Source: Alphaproteobacteria bacterium Ga0077535 (GTDB lineage Bacteria; Pseudomonadota; Alphaproteobacteria; Caulobacterales; Aquidulcibacteraceae). Taken from it: a stretch of DNA of 64,000 bases. This document shows, piece after piece, positions 1 to 64,000 of this stretch. The notes beneath the pieces are model-generated. The model was not told the DNA's origin. It saw nothing but the letters and a program-made list of their open reading frames with translations, and made no database searches. The translations under genes and the position numbers were made by a program. Each line of letters begins with the position of its first letter. Within the stretch, counting starts at the first letter, position 1. Location of the stretch: assembly GCA_001464425.1 (NCBI GenBank), contig LNEK01000007.1, forward strand, positions 1 to 64,000, given 5' to 3'.

Positions 1-1
1 G

Positions 2-88
2 CGCCGCCTCAACGAACGCCCGCGGAAAACGCTGGACTTCCGCACCCCCGCAGAGCGATTTAGTGAGTGTGTTGCGTCGATCGGTTGA
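2..88 (+). CDS. IS30-family transposase, C-terminal end (cut by window edge)
   Basis: The first bases read in frame 2 as a 28-residue tail, RRLNERPRKTLDFRTPAERF then SECVASIG, followed by TGA. The pattern N-x-R-P-R-K-T-L-x-x-x-T-P-A-E, ending in a cysteine-valine-alanine tail, is the characteristic C-terminus of IS30-family DDE transposases, after the catalytic glutamate. The rest of the gene lies outside the window, so its integrity cannot be judged. The last codons overlap the terminal inverted repeat of the element. A matching left end of a related element lies at 25.08-25.21 kb on the other strand. Confidence 0.75.
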   Translation, partial: RRLNERPRKTLDFRTPAERFSECVASIG

Positions 89-90
89 GG
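69..90 (+). mobile_element. IS30-like right-end inverted repeat
   Basis: The 22-base stretch GTGTTGCGTCGATCGGTTGA plus two G's matches, with two differences, the sequence at 25193-25214, which lies just upstream of an IS30 transposase start. Two ends of one IS family should be inverted copies, and these are when read relative to their transposase fragments. The outer boundary is estimated; no target duplication was identified. Confidence 0.55.
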
Positions 91-362
91 CCGCAGCCCA
101 AAGGCGACATTCAGAATTCGACGCAGCGATGACTCATTCGCTTAAGCGCAAGGGTCCGAAGTTTTTGTGGTGACGCTTCAGAGCGCCGTCCGCCCGTTAA
201 ACCATCTAGGGCACGGGGAGAATGGCCGCTACGTCTCAAGCTGGCCTCCGCGCGAGTGGCAAGGCGCTGAGGTAGCCGATGCAGGAAATCGGCTGGCAAC
301 CGAGTTGGACGCGGCTATGTTTCCCACCTTGCGCGGGTCACAACCGAGATGCGGAGGGCTGA
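91..362. other. Intergenic DNA, no gene seen
   Basis: Between the IS30 end and the first intact gene no convincing coding frame was seen. A 68-codon open frame from 167 has no homology I recognise and a poor start context. The stretch ends with a clear ribosome binding site, GGAGGG at 353-358, for the gene starting at 363. Confidence 0.5.
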
Positions 363-1379
363 GTGTCGCTTAACACACATTGCGAAGGAACGCTGCCTGA
401 CGGCGACCCCTGTGGCGTAAATCTTGTCGGTTCTTCTGCTTTTCGTCAAAAGGACGGGAGGGTGCTGTGCGCAGCATGCCATAAGAGAGCAAATTATCTT
501 AAGAACCTTCTTTCGCCGGCTGTGGTGCTCGTTGGCGGCGGACTGTTTCTGCTTGCCAGCATTTTCGACGGAAATGGTGGAACTGGGCGAACTGTCGTCC
601 CAACCGAGAGAGGTCCCGAGATTTCTGCGGATCAGAGAGATCATGGTTCTCCAGAAGTCACCTTCGGTCAGGTTGCACAGCAGGTCGAGCTTGGCCTGCG
701 GCCGCCGTCGGTTTCCAACGTGCTCGCGGGACAAAATATTCCGGTTGGGCTCTACATCGAATTCGCCAACGCGCGCGCCAAAGAAGACGTCCTCAGTGTT
801 CGTTTGTTCAGCGGCGAAACCCAGTTGCACGCGTGCGCGGACTTTGTACTTCAGTACAGGTCGGGCTCTTACGTTTGTCAGCTGCAGGACGTGCCCGCTG
901 GAGCCTATGAGTTTCGTGTGTTCATGAGCGGAGTGATGACGGCGCAGTATCCGTTCGTGATTGAAGACGAGAGTGAAACCCCACTCACTTCCCCGCCGCC
1001 GGCAGGATCGACCGCGTTCAATCTCCCAACGACACCGATCCCAACAGTTTGGGAGGGCGAGTATAGCTGTGTTCGCGATGGCCGACGCAGAAACATGCAC
1101 GCGACGCTAAGAATGGAGGATCAAGGTGCTGGAGCCTTAGATGCAGTCTTCGAGTTTCAACCTCAAGCAGGAGGTGGGCCGCGTGGAGCATTCACGTTGA
1201 CAGGAACCTTCGACGCCGTTTCGAGGCGCTTTAGCCTAAGCCCCGGAAATTGGCTTCACAGGGACGGCGATTGGTCGATGTCGAGCATCAGCGGCGTCAT
1301 CGATTGGACTCAAGGCACTCTAGATGGGGACCTGGAATTCAATGGATGCAGCAACTTGAATGCTAACCTCGTGAGGTAG
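363..1379 (+). CDS. Hypothetical zinc-ribbon-like membrane protein
   Basis: GTG start with GGAGGG five bases upstream; 338 residues. The N-terminus has four cysteines spaced like a zinc ribbon or treble clef (C7, C17, C36-x2-C39, with H40), followed by one hydrophobic segment at about residues 51-68. The rest, rich in small residues, is predicted to lie across the membrane. The cysteine region ends RVLCAACHKRAN, which resembles small zinc-binding modules at the front of other bacterial proteins. The C-terminal 120 residues (about 210-338, from PTVWEGEYSCV) look like a beta-rich domain of unknown type. I do not recognise the family and no function is proposed. It is a single gene between the IS30 end and a repeat-rich gap. 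Confidence 0.7.
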   Translation: MSLNTHCEGTLPDGDPCGVNLVGSSAFRQKDGRVLCAACHKRANYLKNLLSPAVVLVGGGLFLLASIFDGNGGTGRTVVPTERGPEISADQRDHGSPEVTFGQVAQQVELGLRPPSVSNVLAGQNIPVGLYIEFANARAKEDVLSVRLFSGETQLHACADFVLQYRSGSYVCQLQDVPAGAYEFRVFMSGVMTAQYPFVIEDESETPLTSPPPAGSTAFNLPTTPIPTVWEGEYSCVRDGRRRNMHATLRMEDQGAGALDAVFEFQPQAGGGPRGAFTLTGTFDAVSRRFSLSPGNWLHRDGDWSMSSISGVIDWTQGTLDGDLEFNGCSNLNANLVR

Positions 1380-1771
1380 GTCGGCTACCTCGGCACGTTG
1401 CCGCTCGACATGCCCAATCTTGCCGCTGATCGGCGTGCTGCTCGCCTTCGTGGTGGTGATGCTAGCTAAGAGCATGACGCCCTGGGCTGGCACTGCTTAA
1501 GGCCCTAACCAGAAGGTCAGCGCGTTTAACAATTCAGACCTCCGGTGAATGTCCGCACTCGGCGACATCGCGTCATTGCTGCGGACGCTAAGCCACTGAC
1601 CGCAATCGAGAGAGTAGGCCAGTCGCGACAATCGTGGCTATGACGCACGCTGGCCCTAATGGGACAGTCGGGGAGTACGTCTAACGCTGGATTGGACGCC
1701 TGAAATAGAACGAGCGTCTCAGGGTCCGGTTGCCGATGGACCGGCGTCGGGATTGGATCAATCAGGCCGTT
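1380..1771. other. Intergenic region with repeat copy
   Basis: About 390 bases without a supported gene. A short frame ending TAA at 1498-1500 encodes a hydrophobic stretch (PLIGVLLAFVVVMLAK) and may be the relic of a membrane protein, but it has no good start. The second part holds copy A of the dispersed repeat (about 1558-1661) and a shorter related piece near 1752-1792. Confidence 0.5.
1558..1661 (+). repeat. Dispersed intergenic repeat, copy A
   Basis: About 104 bases that align with 2023-2126 (copy B) and 9455-9564 (copy C). They share the blocks CGGCGACATCGCG, GCTAAGCCACTGACCGCAAT, GAGAGAGTAGGCCAGTCGCG and ATGACGCACGCTGGCCC. The 3' half can fold: GGCCAG..GCG pairs with CGC...CTGGCC between 1618 and 1655. 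Shorter, more diverged relatives occur in other gaps up to 25.3 kb. Confidence 0.6.
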
Positions 1772-1930
1772 TTAGATTTGCGTGATTGAGCTGACGGCAA
1801 GCAGTGCCAGCAAGCAGGCCCATAGACCGATAACGGATGCAACGACTAGCCAATCTCTTGGTGCGATATGCAGGGTCCGCTGAGTCCAAACTTCTATATC
1901 CTGGGTCGCGGCGGTTACGTATGACGACAT
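1772..1930 (-). CDS. Small single-pass membrane protein (52 aa)
   Basis: A 52-codon frame starts at ATG 1930-1928, preceded on its strand by AGGAGACG at good spacing. Residues 1-24 are polar (MSSYVTAATQDIEVWTQRTL), and residues 25-49 form a long hydrophobic helix with W and L repeats. The frame is open much further upstream, but that extension is arginine-rich and unlike a protein, so the SD-backed ATG is preferred. It lies alone between repeat copies A and B and divergent from the methyltransferase at 2242. It matches no family I know. It could be a small stress or membrane microprotein; a chance frame cannot be excluded. Confidence 0.5.
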   Translation of the reverse strand: MSSYVTAATQDIEVWTQRTLHIAPRDWLVVASVIGLWACLLALLAVSSITQI

Positions 1931-2022
1931 GACTACGTCTCCTGTAGGCGCGCAGGATGTAGTGTGGCGAGATCCAAAAGCTTGCGCTCGATCAAGCCTA
2001 CAAAGATGTCGCAATGACCGGT

Positions 2023-2126
2023 TTCGGCGAAATCGGGCCGTTGCTGCGAGCGCTACGTCACTGGCCGGAATGGAGAGAGTAGGCCGGTCGCGAAAATCCG
2101 CCCGATGACTTACGATGGCCCAAAGC
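2023..2126 (+). repeat. Dispersed intergenic repeat, copy B
   Basis: Second long copy of the repeat described at 1558-1661. It starts at TTCGGCGAAATCGGGCC and contains GAGAGAGTAGGCCGGTCGCG and a terminal TGGCCC, with similar spacing of the blocks. It sits in the promoter-side gap of the methyltransferase at 2242. Confidence 0.6.
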
Positions 2127-2241
2127 GGTCGGAGTTGTTTCCGAAGCTGAGCGGTTGCTCTAATGCTCGCAACAGCAGCTGGCGTCTGCGGTTGACTTAC
2201 TTGTGGAGCATGACGCCTCGAAATGAATTTGGGGCCAGAGC

Positions 2242-2991
2242 ATGAACGATGTCGCACTGCTAGCCGACTTGCATCGACGGCAGGAGCGCCAGGGTCCTGG
2301 CGGCGACGCTGAGACGCAGTTGGCTATCACGTTGGCCGGGCTTTCTCGTGCGCGCAGCTTGAGAATAGCTGACATCGGGTGCGGCACCGGCGCGTCCACT
2401 CTTGTGCTCGCAAGGACGCTAGACGCAGACATCACGGCGGTGGATCTTCTGCCGGAGTTCCTGGAGGACCTGAGACAGCGCGCGGACGGGGAGGGACTGG
2501 GAAGGCGGATCGTCACGCATTGCGCGTCAATGAACGACTTGCCTTTTGAGCCAGCTTCTCTCGACGCGATTTGGTCTGAAGGCGCAATCTACAACATCGG
2601 TTTCGAGACTGGCATTCAAGCTTGGCGGCGCTTTCTCAAGCCTGGAGGCATTCTCGCGGTTTCTGAACTTACGTGGCTCAGCAACGAAAGGCCTGATGAG
2701 CTTGATGAGCACTGGGCTAAAGAATATCCTGAGGTCGCGACCGCATCAGCCAAACTCGGCGTACTCGAAGCGCACGGCTATTCTCCGATCGGATACTTCG
2801 CGCTCTCCGAACGCTGTTGGATGGACAATTACTATCTCCCTCTAAGGGAGCAATTGGATGCGTTCCTGGCGAGGCACGACAACTCTGACGCTGTGCGTGC
2901 AATTGTAGCGTTGGAACGGGCCGAGATGAGTCTGTATGAGCGCTTCTCGGCCTTCGTCAGCTATGGGTATTACGTGGCAAGAAAGCAGTAA
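2242..2991 (+). CDS. Class I SAM-dependent methyltransferase
   Basis: 249 residues with the Rossmann methyltransferase core. Motif I is ADIGCGTGAST at residues 43-53. An acidic end of strand 2 (AVDLL, D68) would bind the SAM ribose. LKPGGILAVSELTW at about 132-145 is the typical post-IV strand of UbiE-like enzymes. The first 40 residues form the usual helical cap with DLHRRQERQGPGGDAETQLA. The C-terminal part (QLDAFLARHDNSDAV.. YGYYVARK) resembles small-molecule methyltransferases of the methyltransf_11/25 type. The substrate cannot be read from sequence. It stands alone, flanked by repeat copies, with a weak G-rich ribosome site. Confidence 0.85.
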   Translation: MNDVALLADLHRRQERQGPGGDAETQLAITLAGLSRARSLRIADIGCGTGASTLVLARTLDADITAVDLLPEFLEDLRQRADGEGLGRRIVTHCASMNDLPFEPASLDAIWSEGAIYNIGFETGIQAWRRFLKPGGILAVSELTWLSNERPDELDEHWAKEYPEVATASAKLGVLEAHGYSPIGYFALSERCWMDNYYLPLREQLDAFLARHDNSDAVRAIVALERAEMSLYERFSAFVSYGYYVARKQ

Positions 2992-3110
2992 AATTTGGTT
3001 GTTCGCTTCGACTGCCTGCATCTGAGAACGCTCCAGCCGCTCGCACGAAGCGGTGCTTGGACCGCCTCCGACGATCTCGCGCCGAAGGGCTCGCGGTATT
3101 CCCGGCGACA

Positions 3111-3178
3111 AGATTGGATCAACGAGGCCAGTCGCGTAATTCATTGCTGAGGCTTACGCTCGCACATTCGGATGGGGC
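3111..3178 (+). repeat. Diverged short copy of the dispersed repeat
   Basis: AAGATTGGATCAACGAGGCC, AGTCGCG and TTACGCTCGCAC appear in the order and spacing of the 3' half of copies A-C. It lies directly upstream of the Crp/Fnr gene. The match is partial, so membership is inferred. Confidence 0.35.
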
Positions 3179-3831
3179 ACAAATCGCCGGTGGATGATGT
3201 CGTGATGGTTGGTCGGATGATGACGAGCGCTCAGAAGGTTTCGGGCGTTAGACCGATCAGGGCAGGTGTGGGTGAAAAGCTGTTTCGCAGTGGAGACCCC
3301 TGTCCTGGATTTCTGGCGCTGGAGCGCGGTGTAATCAAAGTGACGATGAGTGCGGCGAGCGGACGTGAAATTGTTCTCTATCGTGTCCAACCCGGCGAGA
3401 TATGTTTGCAGACTTTCACGTGCTTGGTTCAGCATCGCGCATACGGCGCCGAGGGTGTGGTTGAGGAAGCAATTGAGGCGCTCCTCATTCCGCCGAGCGC
3501 CTTTGATCAGCTCATGATCGACGACACAGCGTTTCGGGGCGCGATCATGAGTTCGGTGGCCGAGCGCTTCGTAGACTTCGAACGTACGGTCGAGGCCTTG
3601 GCTTTCACGGGTCTTGAGCAGCGCGTGGCCACAGCGCTTGTACGACTGATGGATGGCGATGGCGTGGCGCGGGTTACGCACGAGGACTTGGCTGTCGAGA
3701 TCGGATCCGCGCGTGAGGCGGTTAGCCGGTTACTCGCGACCATGGCGAAACAAGGGATCGTCGCTTTATCGCGCGGCAGAGTGCAGGTGCTCCGCACGAG
3801 CGCCTTGCAGCGCCTCGCCGACGAAGTGTGA
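3172..3831 (+). CDS. Crp/Fnr family transcription regulator
   Basis: 219 residues: an N-terminal cyclic-nucleotide-binding-like beta roll (about 25-130, GEKLFRSGDPCPGFLALERG) and a C-terminal winged helix. The recognition helix is in EDLAVEIGSAREAVSRLLAT, the usual Crp/Fnr HTH pattern with conserved R-E-x-V-S-R. There is no FNR-type N-terminal cysteine cluster, so iron-sulfur oxygen sensing is not indicated. The effector-pocket arginine of Crp is not obvious. Start codons at 3172, 3205 and nearby are all possible and none has a strong Shine-Dalgarno sequence. It is 61 bases upstream of a DUF2892 gene in the same direction. Crp/Fnr members of this size often answer to redox or nitrosative signals; which one applies here is unknown. 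Confidence 0.85.
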   Translation: MGHKSPVDDVVMVGRMMTSAQKVSGVRPIRAGVGEKLFRSGDPCPGFLALERGVIKVTMSAASGREIVLYRVQPGEICLQTFTCLVQHRAYGAEGVVEEAIEALLIPPSAFDQLMIDDTAFRGAIMSSVAERFVDFERTVEALAFTGLEQRVATALVRLMDGDGVARVTHEDLAVEIGSAREAVSRLLATMAKQGIVALSRGRVQVLRTSALQRLADEV

Positions 3832-3892
3832 CTTTGTCACCGACGGCCGTCTTCGACTTCGACATGATTGCGAAGTTCCAAAGGAGGCGACC

Positions 3893-4087
3893 ATGAAAGC
3901 TAATGAAGGCGCGATTGACCGGGTTCTTCGCGTTGTTGTCGGAGCGGCGGTATTGTCGCTCGCATTCATCGGTCCGCAGACACCATGGGCTTACGTGGGC
4001 CTGGTGCCGCTCGTCACGGGCCTTATCGGGTGGTGTCCACTCTACGCGATGCTCGGCTTCAATACCTGTCCCGCGAAGCGTGCGTGA
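3893..4087 (+). CDS. DUF2892 (YgaP-type) small inner-membrane protein
   Basis: 64 residues with start ATG 3893 and a very strong ribosome site, AAGGAGG at 3881-3887. The sequence begins MKANEGAIDRVLRVVVGAAV, has two membrane helices separated by a short turn, and ends GLIGWCPLYAMLGFNTC. The motif G-W-C-P-x-Y-x-x-x-G-x-x-T-C is the signature of DUF2892, the membrane module of E. coli YgaP. YgaP is a rhodanese linked to sulfur or nitrosylation chemistry, but here there is no rhodanese domain. It follows the Crp/Fnr gene by 61 bases and may be its target or partner. Confidence 0.85.
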   Translation: MKANEGAIDRVLRVVVGAAVLSLAFIGPQTPWAYVGLVPLVTGLIGWCPLYAMLGFNTCPAKRA

Positions 4088-4202
4088 ATTGGCGTCGCGC
4101 TGCGGCATTACCGGCGGCCGCAGTTGTGCGACCAAGCCCGTGGCGATTTTGTAGCGGCCGCCGACGTGCGCACCCGACTTCAAAGTGGTCCACGCCCAGC
4201 GA

Positions 4203-4823
4203 TCAACACGGTTGCGCGGCGCCCCAGTAATTGAAGCCCGCCCATTTTGGCGACTTGGGTAGGTACATCGTGTCCAACTTGTCGATGACGAAGCCGCCGT
4301 CGCGGATTAGCTTTGGTATGTCACGCGTCAGATGGCAGCCGCCGCCAATCATGCTCCAGACTGGCTCGATGCGTTGCTGCCAGCGGCGCACGCCATCATC
4401 GGGCGCCAACCCGTGTTCGCAAAACAGCAGGCGTCCGCTAGGCTTGAGTGCGCGCCGCGCGCCTTCAAGCGCTGTGACGGCGTTTGGGATCGTGCAGAGG
4501 GAATAGGTGACGAGCACGGTGTCTACACTGGCGTTTGGAAGCGACAGCGCCTCGGCTTTCTCGGCGAGCATTTCGACGGGGAAAGCCGCGCGATGCGCTG
4601 CTTTGCGGGCCCGCGCCAGCATGCCTACCGCTGGCTCCAAGGCATAAAGTTTGACCACCTTGCGCGGATCGTAGTGTGGCAGGTTCAGGCCTGCGCCGAA
4701 GCCCAGTTCGAGCACGACGCCCTGTGCTTGCGGCACAATCTTGTCGCGCTGCATCCGAACCGGATTGCAGGAACAGGCCATGCTAAGCAGCGGGGGCAGG
4801 ATGTAGCGGTCGTAGAGGTTCAT
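4203..4823 (-). CDS. Class I SAM-dependent methyltransferase (METTL7/UbiE-like)
   Basis: 206 residues starting at ATG 4823. Motif I is VLELGFGAGLNLPHY (residues 37-51), followed by ALEP (E63) for SAM ribose contact. VLVTYSLCTIPN and RLLFCEHGLAPD match motifs IV and post-IV. The GLNLPHY variant, the C-S-L-C-T-I segment and GGGCHLTRDI near the C-terminus are the hallmark of a subfamily annotated as methyltransferase type 11 and related to eukaryotic METTL7 thiol methyltransferases. The specific substrate is not known. It is convergent with the DUF2892 gene and has no operon partner. Confidence 0.85.
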   Translation of the reverse strand: MNLYDRYILPPLLSMACSCNPVRMQRDKIVPQAQGVVLELGFGAGLNLPHYDPRKVVKLYALEPAVGMLARARKAAHRAAFPVEMLAEKAEALSLPNASVDTVLVTYSLCTIPNAVTALEGARRALKPSGRLLFCEHGLAPDDGVRRWQQRIEPVWSMIGGGCHLTRDIPKLIRDGGFVIDKLDTMYLPKSPKWAGFNYWGAAQPC

Positions 4824-4954
4824 GCGGCTTCAATCAGCGGTTATTTGGGTCTTTGAGAACTTGATAGCGGAACGCTCGCCGGCACCCAACCCAACGCTGG
4901 CAATGTCTGGAAGCGGCGATGGCGTGCCGGTCCCCGAGTGCCAATGCGAACGAC

Positions 4955-5010
4955 TGAACTGGATCGACTAAGCCGTCCGCTGAAATTGGCTCGTCGCAAG
5001 AGCGACAGCG
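4955..5010 (+). repeat. Diverged short copy of the dispersed repeat
   Basis: TGAACTGGATCGACTAAGCC followed by GTCCGCTGAAAT resembles TTGGATCGACTAGGTCAGTC, GCTAAAAT at 13300-13330 and related sites. It sits in the gap between the methyltransferase and the GFA gene. Confidence 0.35.
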
Positions 5011-5433
5011 CTATTCCGGTACCTGCTCGTCTGACCCGCCGAACGCGCCCGGAAAGTCTTTGAACTTCGGCAGACCGTCCTTCATCGGCAAAACGGTTTC
5101 AGCGTAGTTGATGTGAAGACCAGGCGTGAATGCGAGCGTCGGCAGCGTTGCCGAGAAGACATCGACCACACCGAGGCCCGGATGATTGGTCATGAGGTGG
5201 CCCCCGCACTTTGAGCAATACTTGCGGTCGCTAACGGGGGTCTTGTTGTAGGTCGCCACGTGCTCGTTGCCGGCGGTGACCCGCACGCTCTCTGGCTTCC
5301 ATAATGTGAAGGCATTTACCGGTCCGCCCGACCAGGAACGGCATGAGCGACAATGGCAATAGCCCATGCCTTCGGGCTCGCCCGTGGCTTCAATCTTCAC
5401 CGCGCCGCAGAAACATTCGCCTTGGTAGGTCAT
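5011..5433 (-). CDS. GFA family protein (CENP-V/formaldehyde-activating enzyme fold)
   Basis: 140 residues with the complete zinc-binding cysteine pattern of the family: C7-x-C9 (GECFCGAV), C26-x-C28-x2-C31 (YCHCRSCRSW) and C73-x2-C76 (KYCSKCGGHL). The family is named after glutathione-dependent formaldehyde-activating enzyme, although many members have no proven activity. The C-terminus (VDVFSATLP, GLHINYAETVLPMKDGLPKF) fits the common layout. It is a soluble, probably cytoplasmic protein, a single gene with no related neighbour. Biochemical role is unassigned. Confidence 0.9.
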   Translation of the reverse strand: MTYQGECFCGAVKIEATGEPEGMGYCHCRSCRSWSGGPVNAFTLWKPESVRVTAGNEHVATYNKTPVSDRKYCSKCGGHLMTNHPGLGVVDVFSATLPTLAFTPGLHINYAETVLPMKDGLPKFKDFPGAFGGSDEQVPE

Positions 5434-5585
5434 CGCCCGGGTCTCCTGAGGAAAGGAACGCTAGTTCGGGATGAGGATCGAGTCACGAGCGGCAGAGTTC
5501 GGCGAATTTCGACTGCTCGCTCCTGATGGGAGCAACTGTCCCGATTGGAGCGACCCGGACCCTGGAATCATGCAAGAGACAACTC

Positions 5586-5798
5586 ATGCCTTGGTTCGAG
5601 ATCATTTATTCTGAGGACGTTGCCAGCAAGGCGTTGTCTTCAAACAAGGTGGCAGCGCGGGATCGAACGGAAGCCGCCGCCACCGCCATGAGGGGTTTCG
5701 CGAACGCGCGGACAATGCACGGCGCGAGGTGTTATCGCGTCATTGATGGCTTGGGCTTGGTTGTAGCCCGGGGCCCAAAAGAGATTTCAAAGACGTAG
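5586..5798 (+). CDS. Small hypothetical protein (70 aa)
   Basis: A 70-codon frame from ATG 5586, beginning MPWFEIIYSEDVASKALSSN. The frame remains open to 5526, but that part lacks protein-like composition. The sequence is mixed charged and hydrophobic, with one internal cysteine (C49) and no membrane helix. A purine-rich AAGAGAC stretch lies eight bases upstream. No family was recognised. It is transcribed away from the GFA gene and ends just before a repeat copy. Confidence 0.5.
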   Translation: MPWFEIIYSEDVASKALSSNKVAARDRTEAAATAMRGFANARTMHGARCYRVIDGLGLVVARGPKEISKT

Positions 5799-5864
5799 TC
5801 GCGATTAGCATCGCGAATGACGCTCTTCGGCGATTGCGCGCCAGTCGCTGTCCGCTGACGCGAG

Positions 5865-5935
5865 CGTCACAAATTGAGCGACTAGGCCGGTCGTGGTTTT
5901 GTACGGAGAGGCTGGCCTTGGCCCTTTGCGGACGG
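5865..5935 (+). repeat. Diverged short copy of the dispersed repeat
   Basis: GCGTCACAAATTGAGCGACT then AGGCCGGTCGTGGTTTTGTA and GGCTGGCCTTGGCCC. The closest relative in the window is 25252-25320, which shares GTCACcAATTcAGCGACcA, CGTGaTTTTGTACG and TTGGCCC. AGGCC and GGCCT near its ends can pair. Confidence 0.5.
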
Positions 5936-6001
5936 TGGCAAAGTGAGCGGCGGCGCGGTGGGTGGGGGAGAAAAAGCGCCGCCGCTCATTCGACCGATAT
6001 G

Positions 6002-6619
6002 TCAGTCCGGGTTACGGGTGACGGAGCCATCGGCTGAAGTGTTGCCGCTCGCGCTGACGCCATCGCGGCTGGCGGATGCTGAACCCTCAGCGTCGGCGCT
6101 GCCCTCAGCGGAGACGTCCGGCGACGCATTGCGCGCACGCTCAACTGTGCCTTGGGCGGCGCTGCGCGCACGGCTGGCGGTGTTGCGCGTGGTGGTGGTG
6201 GCGCGATTGACTGTGGGGCCGGGATCGATGGCGACGTTCCCAGCGCCTTCAGCTGAACCGTTGCCTTCCGCCGAGACGGGGCCGGCACTTAGTGCGCCGC
6301 CGAGCGAACCATTGCCGCCAGCGTCGACGTTGCGGGATTGGCTGGCTTGATCTTCCGCCGCTCGCGAGGCGCGACGGGCCTCTCGTTCGGCGCGACGCGC
6401 TTCACGTTGCGCGCGCATGGTGGTGCGCTCCACAAGACCTGTGTCTGCGTTCAATTCCCCGGCGCCGCTAGCTGAGCCGGCGACCGAGCCAGTGGTGTTG
6501 TTGATTGTGCCGCTGAGGTCGCCGCCGATCGAACCGCCGCCGAGCACTTGCGCGGAAGCCGGCGCCGTATAGAGAAGCGTGGCGATGGCCGTGGTGGCGA
6601 TGAGAATCTTGATGTTCAT
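6002..6619 (-). CDS. Secreted low-complexity protein of unknown function
   Basis: 205 residues starting at ATG 6619, with AAGGAG eight bases upstream. A clean signal peptide is present (residues 1-23, MNIKILIATTAIATLLYTAP then ASAQ). The mature protein is rich in Gly, Ser, Ala and Asn. A central arginine/alanine-rich coiled stretch (about 65-95, REARRAEREARRASRA) lies between flanking glycine/serine segments full of AEG/SAEG-like repeats. This suggests an extended periplasmic or surface protein, not an enzyme. It follows the subtilase by 99 bases on the same strand and has its own GGAAG-N17-CGTT promoter-like element at 6672-6697. Role unknown; substrate or partner of the neighbouring protease is a reasonable guess. 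Confidence 0.75.
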   Translation of the reverse strand: MNIKILIATTAIATLLYTAPASAQVLGGGSIGGDLSGTINNTTGSVAGSASGAGELNADTGLVERTTMRAQREARRAEREARRASRAAEDQASQSRNVDAGGNGSLGGALSAGPVSAEGNGSAEGAGNVAIDPGPTVNRATTTTRNTASRARSAAQGTVERARNASPDVSAEGSADAEGSASASRDGVSASGNTSADGSVTRNPD

Positions 6620-6671
6620 TTGGGTTTCTCCTTCGGTTGGGCGCCGGGCTAATTGCCGGCTTCGAAGAGAA

Positions 6672-6697
6672 AACGAACGGGAACCCGCGCTTCTTCC
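6672..6697 (-). promoter_or_regulatory. Putative ECF sigma promoter, low-complexity protein
   Basis: On the minus strand GGAAG (6697-6693), a 17-base spacer and CGTT (6675-6672). The same layout with the same spacer length lies upstream of the sigma gene (7964-7989) and, as GGATG-N17-CGTT, upstream of the protease (7912-7937). GGAA(C/T)-like -35 and CGTT-like -10 elements are typical of several alphaproteobacterial ECF sigma groups. It lies 52 bases ahead of the start codon. Confidence 0.5.
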
Positions 6698-6718
6698 AAA
6701 GAATCTCGCGAAAAATTT

Positions 6719-7903
6719 TTAACGCTGCTGGATTAAGCCGAAGCCATAAACATCATCGCGTCCGCGAGCGCCTAAATCGCGCGCTTGGGCGCGAAGATCG
6801 GCAATCGCGTTTTGCGCGTCGACGGCGCCGGGGGCGGCAAGCGCGCTGGCGAGACGCACGGCGACAATGGGCGCGGCGTACGAGGTTCCGCGCAAACGGC
6901 CATGCATGCCCAGCGCGGCAAAATCGACGTGCGCGCCCCGCCCAGCTTCGATCAAGACGCGCGCTCGCGCGTCGACGCCGGTAACGCCGATGACGTTGTC
7001 ATAGGCGGCGGGAAAGAGCGGCGCTGCAGCTGGGCCGTCATTGCCGACAGCCGCGACAATAATGAAGCCGCGCGCGGCCATGCGCGCGATCAAGGTTTCT
7101 ATGACACGATTGCGGGGGCCGACGAGGCTCACGTTGATGACGGCCACGCCTTGCTCGGCCAACCAAGCCAGCGCCCGCGCCAACGCCGAAGAGGCGCCGC
7201 CTGTCGGGGCGCCTCCGTAAATGTCAGCTGCGAAGATTTGCGCGCCTGGCGCTTCGGTACTTATCAGCCCCGCTATTGCCGTGCCGTGCGCGCCGACGAC
7301 AGGCGCGTTGCTGGCGAAAGCCCTTTGTGCGACCACGTTTGTCCCGCCGCCCGTATCGACGCCGCTATCGATGAGGCCGATGCGGGGTCCGCCCCTCGCT
7401 GCGCCGCTTTGCGCGAAGGCAGGCAGCGAAAGCGCCGCGCCACTTTCAAGGTGGAGGTGGTCGAAGTCGTAGGTTCCGTTTGGATCGAATTCTTGCAAGC
7501 GGCGGAGCGCGCGGCGGGTCGAGAGGCCCTGTGGCGCGCGCAAGGTGACCATATTGGTCGTTTCATCCAGCGCATCGGTGCGCACGATCTCAAAGCCTTG
7601 CGCGCGCGCTTGTTCGATCGCGGCGGCGCTAATGCCAAGCGCGATGATTTGGCTGCGAACGATGGGCTGACCATCCGGATCGGCCTCTAACTCGCGCCGG
7701 TGCGTGAGCAGCAGGTCGCGGGCTTGGAGACGGCGGGCGTCCTGCAATGGACGGTCAACGGCGTCGCTGACCTGGTCGCGGGTCTGTCCAACCACATCGC
7801 CGACGGCTGGAACTTCCGGCAAGGGCACGCCCAATTGCGCCCGCGCGGTGGGGACGGCGGCGATAGCGCAGACCAGGAACAAAAAGGCGAAAACGCGCGT
7901 CAT
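6719..7903 (-). CDS. Secreted S8 (subtilisin-like) serine peptidase
   Basis: 394 residues from ATG 7903, which opens directly on a signal peptide (MTRVFAFLFLVCAIAAVPTA then RAQ). An upstream in-frame ATG would bury that signal peptide, so the short start is chosen. The catalytic triad blocks of family S8 are visible: Asp in RIGLIDSGVDTGG, His in GAHGTAIAGLI and Ser in RGTSYAAPIVA. An oxyanion asparagine lies in VAAVGNDGPA. A roughly 130-residue region precedes the Asp block and may act as a propeptide or inhibitor-like domain. It is divergent from the ECF sigma/anti-sigma operon, which suggests regulation by it or a role in processing the anti-sigma. The enzyme is expected in the periplasm or outside the cell. 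Confidence 0.92.
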   Translation of the reverse strand: MTRVFAFLFLVCAIAAVPTARAQLGVPLPEVPAVGDVVGQTRDQVSDAVDRPLQDARRLQARDLLLTHRRELEADPDGQPIVRSQIIALGISAAAIEQARAQGFEIVRTDALDETTNMVTLRAPQGLSTRRALRRLQEFDPNGTYDFDHLHLESGAALSLPAFAQSGAARGGPRIGLIDSGVDTGGGTNVVAQRAFASNAPVVGAHGTAIAGLISTEAPGAQIFAADIYGGAPTGGASSALARALAWLAEQGVAVINVSLVGPRNRVIETLIARMAARGFIIVAAVGNDGPAAAPLFPAAYDNVIGVTGVDARARVLIEAGRGAHVDFAALGMHGRLRGTSYAAPIVAVRLASALAAPGAVDAQNAIADLRAQARDLGARGRDDVYGFGLIQQR

Positions 7904-7911
7904 GCCGGGAG

Positions 7912-7937
7912 AACGTTTGACCCTGTCAATTTCATCC
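7912..7937 (-). promoter_or_regulatory. Putative ECF sigma promoter, S8 peptidase
   Basis: Minus strand GGATG (7937-7933), 17-base spacer, CGTT (7915-7912), ending eight bases before the ATG. If active, the mRNA would be almost leaderless. It is one of three related elements in this module. Confidence 0.45.
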
Positions 7938-7963
7938 CGTCCACTATGAAGTGGACTTTCCGG

Positions 7964-7989
7964 GGAAGAAACCGCCCGTCCCAGTCGTT
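7964..7989 (+). promoter_or_regulatory. Putative ECF sigma autoregulatory promoter
   Basis: GGAAG (7964-7968), 17-base spacer, CGTT (7986-7989), with the ATG of the sigma gene seven bases downstream. The sequence and spacing match 6672-6697. Autoregulation is usual for ECF sigma operons. A near-leaderless transcript is implied, or the second ATG at 8003 is used. Confidence 0.5.
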
Positions 7990-7996
7990 TCATCCA

Positions 7997-8506
7997 ATGA
8001 AGATGACGAGCGCCGCCGACCAAACCCGCTCAGATATCGTTGCGATGTTGCCGCGCCTGCGGCGCTTCGCACGCGCCTTAACGGGCCAAACGGCGGACGC
8101 CGACGACATCGTGCAAATTGCAGTGGAGCGTGCTTTGACGCGGATGGATCAATATCAAGCTGGTACGCGGCTAGATTCTTGGCTGTTTAGCATTGTGCGC
8201 AATGCGTGGATCGATGAAGCGCGCTCCCGCGCGCGGCGCGGCAAAGTTTTTGCGCCAGCGGAGCTGGGTGAGCAGGTCGGCAATGATGGCGAGGCGGAGA
8301 TGCACGCCAAGCTGGAAGCCGACGATGTCTGGGTCGCCATGCGCCGATTGCCGGATGAACAGCGCGAAGCCGTGGCGCTCGTGTGTGTGGAGGGTCTCGC
8401 TTATCGCGAAGCGGCGGTCACGCTGGGGGTGCCGATTGGCACGCTGACCAGCCGCTTGGCGCGCGGACGTGAGGCGCTGCAAGTGATGTTGGGGGGCGCG
8501 GCATGA
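7997..8506 (+). CDS. ECF RNA polymerase sigma factor
   Basis: 169 residues from ATG 7997 (ATG 8003 is also possible). Region 2 is LPRLRRFARALTGQTADADD with QTADADDIVQIAVERAL, containing the D-D-x-V-Q-x-x-x-x-R core that binds the -10 element and core polymerase. Region 4 is LPDEQREAVALVCVEGLAYR.. with the HTH GVPIGTLTSRLARGREAL, which reads the -35 element. There is no region 1 or 3, as expected for ECF factors. It overlaps the anti-sigma gene by ATGA (8503-8506), indicating translational coupling. The likely regulon includes itself, the divergent S8 peptidase and the secreted protein at 6002-6619, based on the shared motif. Confidence 0.92.
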   Translation: MKMTSAADQTRSDIVAMLPRLRRFARALTGQTADADDIVQIAVERALTRMDQYQAGTRLDSWLFSIVRNAWIDEARSRARRGKVFAPAELGEQVGNDGEAEMHAKLEADDVWVAMRRLPDEQREAVALVCVEGLAYREAAVTLGVPIGTLTSRLARGREALQVMLGGAA

Positions 8507-9198
8507 GCGTCGACGAAGATAGATTGATGGCGTTCGCCGATGGCGAACTGAGCGGCGCTGAGCGAGCTGAAGTGGAAGCGGCGCTCGCGCAAGATGCAAG
8601 CTTTCGTGAAAAGCTCGTGGCGCATCGGCGGCTGCGCGCGCAGCTCTCGGCGGCGTTCGACGGCGCACTGGATGAGCCTGCGCCGACGCGTTTGATGGAG
8701 GCGGCGCAACCGCCCGCTGCTGAAGTGGTGAAGCTCTCTGATCGGCGTGCCGCGCGCTGGTCGGTCCGTGAATGGGGCGCGATGGCGGCGAGCCTAATGT
8801 TTGGCCTTTTTGTTGGCGTCGGCGTGATGGGTAATGACGCGCCGCTGATTGATGCGGGCGAAACTGGCCTCGTCGCGCGCGGCGCTTTGGCGTCGGCGCT
8901 CGATACGCAGCTGGCGTCCGAGCAAGCGGGCGCGGTGCGGATTGGCCTGAGCTTCCGCGCCCAAGACGGCCGCTATTGCCGCACCTTCAATCTGACCGAA
9001 GGAGCGACCGCAGGCTTGGCGTGCCGCGAGGCCGACACGTGGAATGTGACGATGACGACGGTTAGCCCAGGTGGCGGCGAGGTGCGGATGGCGGGCGCTC
9101 CGCCTGAAGTCTTGGCGGCGGTCGAAACGATTATCGACGGCGAACCTTTGGATGCAAGCGGCGAAGCCGCCGCGCGGGATGCACACTGGCGGCGCTGA
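8503..9198 (+). CDS. Membrane anti-sigma factor
   Basis: 231 residues. The N-terminal cytoplasmic domain (MSVDEDRLMAFADGELSGAE, continuing to about residue 80) has the D-x-x-L-M-A-F-A-D-G-E-L signature of anti-sigma domains and lacks the H-x3-C-x2-C zinc motif. One membrane helix follows at about 88-108 (WGAMAASLMFGLFVGVGVMG), and the remaining 120 residues are periplasmic. The gene overlaps the sigma gene by four bases. It should sequester the sigma at the membrane until a periplasmic signal, possibly proteolysis, releases it. The neighbouring secreted protease makes proteolytic control attractive but unproven. Confidence 0.88.
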   Translation: MSVDEDRLMAFADGELSGAERAEVEAALAQDASFREKLVAHRRLRAQLSAAFDGALDEPAPTRLMEAAQPPAAEVVKLSDRRAARWSVREWGAMAASLMFGLFVGVGVMGNDAPLIDAGETGLVARGALASALDTQLASEQAGAVRIGLSFRAQDGRYCRTFNLTEGATAGLACREADTWNVTMTTVSPGGGEVRMAGAPPEVLAAVETIIDGEPLDASGEAAARDAHWRR

Positions 9199-9274
9199 GC
9201 GCAAGAGTCTGCGTAAAGCAAAAAATGTCGTGGTCGCTTCGGACTAAATCTGCGACGGCGTTCGTTATCGATTT

Positions 9275-9379
9275 ATGTTGGACAACGATGATCGGGGCCA
9301 CGGGCCGATATGGATGCTGGTCACCGCAGCTTGGGTGATCGGGGCCACGGTATTGCTAACTCAATGCGCCATAGCCTGA
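9275..9379 (+). CDS. Possible 34-residue membrane microprotein
   Basis: ATG 9275 to TGA 9377-9379 encodes 34 residues: a polar, acidic start (MLDNDDRGHGP) and one hydrophobic helix (IWMLVTAAWVIGATVLL) ending near a cysteine. No strong ribosome site is visible. It lies 76 bases after the anti-sigma stop on the same strand. It resembles other short membrane frames in this window only in general character. A chance frame is quite possible. Confidence 0.28.
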   Translation: MLDNDDRGHGPIWMLVTAAWVIGATVLLTQCAIA

Positions 9380-9454
9380 AGGTCGGATCAATCGACAGAT
9401 GTCGCTCGCGCCGCCGCCCCGATGCGAAAGACGACAAGACCCAAAGAGCAGAAA

Positions 9455-9564
9455 CGGCGACAACGCGCCACTGCTCCGTGGGCTAAGACACTGAGCGCAA
9501 TCGACGGAGTAGGCTGCTTCCGAAAATCCTCGCTATGACGCACGCTGGCCCATTCCCACCCGTG
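9455..9564 (+). repeat. Dispersed intergenic repeat, copy C
   Basis: Third long copy of the repeat. It shares CGGCGACAaCGCG, GGCTAAGaCACTGAgCGCAA, GAGTAGGC and CGCTATGACGCACGCTGGCC with copy A at nearly the same spacing. It fills much of the 480-base gap before the hybrid kinase gene, which otherwise holds only the possible microprotein at 9275. Confidence 0.6.
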
Positions 9565-9681
9565 GCGCCGAGCCTCGACGTGGCATTCTGGAGCCCGAGA
9601 TACGCGCTAGTTAGTTGGAACTGACAGCCATTGGCAGCGTTGACGCAGCGCGGCGGCGCGCCTTACTAGCGGCGAGGGGGT

Positions 9682-12561
9682 ATGCCTGTGAGCGCGATGA
9701 AAAGTCGTCGGGACGTTGCTCAGCAAAAATTGGCTGAATGTTCGCGGGTGGTCGGCGAGGCCTTCTTTCCATGCATGGTGGAAGCCTTGGCGCAGACGCT
9801 TTCCGTTCGCTGGGTGCTTCTTTGCGCGTTGCACCCAGTGGACCGCCATAAGGCGCGCACAGTAGCTGTCTGGGACGACGGCCCAGGGGCGAACTTCGAG
9901 TACGACCTCAAAGACACGCCATGTGCAAACATCGTCGCCAGCGGTACGTGCGCGTATGCTCATGGAATAGCGCAACTCTTCCCAGAAGACGTCACCCTGC
10001 AAGAGATGGGCGCCGAGAGCTATGTCGGCGCGCCTCTGAGGTCAGCTAGTGGCGAAGTTCTGGGCCTGCTTGCGGTGCTCGACACAAAGCCTCTCGAGGA
10101 TGAGCAGCTAGCAGCGGAAATGGTCGAGGTATTCGCGGCTCGGGCTGCCGCTGAGATAGAGCGCATCGCTGCGGCATCGATCAGCGAGCGGCTAGGACGC
10201 GTTGTCGAAGACTCTGTAAGCGAAGTCTACGTGTTCAACGCCGATACTTACAAGTTCGAGCTCGTGAACCGGGGAGCTCGTGAGAACCTCGGCTACGCAA
10301 TGGACGAATTGCGCGAGCTCACGCCATGGGATTTGAAGCCCGAAATTTCCGCTGAAGCCTTTGTCCAAATGGTCGAGCCGCTGCGAAACGGGAGACAGCG
10401 ATACTTGGAGTTTGAGACTGTCCATCGCCGCAAAAACGGCACGGATTATGACGTTTCTGTTCGCCTTCAGCTCCTTCCTGGACTTGATAACGTCTTCTAC
10501 GCTGCAATTGAAGACATCACGAGCCGTAACGTGGCGAGCCGCGCGTTGCGCGAGACGACGCAGCGGCTCAACGCCATCATAAGCAACACCAAGATGGCGG
10601 TGTTCATGATGGATAATCGCCAGCATTGCGTCTTTATGAACCCGGCTGCGGAGGAACTGACCGGCTACGTGTTAAGTGAGACTGCTGGTCGGCCGCTGCA
10701 CGATGTGATTCATCACACCTACCCCGATGGCCGGCCGTTCCCGCTCGCCGAGTGCGCCATCGACCGTGCATTTCCCGAAGAGAATCAGGTGCAAGGGGAA
10801 GAGATTTTTGTCCATAAGGACGGCAGCTTCTATCCTGTTGCTTTCACCGCATCTCCCATCCGCGACCAGTCCGGGAAGGCGATTGGCACAATTGTCGAGG
10901 CACGCCACATCGCGGAGGAGCTGCGAGCGCGTGAAGCGCTCTATGCATTTAACGACGCCCTTCAAAAGCGTGTCGCGGAGGCGATTGACGAGCGGCGGAA
11001 AGTTGAACTGCAACTCGCGCAAGCTCAGAAGATGGAGGCCATTGGCAAACTCACTGGCGGTGTTGCCCACGATTTCAACAATCTCCTACAGGTCATTCGC
11101 GGCAATCTGGAATTGCTGGTCCGCGACGTGGCGGGAAATGATCGCGCGGAACGTCGCGTGCACAATGCACTGACGGGCGTTGCGCGTGGTGCAAAACTCG
11201 CCTCCCAACTGCTCGCGTTTGGCCGCCGGCAACCTCTGGAGCCTCGTCCTCTGAATCTCGGACGTGTTATTCGAGAATTGGATGACATGTTGCAGCGTGC
11301 GCTGGGTGAAGGCGTCGAGTTGGAGGCCGTGGCCGCTGGCGGACTATGGAATTGCTTGGCTGATCCAACTCAGGTTGAGAATGCCATCTTGAATCTCGCC
11401 ATAAATGCACGCGACGCCATGAACGGTCGCGGCAAGCTCACGATCGAAGCGGGGAACGCTTCCCTCGATGACGAGTACGTCGCTCTGCACTCAGACGTGT
11501 CACCCGGCCAGTATGTCATGATTGCGGTCACTGATACTGGGTGCGGCATTCCAGCGGACACACTCGAGCACGTATTCGAACCCTTTTTCAGCACAAAGCC
11601 AGAAGGGGAAGGCACCGGCCTTGGGCTCAGTATGGTCTATGGCTTCGTCAAGCAATCAGGCGGGCATGTAAAGATCTATAGCGAAGTCGGGCACGGTACG
11701 ACGGTGCGGCTTTATCTGCCACGAACTCGGCGGCCTGAAGAGCAGATTTTCGACAGTGTCTCCAGTGAAGTCGCCGGGGGCGCTGAAACAGTGCTGCTCG
11801 TCGAGGACGATGAGGGCGTTCGCGCGACCGCCACCGAGATGCTAATTGAGCTAGGTTATAAGGTTCTGAACGCGAAAGATGCGGATGGTGCGCTTGCGAT
11901 TGTTGAGAGCGGGGCAACGATAGATCTACTCTTTACCGACGTCGTCATGCCGGGCGTTTTGAAAAGCACCGAACTCGCAGATCGATTTCGGCGTCGGTTT
12001 GAACGCGGCGCAGTGCTGTACACGTCGGGATACACGCAAAACTCCATCGTTCATGGAGGTCGTCTCGACGAGGGCGTCGACTTGCTCAGCAAACCCTATA
12101 GCCGTGAAGCGTTGGCAAGGAAGGTGAGGCAGGTTCTTGATGGGCGCAGCCCGCTGGGTGGGCCGCCGGCGAGCGCAGGGAAAACAGACGACCCGGACGA
12201 TGCCGGCCAACGCGTGGTGCTGCTGGTGGAGGATGAGGCCCTCATTCGTCTCAACACGGTGGATATGCTTGCCGACCTGAGTTTCTCTATCGTCGAGGCC
12301 GCAACGGTTGGAGAGGCTTGCGCGCTGCTAGCACAAAGGAAATTCGATATCTTGCTGACGGACCTTACGCTTCCGGACGGATCTGGATTTGATGTCGCGC
12401 GCGCTGCGTTTGTCCAAAATGCCGACATCAAGATTGTCTTTGCATCAGGGCAGAGCACGCCGACGCCATCGGACTTAACGGGCGCGACTTGGCTGCCTAA
12501 GCCTTACGACTTCCAGGCGTTGGCCACAGCTGTTGGCGTTGCGCTGCAGCGCGCGGAGTGA
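9682..12561 (+). CDS. Hybrid sensor histidine kinase (GAF-PAS-PAS-HK-REC-REC)
   Basis: 959 residues with no membrane helix, so probably cytoplasmic. Domains in order: GAF-like (about 25-165), two PAS domains (about 170-290 and 290-415), coiled linker (420-455), and a dimerisation/phosphoacceptor domain with GGVAHDFNNLL, the phosphohistidine at H463. The HATPase (about 560-685) has DTGCGIP and GEGTGLGLSMVYG boxes. Two receiver domains follow: REC1 about 703-820 (LLVEDD, phospho-acceptor D753) and REC2 about 845-955 (LLVEDE, D894). The H-D-F-N-N-L-L box marks the HWE/HisKA_4-like group common in alphaproteobacteria. No output regulator gene is adjacent, so phosphate probably goes to an unlinked phosphotransferase or regulator. 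The ligand is unknown; GAF plus PAS suggests a small molecule, redox state or light. G-rich ribosome site just upstream. Confidence 0.93.
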   Translation: MPVSAMKSRRDVAQQKLAECSRVVGEAFFPCMVEALAQTLSVRWVLLCALHPVDRHKARTVAVWDDGPGANFEYDLKDTPCANIVASGTCAYAHGIAQLFPEDVTLQEMGAESYVGAPLRSASGEVLGLLAVLDTKPLEDEQLAAEMVEVFAARAAAEIERIAAASISERLGRVVEDSVSEVYVFNADTYKFELVNRGARENLGYAMDELRELTPWDLKPEISAEAFVQMVEPLRNGRQRYLEFETVHRRKNGTDYDVSVRLQLLPGLDNVFYAAIEDITSRNVASRALRETTQRLNAIISNTKMAVFMMDNRQHCVFMNPAAEELTGYVLSETAGRPLHDVIHHTYPDGRPFPLAECAIDRAFPEENQVQGEEIFVHKDGSFYPVAFTASPIRDQSGKAIGTIVEARHIAEELRAREALYAFNDALQKRVAEAIDERRKVELQLAQAQKMEAIGKLTGGVAHDFNNLLQVIRGNLELLVRDVAGNDRAERRVHNALTGVARGAKLASQLLAFGRRQPLEPRPLNLGRVIRELDDMLQRALGEGVELEAVAAGGLWNCLADPTQVENAILNLAINARDAMNGRGKLTIEAGNASLDDEYVALHSDVSPGQYVMIAVTDTGCGIPADTLEHVFEPFFSTKPEGEGTGLGLSMVYGFVKQSGGHVKIYSEVGHGTTVRLYLPRTRRPEEQIFDSVSSEVAGGAETVLLVEDDEGVRATATEMLIELGYKVLNAKDADGALAIVESGATIDLLFTDVVMPGVLKSTELADRFRRRFERGAVLYTSGYTQNSIVHGGRLDEGVDLLSKPYSREALARKVRQVLDGRSPLGGPPASAGKTDDPDDAGQRVVLLVEDEALIRLNTVDMLADLSFSIVEAATVGEACALLAQRKFDILLTDLTLPDGSGFDVARAAFVQNADIKIVFASGQSTPTPSDLTGATWLPKPYDFQALATAVGVALQRAE

Positions 12562-12671
12562 TGGGCGTCCCGCGCCGGGGCGAGGAGTCCGTTGCCCGGT
12601 CATCGGGCCTCGGACCGTGGGCAATGTCTCTTTCCGGCGAGATTCAGCCGAGCGGGCTCATGAACGTCGAA

Positions 12672-12726
12672 TGACAAGAGTGGAGCGACCAGGCCATCCG
12701 TTCGGGAGGGGTTGAGAGACTTACGT
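12672..12726 (+). repeat. Diverged short copy of the dispersed repeat
   Basis: AATGACAAGAGTGGAGCGAC, CAGGCCATCCG and GAGACTTACG follow the order of the 3' half of the repeat. The preceding TTTCCGGCGAGATTCAGCCG resembles TTTCCGGCGAACTTGAGCCG upstream of the copy at 13303. Confidence 0.35.
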
Positions 12727-12731
12727 CTAGA

Positions 12732-13187
12732 TCAATACCGAAATTGTCGCTTCACCAGCGAGCGCCATCGCGCTTGCCGCCAGCGATAAAACATCATTGC
12801 AAATGCCCAGACAAACGGCGTCGTCAGACCGGCTTCTATTCGTACCCGGTCGGTGTAGCGGGTGCCGTCCTCCTCCGGCTCTAGAGTAATGAGATGGTCC
12901 CAAACCCGAACCAACAGACCAGATCCGTCGTCTCGCACGCGATAGGCACCATTTTCGTTGGGCCCGATCTCGATGCCCACCGTCTGCGGGCCGAGCGGAA
13001 TGAACCCGAAGGCGAACATCCAAACGCGATGCGGGCCGGCCGACCATCTTTCCGGAAAGCCCGCCGGCTCGCGGGATGTGAACGTGACAAGCGGCGCCGC
13101 TACGTGGCGCAACAAGGCGGGCGTCTGCACATGCTCCCAGACTTCGCTAGGACGCGCGGCGAGATGCGTGGAGACATGCACAATCAT
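12732..13187 (-). CDS. SRPBCC (START/Bet v1-like) family protein
   Basis: 151 residues from ATG 13187. It begins MIVHVSTHLAARPSEVWEHV, the classical first strand plus V-W-x-x-V helix of the SRPBCC fold. RVRDDGSGLLVRVWDHLITL and DGTRYTDRVRIEAGLTTPFV form the central sheet, and a long C-terminal helix (VWAFAMMFYRWRQARWRSL) closes the cavity. Members bind hydrophobic ligands or act as cyclases or START-like carriers; this one is closest in style to uncharacterised polyketide cyclase/dehydrase-type proteins. The frame is open upstream, but the added residues are low-complexity basic. Single gene, convergent with the hybrid kinase. Confidence 0.8.
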   Translation of the reverse strand: MIVHVSTHLAARPSEVWEHVQTPALLRHVAAPLVTFTSREPAGFPERWSAGPHRVWMFAFGFIPLGPQTVGIEIGPNENGAYRVRDDGSGLLVRVWDHLITLEPEEDGTRYTDRVRIEAGLTTPFVWAFAMMFYRWRQARWRSLVKRQFRY

Positions 13188-13302
13188 TGGCCGAGAAGTG
13201 GGCGAGCGCCCACGGCGCCGCAAGGCTCGGACACTCGGAGCCACCGGCAGTTTCCGGCGAACTTGAGCCGATCACGCGGGCAGGGTGCCGCCGGCAGCTT
13301 TG

Positions 13303-13356
13303 GATCGACTAGGTCAGTCGCTAAAATCGCCGCTACGTCCTACACTCGCCCATTGG
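13303..13356 (+). repeat. Diverged short copy of the dispersed repeat
   Basis: TGGATCGACTAGGTCAGTCG, CTAAAATCGCCGCTACGTCC and ACTCGCCC match the 3' half of copies A-C in order and spacing (AGTAGGCC-AGTCGCGA-AATCGTGGCTATGACGCACGCTGGCCC in copy A). Confidence 0.45.
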
Positions 13357-13428
13357 AGACACTTGTCTATCCAAGGTCAGAGCAACTCGCCTCCGATATA
13401 GCGTTGGACGCCCAAATGCGCGTCCCGC

Positions 13429-15771
13429 TTAGAACTGCTTGCGGAAGCTCACTTGCACCACGCGGCCTAGCGGGTTCTGGTAGCCTTCCTGGTACGCTGC
13501 GGGCGTTGCGCCCGAGCTGTCGCGCACCTCGACGAAGCTGTCGGTGAGGTTATCGACGCTTAGCGCAAGACGCGAACCTCTCAGCAGTGGCGCAGCGCGC
13601 AGCATGTCGGGGCGGGCGTCGAAGGAGAGGAATACGCGCATGTTAAGCGTCAAACGATCGGCGAAATCGAGCGCGCCGCCGCTCGCAACTGGCAGCGTGT
13701 AGCCGTTCGTCCAGCCGCCGCTGAAGCGCAGGCCGAGCCCGTTGTGGAAGACGCCGCCTTCGAACTCGATTGCGCTGGCGGCGTCGTCTGCGCCGAAGAG
13801 ACCGCCGCGATCCAGTACGTCGATGGGCGCAAGGCCCGCCGCGAGCGTCACCTCGTCGGAGAGGCGCTGCTTGTAGAAGACCGAGAGGTTCCACCGCCCG
13901 CCCGCGCGCGCTCCGCTGCCCATGCCGATGCGTCGTTCCAACGCCGAGGGCGCGCCGTCTGCTGATGGCAGAGTCTGCCCGGCATCGCCCGCCGCCGCCT
14001 GTGGTTGGGGACGAGCGTCCTGCCCGGGTCCACTCTGCGCAGCGCCCTGCTGATCGCCACGTTGCCCCAAAGGCGGCCGCTCGCCGATCGACTGCGAGAA
14101 GTTGAAGCCCACCCGCAGTGTGTAGATGTCGCGCGCCGCCAGATTGATCGGTCGAGCATCGACGCCCACGAGCGCGCCGCTCACGTTGCGCGTGAAGCGG
14201 GACGGAAACGCGGTCTGTGTCTCGGCGAGCGCGGTCGGCAGCGCGACGATCACGTCACTGGAATCGTTGCGCGCCCAACTGGCCGACAGCGAGAGCCCCG
14301 ACACCGCCCTCGGCGACCAGTTGGCGTTAAACGTAATGTCGTCGCGGCCTTCAGCCCCGAGCGCGCCGTTGCCGCCGCTGGTACGCGTGACGCGCACGGT
14401 CTGCCCGGAGACGGCGTCGAAGAACGGCACGTCCGGCGTCGTCTGCGCGGGATCGCCAAGCTGTTCGAGCGTCGGCGCCGCCTCACTGTTTTCAGCCTGC
14501 AACGTGAAGCGCAGCGTGGTCGTCGGCGCCCACGCTGCGCCATAGCCGATGCTGAAGAGCGTGCTGAAGTCGCTCGGCTCGCTGAAGGAAGCCGTCGCGT
14601 TGAGCGTGATGTCGCCGAGCGAAGCGCCGAATTCGCGGCGGCGGCTGGTGATTGGCGCGGTGATTGTCGCGCGGCCCGAGGGTGTCGTGCGGTCTAGGTT
14701 TGCGCTGCTCAGCCCGAATGCGTCGATCGCGAAGCTGTCGACCTCGCGCTGTTCTACGCCGAGCCGCAGCGCCGCGCGCACGCGCCCGCCGGGCAAGTCC
14801 ATGAACGCGCCGTTTACGTTGGCCACAAGGTCGATTAGCTGCTCGTCAGTTGATGTGCGCGCAGGCGAGAGAGTGTCGGTCGTGCGGCTATCCTCTTGCG
14901 TCAGATCGCCCGTGGCCGTCGCGGTCCATTGCCAGCCGGCAAGAGCGCCGTCGAGGCCCACCGTCGCACGCAGCGTCTCAGATTCGGTCTCGCGCTGGCG
15001 CACCGCCGATGACGCGTCGAGGCCCAACATCGCGCGCTGTTCCTGTTGCGACACGCGCAGCGAGGCGTTGCCGGTAACGCGCTCGTTGAGCGCGCGCGAC
15101 AACGACATGTTGGCGTTCCACGCGTCCGTATCCGGCGCGAGCGTGCGCACGGCGCGCGCATCCTGCCCGCTCATCGGCGCAGCGATTCCGCGTTCAAGTT
15201 CGGTGACTGACGTTGCGTCCTCGAGCGTCACGCCGCCGGCGATCCTGTCGCCATCGTCGATGCGGGTATAGCGCGCGTCGGTGCGCGTGGTTGCGCGCGC
15301 ATCGCCATCTGCGCGTCCGCCGCCCGCTTCGACAGCGCGTCCCTCGAACTCGCGCGCGAGCACGAGGTTCACCACGCGCTGGTTCGGCGAAAAGCCATAT
15401 TGCAACGCGAGTTGCTCGTCGAAGACGTCGACGCGGGTGATCACGTCCGGTGGCAGGTCGCGGATTTCCTGGAAGCCGCTGATGCGGCGGCCGTTGACAA
15501 GGACAATCGGAAAGCCTTCGCCTCGGATCGAGGCCGAGCCCGTCTGCGGCGCGAGCGCGCCGAGGATCTGGAAGATCGACGTAGCGCCGAAGGAGCGGAC
15601 ATCGGCGGCGTTGAGAGTGCTTTCGGGAACGACGTCGCCGGGCACGCTACCGCGCGGCCGTTCGACGGTGACCACGATCTCGTCCTCGCCCGGACGGGTC
15701 GGCGCCTGCGCGAGCGCTGCGGGAGCGGCTGAGAGAGCCAGGAGGAAAGTGGCGATCGAACGTGTGTGCAT
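13429..15771 (-). CDS. TonB-dependent receptor-like outer-membrane protein
   Basis: 780 residues from ATG 15771, starting with a signal peptide (MHTRSIATFLLALSAAPAAL then AQ). The plug domain follows (about 40-140): EIVVTVERP resembles a TonB-box/plug entrance, and SIRGEGFPIVLVNGRRI with RVDVFDEQLALQYGF is the plug signature. The rest is a long beta barrel with many amphipathic strands, ending VQVSFRKQF with a C-terminal phenylalanine for BAM recognition. The plug lacks the canonical LRGVG motif and is close to oligogalacturonate/oar-like receptors that NCBI often names TonB-dependent receptor plug domain proteins. Substrate unknown. No transporter or regulator is adjacent. Confidence 0.85.
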   Translation of the reverse strand: MHTRSIATFLLALSAAPAALAQAPTRPGEDEIVVTVERPRGSVPGDVVPESTLNAADVRSFGATSIFQILGALAPQTGSASIRGEGFPIVLVNGRRISGFQEIRDLPPDVITRVDVFDEQLALQYGFSPNQRVVNLVLAREFEGRAVEAGGGRADGDARATTRTDARYTRIDDGDRIAGGVTLEDATSVTELERGIAAPMSGQDARAVRTLAPDTDAWNANMSLSRALNERVTGNASLRVSQQEQRAMLGLDASSAVRQRETESETLRATVGLDGALAGWQWTATATGDLTQEDSRTTDTLSPARTSTDEQLIDLVANVNGAFMDLPGGRVRAALRLGVEQREVDSFAIDAFGLSSANLDRTTPSGRATITAPITSRRREFGASLGDITLNATASFSEPSDFSTLFSIGYGAAWAPTTTLRFTLQAENSEAAPTLEQLGDPAQTTPDVPFFDAVSGQTVRVTRTSGGNGALGAEGRDDITFNANWSPRAVSGLSLSASWARNDSSDVIVALPTALAETQTAFPSRFTRNVSGALVGVDARPINLAARDIYTLRVGFNFSQSIGERPPLGQRGDQQGAAQSGPGQDARPQPQAAAGDAGQTLPSADGAPSALERRIGMGSGARAGGRWNLSVFYKQRLSDEVTLAAGLAPIDVLDRGGLFGADDAASAIEFEGGVFHNGLGLRFSGGWTNGYTLPVASGGALDFADRLTLNMRVFLSFDARPDMLRAAPLLRGSRLALSVDNLTDSFVEVRDSSGATPAAYQEGYQNPLGRVVQVSFRKQF

Positions 15772-16516
15772 AATGCGGCCCGGCACAAGTTGTTGCTACG
15801 GCATGTCTTGCCGCAGGGGCTTTCGCCTCAGTTGTCGCCGCCTCGACTCCGTTCAACGCGACGGCGGCTCTATTGAACCTAAAGTAACGATCTTTACGCG
15901 GAAACGTCGGTCGCAGATCAGTGGTCAGTCACGGGACGAATCCAAGTCTTTGGCTCGACTGATCAAATTGGAGCGCGCATCATGACCAATGTCGCGAGTG
16001 GACTTAGCCGGGCGTGAGAAATGTGCGGGTGGCATGCGATGCCCATTCGCGCCAGTCGCGGCCCATCAATCTTTAAGCGACGATGCGCACTGCCTGAGAC
16101 AAGATGACAGCTGCGACTGGTACAAACAAAGCGCATGCGAGTGCGATCGTAGCGATTTTTATCATAGTGGTTCACTTCCTCGTCTTTGCATTTCATTGCG
16201 GAACGCGATGGGCTATTAACGTTAGCTCTTGCGTCGTCGTCGGGTATACGGGCGTTCGCGAGTTTGGATTTGCGAGATAGGCAAAGCAGGTCAAGCATCC
16301 ACTTCTGCAGAGCCAACGGTCTAGAAACGTTGAGTCGTTGGACCCTTTATGATTGTCGCGGCTGCGAGCGGTTGGTGACCTTTGGGCGTTTGCCTTGCTG
16401 CCTTGCTGGTCTGGAGCCGCTCGTCCCCGCGCGACGATGGCTCGCAAACTTGCAGGGCGAGGTGCATTCATCGGACGGAGGTGAACCGGCTGGTTTGGAG
16501 AAGCGTACAATGATAC
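15772..16516. other. Long intergenic region
   Basis: About 745 bases between the receptor gene and the ECF sigma gene. The only frame I would consider is the 30-codon minus-strand frame at 16073-16165. Other open frames have arginine/serine-rich, non-protein-like translations. No terminator with a T tract was seen. Confidence 0.4.
16073..16165 (-). CDS. Possible 30-residue membrane microprotein
   Basis: ATG 16165-16163 to TAA 16075-16073 encodes 30 residues that form almost entirely one hydrophobic helix (MIKIATIALACALFVPVAAV, then ILSQAVRIVA). GAGGAAG lies nine bases upstream on its strand, an acceptable ribosome site. It is isolated and divergent from the RpoE-type sigma gene. Its composition suggests a leader or toxin-like hydrophobic peptide, or a chance frame; there is no family evidence. 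Confidence 0.38.
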   Translation of the reverse strand: MIKIATIALACALFVPVAAVILSQAVRIVA

Positions 16517-17146
16517 ATGAGTATGCTCGCGCTAAACGATGGACCTTCGCGTATTTTGACGCTGCCGCGGCGCAAGAGCGTATTCGTCGTGGTTAATTCA
16601 TCAGAACTCAGCGATGAAGACTTGCTTGTGCGCATTGGCGCTGGCGACCGCACAGCGTTTGAAGCGATTTTCAATCGGTACGCGCCGAGGGTGAAGTCTT
16701 ATCTGATGCGCTTAGGCGCGGGCGCCGCTGCCGCTGAGGATTTAGCGCAAGAAGCCATGATCTCGGTTTGGCGGCGGGCGGCATCCTATGACGCGGCCAA
16801 GGCTAAACCATCAACATGGGTCTTCGTGATTGCACGTAACGCCTGGATCGATCGGCTGCGTCGAGAAAAAGTTGCGCTGGCCTATCAGTTGGCAAATCCG
16901 CCGATCGAGGAAAGTCAGGAAGAGGCGCCTGATGCCGCGGTGGTGCGCAGAGGAGACGAGTCTCGTGTCGCGGACGCCCTGGCGGAGCTGTCCGAAGAGC
17001 AGCGGCAGGTCGTGCGATTATCATTCTTCGAAGATAACTCGCATTCCGAAATCGCCGCGCGGCTCTCTTTGCCGCTCGGCACAGTGAAGTCACGGCTGCG
17101 GCTTGCGCTGACCAAGCTGCGCGCGCATTGGGAGCAATATTCGTGA
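16517..17146 (+). CDS. rpoE: ECF sigma factor, RpoE/ChrR type
   Basis: 209 residues from ATG 16517. A GTG at 16589 would give 185 residues, closer to the usual length, because the first 24 residues are not conserved-looking and the upstream ATG lacks a well-placed ribosome site. Region 2 is FNRYAPRVKSYLMRLGAGAA with AEDLAQEAMISVWRRAASYD, including the W-R-R-A-A-S-Y-D block typical of sigma factors controlled by ChrR anti-sigmas. Region 4 is LSEEQRQVVRLSFFEDNSHS with LPLGTVKSRLRLALTKLR. It overlaps the ChrR-type gene by GTGA. In Rhodobacter this pair responds to singlet oxygen. The gene symbol denotes the family, not a verified orthologue. Confidence 0.9.
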   Translation: MSMLALNDGPSRILTLPRRKSVFVVVNSSELSDEDLLVRIGAGDRTAFEAIFNRYAPRVKSYLMRLGAGAAAAEDLAQEAMISVWRRAASYDAAKAKPSTWVFVIARNAWIDRLRREKVALAYQLANPPIEESQEEAPDAAVVRRGDESRVADALAELSEEQRQVVRLSFFEDNSHSEIAARLSLPLGTVKSRLRLALTKLRAHWEQYS

Positions 17147-17760
17147 GCCCCCGCCATCACCCATCGGCTGATATCCTTGCCTCGTATGCTACCGGAACCC
17201 TTGATCCGGGCTTTGGCCTCGTCGTCGGTGTACACGTTGGCTCCTGCGCGAAGTGTCGCGCTCAGGTAAGCGCGTTTGAGGCGACGTCTGGCGCGGCGCT
17301 TAATGATTTGCCGCAAGCGCAACTGGCGTCTGGCGCGCTGGCGCAGACGCTCGCGCGGCTTGATCAAATACGTTTTCGGCCTGTGGCGCCGGATACTCGC
17401 CCGTTGCTTGAGCGGTTGCCGCTGGAACCCAAACGTTGGGTCGCGCCTGGTGTTTGGGTAGCGGCTGTGAATACGCCCCGCTCGGCCGAAGATCGCGTGT
17501 ATGTTTTATCCGTCGGTAAAAGCGCGCTTACCGCACGCCACGAACACTCAGGCGCGGAATTCTGCGTCGTGTTGAAAGGTGCATATCGCGACGAACTCGG
17601 CGTGTTCGCAGCCGGCGATTTCGCCTTCGCTGATAGCGACGTGAATCACCAGCCTGTCGTGGAGGGCGATCAAGACTGTATCTGCCTCTTTGCCACCGAA
17701 GGCCGTTTGAAGCCCCACGGCCTGATCGGTCGCCTTGCGTTCGAGCTCGCCGATGTGTGA
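17143..17760 (+). CDS. chrR: ChrR-family zinc anti-sigma factor with cupin domain
   Basis: 205 residues from GTG 17143, overlapping the sigma stop by four bases, with GGAG nine bases upstream. The N-terminal anti-sigma domain has H5/H6 and H-V-G-S-C-A-K-C, i.e. the H-x3-C-x2-C zinc site. The C-terminal cupin (about 100-195) has RHEHSGAEFC, giving H-x-H-x3-E, and a later DSDVNHQP histidine, so all four predicted metal ligands of the ChrR cupin domain are present. In Rhodobacter sphaeroides ChrR holds RpoE inactive until singlet oxygen triggers its turnover. The same function is likely here and fits the neighbouring light- and redox-related genes. Confidence 0.92.
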   Translation: MSPRHHPSADILASYATGTLDPGFGLVVGVHVGSCAKCRAQVSAFEATSGAALNDLPQAQLASGALAQTLARLDQIRFRPVAPDTRPLLERLPLEPKRWVAPGVWVAAVNTPRSAEDRVYVLSVGKSALTARHEHSGAEFCVVLKGAYRDELGVFAAGDFAFADSDVNHQPVVEGDQDCICLFATEGRLKPHGLIGRLAFELADV

Positions 17761-18093
17761 GCTGTTGCTTAGGATGCACAGCATCCGCGTCTAATTAGCG
17801 TCGCGTCGTCGAGGCGCGACCCGGCAATGCCGAGATTCCTAATCCCGCGCTTGCAGCTTACGCGATTTCGTGTCGGGCCGGGGTCCTGCTGCCGATGAAA
17901 TGATCAACGGTGAAGGTTTCCGCCCCTAGCGCAGGGCCTCGCCATGCCGCTCCTGGTAGTGTTTGTCACATTTTAACCGGCTTTCACTGAGGTGGCGGCA
18001 TATTTTCCTGAGACGGCGAGGAAGCGCCGCCTTAGGCTGCCGCCGCGTACCGGGACACCAGAAATTCTGACCGGCGAACGAGAGAAGATCGGT
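17761..18093. other. Intergenic region upstream of folE
   Basis: About 330 bases with no supported gene. A TGATC occurs at 17899 but lacks a matching TAAG at the right distance. TTGTCACATTTTAACCGG at 17967-17984 resembles TATGTCATTTTCTAACCGG at 19301-19319, upstream of the response regulator, and might be a shared control element; this is a weak observation. Confidence 0.3.
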
Positions 18094-18801
18094 ATGGACA
18101 AGCCCACGAAGCCACCCAAACCGCCTGAATCAGTCTCTGCGCGGATTCGTTCGCGCCTACTGAACGCCAAGAAGCGGTTTCATGCGAATGACAACATCGC
18201 AGCGTTCCTCGAAGCAGGCGAACTCGACGAATTGCTGACGGAGGTCGAAGGCAAATTCAAAAGCGTCCTTGAAAGCCTGGTGATTGACACCGACAGCGAC
18301 CACAATACGGAGGGGACGGCACGCCGTGTCGCCAAGATGTATTTGACGGAAGTTTTCCGTGGTCGTTACGTGGCGCCGCCGGCGGTAACCGAGTTTCCCA
18401 ACGCCGAAGCCCTCAACGAATTGATGATTGTGGGCCCCATCAAGGTTCGCAGCGCATGCAGCCATCACTTCTGCCCGATCATGGGGCGGTTGTGGATCGG
18501 GGTGATGCCCAATGAGCATTCAAATCTGATCGGGTTGTCGAAGTACTCGCGACTGGCGGAGTGGATCATGTCTCGCCCTCAAATTCAGGAAGAAGCGATA
18601 ACGCAAATGGCTGAGCTCCTAATGGACAAGGTGCGCCCAGACGGCCTCGCAGTTGTCATGGAAGCGGATCACTTCTGCATGCATTGGCGCGGGGTTAAAG
18701 ATGACGCGACGATGATGGTCAATAGCGTCATGCGTGGCTCTTTTCTCAAGGACCACACGCTGCGAAGCGAATTCTTGTCTCTCTTGAACATCAGGACCTG
18801 A
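18094..18801 (+). CDS. folE: GTP cyclohydrolase I
   Basis: 235 residues from ATG 18094. The enzyme converts GTP to 7,8-dihydroneopterin triphosphate, the first step of folate and pterin synthesis. Zinc ligands are visible in SACSHHFCPIMG and in ADHFCMHWRGV, and the active-site block GLSKYSRLAEW is intact. DTDSDHNTEGTARRVAKMYL is the conserved N-terminal region of the catalytic domain. A 45-residue polar N-terminal extension (MDKPTKPPKPPESVSARIRS..) is longer than in E. coli. The BLUF gene starts four bases after the stop, so the two are co-transcribed. Pterins feed photolyase/cryptochrome antenna cofactors, and folE is recurrent in light-response gene sets; the operon with a photoreceptor suggests such a link here. 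Confidence 0.93.
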   Translation: MDKPTKPPKPPESVSARIRSRLLNAKKRFHANDNIAAFLEAGELDELLTEVEGKFKSVLESLVIDTDSDHNTEGTARRVAKMYLTEVFRGRYVAPPAVTEFPNAEALNELMIVGPIKVRSACSHHFCPIMGRLWIGVMPNEHSNLIGLSKYSRLAEWIMSRPQIQEEAITQMAELLMDKVRPDGLAVVMEADHFCMHWRGVKDDATMMVNSVMRGSFLKDHTLRSEFLSLLNIRT

Positions 18802-18805
18802 GCCA

Positions 18806-19234
18806 ATGCTTGTTCGCTGTCTCTACGCAAGCCGACCCGCCAAGCCCCTAGATGGTGCGTTCCTCGACGACATTCTGGAACGATCGCGGAAGAACAATCC
18901 GAAGTTAGGCATCACTGGCTTGTTGTGCGTGTCAGACGACCTTTTCATCCAGGTGATCGAAGGTGGTCGCGACGAAGTGTGCGAGCTGTTCAACGCAATT
19001 GTCCGAGACGAGAGGCACCAGCAGGTCCGCTTGCTGAGTTACGCTGAGATAGGTGAGCGGCAATTCGGCAGCTGGACCATGGGCCAAGTGAATATCGCCA
19101 AGTTAAATCCCGCTCTGCTGCTGAAGTACTTTAAGCGCGCTGAGCTCGATCCATTCGATTGTTCGGGGCAGGCGACCATGGCTCTGCTCGGCGAGTTGGT
19201 CGCGACCGCCTCGATACTTAATCGCGGCGATTGA
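18806..19234 (+). CDS. BLUF-domain blue-light photoreceptor
   Basis: 142 residues. The FAD-binding BLUF domain covers residues 2-95 with all key residues: the photoactive tyrosine Y7 (RCLYASR), N31 (KNNPKLGITGLL), Q49 (LFIQVIEGG), and W90/M92 (GSWTMGQ). The remaining 48 residues form a short helical C-terminal cap without an enzymatic output domain, so signalling should be through protein-protein contact. It starts four bases after folE, with the ribosome site (CAGGACC) inside folE. The likely partner is a regulator such as the RegA-type protein encoded 139 bases downstream, but this is inference. Confidence 0.93.
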   Translation: MLVRCLYASRPAKPLDGAFLDDILERSRKNNPKLGITGLLCVSDDLFIQVIEGGRDEVCELFNAIVRDERHQQVRLLSYAEIGERQFGSWTMGQVNIAKLNPALLLKYFKRAELDPFDCSGQATMALLGELVATASILNRGD

Positions 19235-19372
19235 ACTGACCTTTTGACCGAGGGACACAGCAAAGTGTGCACGATGACGCCGTTCTGAATGCAGCTATGT
19301 CATTTTCTAACCGGGGCGAATTGGTCGCAGCGAGGTCTTGCTCCGCCTTCCATTGCTGTTCGTAACCTTCAC

Positions 19373-19924
19373 ATGAGCAGCACCGACCTATTGATCGTGG
19401 ACGATGATATCGTCTTCGCAAACCGGATGAGCATCGCCCTGTCGGAACGCGGTTTCCAGGTGCGTAAGGCGGCTACCAAGAACGAGGCGTTGGTTGCGAT
19501 TGAGGATGCGCCGCCGGGGTGCGCTGTCATCGATTTGCGCCTTGGTGACGGCTCGGGCTTGGATGTTTTGGCGGCGCTGCATGCGGCGCGACCGGAGGCT
19601 CGCGCCATTATCCTCTCCGGCTACGGAAATCTGCCGTGCACTGTCGCCGCAATTCGTTCCGGCGCGTTTGATTGTCTCTCTAAACCGGCGGATGCAGATG
19701 AGGTGGCTCAGGCTCTGTTGGCTGCGCCCGGATCGTTGCCGCAGCCGCCCGTGAAAGCGATTTCTCCAGCGGACGCAAGATGGCTGCACATTGAGCGCGT
19801 ATACAATGATTGCGGCGGTAACATTAGCGCGACATCACGGCGCCTCAATATGCATCGGAGGACGCTGCAACGCATTCTTGCGCGGCGCGCCGTTGGTCAG
19901 GTGACTGTTCCGCTAGAGAATTAG
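19373..19924 (+). CDS. Response regulator, ActR/RegA/PrrA-type
   Basis: 183 residues from ATG 19373. The receiver domain (1-120) has acidic residues D10-D12, phospho-acceptor D54 (CAVIDLRLGDGSG) and lysine in LSKPAD. A short proline linker (SLPQPPVKAISP) precedes a Fis-type HTH (GGNISATSRRLNMHRRTLQR). This architecture is that of RegA/PrrA/ActR, global redox regulators of respiration, photosynthesis and nitrogen metabolism in alphaproteobacteria. The usual sensor kinase regB/actS and senC are not adjacent, so it is an orphan or a paralogue. Its place after folE-BLUF and before oxidoreductase and alternative oxidase genes fits redox or light control. Confidence 0.88.
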   Translation: MSSTDLLIVDDDIVFANRMSIALSERGFQVRKAATKNEALVAIEDAPPGCAVIDLRLGDGSGLDVLAALHAARPEARAIILSGYGNLPCTVAAIRSGAFDCLSKPADADEVAQALLAAPGSLPQPPVKAISPADARWLHIERVYNDCGGNISATSRRLNMHRRTLQRILARRAVGQVTVPLEN

Positions 19925-19966
19925 ATCGCCTGTCGTTAGCTGCTCAACCTCAGCTCGTTCCCGGTC

Positions 19967-20608
19967 TTAATTTACAAGCACAGGCGCTTGGCGGAGGTAG
20001 GTGTCTTCAGTCAGCTGCCTGACTATGAAGTCTGCAACATTAGAGCGTGAGATGAGGCCATTTCTCCAGTCCTGTGGCCGGGTCAATATCTGATAGCGCC
20101 CGGTTCTGCGACCTTTGGTGAGGACGCCTGGCCGAACGATGGTCCAGTCAAGCCCGCTCTGGACGATCGATTTTTCCTGGATATCTTTGTCGGCATAGGC
20201 GCGGCCAAAAACGAGATCGAATCCCAGCCGTTGCAGCGGTGTTATCGCAGATCTGCTTTCGCCGGCGCCAAAACCTGTCACGCTGATTAAGCGCCGGATC
20301 CCGGCTTCTTTCATCAAAGGCAGAAGCGTTGCGGTGGCGCTGGAAAACAAGTCGATCGGACCGGTCAACATGCGCGCGTTTGCTGGAACGCCGAGTGCTT
20401 GGACGACGACGTCAGCGCCGCTGATGGCGCGCCGCACGTCATCGGATTTGCGCGCGTCGCCGACAACTTTGCGGAGTTTGTCGTGCTGAAGTGGAATGCT
20501 ATCGGCCGATCGCGAAAACGCGATAACCGAGTGATCGCGCTGCAGCGCTAATTTGGTTGTCGCAAGCCCAATCCCGCTGCTGGCGCCAATGATCAGCAGT
20601 GTTGTCAT
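19967..20608 (-). CDS. NAD(P)-binding SDR-like oxidoreductase
   Basis: 213 residues with an N-terminal dinucleotide-binding motif (LLIIGASSGIGLATTKLALQ). The rest resembles NAD(P)H-binding atypical SDR proteins of the NmrA/YwnB kind: VVGDARKSDDVRRAISGADV, a GVPANARMLTGPIDLFSSAT segment and IRRLISVTGFGAGESRSA. The classical Y-x3-K pair is not clear, as is common in atypical SDRs. Substrate unknown. It is in the redox block, facing the RegA-type gene tail-to-tail, and downstream of a long hairpin at 20634-20676. Confidence 0.82.
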   Translation of the reverse strand: MTTLLIIGASSGIGLATTKLALQRDHSVIAFSRSADSIPLQHDKLRKVVGDARKSDDVRRAISGADVVVQALGVPANARMLTGPIDLFSSATATLLPLMKEAGIRRLISVTGFGAGESRSAITPLQRLGFDLVFGRAYADKDIQEKSIVQSGLDWTIVRPGVLTKGRRTGRYQILTRPQDWRNGLISRSNVADFIVRQLTEDTYLRQAPVLVN

Positions 20609-20633
20609 TTTGTCCGTGTCACTTTTGAAAATT

Positions 20634-20676
20634 GGAGCCCCTGGCGCGGGGTGGGGAGAGCGATGCCAGGGGCTCC
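20634..20676 (-). terminator. 12-bp stem-loop between FAD oxidoreductase and SDR genes
   Basis: Perfect inverted repeat GGAGCCCCTGGC (20634-20645) and GCCAGGGGCTCC (20665-20676) with a 19-base loop. On the minus strand it is followed by AATTTTC, a weak T tract. It could terminate the transcript of the gene at 20814-21815 or act in the leader of the SDR gene, which starts 25 bases further on. Confidence 0.5.
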
Positions 20677-20813
20677 TGATGGTTGCCAGCCCAAGGGCAA
20701 GGCCGCAACACTGGTGGTTACGTGGACTAGCGCACCGCGGATCAGCGCTTATGCCGTGGGTTCGTCTAGGCGAAGCGAAGAAGCCGTTTCAGCGTCGCTC
20801 ACTTACTTGCGCT

Positions 20814-21815
20814 TTAGCCGAACGCACTCCGCATTGCTGCGCCGAGCCTATCACCTGAGCGCCATGCCGCCTCGACACGGGCGCCGATGCGCCAATCGCC
20901 GCACAAACCAAGACGCAGGTCGTCATCCCAGGCGAATGGCGAAGACGCGGGTGTTTCTACGAAAGCGTAGCGCCAACGATGGGCCTGCAGCCATATCGGC
21001 TGAGGCGCTTCAGGAACCACAACTCGAAACGCGCTGAAGAGTGCGTCTGCCGCTTGCTGCGGTGTCAGATCGAGGTTCGCGCGTGACCATGCAGAGCTTG
21101 CATGAACGACCCATGCCTCGGATCCGGTTCGCCCCGGCTTGCCTGTTTCGCGCACCACCCACGCGAGAGCTTCGTCGGCGCCAAAGCGGCGTGCCTCGAA
21201 GGGCGTGTTGAAACGCCGGTCAAACGCGAAAAGTCCCGCCCAGCAGGGTGCTGTCCTCGCCGCTGTCGCTTCGACAGCTAATGCCGCCGCGACCGGCGCC
21301 AGTAGCGGCGCAGCCTGCTCGGCGGGTAGAGCCAGCACGAGGGCGTCAAATGGGCCCTCGCTCGCGGACTGATCTTGATCTGGGCTGTCCATATCAAGGC
21401 GCCACCCGTCGCCCTTATTGCGAACGCGGGTGACAAGCACCGATGTCTTAATGGCGAGCCCCCCGGCCATATGGCGCGCGAGTGCGCTCATCCCAGGCGT
21501 GCCTACCCAACGCTGCAGTTGCGTCCGGGCTGGATCAGTCATGCCATCATCGAACTCCCAGAGCGCTGCCGCGCCCGTCGGTGCGAAATCTTCCATCACT
21601 CGAGCAAAGGCCGAATCTCGCACTGAGATGTATTGCGCGCCGTGGTCAAACGACACTTCCCCGATAGGTGTCTTAGTGCGCCGCGTGGCGAGACGTCCGC
21701 CGGGCGATCTGCCTTTGTCGAATAGGCGTACATCAAGGTGAGCCTCGGTGAGGTGTCGTGCGCAGGCAAGACCAGCGACGCCTGCGCCCACTATGGCGAT
21801 AGAAGGCTGTTTCAT
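20814..21815 (-). CDS. FAD-dependent oxidoreductase (renalase/amine-oxidase-like)
   Basis: 333 residues. The N-terminus binds FAD through IAIVGAGVAGLACARHL, followed by RLFDKGRSPGGRLATRR, the second FAD contact seen in renalase-like and UDP-galactopyranose-mutase-like enzymes. VSFDHGAQYISVRD and the C-terminal LGLCGDWRIGARVEAAWRSG complete the FAD fold. Proteins of this kind are recurrent neighbours of photolyase and ChrR-type sigma genes, but their reaction is not established. It is divergent from the DCC gene. A TGATC-N18-TAAG element resembling the RpoE-ChrR promoter lies right upstream (21819-21845), although very close to the start codon. Confidence 0.88.
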   Translation of the reverse strand: MKQPSIAIVGAGVAGLACARHLTEAHLDVRLFDKGRSPGGRLATRRTKTPIGEVSFDHGAQYISVRDSAFARVMEDFAPTGAAALWEFDDGMTDPARTQLQRWVGTPGMSALARHMAGGLAIKTSVLVTRVRNKGDGWRLDMDSPDQDQSASEGPFDALVLALPAEQAAPLLAPVAAALAVEATAARTAPCWAGLFAFDRRFNTPFEARRFGADEALAWVVRETGKPGRTGSEAWVVHASSAWSRANLDLTPQQAADALFSAFRVVVPEAPQPIWLQAHRWRYAFVETPASSPFAWDDDLRLGLCGDWRIGARVEAAWRSGDRLGAAMRSAFG

Positions 21816-21818
21816 GCA

Positions 21819-21845
21819 CTTAAGTACGACGGAGACTCGCGATCA
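21819..21845 (-). promoter_or_regulatory. Candidate RpoE (ChrR-type) promoter
   Basis: Minus strand TGATC (21845-21841), 18-base spacer, TAAG (21822-21819). This matches the -35/-10 pattern I recall for Rhodobacter RpoE targets. The distance to the ATG at 21815 is only three bases, too short for ordinary initiation unless the true start or transcription start differs, so the call is tentative. Confidence 0.35.
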
Positions 21846-21870
21846 GCCTTCTGCGGACGCGGGGCATTTT

Positions 21871-22224
21871 ATGGAAAGGTCAGAGCTCACAGTCTGGTTC
21901 GATGGCGGCTGTCCGCTTTGCACGCGGGAGATCGCCTTGTTTCGGCGGCTCGACCGGGGCGCTTTCATCCATTTTGAGGACATCAGCCAGTCTGAATCAG
22001 TGTGTCCCATCGATCGTGCGCAAATGCTCGCCCGCTTCCATGCGCAGGAAAGAGGCAAGCCCATCGTTTCTGGGGGCGCGGCTTTCGCCGCGATGTGGCG
22101 TGCAATTCCGATCTTGCGGCCGTTTGGAGAGCTAGCCCGAATCCCGGCGTTGCTTTGGGCGCTTGAGCGCCTCTATCTCGGCTTCTTAAAGATCAGGCCG
22201 CGACTGCAGCGCCTGTTTCGCTAG
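21871..22224 (+). CDS. DCC-family thiol-disulfide oxidoreductase (DUF393)
   Basis: 117 residues from ATG 21871 with GGGG seven bases upstream; an in-frame ATG at 21814 would add a non-conserved leader. The start ELTVWFDGGCPLCTREIALF contains the D-x-x-C-P-x-C motif that names the DCC family and resembles a thioredoxin active site. The later GGAAFAAMWRAIPILRPFG and an amphipathic C-terminal helix agree with the family. Function is unproven, but a redox or disulfide role is expected. Divergent from the FAD oxidoreductase. Confidence 0.9.
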   Translation: MERSELTVWFDGGCPLCTREIALFRRLDRGAFIHFEDISQSESVCPIDRAQMLARFHAQERGKPIVSGGAAFAAMWRAIPILRPFGELARIPALLWALERLYLGFLKIRPRLQRLFR

Positions 22225-22322
22225 CTCGAGCCCCTGTGGCTCCTTGTGCGGGAGTGACGTAGCGAGAAAGTAGGACGATCGCTGTGCTTTGACTGGGCGG
22301 AGGAGCTTGTCTGAACTGCTTT

Positions 22323-22350
22323 TGATCCGATTGCGGCCCAAAGGCGTAAC
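22323..22350 (+). promoter_or_regulatory. Promoter-like element TGATCCGA-N14-CGTAAC (first copy)
   Basis: The 28-base layout TGATCCGA, 14 bases, CGTAAC occurs identically spaced at 25400-25427. TGATC and TAA(C/G) recall the RpoE-ChrR promoter, with one extra spacer base. It is 100 bases from the next start codon, so its assignment is uncertain. Confidence 0.3.
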
Positions 22351-22449
22351 CTCAAAGCTCGGGCAGGCTACAGTTCTTTGGACTGCTGCAAACGAGTTGT
22401 GATTGATGGATCACGCAGTCGAAGAAGAGGGGCGCAACATTATGCGCGT

Positions 22450-22752
22450 ATGCATATGAGACGAATGATCGTGTTCGCCTGGAATTTCATCTTCAACGCT
22501 GAAGTGAGTCCACTCCGCCATATTCCTGATATCTCGACGAGGCACTACGTTCTGCAGGCTCTTGGGCTTATGTGGGCGGTGGCTTCGTGCGTGGCGCTCG
22601 GAAGCTACACAGTGGTGGCGGCGAGCGTTTTTGGGCACGTTGTCTTGATCGGCGCTGCAGCGATTACTGTCGCCACTTACACCGCAGCGACAGTCACTCC
22701 CAGGGTATTTCAATCGAATTCAGGTCGTCGCCGTGATGGTGAGCATGAGTGA
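22450..22752 (+). CDS. Small membrane protein of unknown function (100 aa)
   Basis: 100 residues from ATG 22450 (ATG 22456 and 22465 are alternatives; none has a clear ribosome site). An N-terminal amphipathic piece (MIVFAWNFIFNAEVSPLRHI) is followed by two membrane helices at about residues 37-58 and 62-84 (LGLMWAVASCVALGSYTVVA; GHVVLIGAAAITVATYTAAT), and a basic tail. A TGATCCGA-N14-CGTAAC element lies about 100 bases upstream and recurs before the outer-membrane protein gene at 25475. I do not recognise the family. Confidence 0.6.
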   Translation: MHMRRMIVFAWNFIFNAEVSPLRHIPDISTRHYVLQALGLMWAVASCVALGSYTVVAASVFGHVVLIGAAAITVATYTAATVTPRVFQSNSGRRRDGEHE

Positions 22753-22757
22753 GTTTC

Positions 22758-22925
22758 TCACTCGTATTCTCGCTGGCATGCAGATCGCTTGATCATCATC
22801 TTGGCCCGATAGCCATTGGGGGCGACAATGAGCGTTGTGGCAATGTTCGCCCACTTGTCGGACCGGTTTTGATCCGACAAACGGGCGCGGAGCCATCCGC
22901 GCCCATCCTGCTTTCCGTTCGCCAT
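22758..22925 (-). CDS. Possible small basic protein (55 aa)
   Basis: ATG 22925 to TGA 22760-22758 reads as a 55-residue hydrophilic protein starting MANGKQDGRGWLRARL and containing KWANIATTLIVAPNGY. The frame continues upstream in a protein-like style (YWKAKRLSRKITLK) without a start codon, which could mean a truncated older gene. A GGAAG lies 12 bases before the ATG. It is tail-to-tail with the membrane protein at 22450. No family was recognised. Confidence 0.3.
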   Translation of the reverse strand: MANGKQDGRGWLRARLSDQNRSDKWANIATTLIVAPNGYRAKMMIKRSACQREYE

Positions 22926-22991
22926 CTTGAGCGTGATCTTCCGGCTTAGCCGCTTGGCCTTCCAATAGTCCGCGCGAACGTGTTGCTGCAG

Positions 22992-23441
22992 TCAGCAGCG
23001 AAGCGCGGCCACGATCAAGGCGGTGGCGCCAGCACATGAAAGCGGCCATCGCAATTGCGTAAACCATGCTGGCGCCAGACCGGAGCGTGCTGCGATGGAG
23101 TCAGCCCCCAAGATCACCAGCAAGCCTGCTGCAGTAAGCACATGTCCTAACGGAGACGGGGCCAACAATGCGGCCCAGCCGAGTAATTGCGGCACGACGC
23201 CTAAGCCTAGATGGAGCGCACGCGATCGGGGCGTCAGTGACGGTGACGCAATCGCCAACCCCCAATGAATGCCGCCAAGGAAAGATAGGATTGTGGCGCC
23301 ATAAGCTAGCAAGCCGTAAGACGCGGAAGCGCGCATGGGTTCTGGCGCGAGGCACACGAGTGCTGCGAGCGCAATAAATGGGATGAGACCGAGATAACCG
23401 AGGCTTGAAGCTGCTAACGGCGGTCGTTCACGTGCGGGCAT
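22992..23441 (-). CDS. DUF3429 membrane protein
   Basis: 149 residues with five predicted membrane helices. The conserved DUF3429 pieces are SSLGYLGLIPFIALAALVCL, SYGLLAYGATILSFLGGIHW and WFTQLRWPLSCAGATAL. The G-G-I-H-W-G motif in the second helix is the family marker. Its role is unknown; it is often found with photolyase, Cfa and ChrR-type genes, which fits this neighbourhood. It is upstream of and parallel to the COQ7/AOX pair, 76 bases from coq7 on the minus strand. Confidence 0.88.
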   Translation of the reverse strand: MPARERPPLAASSLGYLGLIPFIALAALVCLAPEPMRASASYGLLAYGATILSFLGGIHWGLAIASPSLTPRSRALHLGLGVVPQLLGWAALLAPSPLGHVLTAAGLLVILGADSIAARSGLAPAWFTQLRWPLSCAGATALIVAALRC

Positions 23442-23517
23442 CGCTACTTCAACTCCAAATGATCTTGCAGCGCGCCAGCGTTCACGCGAGCCGGTGCTTG
23501 ATGGCGGTCGAGGGTTC

Positions 23518-24108
23518 CTAGACGTGACGCGCGACTTTTACTGCGACGGCCGAGCCTGCTCGCACCAGTCTTGTCCAAACAGCTAGCGCAAACCCCGGTG
23601 CGTTTTTCTGTCGGTGGGCTGCGTCGTCCCGATGCGCCACCTCGTCATTGCGCCAGCCATCAAGCAGCGACAGCAGAGCAGCGTCGCCAGCCTCTGCCCG
23701 AAGCCGGTCTATTTGCTCCTGATAGTGTTGATCCACGAACGTCTCTACCGCCTCGATGGTGGCGAACACCGCATCTCGGCCAAGTAGTCCAGGGATTACG
23801 CCGGTCACCCATCCTAGGATACGCCACAACCACACCAACCGCGATCGCATTGCGCGTGGCAGGATTGCGCTTACTTCGCGAAGGTGACGGCTTTCTGTCT
23901 CGATGTGGGCGCGCGCGAACGCCCGGGTCTCATCATCACGCGTAGTGGCGAGCACACCTCTATAAATCCATACCGCACCGGTCTCGCCCGCGTGGTCGGT
24001 GCGTAGCGAAGCCCAAACCCAATCAGGCCAGTTGGAAGCCAAGCCAAGGCGTGATGGCCCCGCTAGAGCCTGCGATCCAACGTCCCAACTGGGCTCGGCG
24101 GTGGTCAT
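23518..24108 (-). CDS. coq7: COQ7-type demethoxyubiquinone hydroxylase family protein
   Basis: 196 residues from ATG 24108, which overlaps the stop of the alternative oxidase gene by ATGA. It is a ferritin-like di-iron protein: E42 in [17 protein letters not shown]72-x2-H75 in [11 protein letters not shown], the central E in [13 protein letters not shown], and E-x2-H in [11 protein letters not shown]. That set is the full ligand set of COQ7/CLK1. The enzyme would hydroxylate 5-demethoxyubiquinol in ubiquinone synthesis. A hydrophobic helix pair in the middle ([17 protein letters not shown]) would embed it in the membrane surface. The tight coupling to a ubiquinol oxidase gene is unusual; it may be a specialised paralogue instead of the housekeeping ubiquinone enzyme. 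Confidence 0.88.
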
Positions 24109-24797
24109 GCCTGCGCTCCACCCAAATGGCTGCCCGTTGAGCCGTTGCAATCGCCGCGGCGTGCCCGGCGCGGCGCCGACAATTGGTCGGCAAACTGGTG
24201 GTTGACGTCGCGATGCCCAACTTCGTCGGTGCGTACGGCCAAGATAACATCACGAAGGCGCGCATCCGCAGCTAGGTCCCAGTAGCGGATGGCAATCGCA
24301 GGTGCAGGAGGGTTGTCTACGCGGCCGCAATCAATTTCTGCGAGGTAAGCGGTGTAACTCACGACCGCTTCTTCTTCGAAGTAGCCGACCAATCGATGTG
24401 CAGTTCGCGGCGCAAAAAGATAGAGCACGAAGAAGGCATTGAAGAATAAGCCTTGCGCCAGCAGCACGAGCGCTCGTTCGAATGCGTTCGGTTGGGCGAC
24501 AGCGATGAATGTCATCAGGTGCATGCGCTCGTTCTCAGCCTCGTCGAGAAGCGTTTTGATCCAACCCCTGTCGTCTTGCATGCGGCGCAGACTTTTTAGG
24601 TGGTTCAGCATCCCGCCGACCATGCCGGGCACAGCGGCTACGGTTTCCAAGATCACAGCGCGATGACCGTATCGCTTCCTGAAGAAAGCGTCGGCGAAGA
24701 AGCGCAAGACACGCGTAAGCATTAGCGCAATGTGGTCGGACCAATCGGCAGGGCTGCGATGCGACCTAAGTTCGACTTCATCAGCACGGGGGGACAC
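24105..24797 (-). CDS. aox: Alternative oxidase (cyanide-insensitive ubiquinol oxidase)
   Basis: 230 residues from GTG 24797 with AAGGAG upstream at ideal spacing. All di-iron ligands of AOX are visible: E51 ([10 protein letters not shown]), E90 and H93 (AENERMHLM), the E of [10 protein letters not shown] (141-143), and E192/H195 ([11 protein letters not shown]). The two conserved amphipathic helices that hold the protein in the inner leaflet are present (about 55-70 and 110-130). AOX oxidises ubiquinol and reduces oxygen to water without proton pumping. It is patchy in bacteria and best known in some alphaproteobacteria. The gene overlaps coq7 by four bases, so production of the oxidase and quinone hydroxylase is coupled. 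Confidence 0.93.
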
Positions 24798-25077
24798 GAC
24801 TCGCTCCTTGGTGTTGCGGATGGCGCAGCGACAGGTCAGCCGCAGCGTGCCCCTGCGCGCCAGAGGGGCCTATCAGGCTATGAGATAGGCGCTGGCGACA
24901 CCGCGGCTCGAAGGCGCATTGCCGCACCAGGGTGCTCGCCCGAACTGTGTTCGACGGCCGTGCCTTCTGCAGCCGAGTCGGCGCGCCCTGAGATGGAAGA
25001 ACGTGCTGGCAGTCAGAACCGCTTCCGCTTCAGCAGAATGCTGCGCGACCGCGCTCAGCGCTGCTTGCAACACCCAT
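24798..25077. other. Intergenic region upstream of aox
   Basis: No gene supported. Minus-strand frames here are alanine/serine/arginine-rich and without a recognisable product. The region should hold the aox-coq7 promoter; no clear TGATC-N18-TAAG or other consensus was found by eye. Confidence 0.4.
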
Positions 25078-25158
25078 TCAAGCCCCCCTGAAAGTCGCCA
25101 GATCCCAAATCTCCGCCCGTTGCGCGGGTGAATAATAGATGCGGCGGCGTTGCTTCAT
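25078..25158 (-). pseudogene. IS30-family transposase, N-terminal fragment
   Basis: From ATG 25158 on the minus strand the translation begins MKQRRRIYYSPAQRAEIWD, the characteristic N-terminus of IS30 transposases (basic residues, I-Y-Y-S, A-x-x-x-x-I-W-D before the HTH). It then loses homology at about 25100 and stops at 25080-25078. Only about the first 20 codons and the left terminal repeat remain, so it is a truncated relic. Confidence 0.65.
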
Positions 25159-25192
25159 GGGCTCTCACTCCAGTCTTCTCAAAGAGACTAAA

Positions 25193-25214
25193 GTGTTGCG
25201 TCGACCGGTTCAGG
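25193..25214 (-). mobile_element. IS30-like left-end inverted repeat
   Basis: GTGTTGCGTCGACCGGTTCA then GG on the plus strand, 35 bases upstream of the transposase fragment start. It matches 69-90 with two differences. Position and orientation relative to the transposase ATG fit a left terminal repeat. Confidence 0.55.
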
Positions 25215-25251
25215 TCCCAGCGAACTTAGGCCGGTCGCCAGCTGCCGAAGC

Positions 25252-25320
25252 GGGCGTCACCAATTCAGCGACCAAGCCATTCGTGATTTTGTACGCTACG
25301 GCGCACGTTGGCCCTAAGCT
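25252..25320 (+). repeat. Diverged copy of the dispersed repeat
   Basis: GGGCGTCACCAATTCAGCGA, CCAAGCCATTCGTGATTTTG and GGCGCACGTTGGCCC. It aligns with 5865-5935 through most of its length and with the 3' half of copy A. Confidence 0.5.
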
Positions 25321-25399
25321 GCCTGTTGTCATCGAGCCCCGGTCCAGTCGGTGTGTTTCCGGAAACCAAACTCGCTTGCCCCGCGCGACGCGCTGGTCG

Positions 25400-25427
25400 T
25401 GATCCGACAAGTCACATCCACCGTAAC
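25400..25427 (+). promoter_or_regulatory. Promoter-like element TGATCCGA-N14-CGTAAC (second copy)
   Basis: Same two blocks and spacing as at 22323-22350. Its last base is 47 bases before the ATG of the outer-membrane protein gene, a normal distance for a promoter with a short leader. Possible target of the RpoE-type sigma encoded at 16517. Confidence 0.4.
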
Positions 25428-25474
25428 GCGCCTAGCAGGGCTGAGTGTCCGCTCGCCCAGAAGGGGAATGAGAG

Positions 25475-26257
25475 ATGTCAAAATTACCTTCAGCCATTCA
25501 GCTAGCCGTGGTCGCGGTTGTGCTCATGGCCACACCTGCAGCGGCGCAGGACTATTATGGCTCGGTTAGCGTCGGCGGCGTCTTCTTGAATGACTCCGAC
25601 AACAGCGGATCGTTCAGTAGCGACTTTCTGACCGGCACAGGCACGACAATCCCGAACAATACGCCGCTTCCAGCGGGAACTGGCGTCGGCTGGACCACCG
25701 AATTCGACACCGGTTACACCGTGAGCGCGGCGCTAGGCAGACGCTTCAACAACGGCCTGCGTGGCGAAATAGAATTTGCGTATCAGAGCAACGACGTCGA
25801 CACGCACCGCAATGTGCAGGCGGCAGGCATTCCGCTCGATAATGAGGATGTAGGCGTCTTGATCAGCGGCGCCCCGCTACAGGGCGCAACCGTTGGCGCT
25901 GTTGTAGCCGACGGTCGAGGCTCGGTCGACACAACGTTCTTGATGGCCAACGTATACTATGACTTTGCCGAGTATGGCGCGTTTACGCCGTATGTTGGCG
26001 GCGGCGTTGGCGTAGGCTTTGTGAATGTCGATTACTCGCCCTCAGGCGTTGGCATCGTGGATGATGACGATACCGTGTTCGCGTACCAGCTGATCGCCGG
26101 CGGTTCCTATGCGGTCAATGACAGCACATCTGTGTTCGCTCAATACCGTTATCGCGCCACCGAGGACGTGGAGACGTCCGTTGATCTGTTCCCGGCTTCG
26201 CTTGACGTTGAGAACAGGGCGTCGGCGTTTGAAGTCGGTGTGCGGTTTAACTTCTGA
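25475..26257 (+). CDS. Outer-membrane beta-barrel protein
   Basis: 260 residues from ATG 25475. A signal peptide (MSKLPSAIQLAVVAVVLMAT, then PAAAQD) is followed by an eight-stranded-barrel pattern with alternating aromatic and polar strands: YYGSVSVGGVFL, GYTVSAALGRRF, LRGEIEFAYQSND, LMANVYYDFAEYGAFTPYVG and so on. It ends FEVGVRFNF with a C-terminal phenylalanine. This is the OmpA-like/OmpW-type porin or adhesin barrel (P44/Msp2 or opacity-like family). A purine-rich ribosome site precedes it, a strong terminator follows, so it is monocistronic. Probably a surface structural protein; ligand unknown. Confidence 0.88.
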   Translation: MSKLPSAIQLAVVAVVLMATPAAAQDYYGSVSVGGVFLNDSDNSGSFSSDFLTGTGTTIPNNTPLPAGTGVGWTTEFDTGYTVSAALGRRFNNGLRGEIEFAYQSNDVDTHRNVQAAGIPLDNEDVGVLISGAPLQGATVGAVVADGRGSVDTTFLMANVYYDFAEYGAFTPYVGGGVGVGFVNVDYSPSGVGIVDDDDTVFAYQLIAGGSYAVNDSTSVFAQYRYRATEDVETSVDLFPASLDVENRASAFEVGVRFNF

Positions 26258-26278
26258 CCTAAGCTAGACGGCAGTGTA

Positions 26279-26321
26279 GTTGGCGGGGGCGTGCATCGAC
26301 GGCCCCGCCAACAATTTTTTT
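26279..26321 (+). terminator. Rho-independent terminator after the OMP gene
   Basis: GTTGGCGGGG (26279-26288) pairs perfectly with CCCCGCCAAC (26303-26312) and is followed by AATTTTTTT. It starts 22 bases after the stop codon, a textbook intrinsic terminator. Confidence 0.9.
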
Positions 26322-26411
26322 GGAGCGGTGACCCTGGGGTTGTGAGCTGCAGCCTTCGGCGATCTCCCGCCAGATGGGGCGGGCAGGCGGGAGCGGCAGG
26401 TCTTTAGCGGC

Positions 26412-26447
26412 GCTGCCGTCCGTCACGATATGGCGGTGGACGGCAGC
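26412..26447 (+). promoter_or_regulatory. Stem-loop upstream of the CIA30 gene
   Basis: GCTGCCGTCC (26412-26421) and GGACGGCAGC (26438-26447) form a perfect 10-bp stem with a 16-base loop, ending 37 bases before the ATG at 26485. There is no T tract, so a leader hairpin or DNA operator is as likely as a terminator. Confidence 0.4.
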
Positions 26448-26484
26448 TTCGATCCGTTAGCGATCGGCGAGCGTACTTCCTGTC

Positions 26485-27069
26485 ATGGCTGTACGTATCA
26501 TCGCGTTACTCACTGCGTTAATCTATGCTGGTCCAGCAATGACCAGCTCAGCTACGCCACAAGAAACAGCCATCGCACCACTGATTTCTTTTGAATCGCC
26601 AGCTGAGGCGCGCGCCTGGCGAGCCGTCAATGACGATGTCATGGGTGGGCGCTCTCTGGGCGGAAGCGTTGTCGAGGAAGACCAACTGGTCTTCACTGGG
26701 TCGATTAACACGAACGGCGGTGGGTTTTCTTCGGTTCGCCGCGAAATGGAGCCCGGTGCGCTGGAAGGTACGCGGGCCTTTATTCTTTCGATAAGATCTG
26801 ATGGCCGCGCCTATCAGCTGATCGCGCGCACAAACGCCCGTTTTGGAGGTAGGTACGTTTCGTATCAGGCGGCTATCCCGATGAGCCCAGAGGGGGAGTG
26901 GTCGAATGTGCGCGTAGCCATTAGCGATTTCGTCCCAAGCGTTTTCGGCCGCACCGTCCCGGCCAGCGCGATTTTGCCAGGGGAGGTCACCGAGCTTGGC
27001 TTCATCATTGCCGATAGTGTCGATGGCGATTTTGCTTTGAGCGTTAGATCGATCAGCATTGAGCGCTAG
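26485..27069 (+). CDS. CIA30 family protein (complex I intermediate-associated protein 30)
   Basis: 194 residues from ATG 26485. A signal-like N-terminus (VRIIALLTALIYAGPAMTSS) is followed by the CIA30 galactose-binding-like fold: WRAVNDDVMGGRSLGGSVVE, GGFSSVRREMEP, GRAYQLIARTNARFGGRYVS and LGFIIADSVDGDFALSVRSI. The V-N-D-x-V-M-G-G-x-S motif is diagnostic. In eukaryotes CIA30/NDUFAF1 helps complex I assembly; bacterial relatives, often exported, have no proven function. Its place near aox and coq7 may be meaningful for respiration, or coincidental. Confidence 0.9.
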   Translation: MAVRIIALLTALIYAGPAMTSSATPQETAIAPLISFESPAEARAWRAVNDDVMGGRSLGGSVVEEDQLVFTGSINTNGGGFSSVRREMEPGALEGTRAFILSIRSDGRAYQLIARTNARFGGRYVSYQAAIPMSPEGEWSNVRVAISDFVPSVFGRTVPASAILPGEVTELGFIIADSVDGDFALSVRSISIER

Positions 27070-27564
27070 AGACATTGTGTTGTGCGACGCCCGCCTTGCG
27101 CCACGATGGCCTAGTTCGTCGCTCTCTGCGATTATGAATCGGCGCCCTCCGATGACCCCCGCCCCGAAACAGGTTCATGCGATAACGCGCCAATCGGCAT
27201 CCTCTACCCCATGCCTGTTCACAGGAATGACCAGAACCGGCGAGATCGGGCCGGCTATCGGCGCCTCACGCGAGGGTCAGTTATTGAGCGACATCGCCAG
27301 TCGTAACCTTGGACGTAGAGGGGGCCGTGGCCCATGGCAGCCGCGCGATGCTCGATCCCGATCGATCGGAACGCTGCCCGTGTCCGCGGCGGTGACTGCG
27401 CATCCGGTCTATTATTTCGCGCCGGCGTCCGGGCAAACCAGTGTCGTGCACATTGTTTTTGAAGGGGCGCCGTTGGCTGACATCAACGTGGTGACTGGCC
27501 AATAGCTCAGAACCGGCGCCAGAATGCGAGAGCGATGAAGATGGGCTTCAACGGAGCAGGGGCC
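27070..27564. other. Intergenic region before the lipoprotein gene
   Basis: An open plus-strand frame ending at 27505 overlaps the CIA30 stop and has a C-terminal piece (YYFAPASGQTSVVHIVFEGA) that looks protein-like. The front is serine/arginine-rich with no ribosome site. I regard it as a possible decayed gene, not an annotated CDS. Nothing else was seen. Confidence 0.3.
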
Positions 27565-27945
27565 ATGAAGCGTGCAAGGTTTGGACTACTGTCGCTCGCT
27601 GCCGCACTGGTAGCGTGTGGGCCAAGTTACGCCCCGCCCAATGCGCCTGCCATTGCGTGTCCGCAGATCAGCGCGGCTGACTACGACGCCGCGGTCGCAG
27701 CGGGCGCCGCGCGCGCGAGCGCGACGATAAACCAGAGCGGCATGGTCTCGATGGAGACGGGGCCAGGTAGCGTGCATTGCGCGACCTTTAGAACTTCGAT
27801 GCGCCCGTGCAGGCGCCCGGTCGATTTCGTGATCCGCTACACGTTAGCGAGCGGCGATGCGCTTCACGTCCGCGTGCCTGCCGGCGAGCAATACCGGTTC
27901 CGCGTGCAAGCCCAGCCGACGCCCTGCGAGATCGTGAACTTTTAG
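27565..27945 (+). CDS. Putative lipoprotein of unknown function
   Basis: 126 residues from ATG 27565 (an in-frame ATG at 27535 would add ten residues). MKRARFGLLSLAAALVACGP is a lipoprotein signal with lipobox L-V-A-C at residues 15-18. The mature part has paired cysteines and short beta-like segments (RPVDFVIRYTLASGDALHVR; GEQYRFRVQAQPTPCEIVNF). No family was recognised. It is expected in the periplasm, anchored to a membrane. Confidence 0.65.
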   Translation: MKRARFGLLSLAAALVACGPSYAPPNAPAIACPQISAADYDAAVAAGAARASATINQSGMVSMETGPGSVHCATFRTSMRPCRRPVDFVIRYTLASGDALHVRVPAGEQYRFRVQAQPTPCEIVNF

Positions 27946-28241
27946 CGGCGCGTAGCTTTGCTTGGGCAGCGGTGAGCGTGCGTGATCTGGCGCGTAACCG
28001 GCATGGAAGCGTCCCGGGAAGAGGACGCCGGGGCCTTCGCGTGGACGTTGCTTTCTGTAGCTCTTTTCGCTGTCGCCATCCAAGCTAGCGCTGGAGGCTG
28101 CATTTGGAGAGTGGTGAAGGCCTCGATACTCGTTTGGGAATCGAAGGGCAGCACGTTCACGTCGCCGCCTGTGAAGCGGCAATGCTGGGCAGATCTGAAG
28201 GCGCGCGTTAAAAAGTTGGGCTGCGGAGGTCTTGTAGGCTC

Positions 28242-28931
28242 ATGGATTGGGACACAGAAACTATTGTTGCGGTGGTCTCCGCCGGCTTGGCGGTGATTTC
28301 TGCGCTGGTGAGTTGGCGGAATGCAGCGCGCCAGGCGGCGGTGCAGTATGAAGCGCTCAAGGCTGGACTCGACGCCGACGTGGTGCGCTGGTCGAGCGAA
28401 GCGCTTGATGTCTTATCGCGCGCCAGCGGCCTTGCGCGGAGCAGGAGCATTTACGAGCCAGCGAGCTTTGAAATCAAATTGACGGAAGTTTCGTGCCAGC
28501 TATCGGCGCTTGCGGACAGGGGGCGGCTCTTCTTCCCGAACGAAGCGCACGACAAAATCGGAACGGATCGGACGCATGCGTTTCGGGGCATTCGTCCGCC
28601 CATCCTCGACGCATTGGTATTTGCCTGCTGCCAGATGGAGCAGATGCGGACAGATCCAAGCGGCGATCACAGCGCGTCCGAGTTCATAATCGGCTGTCGA
28701 CGGCTATTAGTTTCTGAGACTCAGAACACGGTCAATCCACGCCGTCGAAAGGCCATGCTGCAGCAATTGGCGGTTGGTCGAAAAGATGATGAGGTGTCTG
28801 CGTTTGATGAAGCCCATCGATTGGCGGTCTCATTGGATGAACGCTACCCAGGTTTGCCCGCTGTAGTGGCGTTTTTTAAAACCTCAAACCCACAACGATC
28901 GAGTGCAGATTTATCGCACCGCGGTCCCTAA
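28242..28931 (+). CDS. Hypothetical protein with N-terminal membrane anchor
   Basis: 229 residues. A short N-terminal helix (ETIVAVVSAGLAVISALVSW, residues 6-25) anchors a soluble helical domain with no motif I recognise. The segment RSRSIYEPASFEIKLTEVSC then QLSALADRGRLFFPNEAHDK, and later ERYPGLPAVVAFFKTSNPQ, are the most structured-looking parts. Single-helix plus 200-residue proteins of this type are common in accessory regions. It is tail-to-tail with the nSTAND gene, 74 bases apart, so it may or may not belong to that cassette. Confidence 0.7.
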   Translation: MDWDTETIVAVVSAGLAVISALVSWRNAARQAAVQYEALKAGLDADVVRWSSEALDVLSRASGLARSRSIYEPASFEIKLTEVSCQLSALADRGRLFFPNEAHDKIGTDRTHAFRGIRPPILDALVFACCQMEQMRTDPSGDHSASEFIIGCRRLLVSETQNTVNPRRRKAMLQQLAVGRKDDEVSAFDEAHRLAVSLDERYPGLPAVVAFFKTSNPQRSSADLSHRGP

Positions 28932-29005
28932 AGCGAAGCTACTTCGCTAGCGGCTGCGTTTGGTGCACCCCGCAGCGCGAGTTAGTCTCGGGCCAGCCGT
29001 TTTTG

Positions 29006-32000
29006 CTAACGGGAGCTGGCGCCCACATAGCGGATCAGTTCATCGCGAAGGCTCGGACCTACGAGGAAGCGGCCGCTCGGCGCGCTATCAAGCTGGATGC
29101 CTCCGACGCGTTCCACGATCACGTCATCGTCGTAAATGAGAATGACGTGATCTCCGCGCGCTTCGTGGACTACACGCGGCACATTCCCACGGCGTCCGAG
29201 TACGGCCACCAGACCACCGCCGCTGCTCTCCAACAGCTGGACTGTGCCGTCCGACATTGGGGCAAGCACCATGCGTCCGCCCGCGACGAACCGCGGTCCC
29301 GGCGTTCGGCTTAGCGGGGAGGGGATTCGGATTTCGGCGCCGTCGTTGGGCGTAGCCAGTGTCGTGCCGTCGAGGCGGGAAAGAAGGACGCTTCCGTCGC
29401 TCGGATTCACTGCGCCGCCGATGACGACATTGTCAATCGCGCCAGCTTGGCGCGCTATGGTGTTTGCGGTGCTTGTCGCGATGCCGCCCTGCTGTCCCAC
29501 TGCGACGACTTCATTGTCGAACGTGAAGCCGATCACCTCTACAGGCTGTCCATCCGCTAGCGAAAAACGTTCGTTTGTGTTGCAAGCATCAAGCGTCTCG
29601 TTCGCGGGGCGGCCGAGCTGCCTTAACTGCCAGACGCAGATTTCCCCGCTTGTACTGCCTGTCGCGATAGCCGTTCCATCAGGTGAAAGGTTTGCGACGT
29701 GGAGGTTGGTTTGACGCGCGACCCCGGTCTCCGTGAGACTACCGCCTTCGACCGACCACACGCGAATGTAACCATCACCGGTTGCCATCACGATGCGATT
29801 TTCGGAGGCAAAGCGAAGGAAGCGGATCTGGCTAGCGCCGATCGAGGCTGCGGCAATCTCGGATTGGTCTGCCCCCCAGATGCGCAAATATTGATCCTCG
29901 CCATAGGAAGCGACAAGGCTACCATCGTCGCTAACCGCCAAGTGAGAGACTTCGCCATTTCGTGGCGCATCTCTGGGCAAGTCATAGCGCGGCGTGAGCG
30001 CATGATCTTGGCGCGCCATCACCAATGCCGCACTTCCGACCAACACATTCCCGTTGTCAGCAAATACCCTGGCGCCTGGCGTTGCCGACGCCCAGGGCGT
30101 GGTCCCAATGATGCTTCGCGTCCCCAAATCCCAGCTTTGTACGAACGGAAGCTCGTTGTCTCCACAATCGATCACCACGGCATCAGGCGTACGTCGTTCC
30201 ATGCGAAGCTCAGTCAGAGTCCCGGCGCAGACGCCACCGATGTCGCTAAAGCTTCGGCCTCGCGTGAGTTCAAACACTCGTAAACGCTGATCGTCGAGGA
30301 AAGCCCCGTAGGTCAAATTGCTGTCGAATAGGAAACCCGGCGATAGGCGTGCTTCCGACAGGTTATCACGCACTACGCTAGACGTTCTGCCGTCCACGCT
30401 GAAACGCGTAATCGCGCCGCGGATCCCTACAGTGACGAAATGATTTGAGTCCGATCCGAACTGCCCATGGAGCTGTGGCTCGGTCAACTCGGGCTCATAA
30501 ATAGCTGAGAGGCCGCCGTTAGCATCCGCTTGAAATACACGCACCCGCGTAGGCTGGGTCACTGCAATGCGTTGGTCGCTAGGAGACACAAACAGCGATG
30601 ACGCTGGCCCGCCAGGGAGCTCGCTTCGAATGTCGCGGAATAAGTCGAGTACGATTGGGGTCCTGGTGCTTCCTGCCGTCAGAGCCAATCCCCATCGGCT
30701 CCCTGAGGAAAAGGGATCGGTGAGAAGAGGCTCGCCAATTTGGAATCGTCCGTTGTTGAGCGCGCGCAGACCGCGTGTTGCGCCGAATACAGAGTCGTTT
30801 TGGCCATCGACTGCGAGCAAGAAGTACTCGCCGTTGGAAGATGTCCAAAGGCCTCTGAAATCTCCGTCGAAGGTCGATTGAGAGAGTAGGGCGCCATAAC
30901 GACTGTACGCAGCCAAGCGAACTTCCGGCGCCGTCGAGCCAGAAGTGCGAGACGCGACAAGTATGCCATTGTCTGTGCCCTCTGCGATCCCCAACACATC
31001 GCCGCCGGGATCGAAGTCGACACCAACACCGTCCGATGCCCGAGCGATCAGGACTCTATTATCGGGTCTAACTGAGTAAACGAGCGTCCCGTTCCGGCTG
31101 AACTCGCTGATCCGCCATCCGCCTGCATGTCCGGGCAGTCTGCGAACGACGTCTCCGCTCTCGGTGTTGATCACGCGTATCTCGCTGGATCGCGAAACGC
31201 CGCGACCGCGAACAGCCAACGCCACGAATTGCCCATTCCCACTTATGGCCGTTGCAGTAATTTGTTCGTTGCTAAGGCCGGCTAGAATGCGGGAGCTCGA
31301 CTCAGGCCTGTATACGCCGATGACGCCGCGTTCTTGCTCTCCAATGACGACGTTCCATCTGGACCCGCTTGGACCCGCAGCAGTTGTTGTGAGGGTGCGA
31401 AGATTGGCGATATTGGCGGGTGTGACGATAGGACTGAGTGTGTCGTTCGCAAGCGTTAGCGCCTGTAGGCTTCGCTCGCCGGCGATGAGTAGCTGAGCAT
31501 TGTCTACAGAGAAGGAGAGAGCTGTTACACGGCCTGGTGGCGTAATGTAGCGCGCGCGCGGCCCACGCAAATCCCAAATCTGGATGCCCTCAGGATCGAC
31601 GACCGCTGCCATCGAACCATCGGGGCTGATATCGGCCGGCCCATGCCCGCCACGCAATCGCAACTCACGCAAGACAGTTGGTTTTGGTTCGATCGCTATG
31701 CGCATGGCGATTGCACCAGTATTGGGGCCGGAGACGAAGAGTGTTTCGCTCTGCACGCCGGCGCTGGCGTCGACGTCCGGTGCTACCGCGATGCGCCAGG
31801 ATGGCGGGTACTCGTTCTCGCCCGCTTGAACAACGGCGCCGAGCCGTCTGAATCTCAGCGTTTCGACTGGGGCGGTAATCCGTGGGTTTTCGGCTATGGC
31901 GGTGGTGCTGTAGACATCGACAGAACCGTCGTCTCGAAGCACGTAAAGGCGAGCGCTATCGGGCGAAAATGTCGCCGCGCGCGCGGATGGACTGCTGAGG

Positions 32001-34054
32001 ACAGCCAACGGTGTTCTGCTAGCAATAGACCATAGGCGGGCAACGCCCGCGGCATCGGTGGACGCGAGCCAATGATTGTCGCCAATTGGAGCGTCAGAGA
32101 CCGCTATGTCTACGACTTCGACGAGGTTTGGGTGCGCCCAGGCGCCCATCCGTTCCGAAGTGCCGAGGTTCCACAAGCGAGCAAAACCGTCTGCGGAGGC
32201 CGTGGCCATGACGCGTTCGCGCTCGGCGACGTCTGCCGCGTTTATTGCGCCGCGGTGCCCTGGCAAAACCCATTGGGAACGAAGAGCGTCCAGAGTGAGA
32301 TAAAGTGCTGCTTCCGCGCGAGGTTCATACGGCCAAAGGAAATGCTCGCCGCCGAGCGAACGCGGCAGCACTTCTTGAATGATCTCCAGCGCTTCAAATG
32401 GCAAACCATCGTGGACCAATTGCGTGGCCCGATCAGCCGCCGCGATGCTGCGTGAGATCTTGGATTGACGGTCTAGGCTGTAGAGCAAAAATCCGAGGCC
32501 CAGCACCAGCGCCGCCGCGGTGGCTCCTATGTACAGACCAAACTGTCTAAACATCGCGCGCCAGCGCTGCTTCTTAAGTATCTCGGCCTCTATAGCCTTG
32601 CGCTCATTTTCACGCCGTTCGTTGCGCCTAGCGATGCTCTGTCGGTAAAAGTCAAAAGCTTCCTCGTGGCTGGATCCATAACGGGCGGCCCAGGCCGCCG
32701 TCGGTTCTGTTTCTTCCCACCACGGCTCGAACACGTGGAGCTGGCGGTCGCTCAACAAATCCCCGCTATTGTCTGCTGCGGTGCGAGCATGGTTCTCAAG
32801 TTGACGATAAATCTCGGCGGAGCGCTGTTCCTCGCGGACCCATTCTTGAAGGCGTTCCCATTGCCGGATTAGACTTTCATGGCTGATGTCTATGATGGTG
32901 GCGCCGTTGAGGGGGGTGGCGGGCGGAGGCATAAGAAAGTTTCGGCCTTCGGCGCGAAACTCGTCGACTACACGCCTAACGGCCGCGATATCGGCGCCCG
33001 TAGCTGTCACGATGTCCGCAACGGAGGCGGGGCGTCGCACATCCCGAGCACGATGGGTGGATTCCGGCTGAACGAGAAACTTGAATATACGCTCGGCCAG
33101 TTTTTTCTCAGTCGGGTTGAGGGCGTTGTAGATTCCATTCAACGCCGCATTGAGCGCGCCGGACAGTCGACCCACGTTATCGTAGTGAGCCATCGTAAGT
33201 TTGACGCCTTGGCGGCCTTGCGCTTGGCGCCACATGCGCGCGAGTACATTTTGAAGCAGGGGCAGCAAGTCAGGGTTTGTCCATGCAGCCGAGCCCGCAA
33301 CGCCATCGACCAAAGCAAGGTCGTTGAGCATGCCGGTGACGAGCTTGTCGTCGACCTCTCCTCCAAAGACCCGCGCGGGTTCACGAATAGCCTCGCCGCA
33401 TTGCAGTCGCGTCATTCGTGGCGTTAGAAAGTGTGAATCGTTGATGGCTTCAATCAATCCAGGCACAGTTGCGCAGTCGCCGAGGAAGTCGATGCGCATG
33501 GTAATGACGACATAGACTTTGCGCGCCTGCGATTCCGTCGCTCGTAGCAACGTATCGACGAATTCCTCGACTTCCTCTCGCTGTGACGCTTCGGAACGCT
33601 CATCGTTAGTGTCCGTGTCTTCAAAGCGAAAAATCTCCTCAAACTGGTCGACGACCAAGAAGAGCGTCTCGTCCTCAGCGCCGATAAAGTCGAGCCAACC
33701 CACGAGGGCGTTTTCTTGGGTTGAAAGTCGCGCTTCCAGCAGCTCGGGGCTGTCCTGACCGACGCCGTAGCTTTGGGTAAGCGCCTCGGCCATTGCTCTT
33801 AGTGGGCGGTTGCCAGGCCTGAACATCACTGTCCGCCAAGGGCCTTCTCCGCTTAAGAAGCCGCTGTTCAGCTCTTCGAGCAGTCCTGCCTTGATGAGTG
33901 AAGACTTGCCGCAGCCTGAAGGTCCGGTGACCGCAAGAAATCTGTGGCGACGAAGCTTCTCGATCATGTCGCTGAGAGCTTGTTCGCGTCCGAAGAACAG
34001 ATGTGACTCGGATTGTTCGAATGCTCGCAGGCCGGGATAAGGGCTATCTGCCAT
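29006..34054 (-). CDS. nSTAND NTPase with WD40-like repeats (putative immune sensor)
   Basis: 1682 residues from ATG 34054, overlapping the TIR gene by 11 bases. The N-terminus SPYPGLRAFEQSESHLFFGR is the start signature of the nSTAND1 (novel STAND NTPase 1) domain. Walker A GPSGCGKSSLIKAGL lies at about 44-58 and Walker B LFLVVDQFEEIFRF at about 131-144. WHD-like helices continue to about 440. A membrane helix sits at about 503-526 (YIGATAAALVLGLGFLLYSL). From about 590 to the end are many WD40-like blades (VLPGHRGAINAADVAE, MATASADGFARLWNL, VASYGEDQYLRIWGAD), about 1100 residues, enough for two propellers. STAND proteins are ligand-triggered oligomerising switches; the propellers are probable sensors. 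With the adjacent TIR effector this is a likely anti-phage or signalling module. Confidence 0.9.
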   Translation of the reverse strand: MADSPYPGLRAFEQSESHLFFGREQALSDMIEKLRRHRFLAVTGPSGCGKSSLIKAGLLEELNSGFLSGEGPWRTVMFRPGNRPLRAMAEALTQSYGVGQDSPELLEARLSTQENALVGWLDFIGAEDETLFLVVDQFEEIFRFEDTDTNDERSEASQREEVEEFVDTLLRATESQARKVYVVITMRIDFLGDCATVPGLIEAINDSHFLTPRMTRLQCGEAIREPARVFGGEVDDKLVTGMLNDLALVDGVAGSAAWTNPDLLPLLQNVLARMWRQAQGRQGVKLTMAHYDNVGRLSGALNAALNGIYNALNPTEKKLAERIFKFLVQPESTHRARDVRRPASVADIVTATGADIAAVRRVVDEFRAEGRNFLMPPPATPLNGATIIDISHESLIRQWERLQEWVREEQRSAEIYRQLENHARTAADNSGDLLSDRQLHVFEPWWEETEPTAAWAARYGSSHEEAFDFYRQSIARRNERRENERKAIEAEILKKQRWRAMFRQFGLYIGATAAALVLGLGFLLYSLDRQSKISRSIAAADRATQLVHDGLPFEALEIIQEVLPRSLGGEHFLWPYEPRAEAALYLTLDALRSQWVLPGHRGAINAADVAERERVMATASADGFARLWNLGTSERMGAWAHPNLVEVVDIAVSDAPIGDNHWLASTDAAGVARLWSIASRTPLAVLSSPSARAATFSPDSARLYVLRDDGSVDVYSTTAIAENPRITAPVETLRFRRLGAVVQAGENEYPPSWRIAVAPDVDASAGVQSETLFVSGPNTGAIAMRIAIEPKPTVLRELRLRGGHGPADISPDGSMAAVVDPEGIQIWDLRGPRARYITPPGRVTALSFSVDNAQLLIAGERSLQALTLANDTLSPIVTPANIANLRTLTTTAAGPSGSRWNVVIGEQERGVIGVYRPESSSRILAGLSNEQITATAISGNGQFVALAVRGRGVSRSSEIRVINTESGDVVRRLPGHAGGWRISEFSRNGTLVYSVRPDNRVLIARASDGVGVDFDPGGDVLGIAEGTDNGILVASRTSGSTAPEVRLAAYSRYGALLSQSTFDGDFRGLWTSSNGEYFLLAVDGQNDSVFGATRGLRALNNGRFQIGEPLLTDPFSSGSRWGLALTAGSTRTPIVLDLFRDIRSELPGGPASSLFVSPSDQRIAVTQPTRVRVFQADANGGLSAIYEPELTEPQLHGQFGSDSNHFVTVGIRGAITRFSVDGRTSSVVRDNLSEARLSPGFLFDSNLTYGAFLDDQRLRVFELTRGRSFSDIGGVCAGTLTELRMERRTPDAVVIDCGDNELPFVQSWDLGTRSIIGTTPWASATPGARVFADNGNVLVGSAALVMARQDHALTPRYDLPRDAPRNGEVSHLAVSDDGSLVASYGEDQYLRIWGADQSEIAAASIGASQIRFLRFASENRIVMATGDGYIRVWSVEGGSLTETGVARQTNLHVANLSPDGTAIATGSTSGEICVWQLRQLGRPANETLDACNTNERFSLADGQPVEVIGFTFDNEVVAVGQQGGIATSTANTIARQAGAIDNVVIGGAVNPSDGSVLLSRLDGTTLATPNDGAEIRIPSPLSRTPGPRFVAGGRMVLAPMSDGTVQLLESSGGGLVAVLGRRGNVPRVVHEARGDHVILIYDDDVIVERVGGIQLDSAPSGRFLVGPSLRDELIRYVGASSR

Positions 34055-35567
34055 CGCACGCCTCACTAACAAGCTTTGCTAGCTGTTGTACGGTCTGCTT
34101 GCGATCCATTGCAGCGTCGTGAAACTGGATAGATCTGCCCATAAAGCCGATGTCGCTGGCGGTGAGGTCGTGAGGCTTGATGACACGAGCCGGAGCGGAG
34201 CCCGTAGCGTTTCGACGGGCGCGCACATAGAATCGTACCTGGCGAGGCAGCCAACCGGCAGATGCTTGCGCACCGATGATGAAGGATCGATCAGCTTCAG
34301 CATAATGCTGTTCGGTCAGGGAGTCGTATTCACGTTTATCGAAGCCATCTGGTTTCGGCATCAAGAACGCGTCAAAAGCATCAGCGCGACCGGAGGCCTC
34401 GATCGCCTCCTGCGCGAGCTCGCGATCAGCGCCGATGGCATTGAAAAAGAGCAGTGTGTTGTTGCCTTTGATTGGGTTATCGACCCTTTTGCTAGCTTCC
34501 GCGATGCTTTGAATTTTGCTGTTGACCAGGTCGCGAAACTCACGAGTTGTCACCCGTTCTACGCCGCCGCGCTTGAGGATTTCGCGTTCATGCGGAGCAA
34601 AATCTTCATCCGCCGTGTCCTTTGACGCCCAGATGAGAGTCGTTAGTCCGCGTCGTTGGGCTTCATCGAGTTGCGCTAAAGTAAACGCAGCCGTGGGAGC
34701 GTCGCCTTCATCGGCGCCCGCGCCCAAGAGTTGTACAAACAATTTAGACTGGCCAATGAGCTCAGAGGATCGACGCTGCGCGATCTCATGATTTCCGAGG
34801 TCGTATAATAGCCCGTTCGGTTCGCTGGGGAGCACGGAGACATCTCGTCGGTGGGACAGATGTACGCGCAGTCTGTCCCGCTCGAAACGGGCGTTCTCGC
34901 TGGCGTCACCGAGCATCACCTTGATGGTGTCCTGCGACAACGGAGGCTCGGGCGGTGGCGGCGTAGTTCGAAGTCGCGGGGGCTGCCCCGAGATCTTTGA
35001 ATGCTGGTTGCTTTGGAGGCGGTTAGCGAGTTGTTCTGAAAGGCGGACGACCAAGGTGAAGAAATCGCGCGGATTGCAGCTTTCCATTGAGGCGCCGGTG
35101 AGTGCGCGTCGGCGGCCTGCGACCCGAACAAGAGAGGGGATTTTGGCCTGCCGGCCGATGAAATCGATGAGCTGTGCCGACACCGTCGTCGGCAATTCGG
35201 TCAGATAGCCGTTGAAGCCCCCGTGAGGAATATTGTCGAGAATGAAGATGCGGTTCGCAGCTTCCGCCTCACCCCACTGCTCGATAAACACTTGCAGTTC
35301 GCGCATGCACCATCTGGAATGAAGGTAGCGGCGCGAGAGCAAGAGCACAAACAATTGCGAGGACCGAACGGCAGTGACGAGACGGTCATCGAGGTCGCCT
35401 GCTTCCAGACTGTCGACGTCGTAGTAAACCTCGGCCGGCCGGTGCGACGCGTAGGCCTGAGCCAGTTCATTGCGCAGCGTCTCGACGAGGCGGGTGACAA
35501 CGCCGCGCTCATCGTCGGCATCTCCATTTGAGAGCCGGGCATAGCTGAAAAAAATATCGTAGCCCAC
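34044..35567 (-). CDS. TIR-domain protein with TIR-like accessory domains
   Basis: 507 residues from GTG 35567. The N-terminal TIR domain (1-150) opens MGYDIFFSYARLSNGDADDE and has VYYDVDSLEAGDLDDRLVTA. The helix SRRYLHSRWCMRELQVF has glutamate E90 in the place of the catalytic glutamate of NADase TIRs (S-x-x-W-C-x-x-E-L). A proline-rich linker (about 200-212) follows. Residues 212-345 (IKVMLGDASENARFERDRLR, LFVQLLGAGAD) resemble TIR-like/DUF4062 domains found beside STAND ATPases. The last 130 residues, with FFNAIGADRELAQEAIEASG and SFIIGAQASAGW, may be a third related fold. It overlaps the nSTAND gene by 11 bases, so the two are co-translated. Expected role: effector that depletes NAD+ or makes a cyclic ADP-ribose signal. 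Confidence 0.88.
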   Translation of the reverse strand: MGYDIFFSYARLSNGDADDERGVVTRLVETLRNELAQAYASHRPAEVYYDVDSLEAGDLDDRLVTAVRSSQLFVLLLSRRYLHSRWCMRELQVFIEQWGEAEAANRIFILDNIPHGGFNGYLTELPTTVSAQLIDFIGRQAKIPSLVRVAGRRRALTGASMESCNPRDFFTLVVRLSEQLANRLQSNQHSKISGQPPRLRTTPPPPEPPLSQDTIKVMLGDASENARFERDRLRVHLSHRRDVSVLPSEPNGLLYDLGNHEIAQRRSSELIGQSKLFVQLLGAGADEGDAPTAAFTLAQLDEAQRRGLTTLIWASKDTADEDFAPHEREILKRGGVERVTTREFRDLVNSKIQSIAEASKRVDNPIKGNNTLLFFNAIGADRELAQEAIEASGRADAFDAFLMPKPDGFDKREYDSLTEQHYAEADRSFIIGAQASAGWLPRQVRFYVRARRNATGSAPARVIKPHDLTASDIGFMGRSIQFHDAAMDRKQTVQQLAKLVSEACDGR

Positions 35568-35787
35568 CCCGACGCCACCCCCAATGCAGCCCGACGGGAA
35601 TTACCCAATCTTCCAACCTTAGCACTGCTATTCTAGGCTGCAAGCCAATGCGGTTAGCGAGGGTAGTACGCCGTGGATCGCGGTATCGATCAACGCTGCA
35701 GAAGTCGCGCATTGCATGGAGCCTGCGCGCTCCAATCGAGTGCTGAGGCGAGATCCGACCCGGCTCCTTGAGTGATTGGCAATGGAG

Positions 35788-36022
35788 CAAAGTCGAAGTG
35801 CGACCAGGCTGGCGACGGTCGCGTAGCATGGCTCTCGCCGGAGGCTTCCAAGGCGCCGCAGCATTGGCTTGATCTGGCAAAGATAGAGGAGGGGCCGCTC
35901 TTTCGTGGGCTTTATCTCGGGCGGCCATCCGAGAGCGCCATGGATACCAGCTCAATCCGCCAGCTGATTAAACCGGTGGCGCGGAGCTGGAGTCGAAGTT
36001 GAGACCGCGCGCGGTCTCTCCG
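35788..36022 (+). pseudogene. Tyrosine recombinase remnant
   Basis: The plus strand encodes SKCDQAGDGRVAWLS then KIEEGPLFRGLYLGRPSESA and MDTSSIRQLIK. These align nearly residue for residue with the intact integrase at 38451-39434 (SKCDQAGDGRTAWLS, KIEEGPLFRGLHLGRPSECA, MDTSSIRRLIK). DNA identity is also high. The N-terminal half and the catalytic HxxR, W and Tyr end are missing, and the frame breaks near 36000. It is a fragment of a paralogous integrase. Confidence 0.85.
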
Positions 36023-36026
36023 ATCC

Positions 36027-36212
36027 GAAGCGCTGCTGACGACGCTCACTCAAGGCGTCATCAAATCAAGCGAGATCAAAGGTGAAGTCCTCAACCGCGA
36101 TCCAGTTCGTTCGTGAATCGCGCGCCGCTTGAGCATGGATATTGGCGCGCTGACCGCGCTGACCGCAACGTCGAAGGCGTGCTGGAAATGATGCTCGACA
36201 CGAACTTGACGG
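36027..36212 (+). pseudogene. Fic/DUF4172-type protein remnant
   Basis: Directly after the integrase fragment, the translation EALLTTLTQGVIKSSEIKGE, VLNRDPVRS, stop, IARRLSMDIGALTA and, after a frame shift, DRNVEGVLEMMLDTN follows the N-terminal pattern S-S-x-I-x-G-E-x-L-x-x-x-x-V-R-S-S-I-A-R-R-L of Fic-family (AMP-transferase) proteins. A stop codon and a frameshift, plus loss of the HPFxxGNGR core, show that it is dead. Confidence 0.6.
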
Positions 36213-36271
36213 TAAGTCAGTCACTCCCGTCGCCCTGACGAGTTGGGACCCGCGCTCCAGGCGACCCAGGG

Positions 36272-37015
36272 CTAGAGCCGTCTGCCCATCGCCCGCTCAT
36301 CCATTTTTTGAAGCGTGCCCAAGCTGACGATTGTGATCTTGCCCCGATCCAACTCGATCACACCCTCTTCTTTCAGGGCGTGAAGCTGACGCGAGACAGC
36401 CTCGCGCGTGGCGCCAATGAGGGCGGCTAGCGAAGCTTGCGTGGGCGAAGGATTAAGCCGGCGACGGTCGCCGCCCGGGACGAGGTGGGCGTGGCGAATG
36501 AGTTCCGCCAGCAGCCGATTGCGCGCGTTGCCTGCGGCGAGTTCGTAGGCCCGGGCGCCGTAGTTCAGCGCGTGTGTCACCAGCGTGCGCGTCAGGTTCT
36601 TTGCGAATGCCGCCGACTTATCGGAGAGAGAAAGGAAGTAATCAGTCGGTATGTCGACGATCACGCCGCCGCGATCCACGAAGAGCCGGTGCGCGTCGCC
36701 GAAGCTGTGTCCAGCCAGGGCGACGGCGAACCCGAACGCCTCGCGCGGCTTGACCCCATACATGGTGACAGTCTCGCCGTGGGGCGTGGTTACGCCGACG
36801 CGATACTCGCCACTCCATACAAATGCGACGCGCGCATGAAAGTCGCGCTCGAAGATGCTCGTAGCCCGGTTCTTGAACTTAGTCCGACGCAGGAGGGAAA
36901 ACACCTCCTCAAGCACTTCATCGGCGACGCCGTTGAACAGGTGCAGTTGGCGCAAGTCTTGTGGCGTCTTTGGACCGTTGCCTGCCAAATCCATAGATGT
37001 TGCCATGAAATCCAT
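36272..37015 (-). CDS. Crp/Fnr family transcription regulator
   Basis: 247 residues from ATG 37015 (GTG 37039 and ATG 37006/36994 are alternatives). The beta roll runs from about 20 to 145 (LHLFNGVADEVLEEVFSLLR; HARVAFVWSGEYRVGVTTPH) and the winged helix from about 180 (TQASLAALIGATREAVSRQL, HALKEEGVIELDRGKI). It belongs to the same local subfamily as the regulators at 59002 and 60582: the same F-V-W-S-G-x-x-R-V block, a similar ELAA..RNRLLAELIR helix and the I-G-A-T/A-R-E-A-V recognition segment. No FNR cysteines. Placed between mobile-gene debris and an XRE/Phd pair. Confidence 0.88.
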   Translation of the reverse strand: MDFMATSMDLAGNGPKTPQDLRQLHLFNGVADEVLEEVFSLLRRTKFKNRATSIFERDFHARVAFVWSGEYRVGVTTPHGETVTMYGVKPREAFGFAVALAGHSFGDAHRLFVDRGGVIVDIPTDYFLSLSDKSAAFAKNLTRTLVTHALNYGARAYELAAGNARNRLLAELIRHAHLVPGGDRRRLNPSPTQASLAALIGATREAVSRQLHALKEEGVIELDRGKITIVSLGTLQKMDERAMGRRL

Positions 37016-37057
37016 CTTAGCTTGAGAGCCAGCGGGCACGCACCGTTTGCGTCTCGA

Positions 37058-37162
37058 TCACGCAGGCCACCGCCCTCCAGGAAAATAAATGTCGGCGGCC
37101 CCTAAGGTTTCTCTAATCTTAGAGAGCGTGCCTGTTTGCATGCCGCCTTTGCCGGTCTCCGC
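37058..37162 (-). pseudogene. Truncated XRE-regulator copy
   Basis: The minus strand reads PAETGKGGMQTGTLSKIRET, LGAADIYFPGG and a stop at 37060-37058, corresponding to the C-terminal half of the XRE protein at 37658 (FETGKGGMQTGTLSKIRETL). The HTH half is absent. Bases 37106-37159 are identical to 37736-37789 except one. Confidence 0.6.
37106..37159. repeat. 54-bp direct repeat, copy 1
   Basis: Matches 37736-37789 with one mismatch (C at 37127, A at 37757), spaced by 630 bases and in the same orientation. It codes for the GKGGMQTGTLSKIRE part of an XRE protein in both places. Confidence 0.95.
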
Positions 37163-37334
37163 GGGAAGAATCTTGTCAAGCTTTTGGCGGGGAGGGCGTT
37201 GCGTGGACCCGTACCGAGATCAGCGCTTGGATCGCACGCGGGGTGCATTCGCTGGCGTCGCCTGGCGCTGGCGTGAAACAAATCGAGGCTTAGTCTCGCG
37301 ACGAAAGAGTTGATCCGCGATTTGCGGCAGCTGT

Positions 37335-37604
37335 TTATCGCTTGCTGGCGGCATCGCCTTCGTCTTTGAACGGATCCCCCTGTCTGGTCCTTCGAGACGG
37401 CGCTTCGCACTCGGCTCCGCGCGGGGCGCTTTCTACAAGCCAAACCCCGAGGGCGGACGGGTGACGCGCCTCCCAGTCCTTTGCGGACACCAACAGGCAT
37501 GCATCATCGGCGAGGCCGATACGCTGAGGCTCGCCCGCGCGTGCGCGGCGCAGCAGTTCTGACAATTGCGCTCGTGCGTCCCGGACAGTCCACGCTTCAG
37601 ACAT
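37335..37604 (-). CDS. Phd/YefM-type antitoxin-like protein
   Basis: 89 residues. The N-terminus MSEAWTVRDARAQLSELLRR, followed by ARAGEPQRIGLADDACLLVS, is the typical Phd/YefM fold (W-x-x-x-x-A-K/R-x-x-x-x-E-L-L-x-x-A, then Q-x-I). The C-terminal 40 residues are polar and disordered, as expected for a toxin-binding tail. It lies 53 bases after the XRE gene on the same strand. No toxin frame was found downstream, where the duplicated XRE fragment sits, so it may be an orphan antitoxin or part of an XRE-Phd regulatory pair. Confidence 0.75.
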   Translation of the reverse strand: MSEAWTVRDARAQLSELLRRARAGEPQRIGLADDACLLVSAKDWEARHPSALGVWLVESAPRGAECEAPSRRTRQGDPFKDEGDAASKR

Positions 37605-37657
37605 TTCAGCACTCCTGCGATCACGAGTTGGCTGGCAAGGACCCTCAGAGCCAGGCT

Positions 37658-37894
37658 CTATGTCCTGTTTTTCAACCTGACGCCCGGCCCATAACGATCG
37701 TCCGCCTCAAGGAATACGATGCCGGCATGTTCAAGGGTTTCTCTAATCTTAGAGAGAGTGCCTGTTTGCATGCCGCCTTTGCCGGTCTCGAAGCGGAGGA
37801 TGGTGGATTCCGCGACGGAGCTGGCATCGGCTAACTCTCGGACGCTTAATCCAAGAGCCGCTCTGGCCATTCTAATTTGCGCGGGCGTGGGCAT
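37658..37894 (-). CDS. XRE-family small HTH regulator
   Basis: 78 residues: MPTPAQIRMARAALGLSVRE is helix 1-2, and LADASSVAESTILRFETGKG is the Cro/CI-type HTH, followed by a short beta-like tail (AGIVFLEADDRYGPGVRLKN). This compact form, with a tail of the x-G-V-x-F-x-x-x-x-G-x-G-V-R-L type, is very common in alphaproteobacterial accessory DNA. It is divergent from the putative secreted protein/integrase operon and upstream of the Phd-like gene; it probably regulates one or both. Confidence 0.85.
   Translation of the reverse strand: MPTPAQIRMARAALGLSVRELADASSVAESTILRFETGKGGMQTGTLSKIRETLEHAGIVFLEADDRYGPGVRLKNRT
37736..37789. repeat. 54-bp direct repeat, copy 2
   Basis: Partner of 37106-37159, within the intact XRE gene. 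The intervening 576 bases hold the Phd-like gene, so recombination between copies could delete the antitoxin gene and fuse the XRE gene. Confidence 0.95.
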
Positions 37895-37998
37895 AGTCGG
37901 TGAAATTCTCTAAATACTGAGCGGAAATCGTTGACGAAGTCAGCGAAATCCACTAAGTTCTAGCCGTAATCCTCTTAATAGACGGTTTGAGGGCTGGG

Positions 37999-38454
37999 AT
38001 GAAGGTATCACGACGAAGCCTAATGTTGGGCGCGGCCGCCCTTCCGGGTTTGTCGGCCGCCTCGGATGCGCCCGCTCTCGACCCGGTTACTAGAGCGGTC
38101 TCGAAATGGCTGTGTGGGAGGGCGGAGGTGGACGCACTCGCACTGCGCTGGCAGCGGTTAGAAACCCAGCTCTTCAAGCGCTGCAAACATCTGGGTCTGA
38201 CGCGCGCTCTCCGAAGCGGCTTGCCGGAAGCGCGCGAGCTCCGCGCGCTAACGCGCAAGCTCAACGCTGCCGAGAGGAAATTAGAGCGCTCCGCCCAGCA
38301 GATCGCTCAGATGCGCGCAACCAGCGGGCAGGGCGCACTTGCTAAGATTGAGATGGGCCTCAGGATTCAAGAGCCGCAGGACTGCGAGGAAATGGCCTGG
38401 GTGCTGATCAAGGGCGGCGCCGACGAATTGCGCGAAGTGTTGAAGTGCAGATGA
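37999..38454 (+). CDS. Putative Tat-exported protein coupled to the integrase
   Basis: 151 residues from ATG 37999. The first residues MKVSRRSLMLGAAALPGLSA carry an S-R-R-S-L-M twin-arginine-like signal. The mature part is helical, charged and coiled-coil-like (EARELRALTRKLNAAERKLE, RSAQQIAQMRATSGQGALAK), ending IKGGADELREVLKCR. The stop overlaps the integrase ATG (ATGA at 38451-38454). An exported protein coupled to a DNA recombinase is odd; alternatively the RR stretch is not a true signal and the protein works in the cytoplasm with the integrase. No family recognised. Confidence 0.65.
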   Translation: MKVSRRSLMLGAAALPGLSAASDAPALDPVTRAVSKWLCGRAEVDALALRWQRLETQLFKRCKHLGLTRALRSGLPEARELRALTRKLNAAERKLERSAQQIAQMRATSGQGALAKIEMGLRIQEPQDCEEMAWVLIKGGADELREVLKCR

Positions 38455-39434
38455 AGCAGGCGCGCTCTCCTGGTGGCGGCCGCGCTACTCCAGCAGCGGC
38501 GCTGGAAGCGATGTTCGCGCGCTGCAAAGGCGCGTATGCGGACACAACGCTGCGCGGCTATCTCACCGATCTCAGAGCCTTCCAAGCATGGTGCGCGAAC
38601 GAGGGGGAGGAGTGGCTTCCCGCCAAGCCGGATGTTGTCGCCGCCTTCATCGACGCTGAAGTCGATGCCGTTTCACCAGCGACCTTGCGTCGACGTCTGG
38701 CTTCGATCGCCTTCGCGCACGCGATGTCTGATGTGCCGAGCCCAACTGGCGCAAGCGCGGTGCGGCTCGCGCTTCGCCGCGCCGCTAAACGCAAGCCACG
38801 CCGGCCAGTACAGTCTAAAGGGCTGACCGCCGACCTGCTCAGACAGATTTTGGATAAGCAGCCGAAGACGCTCGCGGGCGCGCGGGACGCTGCCCTTATC
38901 GCGATCGGTTACGACACGCTCTGCCGCAGCGCTGAGCTTGCCGCCATGCGTCTTGAGCACCTGCGTCCCGGAGCAGGCGGGCAGTGGAGCGTCCTGATCA
39001 CCCGGTCAAAGTGCGACCAGGCCGGCGACGGGCGTACAGCCTGGCTGTCGACGCAGACGTCAAAGACGCTGCAGCGTTGGCTTAAGTTATCAAAGATTGA
39101 GGAGGGGCCGCTCTTTCGTGGGCTTCATCTCGGGCGGCCATCCGAGTGCGCCATGGACACCAGCTCAATACGCCGGCTGATTAAGCGTGCGGCGCGGAGT
39201 GCTGGTGTAGAAATCGAGACTGCGCGCGGCCTGTCCGGTCATTCAATGCGCGTAGGCGCGGCGCAGGATATGCTGGTCGCTGGTTTTGACTCGCTCGCGA
39301 TTATGCAGGCCGGAGGCTGGAAGACGACCGCGGTCTTGCTTCGCTACGTGGAGAATGCATCCACCCTCGAACTGCACAAGCGAAGATGGCAGCCGCGCGT
39401 CCGTGACGCGCTTCAAGCGGCTGCCGGTGACTGA
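38451..39434 (+). CDS. Tyrosine-type site-specific recombinase (integrase)
   Basis: 327 residues from ATG 38451. N-terminal SAM-like core-binding domain about 15-110 (TLRGYLTDLRAFQAWCANEG). The catalytic domain carries R in DTLCRSAELAAMRLEHL, K in ITRSKCD, H-x2-R in LSGHSMRVGAAQDM, W in MQAGGWKTT and the nucleophile in LLRYVENAS. The full R-K-H-R-W-Y set appears intact, so it is likely active. It resembles the tyrosine recombinases with a C-terminal GHSMRVG/AGGWKT signature found on integrating elements. A fragment of a close paralogue lies at 35788-36022. It is convergent with wecC, 11 bases apart. Confidence 0.92.
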   Translation: MKQARSPGGGRATPAAALEAMFARCKGAYADTTLRGYLTDLRAFQAWCANEGEEWLPAKPDVVAAFIDAEVDAVSPATLRRRLASIAFAHAMSDVPSPTGASAVRLALRRAAKRKPRRPVQSKGLTADLLRQILDKQPKTLAGARDAALIAIGYDTLCRSAELAAMRLEHLRPGAGGQWSVLITRSKCDQAGDGRTAWLSTQTSKTLQRWLKLSKIEEGPLFRGLHLGRPSECAMDTSSIRRLIKRAARSAGVEIETARGLSGHSMRVGAAQDMLVAGFDSLAIMQAGGWKTTAVLLRYVENASTLELHKRRWQPRVRDALQAAAGD

Positions 39435-39445
39435 ACTGCCCTGAT

Positions 39446-40729
39446 CTATTGGGCGCGCTCTCGCGACCAGATCCCCCGCGTATCAACTAGCTGCTTTGTG
39501 GTGATGCGCTCGTGCGGGATGTCTCTGAACTGTGTGTGGTCCACCAACAAGACTATCAAGTCAGCGGCTAGGCCTACTTCAATGTCGACCAGCGCGACGT
39601 CGCGATTGACCAACTCACGGGGAAGCTCGTCCGCAAACGGTTCGATCGCACAGAGGGACACGTCCGGATATCGAAGACTGAGTTCTTCGGACAGCTTTTC
39701 GACGACTTCGATCGCTGGCGATTCACGAAGGTCATCGATGTTGGGCTTATAAGCTAATCCGAAACAGGCGATCGATTTGATGGCGCCAGCCTCCACCTTG
39801 CTCAGGATTTCGGCGACCACTTGGCGTGGACGTCCCGAATTTATCCAACGCGCTTCGCGGATGAGACGCGCCTTATCGCCAAAAGTGGAGACGATGAACC
39901 ATGGGTCGACGGCGATACAGTGACCGCCGACGCCGGGTCCGGGTTGCAGGATATTGACGCGCGGGTGGCGATTAGAGAGCTGAATGAGCTCCCACACATT
40001 GATTCCACGTTCGCCGCAGATCGCGGCAAGCTCATTTGCGAACGCGATGTTGACATCGCGATAGGCATTTTCGGTGAGCTTCGCCAACTCCGCGGTGCGC
40101 GCGTCAGTGATGATGCATTCGCCTTTGACAAACGTCTTGTAGAAGTCACGAGCTGCCTTTCCGCTCGCCGGACACAAGCCGCCGATAATACGGTCGTTGC
40201 CCACGAGTTCGACTAGCATGTTTCCAGGTAGCACCCGTTCGGGACAATGAGCGATCAAGATGTCTGGTGTTTGATCGGAAGCATCGCTGCGATGGGAAAA
40301 GCTCAGATCGGGGCGCGCTGCGGCCAACCAGTGCGACACCTGTTCGGTGGCGCCCACGGGCACCGTCGATTCAAGAATGACAAGATTGCCCTTTTGTAGT
40401 GAGGGGGCGATCGAGTGCGTTGCAGCCTTTACGTAGGCAAGGCTCGGTTTGTACCCGCCTTCGAAGGGAGTGGGGACAGCGATTACGAAAACGTCGCCCG
40501 TGCGGGGCGTGGTGCTCGCTGACAGCATGCGGCGCGTCACGACATCCTTTAGAAGCTCTGGCAGTCCCGGTTCAACGATGGTGCAGACGCCTTCGCGGAC
40601 GCGTCCAACAATGCTCTCGTTGATGTCGACCCCATGCACCTGCACGCCGTGCTGTGCGAGCATTACGGCGGTTGGCAGGCCAATATAGCCGAGGCCGACT
40701 ATAACGCAGGTCTTTGCCGGCTCGGTCAT
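39446..40729 (-). CDS. wecC: UDP-N-acetyl-D-mannosamine dehydrogenase
   Basis: 427 residues. NAD-binding motif [20 protein letters not shown] at 8-27, VDINESIV for the ribose, and [20 protein letters not shown] with GGL in the UDP-sugar dehydrogenase core. [20 protein letters not shown] is the central helix, and the catalytic cysteine lies in [35 protein letters not shown] leads into the UDP-binding C-domain. The enzyme oxidises UDP-ManNAc to UDP-ManNAcA with two NAD+. It overlaps wecB by ATGA. The last gene of the polysaccharide operon in transcription order. Confidence 0.95.
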
Positions 40730-41850
40730 TGGAGGCTCCTATTTAGAATGATGTCGACGATGCGCTCGGAAGCGCGGCCATCCCCGTAAGGATTGTGGGC
40801 GTGCGCCATGGCGTCGTAGGCGTCTGGGTTGCGAAGAACGTGACGCACCGTTTCCACGATGGTGGCGCGGTCGGCGCCAACCAGTTTTACGGTGCCAGCG
40901 TCCACCGCTTCTGGGCGCTCAGTCACATCGCGCATCACGAAAACGGGTTTGCCCAAGGAAGGCGCTTCTTCCTGAATGCCGCCGCTATCGGTGAGAATGA
41001 GGTGCGAGCGCCGCATGAGGGCGACGAAAGGCAGGTATTCCAGCGGATCGATCAGAAAAACGTTGTCGACGTCGCCGAGAATTCTACGGACGGGCTCTTG
41101 TACATTTGGATTGAGGTGAACGGGATAGACCACTTCAACATTGGGTTCCCGCGATAGGTCAGAGATCGCGTGGCACACATTCTCAAATGGCCTGCCGAAA
41201 TTTTCACGCCGATGGCCAGTGACGACGATCAGTTTCTTGGCATCGTTCAGGAATGAAAACTGCTTTTGTAGGCTAGCCGCGAGTGCTTGGTCGGCATCGA
41301 TCACGCTGACGGTTGTTAACAGCGCGTCGATGACGGTGTTGCCGGTGACGTGAATGCGTCGTGAATCTATGTGCTCTCGAAGCAGGTTCTGCCGAGCGCC
41401 TTCTGTCGGCGCAAAGTATGTGGATGTGACGATGTCGCAGACGCGACGGTTCACTTCTTCCGGCCAGGGTTTGAAGATGTCACCCGATCGGAGCCCGGCT
41501 TCGACGTGACCCACTTCGATCTTTTGATAAAAGCAGGCAAGCGAGGTCGCGAGCGTTGTCGTGGTGTCGCCGTGCACCAAAACCAGGTCGGGCTTCGCCT
41601 CCTGCAAGACCGCTTCCATACGGCTGAGGATTGCACATGTGATTTGAGACAAGCCTTGCGCCGCAACCATGATGTCGAGGTCGTAGTCGGGCTCGATCGA
41701 AAAGAGGGTCAAAACTTGATCGAGCATCTCACGATGCTGACCGGTCACGCACACCTTAGTCTCGATACCGGAGGTTTTGCGGAGAGCATTGACGACCGGC
41801 GCCATCTTGATGGCTTCCGGGCGCGTACCGAAGACGACGAGCACTTTCAT
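40726..41850 (-). CDS. wecB: UDP-N-acetylglucosamine 2-epimerase (non-hydrolysing)
   Basis: 374 residues from ATG 41850; an upstream in-frame start adds 13 non-conserved residues. [20 protein letters not shown] is the invariant N-terminus. [63 protein letters not shown] and [20 protein letters not shown] are the expected active-site and UDP-binding blocks. It interconverts UDP-GlcNAc and UDP-ManNAc, supplying wecC. The stop overlaps the wecC start by four bases. Confidence 0.95.
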
Positions 41851-41905
41851 GAAAAAGTCCGGGGTGTTCGAAAAGGCCGGCGCGCACACATCGTCGCTGC
41901 GCGCG

Positions 41906-43189
41906 TCAAATGGGCTCCGAAGGCGCTGGGGCTCGGTGCGCGGGGAGGTCGGCGCCTGCTCGCGTTCGTGCGGTCTTATCCAATGCGTGCAGCATTGCGC
42001 CGGCTAGGTGGCGGCGGTCATAGCGCGGCGCGGCGGCGCGGGCGTTATGCCGATAGGACGCAAGCAGGTCTGGATTCTGTTTGAGACGCAGGAGGGCATG
42101 GGCGAGCTCCATCGCATTCTGCGGCTCAAAGGTTTCGCCCACGGCCTCGCGCCGGACGATGTCGGCGGATTCGCCTTCGACGCCGTGGAGCACCGGAAGG
42201 CCCATGGCCATGCACTCGAACAGCTTTGAGGGAATGACCGTGGTGAAAAGGGGATCTCGCTTCAGATGGATGATTGAGGCGTCGAGTAGCGCCCAATAAT
42301 TCGACACTTCGTGCTTCGGCACCGTGTCAAGAAAGGTGACGTTCTTTAGCGCCATGGTCTCGGCGCGAGAGATGAGGGCCTTTTTCTGGGCGCCGTCCCC
42401 AAGAAGAAGGATGTGGATGTCAGCTGCGTCCGGCGTGCGCGCAAGAATTTCGCCCGCGTCCAGCAGCGTATCTAGGCCGTGCGCCAGGCCGTGTGTTCCG
42501 ACGTAGCCGACGATAAACCGCCCTTGTAGTCCAAGCCGCGTTGTAAGTTCGATCGGCTTGGGGCGTGGGGCAAATTGGGTCAGGTCCGCGCCGTTCGTGA
42601 CCACATCGATTTTGTCGGCGGGGATACCGCGTTGGGTGAGAGCGCGCTTAAACGAGTGCGTAACAGCGATGATACGTGTGGCGCGGCGATAGAGAAACAT
42701 CTCCACGTTCTCGGTCATCGACAGCAGTGCGCCGGGTTTGATCGCGCCGACGGCCTTGATAGATTCTGGCCAGATGTCGCGCAGCTCAAAGACCCACGGT
42801 CTGCGCTTCAAGAATCCAGTGCAGCATGCAGCGAGCGCGGTGAAGAACTGTGGCGAGGTGCCGACGATGACGTCAACACCTCGGACGCCGAGCGCGGCAA
42901 TGCTGGAAGCAATGCCAAAGCTCACATAGTCGAGGGTTCGCCTGTAGAAGCCCTCATTGGCGGTGATGTAGGTCCAGACGCGGATAACGCGAATGCCATC
43001 GATCACTTCGCTCTGCCAAAGCTTATTCTTGTAGCCGTCGAAAACGCGGCCCTTGGGAAAATTGGGTGCGCAGGTGATGACGGTGACCCGGTGTCCGGCG
43101 AGCACCCATTCACGCGTGTGCTCGAATGTACGGCTCGCGGGCGCGTTCACTTCCGGGGGGAAGTTGTCGGTCAGGAAAAGGATGTGCAT
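41906..43189 (-). CDS. Glycosyltransferase family 4 (WbuB-like)
   Basis: 427 residues. GT-B fold: acceptor side [20 protein letters not shown] with [40 protein letters not shown] is the D-x-W-P-E motif of WbuB/FnlE-type fucosamine transferases. Donor side [20 protein letters not shown], and [20 protein letters not shown] with the E-x7-E-like donor-binding segment. It transfers an activated sugar, probably an N-acetylated amino sugar, to the lipid-linked oligosaccharide. It lies 55 bases upstream of wecB in the same operon. Confidence 0.9.
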
Positions 43190-43202
43190 CGTATGGGGTG
43201 GG

Positions 43203-44849
43203 CTAAGCCCAGCTGACTTCCAACGCCGAGCGTCCTTGGTGGAGCGGCACCACTAGACAGGTATTGTCGATGCTCTTGCCAAACTCGGGGTGCCAGGTTG
43301 TGCGTTCGATGCGGGCAGGTCCACCCTCTGAGCGCCAAGCGATCCGCTCGCCGCTCTTGAGAACGAACTTGCCGGAGTTGGGCGAATAGAGGCTGATCAA
43401 GACGTCTGGATGTAAATGGAAGCGCGCTTCGGCAATGTGCGCGCCGCTCCTGACATGATCGGCAACGCAGAGTGCGCGAGGCGCCAGACGCCACTTTCGT
43501 GTGTGCGTCGGTGCGCTCGCAAGACTGCGATATCCGTCATGAGAGCCCTCAAGCTCCAGGGCGTCACCATCTGAATGCCAGCGGACGCCGAAGGGAGACG
43601 CTCGAGCGCCCACGCGAAACCCGCTCCAAACGTCCGAGGAATTGACGCCACCGACAACCACGGTGTTATGGGCCGCAGTCCCGCGTTGGCGCTGTCGCTC
43701 TGGTCCGGTGCCATAGAGCGACGTGCCGGAATTGACGAAGAGGCGCTGGCCGAACAGGGATGCTTCGAAGCTCAGTGTATCCGCATGAGCATGTCCGGGC
43801 AGATAGTCAGGGCCTACGGCGCCGACATCAGCGATCAGAACCGCGTCTGGCTGCGAGAGCCTGGCGTAGCCACTTTCACGCAACCGCGTCACTTGGAGCA
43901 ACGGGGCCGGCTCGTTGATGAGAAGTCGTCGAGCGTAGGCGAAAAGTTCTTCGTTAGAGGGCGCGATTCCAAATGCGGAGTCGTTGAAGAAGCTGATGGC
44001 TCCGTCCGGGTGAGACATGGCGCTTAGCCAATGTCCCATCTTTGCAGCGAGAGCCCGCCACGTAGAGACGAGCTCAGTCTCAGCTGGCAGCAAAGCGGGG
44101 GCGTAATGTTGAGCGAGGTTGATGAGGTCGAGCACGTCCTCGAAAGCGATTGCGTGATACATCGGCGAGAGTTCGAACTGGCCACCATCGGCGAGGATTT
44201 GTTCGCTAGTCTCTCGGAATAGGATCTCGAACCCCTTGTTGCGCCAGCCATTTGTCTCTTCGCTTTCAAAGAAGAGTCCAGCGAAGATCAGCGCCTTGGC
44301 ATTGGCAAATAGATGATTGCCGAGGAGATGCCATTCGAGACGCTGTGACAGCCAACGCGCCTGTGTTGCGAGGCTGTTCAGAAGCGTACGATCCAAGTGG
44401 TTGCCGGCTAACGCCCATTTTATCCAGTTCACGATGCGAAGCGATGTTGGATAAGGTGCCCAGCCGACACCCGCGCCGGGCGGATTTCGATCAACCCAAT
44501 CTTTGAGGAGCGGGCGTTGCCAAACGGTCCGCTTAGCGGAGTCAAATGCGTTGAGGTCGTCGAAGTAGTGTTGGTTGTAACGCCAAAGGGTATCGAGTTG
44601 GGGGCCGTCCCATCCGATGTCGGACAAATCTGCTTCGGTGTTCAGAAGCTCGAGCGTCGTTAAACTCAGTAGGCTTTGTTGTCGTCGCGCTGGCTGCATC
44701 CAGGCGTCAGAAGCGAGCCTGAGCTTTGGCGCCGCCATCATCACCGCTGGCGGCTTGGCGGCCATGAACCAAACCCGACCATAGAGCTGTATCGGGCGAA
44801 GCCTTCGTAGCGTCTCCCAGTAACGTTCAGCCGTTTGGAGCGGATGCAT
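43203..44849 (-). CDS. Heparinase II/III family protein
   Basis: 548 residues. An alpha-toroid N-terminal part carries WRYNQHYFDDLNAFDSAKRT, LRIVNWIKWALAGNHLDRTL and LEWHLLGNHLFANAKALIFA, the W-x-N-H-x-x-x-N motif. The C-terminal beta-sandwich has GHAHADTLSFEASLFGQRLF, VNSGTSLYG and AAHNTVVVGGVNSSDVW. These are the hallmarks of the heparinase II/III family of uronate lyases. Catalytic His and Tyr candidates are the H of GNHLFAN and the H of GHAHADTLSF. There is no obvious signal peptide, so it may act in the cytoplasm or be exported otherwise. In exopolysaccharide loci such proteins are thought to trim or modify the polymer containing uronic acid; that fits wecC. Confidence 0.88.
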   Translation of the reverse strand: MHPLQTAERYWETLRRLRPIQLYGRVWFMAAKPPAVMMAAPKLRLASDAWMQPARRQQSLLSLTTLELLNTEADLSDIGWDGPQLDTLWRYNQHYFDDLNAFDSAKRTVWQRPLLKDWVDRNPPGAGVGWAPYPTSLRIVNWIKWALAGNHLDRTLLNSLATQARWLSQRLEWHLLGNHLFANAKALIFAGLFFESEETNGWRNKGFEILFRETSEQILADGGQFELSPMYHAIAFEDVLDLINLAQHYAPALLPAETELVSTWRALAAKMGHWLSAMSHPDGAISFFNDSAFGIAPSNEELFAYARRLLINEPAPLLQVTRLRESGYARLSQPDAVLIADVGAVGPDYLPGHAHADTLSFEASLFGQRLFVNSGTSLYGTGPERQRQRGTAAHNTVVVGGVNSSDVWSGFRVGARASPFGVRWHSDGDALELEGSHDGYRSLASAPTHTRKWRLAPRALCVADHVRSGAHIAEARFHLHPDVLISLYSPNSGKFVLKSGERIAWRSEGGPARIERTTWHPEFGKSIDNTCLVVPLHQGRSALEVSWA

Positions 44850-44914
44850 CGGCTAGAGCTAGCGGTTACCGAAACGAAGACGTTGCGGCGAGTAACGAGT
44901 TGCGTGATCCGGCA

Positions 44915-45637
44915 TCACGGCGTCCCGGTCTTTCGAAGCTCGGCAATCAGGAGAATACGGAACATCGCCAACAAATCGGTCGTGTTGACAATGCGCTCAT
45001 ACAGGAAGCCAAAGAAATAGGTGATCGGTGTGATCCGCATGTACTCGGGGCGCCCTTCGATTCGTGAGATGCGTTCAACTCGGAATCCCGCTTGGGCGGC
45101 AAGCTGGGTCACTGTGGAAGCGGTGTTCGCACGGTAAAGCGTGGGGAACGTATCCACTTCGGCTCGGCCGCGGAGCTTATTGATAAACCGGTGAAAGCTG
45201 TGCGGCGTAAACCGAGCAATTGTTGGCATGTAGTGGGACTTGTTGGGCGTCTTGAAGAGCAGCACCCCTCCCGGTTTGAGGACACGATTGATCTCGCGGA
45301 CGACCTCGAGTGGGTTAGCGAGGTGTTCCATGACGTTATCCGCGAACGCCACATCAAAAGTGTTGTCATCGTAGGGAATACGGCCCGCGTCGGCGGTACG
45401 TCCCTCGTCGAGCATGGGATTCGCGAGAACGCGAGGGTCCAAGTCCACGCCGCACATTCGAGCGACCTGGCCACGAAAGTTCATTTCGGGGACAATGCCT
45501 GCACCGGCGCCGACATCCAGAACGGTAGAACTCGGCCTCAAGTATGAGACAATCCGCTCGCGAAAAAGTTGGTCATCCCAATTGCGCGCATGATGAGGAT
45601 AGAGCCGTCGGTCTAGCCAGGATGTGAGGCCACTCAT
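44915..45637 (-). CDS. Class I SAM-dependent methyltransferase
   Basis: 240 residues. The start ATG (45637-45635) overlaps the stop of the bi-domain oxidoreductase by one base (TGATG). Motif I VLDVGAGAGIVPEMNF, ribose contact GVDLDPRVL, and VAFADNVMEHLANPLEVVRE, INRVLKPGGVLLFKTPNKSH. The last resembles O-methyltransferases that act on sugars or lipid carriers. The C-terminal region (ITYFFGFLYERIVNTTDLLA) is hydrophobic, suggesting peripheral membrane contact. Probable role: methylating a polysaccharide unit or chain end. Confidence 0.88.
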   Translation of the reverse strand: MSGLTSWLDRRLYPHHARNWDDQLFRERIVSYLRPSSTVLDVGAGAGIVPEMNFRGQVARMCGVDLDPRVLANPMLDEGRTADAGRIPYDDNTFDVAFADNVMEHLANPLEVVREINRVLKPGGVLLFKTPNKSHYMPTIARFTPHSFHRFINKLRGRAEVDTFPTLYRANTASTVTQLAAQAGFRVERISRIEGRPEYMRITPITYFFGFLYERIVNTTDLLAMFRILLIAELRKTGTP

Positions 45638-47754
45638 CAGACGCTTGATGCGGTCTCTATTGAAACGCGGCTGACTTCGATGATCTCCCCGATTGGGATT
45701 GGGCTAGGCCGCCCTTCGCGAATACAAGCGACGAAGGCATTCACGCATGCCTGTGTCCCCTTGTCTTGTCGCCATAAATTCATGTCAGAAAAAGTTTGCC
45801 AGCCCCAGCCGCGCAATTTGCGGAAATTGTCGAGCTGTAGGACACGCCCTGCAACGAAGATTTCAAGCCGTTCTTTGGGGAAGCTCTTATGACCGTTGGC
45901 GAGATAGTGGATCACGCCCGTCGAACCATCAGCGAAGGCCAGCGAGATTGAGGCCTTGTCCTCGCGAACGGAGACTCCTGGATGAGGTCCCAACGCCATC
46001 GCATGATGACTAACGATTTGCGCGCCCGCGAGGTAACGCAGCAGATCGATAAAGTGGCATCCTTCCCCGATAATGCGTCCGCCGCCAATCAGTGGGTCCT
46101 GAGTCCAGTGATCTTGCGGGACGTCGCCCGCATTGACGGTCATCACGAAGGATTTCGGTACTGTGATTGGCGCGATGAGCGATTTGATCTTCACGACGTG
46201 CGGGGCGAAGCGGCGATTGAAGCCGACCATCAGAAGTTGATCTGGCCGGGCGAGACTTTCTGTCTCGATCGCAGCGAGTTCGTCGAGCGTCAGACACAGC
46301 GGCTTCTCGCAGAACACATGCTTGCCCGCGCGCAGAGACTGTAGAACTTGGCGCGCGTGAGCATCGTGGCGAGTAGCAATGACGATGGTGTCAACGCGCT
46401 CGTCTTCCAGCGCTGTCGCACTGTCGGTACTTGCTTCGGCAAAGCCATGCTTACTGCCGAAATGCACCGCGCTGACGCCGCCGCCGCTGACGATCGTGCG
46501 CAATCTGGCGCCTGCAGCCTTGAATGCGGGGATGAGCACCCGACCGGCGTAATTGCCGGCGCCGAGGAAGACGACGCTTGCTTTACCCGGCTGCGGGGCA
46601 GGGGCTATGGGCACCGAACGCTTCGCCAGACGCTCGGGCGGGCCATTGGGTTGGTATTCCAACAGAATGCCGAGCGAAGGCGAGTCTGACGTCAACAGTG
46701 TGAATGCGTCTTCCGCCCTACCCAGTGGGAAACGATGAGAAATGAGGGGCGCGACGTCCAGAGCGCCCGACGCCATTAGATCAAGGACAGCCTCGAAGTT
46801 ACGCTGTTCGGTCCAGCGCACGAAGCCAATTGGATAATCGTGCCCGCCTTCTTCATACGCGGGATCATAGCGACCAGGTCCATAAGAGCAGCTCACCTGG
46901 AAGCTGAGTTCTTTTTCGTAAAAGTCTGCTCGGCTGAGTTCGAGTCCAACGACCCCGACGAGCACGATGCGGCCACGCTTGCGACACATGCGGGCCGCTT
47001 GGGACACAGGCTCGTTGCTCTTCGTCGATGCTGTAATGATAACAGCATCAACGCCTGCACCGCGCGAGAATGTGGCCGCTGCGGCTAGGACGTCTCCACC
47101 ATCGCTGGGATTAACGACTTCGGCGCCAAACGCGCGCGCAAGCTCCAGTCGTTGTGGATCAGGGTCGATGCCCAGGACGCGACAGCCTTGTGCGCGCAGC
47201 ATTTGAACGGTGACGAGCCCTATGAGTCCGAGACCTGTAACGACGACGCACTCGCCGAGTGTAGGATTGGCGAGGCGGATACCCTGCAGGCCGATGGCGC
47301 ACAACACCGTAAAAGCCGCTGCTTCATCATTAACATTGTCAGGAATCTTGGCGCAGAGGTTTCTAGGCACCGCCACGACTTCAGCGTGCTTGCCATTGCT
47401 CACCACTCGGTCGCCAACGCTGAATCCCTCTGCGTCAGTGCCAACTTCTGCGACGCGCCCGACATTGCAGTAACCGAGCGTCAGTGGTTGATCCAGCTTA
47501 CTGCGAACAGCATCCACCGTTGCGGCGATGCCGTCAGTTTGTATCTTTTCCAGAACCATCCGAACCTTGTCAGGCTGTTGGCGCGCCTTATCGATCCAGT
47601 TGGACTTGCCAAAATCAAGCAACATGCGCTCGGTGCCCGCAGAAATGAGCGACTTCGACGTGTGTATCAGCACGCTGTTTGATGCTGCCCGTGGTGAAGG
47701 GACATCCGATATGCTCGTAGTCCCGTCGCTTAGTGATTGCAGAATTTGCTTCAT
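45637..47754 (-). CDS. Bi-domain oxidoreductase (Zn-ADH-like plus Gfo/Idh/MocA)
   Basis: 705 residues, a fusion. Residues 1-360 are a medium-chain alcohol-dehydrogenase-like domain: VLIHTSKSLISAGTERMLLD, LGYCNVGRVAEVGTDAEGFS, CVVVTGLGLIGLVTVQMLRA and a NAD-binding DPDPQRLELARAFGAEVV. Residues about 395-705 are a Gfo/Idh/MocA dehydrogenase: VVFLGAGNYAGRVLIPAFKA, VFCEKPLCLTLDELAAIETE with the E-K-P motif, and GGRIIGEGCHFIDLLRYLAG. This fusion is recurrent in polysaccharide loci (often described as bi-domain-containing oxidoreductase) and is presumed to make a modified or keto sugar nucleotide. The precise reaction is unknown. It overlaps the next gene by one base. Confidence 0.9.
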   Translation of the reverse strand: MKQILQSLSDGTTSISDVPSPRAASNSVLIHTSKSLISAGTERMLLDFGKSNWIDKARQQPDKVRMVLEKIQTDGIAATVDAVRSKLDQPLTLGYCNVGRVAEVGTDAEGFSVGDRVVSNGKHAEVVAVPRNLCAKIPDNVNDEAAAFTVLCAIGLQGIRLANPTLGECVVVTGLGLIGLVTVQMLRAQGCRVLGIDPDPQRLELARAFGAEVVNPSDGGDVLAAAATFSRGAGVDAVIITASTKSNEPVSQAARMCRKRGRIVLVGVVGLELSRADFYEKELSFQVSCSYGPGRYDPAYEEGGHDYPIGFVRWTEQRNFEAVLDLMASGALDVAPLISHRFPLGRAEDAFTLLTSDSPSLGILLEYQPNGPPERLAKRSVPIAPAPQPGKASVVFLGAGNYAGRVLIPAFKAAGARLRTIVSGGGVSAVHFGSKHGFAEASTDSATALEDERVDTIVIATRHDAHARQVLQSLRAGKHVFCEKPLCLTLDELAAIETESLARPDQLLMVGFNRRFAPHVVKIKSLIAPITVPKSFVMTVNAGDVPQDHWTQDPLIGGGRIIGEGCHFIDLLRYLAGAQIVSHHAMALGPHPGVSVREDKASISLAFADGSTGVIHYLANGHKSFPKERLEIFVAGRVLQLDNFRKLRGWGWQTFSDMNLWRQDKGTQACVNAFVACIREGRPSPIPIGEIIEVSRVSIETASSV

Positions 47755-47873
47755 CGTGTTTTTCGAATTGTGTTTCCGGAATCGCCTCTAGGTTGAAACG
47801 AAGATCCAAACAGAACGGGTGGGCGGCGAGTCAGTCGGTGAGCGCAATACCTTCGACGCGACAGTGTAGAGGA

Positions 47874-49007
47874 TCACTGAGTTCGATTGAGGGTTTCATG
47901 ATAAGCGGCGACCGTTGCGCCTGTGACAACCTTCGGGCTGAAGTGAGTACGCGCCACTTCAATTATCGCACGCCGATCCCAGGAATGGCGGAGCGCGGCA
48001 GCAACCCCCTGAGCCTGCATTTCCAGTCCGCCACTCGAAAGAAAGAAGCCATTTCGACCTGGCGTGATCATGTGTTTGATCCCGAACGCACAAGGCGCGA
48101 TCGCCGGCACGCCGCGCGAGTTCGCTTCGGCGATGGCCATGGGAGCGGTTTCTTGAAGAGATGTCATCAGCAGGATAGCCGATTGGTCCAGTTCAGATAT
48201 CAACTGATCTGTGGTGAGGTTGCCAAGAAAACAAATGCGCGACCCGGCTGGGTGGCTTCGTGCCAATTCGCGACACCTTTGATCGTATTCGACCGAGGTC
48301 GACGTGCCGCAGAGGGCAAGTTCAACACGCGGATCATCTTCGAGGAGTCGAAGAGCAATTTCGATGATCCGCATTGTTTCTTTTCTCGGCGATATGCGCC
48401 CGACGGAGATTATTCGACGGTACCGTCTTGGCTCCGTGGACAACGGCGCCTCTGCGAAACGTGTGTCGATTGGATTGGGAATTTCCCACTGCGGCAATGT
48501 GGAGATATCAGGTAGTGCCTCGCGGACATAGGGGCTTATCACGACAACCCCATCTAAACTTGAGCGCGCGTTCCGTTCGACTTGTTCAACTAGTGAGGCC
48601 GCAGCACGCCGTGTCCATCGGCCGAGGCCACCGCGTTGTGAAGCATGAAGCATATCTTGATGGGCTATGCCGTGGATTGTCATGATCCGTGGCCGCTTGA
48701 TTCCCAAGCCGCAACCCGCGGTCGCTTGGAGATGAACGATGTCGGGCTTTAGGCGGTCGACCAATGTGCGGACGCGATGAGAATCGACCGTCCAAAATGT
48801 GAGCGAGCCAGGGCCAGGACTTCGCTGAAGATAGTGAATCGGCACACCGTGCGCCGTCCGTTCGAGGTTTCTGCGAGCGCCCGGTACTATCAGGGTCAAG
48901 TCAACGCAAGCGCGTAAGTTCGGCAACAACGTGTCGATCACTCGTTCGACGCCTCCGCTAACGGAGCGGCCTGGCTCTGGATAAGGTCCGACCATCACGA
49001 CCTTCAT
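47874..49007 (-). CDS. Glycosyltransferase family 4
   Basis: 377 residues from ATG 49007, which overlaps the flippase stop by ATGA; the in-frame upstream extension is not conserved-looking. MKVVMVGPYPEPGRSVSGGV with ERVIDTLLPNLRACVDLTLI is the GT-B acceptor domain. IISVGRISPRKETMRIIEIA and SAILLMTSLQETAPMAIAEA with NSRGVPAIAPCAFGIKHMI are the GT4 donor domain with the E-x7-E motif (E-T-A-P-M-A-I-A-E). Probable addition of one sugar to the repeat unit at the cytoplasmic membrane face. Confidence 0.9.
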   Translation of the reverse strand: MKVVMVGPYPEPGRSVSGGVERVIDTLLPNLRACVDLTLIVPGARRNLERTAHGVPIHYLQRSPGPGSLTFWTVDSHRVRTLVDRLKPDIVHLQATAGCGLGIKRPRIMTIHGIAHQDMLHASQRGGLGRWTRRAAASLVEQVERNARSSLDGVVVISPYVREALPDISTLPQWEIPNPIDTRFAEAPLSTEPRRYRRIISVGRISPRKETMRIIEIALRLLEDDPRVELALCGTSTSVEYDQRCRELARSHPAGSRICFLGNLTTDQLISELDQSAILLMTSLQETAPMAIAEANSRGVPAIAPCAFGIKHMITPGRNGFFLSSGGLEMQAQGVAAALRHSWDRRAIIEVARTHFSPKVVTGATVAAYHETLNRTQ

Positions 49008-50245
49008 TGTGAAGTGCTCGCGGCCTGCCGGGCCCCACGAGCCCTTACAGCACTGAAAAGCGTCGCTTCGCCCAGCATCATCAATGCCGCTGCTGTCACC
49101 GCAAGCGGGAGCACCGAGATTCCCGCAAACCATAACGCAGGGCCTGCCACTATGAGGCGACAAGCGTTCACCGCCGCCTCAAGTGCTGGAACTCCTTGAC
49201 GATGAATATCGAGATTGAGAAATCCAAGCGCCATGACGACAATTGTGCCGCTGAACATGATTGCAACGACTAAACCCACAAGTGGATATTTAGCACTGTA
49301 GAAATGCTCCGCGACTATCGCCGCCATCGCGACGACGGTGGCACAAGTTGCGATCGCAAGTGTCCAGCGGACTGCGCTCACATTGTAGCGCATGATTGTC
49401 GCGCTCGCGGATACTCTTGGTAACAGCACGAGCCGCAAAGCATTGTTTAAGAGCGAGAGCGGACCCACGAATGTGACCGCGATGCCCATTGTGCCAACCG
49501 CCACTGGATCCAACCGCCAAGTAGCCACTGCGATGGGGAGAGCTGTTAGTGCTGCGTAGGTAGCCGAGGAGGCGAACACGAAGGTGGCATAGTGAGTGGT
49601 CAAGCTAGAAGCCGGCTTCGGGTCTACAGAAACGAGCCGAAGCACTTCACGCGCCTTCAAGATTGCGATGACCAAGACTGGCGCCGCAAAAAGCCCAAAT
49701 AGGACGGCATCCCAGGAACCAGTGAGCATGCCCGCACCGGCGAACAATATCCGGCTACATGCGAGCGCGAGATTCGCACGCGAGTAGCTCAGAAAACTTT
49801 CACGAGCTTGATCTGCGGCACGCAGGCCCATCCAAAAGTTGAGCGCCAAGGCGCAGAACAGGGGAATGGTATAACTCCGTGCCTCCTCCCAGACCAATCC
49901 TATCCCTACGGTCGGTATCGCCAGCGCCGCGAAGAGTATGAGTCGAGCGCGGATCGAGAAGCTGAGGAACGCTAGATTCTTTGTCGCTGCGAAATATCGC
50001 GTGCTCGTTATGCTTAGGCCTAGATCTAAGACTGACACGAGGAACATGACGGCCGTCACGCCGAAGGTCAGCTGAGCGAAGTCCTCTAAAGAGAGGGCTA
50101 ACGGCGCAATAGCGAGCACGGCGAACGTCGATAGATTTACCGCCAATCCTGATCCAAGCACCGCGGTGAACGAACGGGATAGCAAACTTGTCAATGAGCG
50201 GTGATTGTCCGCGCGTACCGCTTGAGCGGGGTGGATTTGGGCCAA
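49004..50245 (-). CDS. wzx: Oligosaccharide flippase (Wzx-type, MOP superfamily)
   Basis: 413 residues with about 12 predicted membrane helices, beginning after a polar N-terminus with SRSFTAVLGSGLAVNLSTFA and EDFAQLTFGVTAVMFLVSVL, the N-terminal MatE/polysaccharide_synt fold. It would flip undecaprenyl-linked repeat units to the periplasmic face. The start at 50245 overlaps the upstream gene by 55 bases; a TTG at 50194, overlapping by TTGA, is an attractive alternative and would shorten the protein by 17 residues. Symbol given for the role only. Confidence 0.85.
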   Translation of the reverse strand: MAQIHPAQAVRADNHRSLTSLLSRSFTAVLGSGLAVNLSTFAVLAIAPLALSLEDFAQLTFGVTAVMFLVSVLDLGLSITSTRYFAATKNLAFLSFSIRARLILFAALAIPTVGIGLVWEEARSYTIPLFCALALNFWMGLRAADQARESFLSYSRANLALACSRILFAGAGMLTGSWDAVLFGLFAAPVLVIAILKAREVLRLVSVDPKPASSLTTHYATFVFASSATYAALTALPIAVATWRLDPVAVGTMGIAVTFVGPLSLLNNALRLVLLPRVSASATIMRYNVSAVRWTLAIATCATVVAMAAIVAEHFYSAKYPLVGLVVAIMFSGTIVVMALGFLNLDIHRQGVPALEAAVNACRLIVAGPALWFAGISVLPLAVTAAALMMLGEATLFSAVRARGARQAASTSQ

Positions 50246-51243
50246 GCATCGCTATCAACGTAGTCAGACACGAGCGCGTTGCCCGCTTCGATGCCAAGAC
50301 TTTTCAGCTCCTGAAATAGGAGATGGATCCGATCCGCGAAATAGGTTGACTTAGAGTGGCCAATCAGGACGACAGGGACAGGCCGATTGGCCGCTGACGC
50401 ATGCTTCGCGACGTGAGCCGCAATCATTGCCGCTAACATGCGGGGCGCAATGACGTTGAAGTCGGCCATTACGTGCGTTCGTCCGATGAACTCGCTGACG
50501 CGGCTGAGTGGTGAGCGTCCAATGCGCGCAAGCGGTGCGCTATACAGTTTGCCGACGATCCGTCGGGTGTCGAGTCCATAGTGGTTGATGTGAGCAAGGC
50601 CTGCCAATGGCCGACGGCTTGTCAGAATAGGTAGTTCAAGCAGCGGCCCCTCGTGCCAGCAGGGTAACATCTCGAACGATCGATAATCGTAGTCCCCATA
50701 ACCGGAGCGAAAGTGGGCACCCGGCGCGACCGTGCTGTCGATCACAATGCCTTGGCGAGACAGCATTGCGAAAAGCTGTGTGTGGTTGCGCATAGACCAC
50801 GCACCCGCTCGGTAAGCCACAGGCTGATACCCCGGCAGTACTGGGGATAGAAGGTCACGAAGATACGCGCATCCTTCAGCGACAATTGCCTCAGCATCCG
50901 AGACCGGCAATAGGCTCAAATCATACTTGTTGCTGTCGAGACGCGGACGGCCCTCAATTGGTGCGGAGGCGAAGAACCACATTGGATGAATGTGGAGCTG
51001 AATGTCGTGTCCCCGCCGCGCGAGCTCTCGCAGTTGTGCCTCAACTGGGGCATAGTTCTCTTCAATGCCGTGATTGCGACAATAGATCAGTTGTCCAACT
51101 TCGACGAACAGGGTTGCGCGAGCGCCATTTAACTCAAGTACGTTTGCTAAGTGGGCAGTGGGTATGCACTGTTCACGGATTGCGTTGCCGGAACCGTCCC
51201 CGAACATTTCATAGTCCAAAGTAAATATAAGCTTTGTGTGCAC
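50191..51243 (-). CDS. Polysaccharide-deacetylase-fold protein
   Basis: 350 residues. The (beta/alpha) deacetylase (CE4/NodB-like) signatures are recognisable: LIFTLDYEMFGDGSGNAIRE (the T-x-D-x-D/E start), DIQLHIHPMWF (metal histidines H-x-H) and PVAYRAGAWSMRNHTQLFAM (R-A-G-x-x-S). The C-terminal VPVVLIGHSKST holds the last histidine. Residue spacing differs from classical NodB and the protein is longer. Likely role: N- or O-deacetylation of the lipid-linked glycan, or a related hydrolysis. It overlaps the flippase gene. Confidence 0.75.
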   Translation of the reverse strand: MHTKLIFTLDYEMFGDGSGNAIREQCIPTAHLANVLELNGARATLFVEVGQLIYCRNHGIEENYAPVEAQLRELARRGHDIQLHIHPMWFFASAPIEGRPRLDSNKYDLSLLPVSDAEAIVAEGCAYLRDLLSPVLPGYQPVAYRAGAWSMRNHTQLFAMLSRQGIVIDSTVAPGAHFRSGYGDYDYRSFEMLPCWHEGPLLELPILTSRRPLAGLAHINHYGLDTRRIVGKLYSAPLARIGRSPLSRVSEFIGRTHVMADFNVIAPRMLAAMIAAHVAKHASAANRPVPVVLIGHSKSTYFADRIHLLFQELKSLGIEAGNALVSDYVDSDAWPKSTPLKRYARTITAH

Positions 51244-51250
51244 AACAGAC

Positions 51251-52312
51251 CTAGCCTGGGTTGGATCTTTCAGCGTTGCAGCTCACATCGCCTCTTTTTT
51301 TTGTTCGCAATTGACGCAAGAATACTAGGTAGTCCGCAGACGTGGAAAGTTGCGGATGTGCGGCCGGCTTTCCCGTGGTGGTAGCGCGTCGGATCGCATC
51401 CAAGAAGTCTTCTTTGTCTCCGTAAGTATAGCAGGTAGCGCCTTCCGGCCTTGCTACGGCGTCGCTGGCGACGACGGGAACGCCGTTCTCCAGAGCTTCT
51501 AAGACGGCCACTGAATTTCCATCCGTACTCGTCGGACGGAGGTACACAAAAGTGCGTCGTAGGAGAGCGCGGAAATTCACCCCAGTTGGGATGTGTATAA
51601 AATTCCCTGCATTGTGGGGGTCCAGCTCGTTGGGATCGTACGCGGCCTTTGGATCCAGAAAGATTACCCAGATGCCCATTTCTTGCAGCTGCGGAAGATT
51701 GTCCGCAACGAAGAGAAACCCATAGGTTTCCTGGCCTTGTCGGAAGTCTTTCGTATGCGCATAGACTACCGCGAACTTTACGGCGCCCGCGCGATCTAGG
51801 CGCCGTTGGGTTGGGACATCAAGTTCTCCGTCTTCAGCAAGCGCAGTCGTGCGAAGAAGGGGTGTCATTAGAGTGAATCGAGTTTGAGCCTGTCGTTGGA
51901 AGGACAAATGGATATCGCGGTTGAGCAGTATAAAGCCGTGAGAGAAAGCAATCGCAGCCTTGTTGGACCAACGATCAAAATCAAACGTGTTACCATGGAC
52001 TGTGTGTAGCACTGTCAATCCCATCATTCGCCCGAGCAAGCTGGCGACGAAACGTTTGAATGGGTGTTGAAGATTGAAGTGGATGACATCCGTCCGCCTA
52101 AAGAGGCATTTCCAAATTTCGTACCATTCAAGGCGAAAGGCTTGTACTCCGGGCTCCTCTGAAAGGGCCGCGAGAACACTTACAATGCTCGCGCCAGCGC
52201 CTCCGGGCGGAGGTGGGACTGGCCCGATAACTGCAACTGCGAGGGGCTTTTCCTGTACGCTGGCGGCGTTGATGAGAACCGAGTTCACCGGACAGAAGCT
52301 TCTTGTCTGCAA
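51251..52312 (-). CDS. Glycosyltransferase (GT4-like)
   Basis: 353 residues from TTG 52312; GTG 52288 is a possible alternative. VAVIGPVPPPPGGAGASIVS is the glycine-rich GT-B start. VIHFNLQHPFKRFVASLLGR, VLHTVHGNTFDFDRW and RRTFVYLRPTSTDGNSVAVL with EALENGVPVVASDAVARPEG give the donor-site E-x7-E-like motif in a GT4 arrangement. Shorter than average GT4. It lies eight bases downstream in transcription from the AAC(3)-like gene's region and just before the deacetylase gene, consistent with one operon. Confidence 0.85.
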   Translation of the reverse strand: MQTRSFCPVNSVLINAASVQEKPLAVAVIGPVPPPPGGAGASIVSVLAALSEEPGVQAFRLEWYEIWKCLFRRTDVIHFNLQHPFKRFVASLLGRMMGLTVLHTVHGNTFDFDRWSNKAAIAFSHGFILLNRDIHLSFQRQAQTRFTLMTPLLRTTALAEDGELDVPTQRRLDRAGAVKFAVVYAHTKDFRQGQETYGFLFVADNLPQLQEMGIWVIFLDPKAAYDPNELDPHNAGNFIHIPTGVNFRALLRRTFVYLRPTSTDGNSVAVLEALENGVPVVASDAVARPEGATCYTYGDKEDFLDAIRRATTTGKPAAHPQLSTSADYLVFLRQLRTKKRGDVSCNAERSNPG

Positions 52313-52345
52313 GGGCGTTTGTCTGATGCCACCGTAACATCAATC

Positions 52346-53218
52346 TCAGTCATAGATTGTAGTAGCATTTTCCCGCGCATTGCGGATTGCTGACACTAGT
52401 GCTGGTCCATCTACTGAAAAGAAGTCGGTAAATGAAACGCGTTTAATCGAGTACTTGGCCGCGTTCATATGTCGTCGACAAAATTTTTCGGGGTCAGCGC
52501 GTGCCATCATAGGCAGGCTATGAATCATCGTGTGAACAATGTGCGCCTCACCCGACATGTCATAGCAGAGCTTCTGATACACGGTGTTTTCCCACACGCT
52601 CTGTCGGACGCTTTCGTGGTCGAGGTCTTCAGGCACGTGAACGAAGGATAGATAGGACAGAGGCGTGCCGATCCCTATGATGCGCACACTGAGGTCCAGC
52701 ATTTTAGCATAGGGGCTTCCTTCACCAAACGGGTAAAGACAGCGTTCGTGCCCACTGCAAATGAACTCAGCATGTGGGCCAATTGCGGCAACAGACTTAG
52801 TCGGATGGGTCGACCGAGTTGCCCCTGGTCGCATCCGCAGCGTTTCAGACAGCGCTCCCATACCTGATGGTGTTGACCTCGCATCAAAGAACGCCTCGGA
52901 GGTGAGGAAGTCCGCCGAGTTCATGCGCGGATACGTCGGCACGACAATCGTCCCGTCGGGCCCTACTAGATCTTGAAGGATGTCAAGAACAGCTTCGGCG
53001 GAGAGCTTTGTCGGAACGAGCGACAAACTCGCGTGCAGCATAACCACTTGACCCGATCTTACGCCGAGTTCGCTCAGCAATCCACGAAGCGCGCTCTGAT
53101 CCAAGCTGGGGATCAGTTCACGCAATCGCCTGCGCAGACCTAGCTCCATCCGCTTGAGCGCCTTGCGTGAATCGACATCAAGTATTTGCGCGAGTGCTTT
53201 CCGGAGAACGATTCGCAT
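52346..53218 (-). CDS. AAC(3)-family N-acetyltransferase
   Basis: 290 residues. The aminoglycoside 3-N-acetyltransferase fold is shown by VRSGQVVMLHASLSLVPTKL, GPDGTIVVPTYPRMNSADFL, SGMGALSETLRMRPGATRST, HPTKSVAAIGPHAEFICSGH and EDLDHESVRQS. The catalytic His is in S-x-H-P-x-x-S. In this setting it is probably an acetyl-CoA-dependent acetyltransferase for an amino sugar of the polysaccharide, as with YokD/BacA-type relatives in capsule loci, and not an antibiotic-resistance gene. Located between the polymerase and a glycosyltransferase gene. Confidence 0.88.
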   Translation of the reverse strand: MRIVLRKALAQILDVDSRKALKRMELGLRRRLRELIPSLDQSALRGLLSELGVRSGQVVMLHASLSLVPTKLSAEAVLDILQDLVGPDGTIVVPTYPRMNSADFLTSEAFFDARSTPSGMGALSETLRMRPGATRSTHPTKSVAAIGPHAEFICSGHERCLYPFGEGSPYAKMLDLSVRIIGIGTPLSYLSFVHVPEDLDHESVRQSVWENTVYQKLCYDMSGEAHIVHTMIHSLPMMARADPEKFCRRHMNAAKYSIKRVSFTDFFSVDGPALVSAIRNARENATTIYD

Positions 53219-53249
53219 CGGAGGAGCTCGATTACTTAATAAGGCTCGG

Positions 53250-54653
53250 TCATTGATCGCGGCTAACTTGCAGGGAGTCGCTATTGGCTCTTGTGTTGAT
53301 TGCGGAAGCCGCGAGCCGCCTGTTTCTTCCCATCCAGGCAGCTTGGGCTACGCCAAACACGGCTCCTAGCATGACGTTGCTGTACCTGGTGGTTAGAGCT
53401 GTATGCGTCGACATGAACTCGACCATCAAGACAGCCAGGCAAATCAACATACCGCCACCGAGGGCCGAGCGGCGCGGATCTGGCCGGCGGTTCAGCTGTT
53501 CGAATTTTCGAGAGCCAGAGCTGCGGACGGTTGCAAGCCTTAGGGATACGCCGCCTAGCGCCGCGACCAGAAGGAGCAACGGAATAGGCCCGGATTCGGC
53601 GAAGAACATCAGAAATACGTTATGCGCGCCCTGCCAAGTACCATTCTCGTAGAAGCCGCCGACGCCCGTGTAGTAATGCGCGGAGCCGATGCCAGCACCT
53701 GCGGGAAATCTGCGCCATGAATCGTCTAAGATGGCCTCCCACAACACTGTTCGGTAAGTGGTGGTCTGTTCATCAACTCGTCCGCCGAGAATTTCTGGAA
53801 CGGCCAGGAGGCGGTTCATTTGAGAGTCGTTGAGTGCAAACCCAAAGATCTCTGCGCTAGCCATGATGAGGGCGCGCGGGTCTTCAATGAGCGCGATACT
53901 CGCGATTGCCAAAACTGACGCCACGAGCAGTTTCGAAAATTTAATTGGCCATATCGCAGTGACGAACAAGACCGCAATCATCGCGGTCATCCCTGTTTTT
54001 GAGAGAGTGAGGATAACAGATATGATGACAAGAGAGAGAAGCATGGCTTGTTTTAATCGATTTCGCAGCGGGTAGGCTTGAAGCAACGCTGCCGCAATCA
54101 CGGAAACAATCGCTGCCTCGTTAGGATTCCCGAACAGCCCGCCCATTCGATGAGCGCTTGATAAAGGCAGATAAGCATAGAAGCTGTACAAAGCGGGTGA
54201 GAGCAGGGTCGCAGCACCTGCAACCACGAATCCATTGCGTAGAAATTCAATAAACGCTCGTTGTCGATTTTCGTCTACAAGGCGGCCGCTGTAACTGGCG
54301 ATCGCAAGAACGAGGAGGAGTGAGCTAAGATATGCAATATTCAATTGAAGTGGATCTGCGACTGACGACGTCGGATCGTAGTACAAGTTCGCGAAGATCA
54401 GATAAGCTGTAACAGCGGTGCCAAACCAGAAGATGGGCCCGGCTAAAGCCGTGGTGAGGCCCCGCATCAACAGATAGAGCGCGCCTACAAACAGAACGAC
54501 TGAGAAGGTTTGCCCGACTCCAGTCAGCATTGTAACGACGCCATTTAGGTTAAGGATGCATATCAGAGCGAGGGCGCGCGCAACTGTGTCCTCCCGGCCC
54601 GACGGCTCAACGCGTCTCCGCTTCCGGCTTGAGGTGACTTCTAGGCTGCCCAT
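53250..54653 (-). CDS. O-antigen ligase/polymerase-like membrane protein (Wzy-type)
   Basis: 467 residues with about 10-12 membrane helices. The large periplasmic loop near the C-terminus has TYRTVLWEAILDDSWRRFPA, GAGIGSAHYYTGVGGFYENG and TWQGAHNVFLMFFAESGPIP, the G-x-G...H-N-x-x-L pattern of the Wzy_C family (O-antigen ligase/polymerase). The N-terminal cytoplasmic tail is basic. It would polymerise flipped repeat units; a ligase role is equally compatible with sequence. Part of the minus-strand operon, 151 bases from galE. Confidence 0.85.
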   Translation of the reverse strand: MGSLEVTSSRKRRRVEPSGREDTVARALALICILNLNGVVTMLTGVGQTFSVVLFVGALYLLMRGLTTALAGPIFWFGTAVTAYLIFANLYYDPTSSVADPLQLNIAYLSSLLLVLAIASYSGRLVDENRQRAFIEFLRNGFVVAGAATLLSPALYSFYAYLPLSSAHRMGGLFGNPNEAAIVSVIAAALLQAYPLRNRLKQAMLLSLVIISVILTLSKTGMTAMIAVLFVTAIWPIKFSKLLVASVLAIASIALIEDPRALIMASAEIFGFALNDSQMNRLLAVPEILGGRVDEQTTTYRTVLWEAILDDSWRRFPAGAGIGSAHYYTGVGGFYENGTWQGAHNVFLMFFAESGPIPLLLLVAALGGVSLRLATVRSSGSRKFEQLNRRPDPRRSALGGGMLICLAVLMVEFMSTHTALTTRYSNVMLGAVFGVAQAAWMGRNRRLAASAINTRANSDSLQVSRDQ

Positions 54654-54804
54654 CGTTCCTTCGCGCCGGCGGCATGACAGACACCGTCTGTTGGGTGTTT
54701 CCAGTCGACATGCGGTTCAGGCTGATCGCGCGTCAGCTGAATGTCATCGTTTGTAGAGTGAGCTTTCGCCGTTCGAGAATGCGGATGATTCAGCTCAAGC
54801 AATG

Positions 54805-55833
54805 CTAAGACGCGCCTTCGAGCGGGGAGCGCGAGGAAATGTGGTGATCTGCCCTTGTCGCCATAGCTCGAGTCCAACTGAGCGCGCTTGCGACGATCCC
54901 GTCCAGATCCTCGTGTCTCGGTCGCCAACCCAATGCGCGCATTCGCGAGGCATTGGCCACAAGCGCTGGAGCATCGCCAAGACGTCTGGCGACGAATTCG
55001 CAAGGGAGCGGTCGTCCAAGTACGCGGTTGAAAGCAGCAACCACTTCCAGGACCGAGGCGCCTCGGCCATACCCACAATTCAAGACTGAGAAGCTTCCGA
55101 TGCTTGCAGCGGCATGGTGCTCCAGTGCTGTGAGATGAGCACTCGCGAGATCGCTAACGTGAATATAGTCCCTCACGCAGGTGCCGTCCGGCGTGTCGTA
55201 GTCAGTACCGAAAATCTCAAGGTGCGGGCGTTGTGCCAACGCCACTTCGGTCGCAGTTCGAATTAGATGGCCTGGATTCGCGCCAGCTGGACCGCATCGG
55301 CCGGCGGAGTCCACGCCAGCAACATTGAAGTAGCGAAGCGCCGTTGCCTGTAGGGTGTGGGATTGAGCAGCTGAACGCAGGATCTGCTCGACCATAAGTT
55401 TCGAGCTCCCATAAGGCGTTAGCGGCGCCGTATGGCTGTCTTCACTTACGACTGGCCCGACTTTGGGATCGTAGACTGCCGCTGTGGACGAAAATAGAAA
55501 CTGGCGTGTGCCCGCCTGGATCGCGGCTTGAATGAGCACGATCGACTTGGCGGTGTTGGTATCGAAGTATTTCAGCGGATCCATGAGCGACTCTGCTGGT
55601 ATGATCTTGCCAGCAAAATGAATGATCGCATCGGGTTTTTCCGTACCGAGTATTTGGTCGACGTACTCTCTGTTGCCAACATCTCCGACAAAAAGCGGCA
55701 CATCGGAAGGTAAGTTGCCGCGCACTCCGGTAGAGAGATCATCCAGCGCGATTACTTGGTGGCCGCGATCAAAAAGCGCCCAAACGGTATGGGAGCCGAT
55801 GTAACCGCATCCGCCGGTTACCAGCACCTTCAT
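54805..55833 (-). CDS. galE: UDP-glucose 4-epimerase
   Basis: 342 residues. NAD motif VTGGCGYIGSHTVWALFDRG at 5-24, ALDDLSTG, FLFSSTAAVYDPKVGPVVSE with the catalytic Ser/Thr, and TPYGSSKLMVEQILR with the Y-x3-K. RYFNVAGVDSAGRCGPAGAN and DYIHVSDLASAHLTAL are the substrate-binding blocks of GalE. It interconverts UDP-Glc and UDP-Gal, supplying galactosyl donor. Its ATG overlaps the stop of the 41-codon frame at 55830-55955 by ATGA. Confidence 0.94.
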   Translation of the reverse strand: MKVLVTGGCGYIGSHTVWALFDRGHQVIALDDLSTGVRGNLPSDVPLFVGDVGNREYVDQILGTEKPDAIIHFAGKIIPAESLMDPLKYFDTNTAKSIVLIQAAIQAGTRQFLFSSTAAVYDPKVGPVVSEDSHTAPLTPYGSSKLMVEQILRSAAQSHTLQATALRYFNVAGVDSAGRCGPAGANPGHLIRTATEVALAQRPHLEIFGTDYDTPDGTCVRDYIHVSDLASAHLTALEHHAAASIGSFSVLNCGYGRGASVLEVVAAFNRVLGRPLPCEFVARRLGDAPALVANASRMRALGWRPRHEDLDGIVASALSWTRAMATRADHHISSRSPLEGAS

Positions 55834-55955
55834 TGAGTTGCAGCCATGTATTGAAATACATTATCCGGCGTGGCCAAGTCATAGGCGCTCTTGAAAGGTC
55901 TGTGGCGGATGCGAACTTTTTGAGCGTCAAGCCGAATCTTTGAGGTAGCGGTCAT
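55830..55955 (-). CDS. 41-residue ORF coupled to glmS and galE
   Basis: ATG 55955-55953 overlaps the glmS stop (ATGA), and TGA 55832-55830 overlaps the galE start (ATGA). The 41 residues begin MTATSKIRLDAQKVRIRHRP and end VFQYMAATQ. The first half is strongly basic, the second more neutral, with no membrane helix. Four-base overlaps at both ends are the arrangement of a translated gene in an operon and unlikely by chance. It is too short to resemble any enzyme; it could be a regulator or binding microprotein for amino-sugar flux, or the relic of a larger gene. Confidence 0.55.
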   Translation of the reverse strand: MTATSKIRLDAQKVRIRHRPFKSAYDLATPDNVFQYMAATQ

Positions 55956-57772
55956 TCGACGGTGACCGATTTCGCTAGATTGCGTGGCTGGTCGACATCG
56001 ACGCCGAGCGAGCAGGCGGTGAGGTAGGCGAGCATCTGCGCCGGCGCGGCATAAACGATTGGCGCCGTAAACGGATCGCAAGCCGGAAGCGCGATGCTAT
56101 GATGAGCGACGTCCTTGGCGGCGGCGCAGCCGGCGGCGTCGGAGATCAAAATGATGCGGCCGCCGCGGGCCGCGACTTCCTGCATGTTGGAAAGCGTCTT
56201 TTCAAACAGCTGATCGTGCGGCGCGATGACGACGATGCGCATGTCTTTGTCGATAAGCGCGATCGGGCCATGCTTCAGTTCGCCAGCGGCATAAGCCTCG
56301 GCGTGAATATAAGTGATCTCTTTGAATTTGAGCGCAGCCTCTAGGGCGAGCGGGTAGTAAGGCCCGCGTCCGAGGAAGAGCACACTGCGCGTAGTGGCCA
56401 GGTCCTCCGCGATCGCATCGAGGTCTGAGCTTGCTGAGATAGCTTCGCTTAGTCGGGCCGGCATCTCTTTCAAAGCGGTGACGAGGCGTGTCTCTTCCTG
56501 GCTTGAGAGCCGCTTGCGTTTGCGCGCCGCCGCGACCGTAAGGCAGGCGAGCGCGCAGAGCTGGGCGGTGAACGCCTTGGTCGATGCGACTCCAATTTCC
56601 GGACCCGCTTGCGTCGGCAGCCGCGCATCGGCGGTGCGCCAGATCGTCGATTCCGGCACGTTGACGATCGCGAGAGATTTGAGGCCTTGGCCTTGCGCGT
56701 GCTTCAGCGCCGCCAGCGTGTCGGCGGTCTCGCCCGATTGCGAGACGAAGATGCCAAAGCCGCCCGTCGGGTTGGGCGCCTTGCGATAGTGAAATTCCGA
56801 GGCGATGTCGGTCTCGACCGCGATACCGGCGATGCCTTCAAGCCAATATTCGCCGATGCGCCCGGCATAATGCGCAGTGCCGCAGCCAATGATGATCGCG
56901 CGGTCAGCGCCGATGTCGACGCCGTCGAGATCGGGCATTTGGATCTTATTGCCCTTGTCGTCGATATATTGGGCGATCGTGCGTTCGGTCGTCGCCGGCT
57001 GCTCCAGAATTTCCTTCAGCATGTAATGGGCGTGGCCGGCCTTGGAGACGCTGCCTTGGCAAAAGAGCGGCTGCTCGCTGCGGCTGACGAGCGCGCCATC
57101 TCTATCAAGGATTTGTGCGTGGCCTGGTTCGACCAAGCCGACGTCGCCGTCTTCGAGATAGATGATCTGGTCGGCGAGGCCTTCGAGCGCGATCGCGTCG
57201 CTGCCGACAAAGGCTTCATCGCCTTTCAGCGCAATCGCTAGCGGGCTGCCTTGTCGCGCCACCAAGAGCAGGCCGGGCGCCTCCGCTATCATCGCAACGA
57301 TCGCGAACGCGCCTTCAAGGCGCGCAATCGCGGCGGCGAAGGCGCGGGCAGGAACAGGGTCCGCTTCGAGTTCGGCGGTGATGAGATGGGCGATGACTTC
57401 TGAATCGGTCTCTGATTCAAAGTGCGCGCCGCAGGCCGCGAGCTCTTCGCGCAACGCCCGGTGATTTTCGATAATGCCGTTATGGACGATGGCGACATTC
57501 TTGGTCGCGTGCGGGTGAGCGTTGGCTTTGGTCGGTCCTCCATGCGTCGCCCAGCGTGTGTGCCCAATGCCGGTCTGGCCTGCGAGCGGCTTGCGCTTGT
57601 GCAGTTTCTCAAGCGCTGCGATCTTGCCAGGCGCGCGGCGCCGTTGGATGCGGCCGGCCTCGAGGGTTGCGATCCCGGCGCTGTCATAGCCGCGATATTC
57701 GAGCCGCTTTAAGCCCTCGATCAGACGCGCCGAGACTGGCTCGGCGCTAATCATGCCGATTATCCCGCACAT
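55952..57772 (-). CDS. glmS: Glutamine--fructose-6-phosphate aminotransferase (isomerizing)
   Basis: 606 residues starting MCGIIGMISAEP, with the nucleophilic Cys2 freed by Met removal. The glutaminase domain (1-220) has IGHTRWATHGGPTKANAHPH, IVHNGIIENHRALREEL and SETDSEVIAHLI. Two SIS domains follow (about 285-425 and 455-590): GCGTAHYAGRIGEYWLEGIA, SQSGETADTLAALKHAQGQG, KFKEITYIHAEAYAAGELKH, and it ends QPRNLAKSVTVE, the canonical C-terminus. It makes glucosamine-6-phosphate, the entry to UDP-GlcNAc for peptidoglycan and for wecB/wecC. First gene of the polysaccharide transcript. Confidence 0.96.
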   Translation of the reverse strand: MCGIIGMISAEPVSARLIEGLKRLEYRGYDSAGIATLEAGRIQRRRAPGKIAALEKLHKRKPLAGQTGIGHTRWATHGGPTKANAHPHATKNVAIVHNGIIENHRALREELAACGAHFESETDSEVIAHLITAELEADPVPARAFAAAIARLEGAFAIVAMIAEAPGLLLVARQGSPLAIALKGDEAFVGSDAIALEGLADQIIYLEDGDVGLVEPGHAQILDRDGALVSRSEQPLFCQGSVSKAGHAHYMLKEILEQPATTERTIAQYIDDKGNKIQMPDLDGVDIGADRAIIIGCGTAHYAGRIGEYWLEGIAGIAVETDIASEFHYRKAPNPTGGFGIFVSQSGETADTLAALKHAQGQGLKSLAIVNVPESTIWRTADARLPTQAGPEIGVASTKAFTAQLCALACLTVAAARKRKRLSSQEETRLVTALKEMPARLSEAISASSDLDAIAEDLATTRSVLFLGRGPYYPLALEAALKFKEITYIHAEAYAAGELKHGPIALIDKDMRIVVIAPHDQLFEKTLSNMQEVAARGGRIILISDAAGCAAAKDVAHHSIALPACDPFTAPIVYAAPAQMLAYLTACSLGVDVDQPRNLAKSVTVE

Positions 57773-57836
57773 GAGCTTTGTGTGTTCTTTTGCACTTTAA
57801 GGAAGGCGCTTAGCGCGGGGCTCGCCCGATAAAACC

Positions 57837-57956
57837 GATTGAAGCGCGTGCCGAAAAGTGGAGACCGGTTTTCGGAAAAGACGCGCGATAAGGTTTGATT
57901 GAAGCGCGTGCCGAAAAGTGGGAGCCGGTTTTCGGATAACACGCGCGATAAGGTTT
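57837..57956. repeat. Two tandem 60-bp repeat units
   Basis: Units 57837-57896 and 57897-57956 differ at a few positions; each has GATTGAAGCGCGTGCCGAAA followed by AGTGG, CCGGTTTTCGG and ACGCGCGATAAGGTTT. CCGAAAA...TTTTCGG is an inverted repeat inside each unit. The core GTGCCGAAAAGTGG...CCGGTTTTCGG is an intergenic palindromic repeat I know from Rhizobiales and Caulobacterales genomes. The open frame across it (57760-58068) is just the translated repeat. Confidence 0.85.
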
Positions 57957-58107
57957 GAAGCTCAGACGCGGCGATGCTCGCGCGCGAGCGCGCATCGTGC
58001 GCAGCGCCGATCGGTTGATGGGTTGAAGAAGTTGGCATCGTCGAATTGAAGCGCGCGGCGTCATCCAAGCGCGCGCGTTAGTCTCATGCTACCGCACGCC
58101 GGGTGAA

Positions 58108-58180
58108 ACGGGTCACCCGAGCGCCGATAGGCGCTTCCCCAAACGAGGGAAGCGGACAAGCGGATGGGATGGTGACCCGT
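58108..58180. ncRNA. Highly structured intergenic element near glmS
   Basis: Outer stem ACGGGTCACC (58108-58117) with GGTGACCCGT (58171-58180), both perfect. Inside lie CGCTTCCC (58132-58139) with GGGAAGCG (58147-58154), and GCGCC-GATA-GGCGC (58121-58134), which competes with the former for bases. It lies 340 bases ahead of glmS on the minus strand and 50 bases past the stop of the glutaminase-like gene. It might be an RNA (either strand), a leader switch or a DNA element. No known riboswitch consensus was recognised. Confidence 0.35.
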
Positions 58181-58233
58181 ACGTCCCTCAACCCGCCCAA
58201 AATTACTCTAGCCGATCGCCTTGTGCGCCTCAA

Positions 58234-58986
58234 TCACACAAACACGGTAGAACTGATCGCGGCGTCGTCTCTGGCGTAGCCGCTCGTTTGCGCCAGCGGC
58301 GAGAGCCGCCGCTCGATGATCATGTCGTCCCCATCGACAAAGCCAAGCCGCGTTGGCCGGAGCAACACGCAATCGTTGTCGCCAGCGCGGCTGCTGCTGG
58401 CAAAACCGGCGCCGGCGATCAAGGACGGGGCAGTGGCGAGCGCGCATTCATTATCGCCAGCGCCAACATAGAGCGCGCTTGCGCCGCGGGCGGCGGCGGC
58501 GATGAACGCATCGTCTCTGTCGCGCAGCAGGGCGGCGATGGCGACATCGCCAACCAAGAGCCCGAGCGTAGAGCGCAAAGCCTGCGGCGCGTCGCGGCCG
58601 CGGGCGAGATAGAGAACCATAAGATCGCGCACCACATCGCTTTCCGAAGCAATGGGCCGGCTCTTGCCGGCGGCGATTAATCGGCGCTTCAGGGCGCGGA
58701 AGTTTTCGATGCGGCCGCAAAGCGCGAGCGCCAGCACCTGCGCTTCGGGATCGTCGTTGTCGGCGAGGCTCAAATGCCCGCCTGCAACGCCCAGCGTGAA
58801 CTGTGCATCCGGCGCAGCGTTCGGCGAAAAATCCGCGGGGAGCGGGGGCGCAATTGCAGTCGCGTCGCCTGTCCAGCACGCGAACTTGACGCCGGCCTTG
58901 GCGCCGGCGGCTTCGCCAAAGGCTCTGATCGCGCGGTTGCTGCTCGGTCCCAATCCTGCGCTTGCGAGTATCATATCGTCCCCCAC
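58234..58986 (-). CDS. GlmS-glutaminase-like protein without catalytic cysteine
   Basis: 250 residues. The central part, ALCGRIENFRALKRRLIAAG with ESDVVRDLMVLYLARGRDAP and TLGLLVGDVAIAALLRDRDD, parallels HNGIIENHRALREELAACG, ETDSEVIAHLI and LEGAFAIVAMIAE of the class-II glutamine amidotransferase domain of GlmS. ALYVGAGDNECALATAPSLI parallels the GSDAIAL segment. However, the N-terminus is not M-C-G-I-x-G but MILASAGLGPSSNRAI, so no nucleophilic cysteine is positioned to act. It appears to be a stand-alone pseudoenzyme. No SIS domains. Neighbour of glmS (461-base gap) and followed by a Crp/Fnr gene. It may regulate glmS or have lost activity. Confidence 0.7.
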   Translation of the reverse strand: MGDDMILASAGLGPSSNRAIRAFGEAAGAKAGVKFACWTGDATAIAPPLPADFSPNAAPDAQFTLGVAGGHLSLADNDDPEAQVLALALCGRIENFRALKRRLIAAGKSRPIASESDVVRDLMVLYLARGRDAPQALRSTLGLLVGDVAIAALLRDRDDAFIAAAARGASALYVGAGDNECALATAPSLIAGAGFASSSRAGDNDCVLLRPTRLGFVDGDDMIIERRLSPLAQTSGYARDDAAISSTVFV

Positions 58987-59001
58987 GAACTTTTGTTCGC
59001 T

Positions 59002-59805
59002 CTATTCGACCCGTTTCTTCGGTGTTTGCTTTGGCCCTTGCGTGTCCTGTTCGTTCGCCGCCGATGCGGCGCCGCTCCACATGGCCCGTCCTGCTTGGGC
59101 TTTGTCCAAGGCCTGCAGGCGCTTTAGATCTGGAAACTCGATCGAGCCGCGCTTGAAAATGATGAGGCCTTCCTCACTCAGATCGCGCAGATGCCGCGTC
59201 ACCGCTTCGCGAGCGGCGCCGATCTGAGCGCCCAGCGCCGCTTGCGTCGGCGCATCGACGACAATGAGCGAACCGTCTTTCCAGACGCCGCGCCGGGCGA
59301 TGCGCAAGAGCTCGGCCTGCAAGCGCGCCCGCACATCGAGCGCCGCCAATTCAAAGACCCGCGCCGCGTAATCGAGCGATTGGCTGGCTAGCGCCGTCAT
59401 GACGGCGCGCGCCAAGCTTGGGCATTCTGCGGCCGCATCTAAGAGCACCCGCGCCGGCAGATGAAGGATAAGCGCCGCCGTGTCGCAATGGATGCGCGCG
59501 CCGACGCCGGTAAAGCCGAGCAGCGCGCCGGGCAGGCCAAGCGTGGCGCCGCGTTCGGCCGTATAGAGCGTAACCGCAACGCCGCCGGGCGAGACGCGCG
59601 CGAGGCGCACCCGTCCAGACCAGACAAAACCGACGCGTCCTTGAGCGGTGGGATTGATGACAGAGGTCGCCCGCGCGCGCAGCCGCGTGGTCTGGAGCGC
59701 GCTGAAGATGCGCGCCAGGACATCGTCGCCGCAATCCGCAAACATCGCGATGGCGCGAAGCTCGCCGCTGCTTTGTGGACCCCGAGTTGAAGTTTGTTCT
59801 AGCAT
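59002..59805 (-). CDS. Crp/Fnr family transcription regulator
   Basis: 267 residues from ATG 59805; a GTG at 59919 with a modest GAAGG site would add 38 residues, but that part is AT-rich and promoter-like. Beta roll: GELRAIAMFADCGDDVLARI, RVGFVWSGRVRLARVSPGGV, AVTLYTAERGATLGLPGALL. Winged helix: TQAALGAQIGAAREAVTRHL then RDLSEEGLIIFKRGSIEF. The C-terminal 35 residues are a polar tail (SAANEQDTQGPKQTPKKR). It is a close relative of the regulators at 36272 and 60582. No FNR cysteine cluster. 15 bases from the glutaminase-like gene, so possibly co-transcribed with it. Confidence 0.88.
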   Translation of the reverse strand: MLEQTSTRGPQSSGELRAIAMFADCGDDVLARIFSALQTTRLRARATSVINPTAQGRVGFVWSGRVRLARVSPGGVAVTLYTAERGATLGLPGALLGFTGVGARIHCDTAALILHLPARVLLDAAAECPSLARAVMTALASQSLDYAARVFELAALDVRARLQAELLRIARRGVWKDGSLIVVDAPTQAALGAQIGAAREAVTRHLRDLSEEGLIIFKRGSIEFPDLKRLQALDKAQAGRAMWSGAASAANEQDTQGPKQTPKKRVE

Positions 59806-59962
59806 AGGTGGCGGTATTTGCCCAATATTGTTATCTAAGACCAAGTCTAATTTAGCGTAGGAGCGGGCGGATGGCGCAATTGGATCGGCGTGTGGAACAA
59901 AGCCTGTGATCTCCGTCACCCGGCGCCTTCACAAAAGCTTTGCTGATGCGTGGAAGGCGGGT

Positions 59963-60020
59963 GCAGACGACGGCGCTTGTGGTGGTGGCCATTGGGAACC
60001 GGGCCAGCGCCGTCGTCTGC
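59963..60020. repeat. Long perfect inverted repeat
   Basis: GCAGACGACGGCGCT (59963-59977) and AGCGCCGTCGTCTGC (60006-60020) form a perfect 15-bp stem with a 28-base loop. It lies between divergent regulator genes (Crp/Fnr at 59805 and XRE at 60243). The flanking GTTTCCC is not a proper T tract, so it is not a standard terminator. It could be an operator, an RNA hairpin or a relic of a mobile element. Confidence 0.6.
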
Positions 60021-60059
60021 GTTTCCCTAGCCCCACCCAAGATCATGCCGATGCAAATT

Positions 60060-60085
60060 CACGCGCGCATCTGAAAGCGCGCGTG
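60060..60085. repeat. Short hairpin CACGCGCGC/GCGCGCGTG
   Basis: CACGCGCGC (60060-60068) and GCGCGCGTG (60077-60085) form a perfect 9-bp stem with an 8-base loop, 40 bases after the longer inverted repeat and in the same regulator-regulator gap. Alternating G/C makes chance more likely than for the 15-bp stem. Confidence 0.35.
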
Positions 60086-60242
60086 CGCACAGCGAATGAA
60101 AAATGGTGTGACGCATTGACTGTGACGCGGCGCGCATCTGCGCGCACGCACCGCGCGCAAAATCGAGCGTTGCGTTCTCCGGTGGCGTGAGAAATTCAGA
60201 TTGCGTCTGATATCGTTGTTGCAGGCGCAGGGGAGCGGAATA

Positions 60243-60647
60243 ATGGGCGGGACGCGAAAAAAAACCCAGACCAAGAAGCGCAATGTTAAAGCGGCGCACG
60301 AAGATGTGGACGCACTCGTCGCCGTGCGTGTGCGGGCCGCGCGCCTGCGCGCCGGACTCTCAAAGGCGCGGCTCGCCGAACGTCTTGGCGTCAGCGCCGA
60401 TCAGATCAGCCTCTATGAAGAAGGACGCTCCGAGATAGGCGCTGGCGTCCTGGTGCGACTGGCGGCGGCGCTTGATGTCAATGTCATCGACTTGCTGCCA
60501 GCGCAGGATGAGCCGCGTGTGCGCGACGATGGCGGCGATTTGCCATTATTGGTTGCGCGCCTCTCCGAGGAGGGGAAGGTACTACTCGCCCGGGTTGCTC
60601 GTGTGTTTTTGCATGAGCCCGCCTTGCGCCAGCCAAGGCCCCGCTAA
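60243..60647 (+). CDS. XRE-family HTH regulator
   Basis: 134 residues from ATG 60243, with AGGGGAGCGG eight bases upstream. A lysine-rich head (MGGTRKKTQTKKRNVKAAHE) precedes the Cro/CI HTH at about 28-85: RVRAARLRAGLSKARLAERL, GVSADQISLYEEGRSEIGAG, and VLVRLAAALDVNVIDLLPAQ. The C-terminal 40 residues (LPLLVARLSEEGKVLLARVA) are helical. This form resembles alphaproteobacterial XRE proteins with a short C-terminal helix used in stress or cell-cycle control. Its 3' end overlaps the convergent Crp/Fnr gene by 66 bases. Confidence 0.85.
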   Translation: MGGTRKKTQTKKRNVKAAHEDVDALVAVRVRAARLRAGLSKARLAERLGVSADQISLYEEGRSEIGAGVLVRLAAALDVNVIDLLPAQDEPRVRDDGGDLPLLVARLSEEGKVLLARVARVFLHEPALRQPRPR

Positions 60648-61442
60648 GCGTCCGCCTGGCGCATAGGCGTCGAGCACGCGCCCACTCTGGGCGTAATAAT
60701 CTTCAACCAGCTTGCGGATATTGGTGATGACGAGCTGACCGGGCCGCCGCGCGATCAGGCCCTCGCTCTCAAAGTCGCTAAGGCGGCGCGCAACGCCTTC
60801 GCGGGCAGCGCCGATCAGCGCGGCGAGTTCGCGCTGGGTTGGCGGTTTGTCGATGAAGATCGCGCCGCGTTGGAGCACGCCGCGTTCGCCGAGCCGTAAG
60901 AGCTCGCCTTGCAAGCGCCCGCGTAGGTCAAGCGTGCGCGCTTCAAAAAGCCGCCATGCCGTGCTGACCTGTTCGCTCGCCAAGTGTTTGACCAAGGCGC
61001 TCATGAGCGCCGAGCAAACTTGGCTCGCGGCCGTGAGAACGCTGCCCGGAACCAAAACCAATTGGCTCGCCTCGTCGGCGGTGAGGCGCAGGCCCGTCAT
61101 AGGCTCGCTGTCAGCCAGCGCGCTCGCAAGTTCAATGGCGTCGCCGCGAAGGGCGCTGGCAAGGCCAAGGCTTTCGCCATTGGGCGCAACAGCCGTCACC
61201 CGGCATGCGCCAGTGAGGACAAAGATGGCTTTGCCGCGCCAGCTTTGATCAAGCACCAACACCTGACGTTTGCGCACGGTTTTGAACACCGCGCTCGCTG
61301 AAATGAGATCAAACGCTGCATCATTGATGTCTGCGAAGAGATGCAGCTCGCTGAGCGGCGCCCGCGCGCGTGTGCTCTCACGTGGAGAGGCGAGAGCCGA
61401 CGCGGCTGCGCGTGGGGCGGCTTGGGTTGCGGGCATGGTCAT
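60582..61442 (-). CDS. Crp/Fnr family transcription regulator
   Basis: 286 residues from ATG 61442 (ATG 61436 also possible). Its start overlaps the stop of the downstream half of the LuxR-type gene by ATGA. The beta roll begins after a 30-residue alanine-rich head, at LSELHLFADINDAAFDLISA; KAIFVLTGACRVTAVAPNGE is the central turn. Winged helix: TQRELAALIGAAREGVARRL, SDFESEGLIARRPGQLVITN. C-terminal tail of about 40 residues. No FNR cysteine cluster. The convergent XRE gene overlaps its 3' end. Confidence 0.88.
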   Translation of the reverse strand: MTMPATQAAPRAAASALASPRESTRARAPLSELHLFADINDAAFDLISASAVFKTVRKRQVLVLDQSWRGKAIFVLTGACRVTAVAPNGESLGLASALRGDAIELASALADSEPMTGLRLTADEASQLVLVPGSVLTAASQVCSALMSALVKHLASEQVSTAWRLFEARTLDLRGRLQGELLRLGERGVLQRGAIFIDKPPTQRELAALIGAAREGVARRLSDFESEGLIARRPGQLVITNIRKLVEDYYAQSGRVLDAYAPGGRLAGPWLAQGGLMQKHTSNPGE

Positions 61443-62351
61443 CGCACCGCCGCCAAAAAGGGCGCGGCCTGCGCCAACAAAGCCGTCGCCGCCGCCTGGC
61501 TGGTCACGTTGAGGCGCTCATAAAGGCGCTTGCTTTGCGTGCGCACGGTTTCAACGGAGACGCCGCGTTGGGCGGCGATTTCGTGAATGCGTCGTCCGTG
61601 GACCAAGCCCTCCGCAATAATGAGCTCGCAGGCTGTCGGCTGCAGGCGCGCGGTCGGGATCAAGCAGCAACAAGAGACAATGTGACTTCGCCGACCCTGG
61701 CCGGCCCAGCGGACGCAGCACGTAAGGGCGTTCGCCCCCAGGGCGCGACACGCGCAGCAAGTCTGGCGTAGTCGCGCCGCTCAAGGCTTCGCTCACATAA
61801 CGGACAAGCGCCTCATGGTCGCCGCGGCTTCGGCAATGGAGCCGACGCTCGCGCAGCACAAGCGCATCGGCGCGCGCCAAGATCGTTTTGAAGCTGAGAT
61901 TATGTTCCTTGAGTTCAAGCCCGGCGTCGACCAGCGCGACGCCAAATGGCAAGAGGTCGAACGCCGCTGAGGTGAGGGCGGCATTGGCTTCGAGCGCCGC
62001 CATCTGGGCGCGCACTTGCACGGCCCGCAAAGCCGCGGTCGCCGCTTGCTTGAGTTCCGCCGCCGCCTCGGGCGAGGCGCCGAAGGCTGCAAGTTCGAGC
62101 GTGATCGCATCGCCGCGCGGATTGCCTGCGACAGCGCGCGTCACGGCGCCTGCCGCCATCGCTGCGGTGAAGTTTGGGGCTGAGGCCGGCGCGGTCACGG
62201 TCTCGCTTGACCGCCCGGCGAACGCGATCGACAGCGCCAGTGCGTCGGCGCCGAGCGCGCGCCGTGTGCTCTCTAAAGCGTCACTCCAGGCGCCGCCTTT
62301 GAGTGCAGCATCGAGCCAAACATCGATTGAGGAATACGTTGCGTCGTGCAT
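61439..62351 (-). pseudogene. LuxR-type regulator split by a frameshift
   Basis: From ATG 62351 the first frame encodes 230 residues of a typical sensory domain (starting MHDATYSSIDVWLDAALKGG) ending near LLLLLDPDRAP. Then it continues out of frame and stops at 61551. The HTH part is in another frame: LQPTACELIIAEGLVHGRRI, HEIAAQRGVSVETVRTQSKR, LYERLNVTSQAAATALL, ending at 61439. Together they make one LuxR-family regulator with a PAS-like front, so a small indel around 61640-61670 separates them. The stop at 61439 overlaps the next gene's ATG (ATGA), as expected for an intact ancestral gene. A true pseudogene, a programmed shift or an assembly error are all possible. Confidence 0.7.
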
Positions 62352-62458
62352 GGGACCTCACCAAGTGGTAAGAAAGCCCGACGCGAGCGCCGTCGCTACG
62401 TGATATAAAGCACAGCTTTTCTGCGCCTGGTGCGGCGCGCCTCGGAGGTCTCATCCAA

Positions 62459-63229
62459 ATGAATGACGCCGACGGCCAAGTGAGCGTTGCCAACGGTGTC
62501 AGCATTGCCGACGGCCAAAGTTCCCTGGGCGGCGTGCGCATATTGGCGTCGCTGACCCGCGGCGAGCTGCAGCGCCTGACCAACGCCTGTGAGATAAGGT
62601 CAGTGGCGCCGCAAGAGGAAGTCGTCCCGCATATGTCGCGTGGGCGAGAGATCTATTTCATTCTCGAGGGCCGCTTCAGCGTACGAATGGCGAGCCCGAT
62701 TGGTCGTTTGGTGCTCATTCGTGAACTGGGTGAGGGCGGCCATTTCGGCGAAATCTCCGCCATGACCGGAGCGCCGCGCTCGGTCAGCGTGTGCGCCGAA
62801 ACCGAGGGGCGGATCGCCGTCTGTCCGAGCGCAGCGTTCATGGAGGTGATGGGCGAGAACGCCGCCTTCGCTCGCGCTATCGCCAATCAACTCGCCCGTA
62901 CGGTCGTCTTGCTGACCGACAAAGTGTTTGAGCTTTCGGCCCTCGAAGTGCGGTTTCGCATCTATGCCGAACTCATCCGGCTTGCCCGCAGCGGCGAGGT
63001 CACTGAAGCTGGGGTGCGCATTGCGCAAGCGCCCACCCACGAAGCGCTCGCCGCCGCTGTCGGCGCCCAGCGCGAAGCGGTGACGCGTGAATTGCGGGCG
63101 CTCGCCAAAGACGGCGTGCTGCGTCAGAACCGCCGTGAGATCGAGATTTTGGATCTCGATCGTCTGCGCGCCATGGTGCGCCAGCGCGGCGGCGAAACCC
63201 TAAGCCAGCATCTCGATTGGCCGAGCTAG
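62459..63229 (+). CDS. Crp/Fnr family transcription regulator (cNMP-binding fold)
   Basis: 256 residues from ATG 62459. The cyclic-nucleotide fold is the most canonical of the local set: RGREIYFILEGRFSVRMASP, LVLIRELGEGGHFGEISAMT with the G-x-H-F-G-E-I motif, and GAPRSVSVCAETEGRIAVCP with the R-S-x-S/T phosphate-binding cassette. Winged helix: THEALAAAVGAQREAVTREL, RALAKDGVLRQNRREIEIL. It may bind cAMP or cGMP. Divergent from the LuxR-type gene (108-base gap). Confidence 0.9.
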   Translation: MNDADGQVSVANGVSIADGQSSLGGVRILASLTRGELQRLTNACEIRSVAPQEEVVPHMSRGREIYFILEGRFSVRMASPIGRLVLIRELGEGGHFGEISAMTGAPRSVSVCAETEGRIAVCPSAAFMEVMGENAAFARAIANQLARTVVLLTDKVFELSALEVRFRIYAELIRLARSGEVTEAGVRIAQAPTHEALAAAVGAQREAVTRELRALAKDGVLRQNRREIEILDLDRLRAMVRQRGGETLSQHLDWPS

Positions 63230-63346
63230 AGCCCGGCGCCGCTTCGTCAAAGAGGCGATCACAATCGGATCTCTTCACCCAAGCGGGGCAAGCGCTTCGA
63301 TCTTTGCTGCGGCTAACATGACGGCTTCAGCAAGGATGCGGGGCCA

Positions 63347-64000
63347 ATGTTCAACCGCCTTACGTTCAATCGCCGTAAAACTCTTCTCTCCGCGGGCGTT
63401 GCGCTCACTGCGATAGCGCTCTGCGCCGGGGCCGTCCTCATGGCTGGGGCGCCGCCGGCTTATGCGCGCAGCATTTCGCGCGAACTTCGGATCTGCCAGA
63501 CGCAAGCCAATTCACGGGCGCTTGAAGCGTGCTCTTATGTGATCGGCCGACGCGGCGGCGCCAGTATCGCCCAGATGGAGGCGGCCTATAGCGCGCGGGC
63601 TGAGATTCATGCGCGCTTTGGCGATGTCCGCGCCGCTGCGGCCGATTTCGAACGCGCGGTCGAGCTTAATCCAGAAGCAGGCGAGATCTGGCTCCGGCTC
63701 GGGCAACTCAATCTTGAGAGCGCCGAGATCGCCGCCGCCGAAAGCGCTTTTTTGCGCGCCGAGGCGCTTGCGGCGGGAGATTTAGAATTGGCGGCGCGCG
63801 CGCTTATCGGGCGCGGCGAAGTCCTGCGCCGTCAGGGTCAATTGGACGGCGCCTCCAGCGCCTTTCAGCAGGCGATTTATCAGAGCGATGATGATCGCGT
63901 CCGCGCCTTGGGTTATCTCGGCGAGGGCCGTGTGCGCGCCGAGGAGGGCGATAGCGACGGCGCCGTCAGCGCCTTTATGGCTGCGGTGCGGCGCGACAGC
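63347..64000 (+). CDS. TPR-repeat protein, partial (runs off the window)
   Basis: Open from ATG 63347 to the last base, 218 codons. N-terminal signal-anchor or signal peptide: MFNRLTFNRRKTLLSAGVAL with TAIALCAGAVLMAGAPPAYA. Then paired cysteines (ELRICQTQANSRALEACSYV) and helical repeats of about 34 residues with the TPR pattern (AAYSARAEIHARFGDVRAAA, DFERAVELNPEAGEIWLRLG, ARALIGRGEVLRRQGQLDGA, SSAFQQAIYQSDDDRVRALG). Probably a periplasmic scaffold or assembly factor. The C-terminus is unknown. Confidence 0.85.
   Translation, partial: MFNRLTFNRRKTLLSAGVALTAIALCAGAVLMAGAPPAYARSISRELRICQTQANSRALEACSYVIGRRGGASIAQMEAAYSARAEIHARFGDVRAAAADFERAVELNPEAGEIWLRLGQLNLESAEIAAAESAFLRAEALAAGDLELAARALIGRGEVLRRQGQLDGASSAFQQAIYQSDDDRVRALGYLGEGRVRAEEGDSDGAVSAFMAAVRRDS

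Follow-up and report, generated by a model that had tools for sequence, protein, structure and literature searches.

An alternative oxidase gene that overlaps the gene of a COQ7-type hydroxylase raises the question of what the hydroxylase does in this place. We studied it in a window of 64,000 nucleotides, the first part of contig LNEK01000007.1 of Alphaproteobacteria bacterium Ga0077535 (genome G000 in our samples). An earlier note on this DNA had read the arrangement as a dedicated quinol pathway of the alternative oxidase (AOX), in which the COQ7-type enzyme completes or alters the quinone oxidised by AOX, and had suggested a link to photo-oxidative stress. The COQ7-family gene of the window, and the clade to which it belongs, are named coq7b in the following.

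The aox gene (24105..24797, minus strand) encodes 230 aa and heads an aox-coq7b(-DUF3429) unit. Its start codon is GTG, with AAGGAG 6 nt upstream. The product matched PF01786 with 287.7 bits (cut-off 22.7) at near full length (profile positions 12-216 of 216) and also matches the sequences of solved trypanosome AOX. The di-iron ligands E51, E90xxH93, E141/E142 (FEEEA) and E192xxH195 are invariant among six aligned bacterial AOX, the window's included; the roles of these positions are assumed to be those of trypanosome AOX. Upstream of the gene lies a conserved element (24881..24914, minus strand) of the sequence CCTTCGAGCC-N13-CGCCTATCTCA. Its general form, CCNTCGAGCC-N13-CGCYTATCTCA, is common to three AOX genes of G000 and its congener G058, and a scan of 112 loci, own locus and one duplicate included, found no match in the remaining loci. 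This element is a possible promoter or operator of aox. The second AOX gene of G058 (L147 5404-6093, G058:C1), which is 80% identical to that of the window and has an internal TGA, carries the element as well and is without coq7b in its 11-kb stretch.

The downstream gene, coq7b (23518..24108, minus strand), encodes a divergent COQ7-clade di-iron hydroxylase of 196 aa. It overlaps aox by 4 bp, ATGA, as the earlier note had read it. The listed open reading frame has 210 aa and begins at an earlier TTG; the ATG within the overlap is the likelier start. A gene for a DUF3429 protein (22992..23441, minus strand; PF11911, 113 bits) follows 76 nt downstream. COQ7b matched PF03232 with 132.5-132.6 bits (cut-off 23.5). 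When four coq7b proteins are aligned with the canonical COQ7 copy of the genome, the ligands E42, E72xxH75, E122 and E156xxH159 do not vary, and the HY pair of canonical COQ7 is also kept. Thus, with six ligands retained in both AOX and COQ7b, the earlier claim of two di-iron proteins with complete ligand sets was borne out. The NCBIfam equivalog model for DMQ monooxygenase, NF033656 (cut-off 180), gave 38.5 bits for COQ7b and 76.2 bits for the canonical copy. Since the canonical copy is also under the cut-off, the model does not separate the two, and by its sequence score COQ7b is not filed under this equivalog. An AlphaFold2 model of COQ7b, computed from eight coq7b-side sequences of which two are viral, had a mean pLDDT of 88.2. 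Its best structural match was human COQ7 (7sss_E; Z 23.2, 2.1 A over 167 residues), and the next non-COQ7 structures were ferritin-like with Z 16.4 or less. COQ7b is therefore predicted to have the COQ7 fold.

The earlier note had proposed to look for a second, housekeeping coq7, and such a gene was found. A canonical COQ7 is encoded on another contig of the same genome (G000:C20:298903-299403, 210.4 bits), between neighbours which, judged by eye, are presumably dsbB-like and acetyltransferase-like. The two copies share about 35-38% identity. Hence coq7b is an extra copy, and we rejected it as a candidate for the housekeeping gene. The same situation was found in 13 of the 14 coq7b genomes, while G648 has the coq7b kind only. 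In a tree of 53 COQ7 proteins, some of them on long branches and some of unusual composition, 14 COQ7b and 39 canonical proteins were separated by a branch with 100/100 support, with 2.46 changes per column on the coq7b side. The canonical COQ7 of the small AT-rich f13 genomes (L185-L188) also sits on a very long branch, of 2.17 changes per column. The distribution of coq7b is patchy. It occurs in 4 of 249 sampled genomes of the order (100, 79, 55 and 41% identity), where the other listed COQ7 matches score lower and those placed in the tree grouped with the canonical copies. Within the genus, 2 of 30 genomes carry it (E 1e-26). Wider samples gave 10 positive genomes out of 385 for the class and 3 out of 398 for the phylum (E at most 1e-25); both of these samples include G000 and G284. 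A search of plasmids gave no match at E 1e-5.

Beyond the DUF3429 gene, the neighbourhood of coq7b contains orf124, encoding a small protein with no Pfam match (22378..22752, plus strand), a DCC1-like thiol-disulfide oxidoreductase (DUF393; 21748..22224, plus strand; PF04134, 77.5 bits), a FAD-dependent amine oxidase-like protein which recurs near coq7b (20814..21815, minus strand; PF01593, 79.7 bits) and an NmrA/NAD(P)-binding protein (19967..20608, minus strand; PF13460, 145 bits). An outer-membrane beta-barrel gene is located at 25475-26257. About 4 to 7 kb from coq7b, genes for a GTP cyclohydrolase I, a BLUF protein and a response regulator are found together with rpoE-chrR (16517-17760, plus strand), in agreement with the closeness to RpoE-ChrR that had been pointed out before. 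The ECF sigma factor gene rpoE (16517..17146, plus strand) matched PF04542/PF04545, and the anti-sigma factor gene chrR (17128..17760, plus strand) matched PF12973 as well as TIGR02451 with 156.1 bits (cut-off 124.5). The BLUF blue-light sensor of the window (18806-19234, plus strand) is matched, with 39% similarity, by a stretch close to the coq7b cluster in G058 (L143 5905-6174, minus strand). Elsewhere in the window, an ORF of 1688 aa (29006-34072, minus strand) combines an nSTAND1 NTPase domain (320 bits) with WD40 repeats.

Several of these genes recur among the 14 coq7b loci that were read, two of which are from congeners. DCC was found at 5 loci, namely in the window, in L145 and, fused to COQ7b in single ORFs matching both PF04134 and PF03232, in L163 (5999-7195), L164 (6089-7015) and L165 (3208-4113). 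The flavin amine oxidase was present at 4 loci (window, L145, L162, L165), NmrA at 3 (window, L143, L164), DUF3429 at 3 (window, L143, L165) and GTP cyclohydrolase I at 2 (window, L163); L165 has a glutathione peroxidase in addition. In G359 (L166) ubiG, which scored 262.7 bits with TIGR01983 (cut-off 102.95), ends 13 nt before coq7b, and genes of the photolyase family flank both sides. UbiG methylates the product of ubiquinone C6 hydroxylation. Counting as partners those genes seen in two or more coq7b loci, we found recurring partners at 7 of 14 coq7b loci versus 1 of 13 canonical coq7 loci of the coq7b genomes (Fisher one-sided p 0.021). This contrast is flattered toward coq7b in three ways: the queries derive from coq7b loci, the stretches around coq7b exceeded those of the controls somewhat in length, and two genomes are congeners. 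The control of 13 leaves out three canonical loci of other genomes (L148-L150), with which it became 2/16 (p 0.032); among them L150, from a genome without coq7b, has a GTP cyclohydrolase I match. At 6 of the 14 coq7b loci (L144, L171 and those of four small AT-rich f13 genomes) no recurring partner was found.

The published part of the ECF11 promoter, as given for P. syringae and Shewanella in the accessible portions of PMC5507510 and, similarly, PMC4336711, is TGATCC-N16-CGTA. The window contains three sites of the form TGATCC-N16-CGTAAC, in which the CGTA core is from the literature and CGTAAC is an extension from our analysis. They are located before NmrA (20717..20744, minus strand), orf124 (22323..22350, plus strand) and the outer-membrane beta-barrel gene (25400..25427, plus strand), and these three, all at 20717-25427, are the only ones in the 3.96-Mb assembly. 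The extension is post hoc, since it was seen by eye among TGATC occurrences and the published consensus was matched afterwards, and its p value of 3.6e-8 has to be read accordingly. An initial scan for promoters, with an assumed -10 element, had yielded 8 sites versus 10.3 in shuffled sequences. The 10-base form TGATCC-N16-CGTA occurs 13 times in the assembly and the reversed pattern not at all. Two of the 13 sites lie back to back on contig C25 between a second rpoE-chrR of G000 and a divergently oriented flavin amine oxidase-DUF1365 pair (L242 4338-7808; G000:C25:4000-18000), an arrangement that links the motif with RpoE in this genome. DUF1365 is itself linked to the RpoE-ChrR core regulon.

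Evidence from the other loci is mixed. The exact site before NmrA is kept in G058 (L143:7046), and ubiG-coq7b of G359 is preceded by a TGATCC-N17-CGTA site that starts 55 nt ahead of ubiG. Around coq7b at the other 13 loci, RpoE-type sites with spacers of 15-17 showed no clear excess (4 perfect sites in 166.8 kb versus 2 in 162.2 kb around canonical coq7). ChrR exceeded its cut-off in 6 of 10 coq7b genomes versus 129 of 375 others in the class sample (p 0.09), a weak association. Upstream of aox-coq7b in the window, no RpoE-type site with at most two mismatches was found, the best having three; consequently, we did not file the operon as a member of the ECF11 regulon. The proposed photo-oxidative link thus finds support in the neighbourhood of coq7b, with rpoE-chrR, three exact sites and ECF11-type neighbours, and lacks it in front of aox.

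We suggest that COQ7b is a stress-linked ubiquinone ring hydroxylase which would serve the upkeep of the ubiquinone pool under photo-oxidative stress and which was set behind aox once in this genus. We regard this proposal as evenly balanced between right and wrong. The complete set of ligands, the ubiG neighbour found once and the repeated neighbours from oxidant and light defence make the production or renewal of ubiquinone at times of depletion the simplest role. The reaction would be a ring hydroxylation of a ubiquinone precursor, with C6, the position used by canonical COQ7, as the most likely site; R. rubrum Coq7 acted solely as a C6 hydroxylase in E. coli according to the accessible part of PMC5069965. 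COQ7b may form part of the gene set surrounding the RpoE-ChrR singlet-oxygen response, would be induced by light and would keep up or repair a ubiquinone pool damaged by light-generated oxidants. DCC-type and flavin partners could supply it with electrons or redox protection. Placed directly behind aox, COQ7b is probably made together with AOX in this genus, presumably by co-transcription; AOX would then drain excess ubiquinol to oxygen and COQ7b would replenish ubiquinone. The additional copy represents a variant within a known enzyme family, and a role in photo-oxidative stress is plausible for it.

The main rival to this proposal is that COQ7b acts on another stress substrate, such as a lipid, a peroxide or an already formed quinone, with the di-iron site working as an oxidase or peroxidase. 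We lean against this, while considering it a serious possibility. The long branch between coq7b and the canonical proteins would fit a changed substrate, as would the fusion to a thiol-disulfide DCC domain and the presence of glutathione peroxidase, flavin oxidase or NmrA nearby, with a ubiquinone gene beside coq7b at one locus only. Moreover, a second ubiquinone hydroxylase would be redundant in the 13 genomes that also have canonical COQ7. However, COQ7b keeps all six ligands and the HY pair of the canonical enzyme, and in G359 the gene directly upstream is ubiG.

A dedicated AOX quinol pathway, as envisaged in the earlier note, appears improbable to us. It would agree with the canonical COQ7 elsewhere in the genome, with the fact that the AOX and COQ7 families both handle quinones and with the preservation of the gene pair in two species. 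In G058 the three genes stand in the same order, DUF3429-coq7b-aox, and aox and coq7b again overlap by 4 bp (GTGA). Between G000 and G058, dN/dS was 0.14 for AOX and 0.135 for COQ7b, values of purifying selection, with the dS of COQ7b, 1.35, near saturation. The retained overlap and the low dN/dS argue that the pairing is more than chance. The distribution of the two genes, however, speaks against a pathway that depends on both. AOX is present in only 2 of the 14 coq7b genomes (G000, G058) and absent from 12. Within the order, 70 of the 249 sampled genomes have AOX, which is thus less uncommon there than had been supposed, while coq7b is confined to 4 of the 249. COQ7 was found near AOX at 1 of 109 AOX loci from other genomes, that of the congener G058; this number refers to 29 loci from the order, each 2.6-3.6 kb long, and 80 loci with up to 8 kb flank, 23 of the latter being shorter than 14 kb, and about 42 further AOX places in the order lie outside the count. 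The count is therefore limited, but two of the four coq7b genomes of the order are without AOX. Conserved aox-coq7 adjacency, for which a search of other genomes had been recommended, was accordingly rejected. With adjacency in one congener, AOX missing from most coq7b genomes and no RpoE-type site before aox, COQ7b is not chiefly a quinol maker for AOX. The simplest reading of the sequence data is that the pairing arose in a single event and would be maintained by selection in a small lineage.

As a further alternative, coq7b could be a duplicated or transferred gene of no importance, landed behind aox by chance and without a specific role. Its patchy occurrence in the genus and class would suit this, but the dN/dS of COQ7b, the maintained ligands and overlap, and the recurrent neighbours and fusions across several families make it improbable.

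Relatives of COQ7b were also found on nine large, phage-like IMG/VR contigs of up to 99.5 kb, two of which are near-copies. Phage families matched on these coq7b-bearing contigs are those of ribonucleotide reductase, exonuclease, endonuclease VII and chaperonin. Each of the 10 viral loci tested (L217-L226, some representing the same contig twice) has DoxX close to coq7b, and some of them also have cytochrome c, endonuclease III and a small, weakly orf124-like protein there; the viral coq7b regions include L217 2798-6673, L218 2114-6134 and L225 6901-9649. The resemblance of orf124 to the small protein near viral coq7b amounted to 25% over 103 aa (tblastn, E 6e-7 in a small set). A tree with five viral copies placed them on the coq7b side (100/100) but in two places; the bootstrap of this tree had not settled. 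Phage records gave one distant match, a COQ7-family gene 27.8% identical to coq7b in the Wolbachia phage WO record MN180249.1 (22128-22616), and among the PHROGs neither coq7b nor orf124 matched a family at E 0.001. Extending our proposal, COQ7b may represent an unrecognised COQ7-type class for photo-oxidative stress, providing ubiquinone renewal or remodelling induced by light or singlet oxygen. It would sometimes be fused to DCC, be wired to AOX for drain and refill in one genus, and travel on large phages, alongside cytochrome c, DoxX and endonuclease III, as a means of sustaining host respiration during infection. We put this extension forward as speculative and would expect it to fail rather than to stand.

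In the open-access literature, judged by title and start of abstract and with subscription journals outside the search, no paper was recognised that links AOX and COQ7 in a bacterial operon. Nor was a paper recognised there that connects COQ7 with singlet oxygen and sigma factors, treats COQ7 as a phage auxiliary gene or links COQ7 to DUF393; DUF393 and DUF3429 were absent among the matches listed. If our proposal is true, there are bacteria that maintain a second ubiquinone hydroxylase against light stress, and the quinone pool would be a defended target of singlet oxygen instead of a mere bystander. A PF03232 match would then be no proof of a housekeeping COQ7, a point of importance wherever ubiquinone pathways are reconstructed from the number of hydroxylases in a genome. 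Direct handles on the function of COQ7b are offered by the natural fusions to DCC, by the adjacent ubiG and by the copies on phage-like contigs.

Compared with known systems, the AOX of the window is an ordinary bacterial alternative oxidase, with the PF01786 match and all ligands; nothing unusual was seen in the protein itself, and only the gene placed behind it is out of the ordinary. With the RpoE-ChrR (ECF11) regulon the locus shares the rpoE-chrR pair, the TGATCC-N16-CGTA sites and the flavin amine oxidase, to which the photolyase-family genes of G359 can be added, and the flavin amine oxidase-DUF1365 arrangement on C25 resembles the core regulon as described in the accessible part of PMC5507510. 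In contrast, the core list given in that part (amine oxidase, phrB, cfa and others) is without COQ7, and coq7b would be an accessory member of the regulon. The closest likeness is to COQ7 itself, represented by human COQ7 (7SSP/7SSS) and Rhodospirillum rubrum Coq7, with which COQ7b has the predicted fold, the six ligands, the HY pair and PF03232 in common. It differs from canonical COQ7 in forming a separate deep clade, in coexisting with the canonical gene, often among stress genes, in being sometimes fused to DCC and in its low score on the equivalog model.
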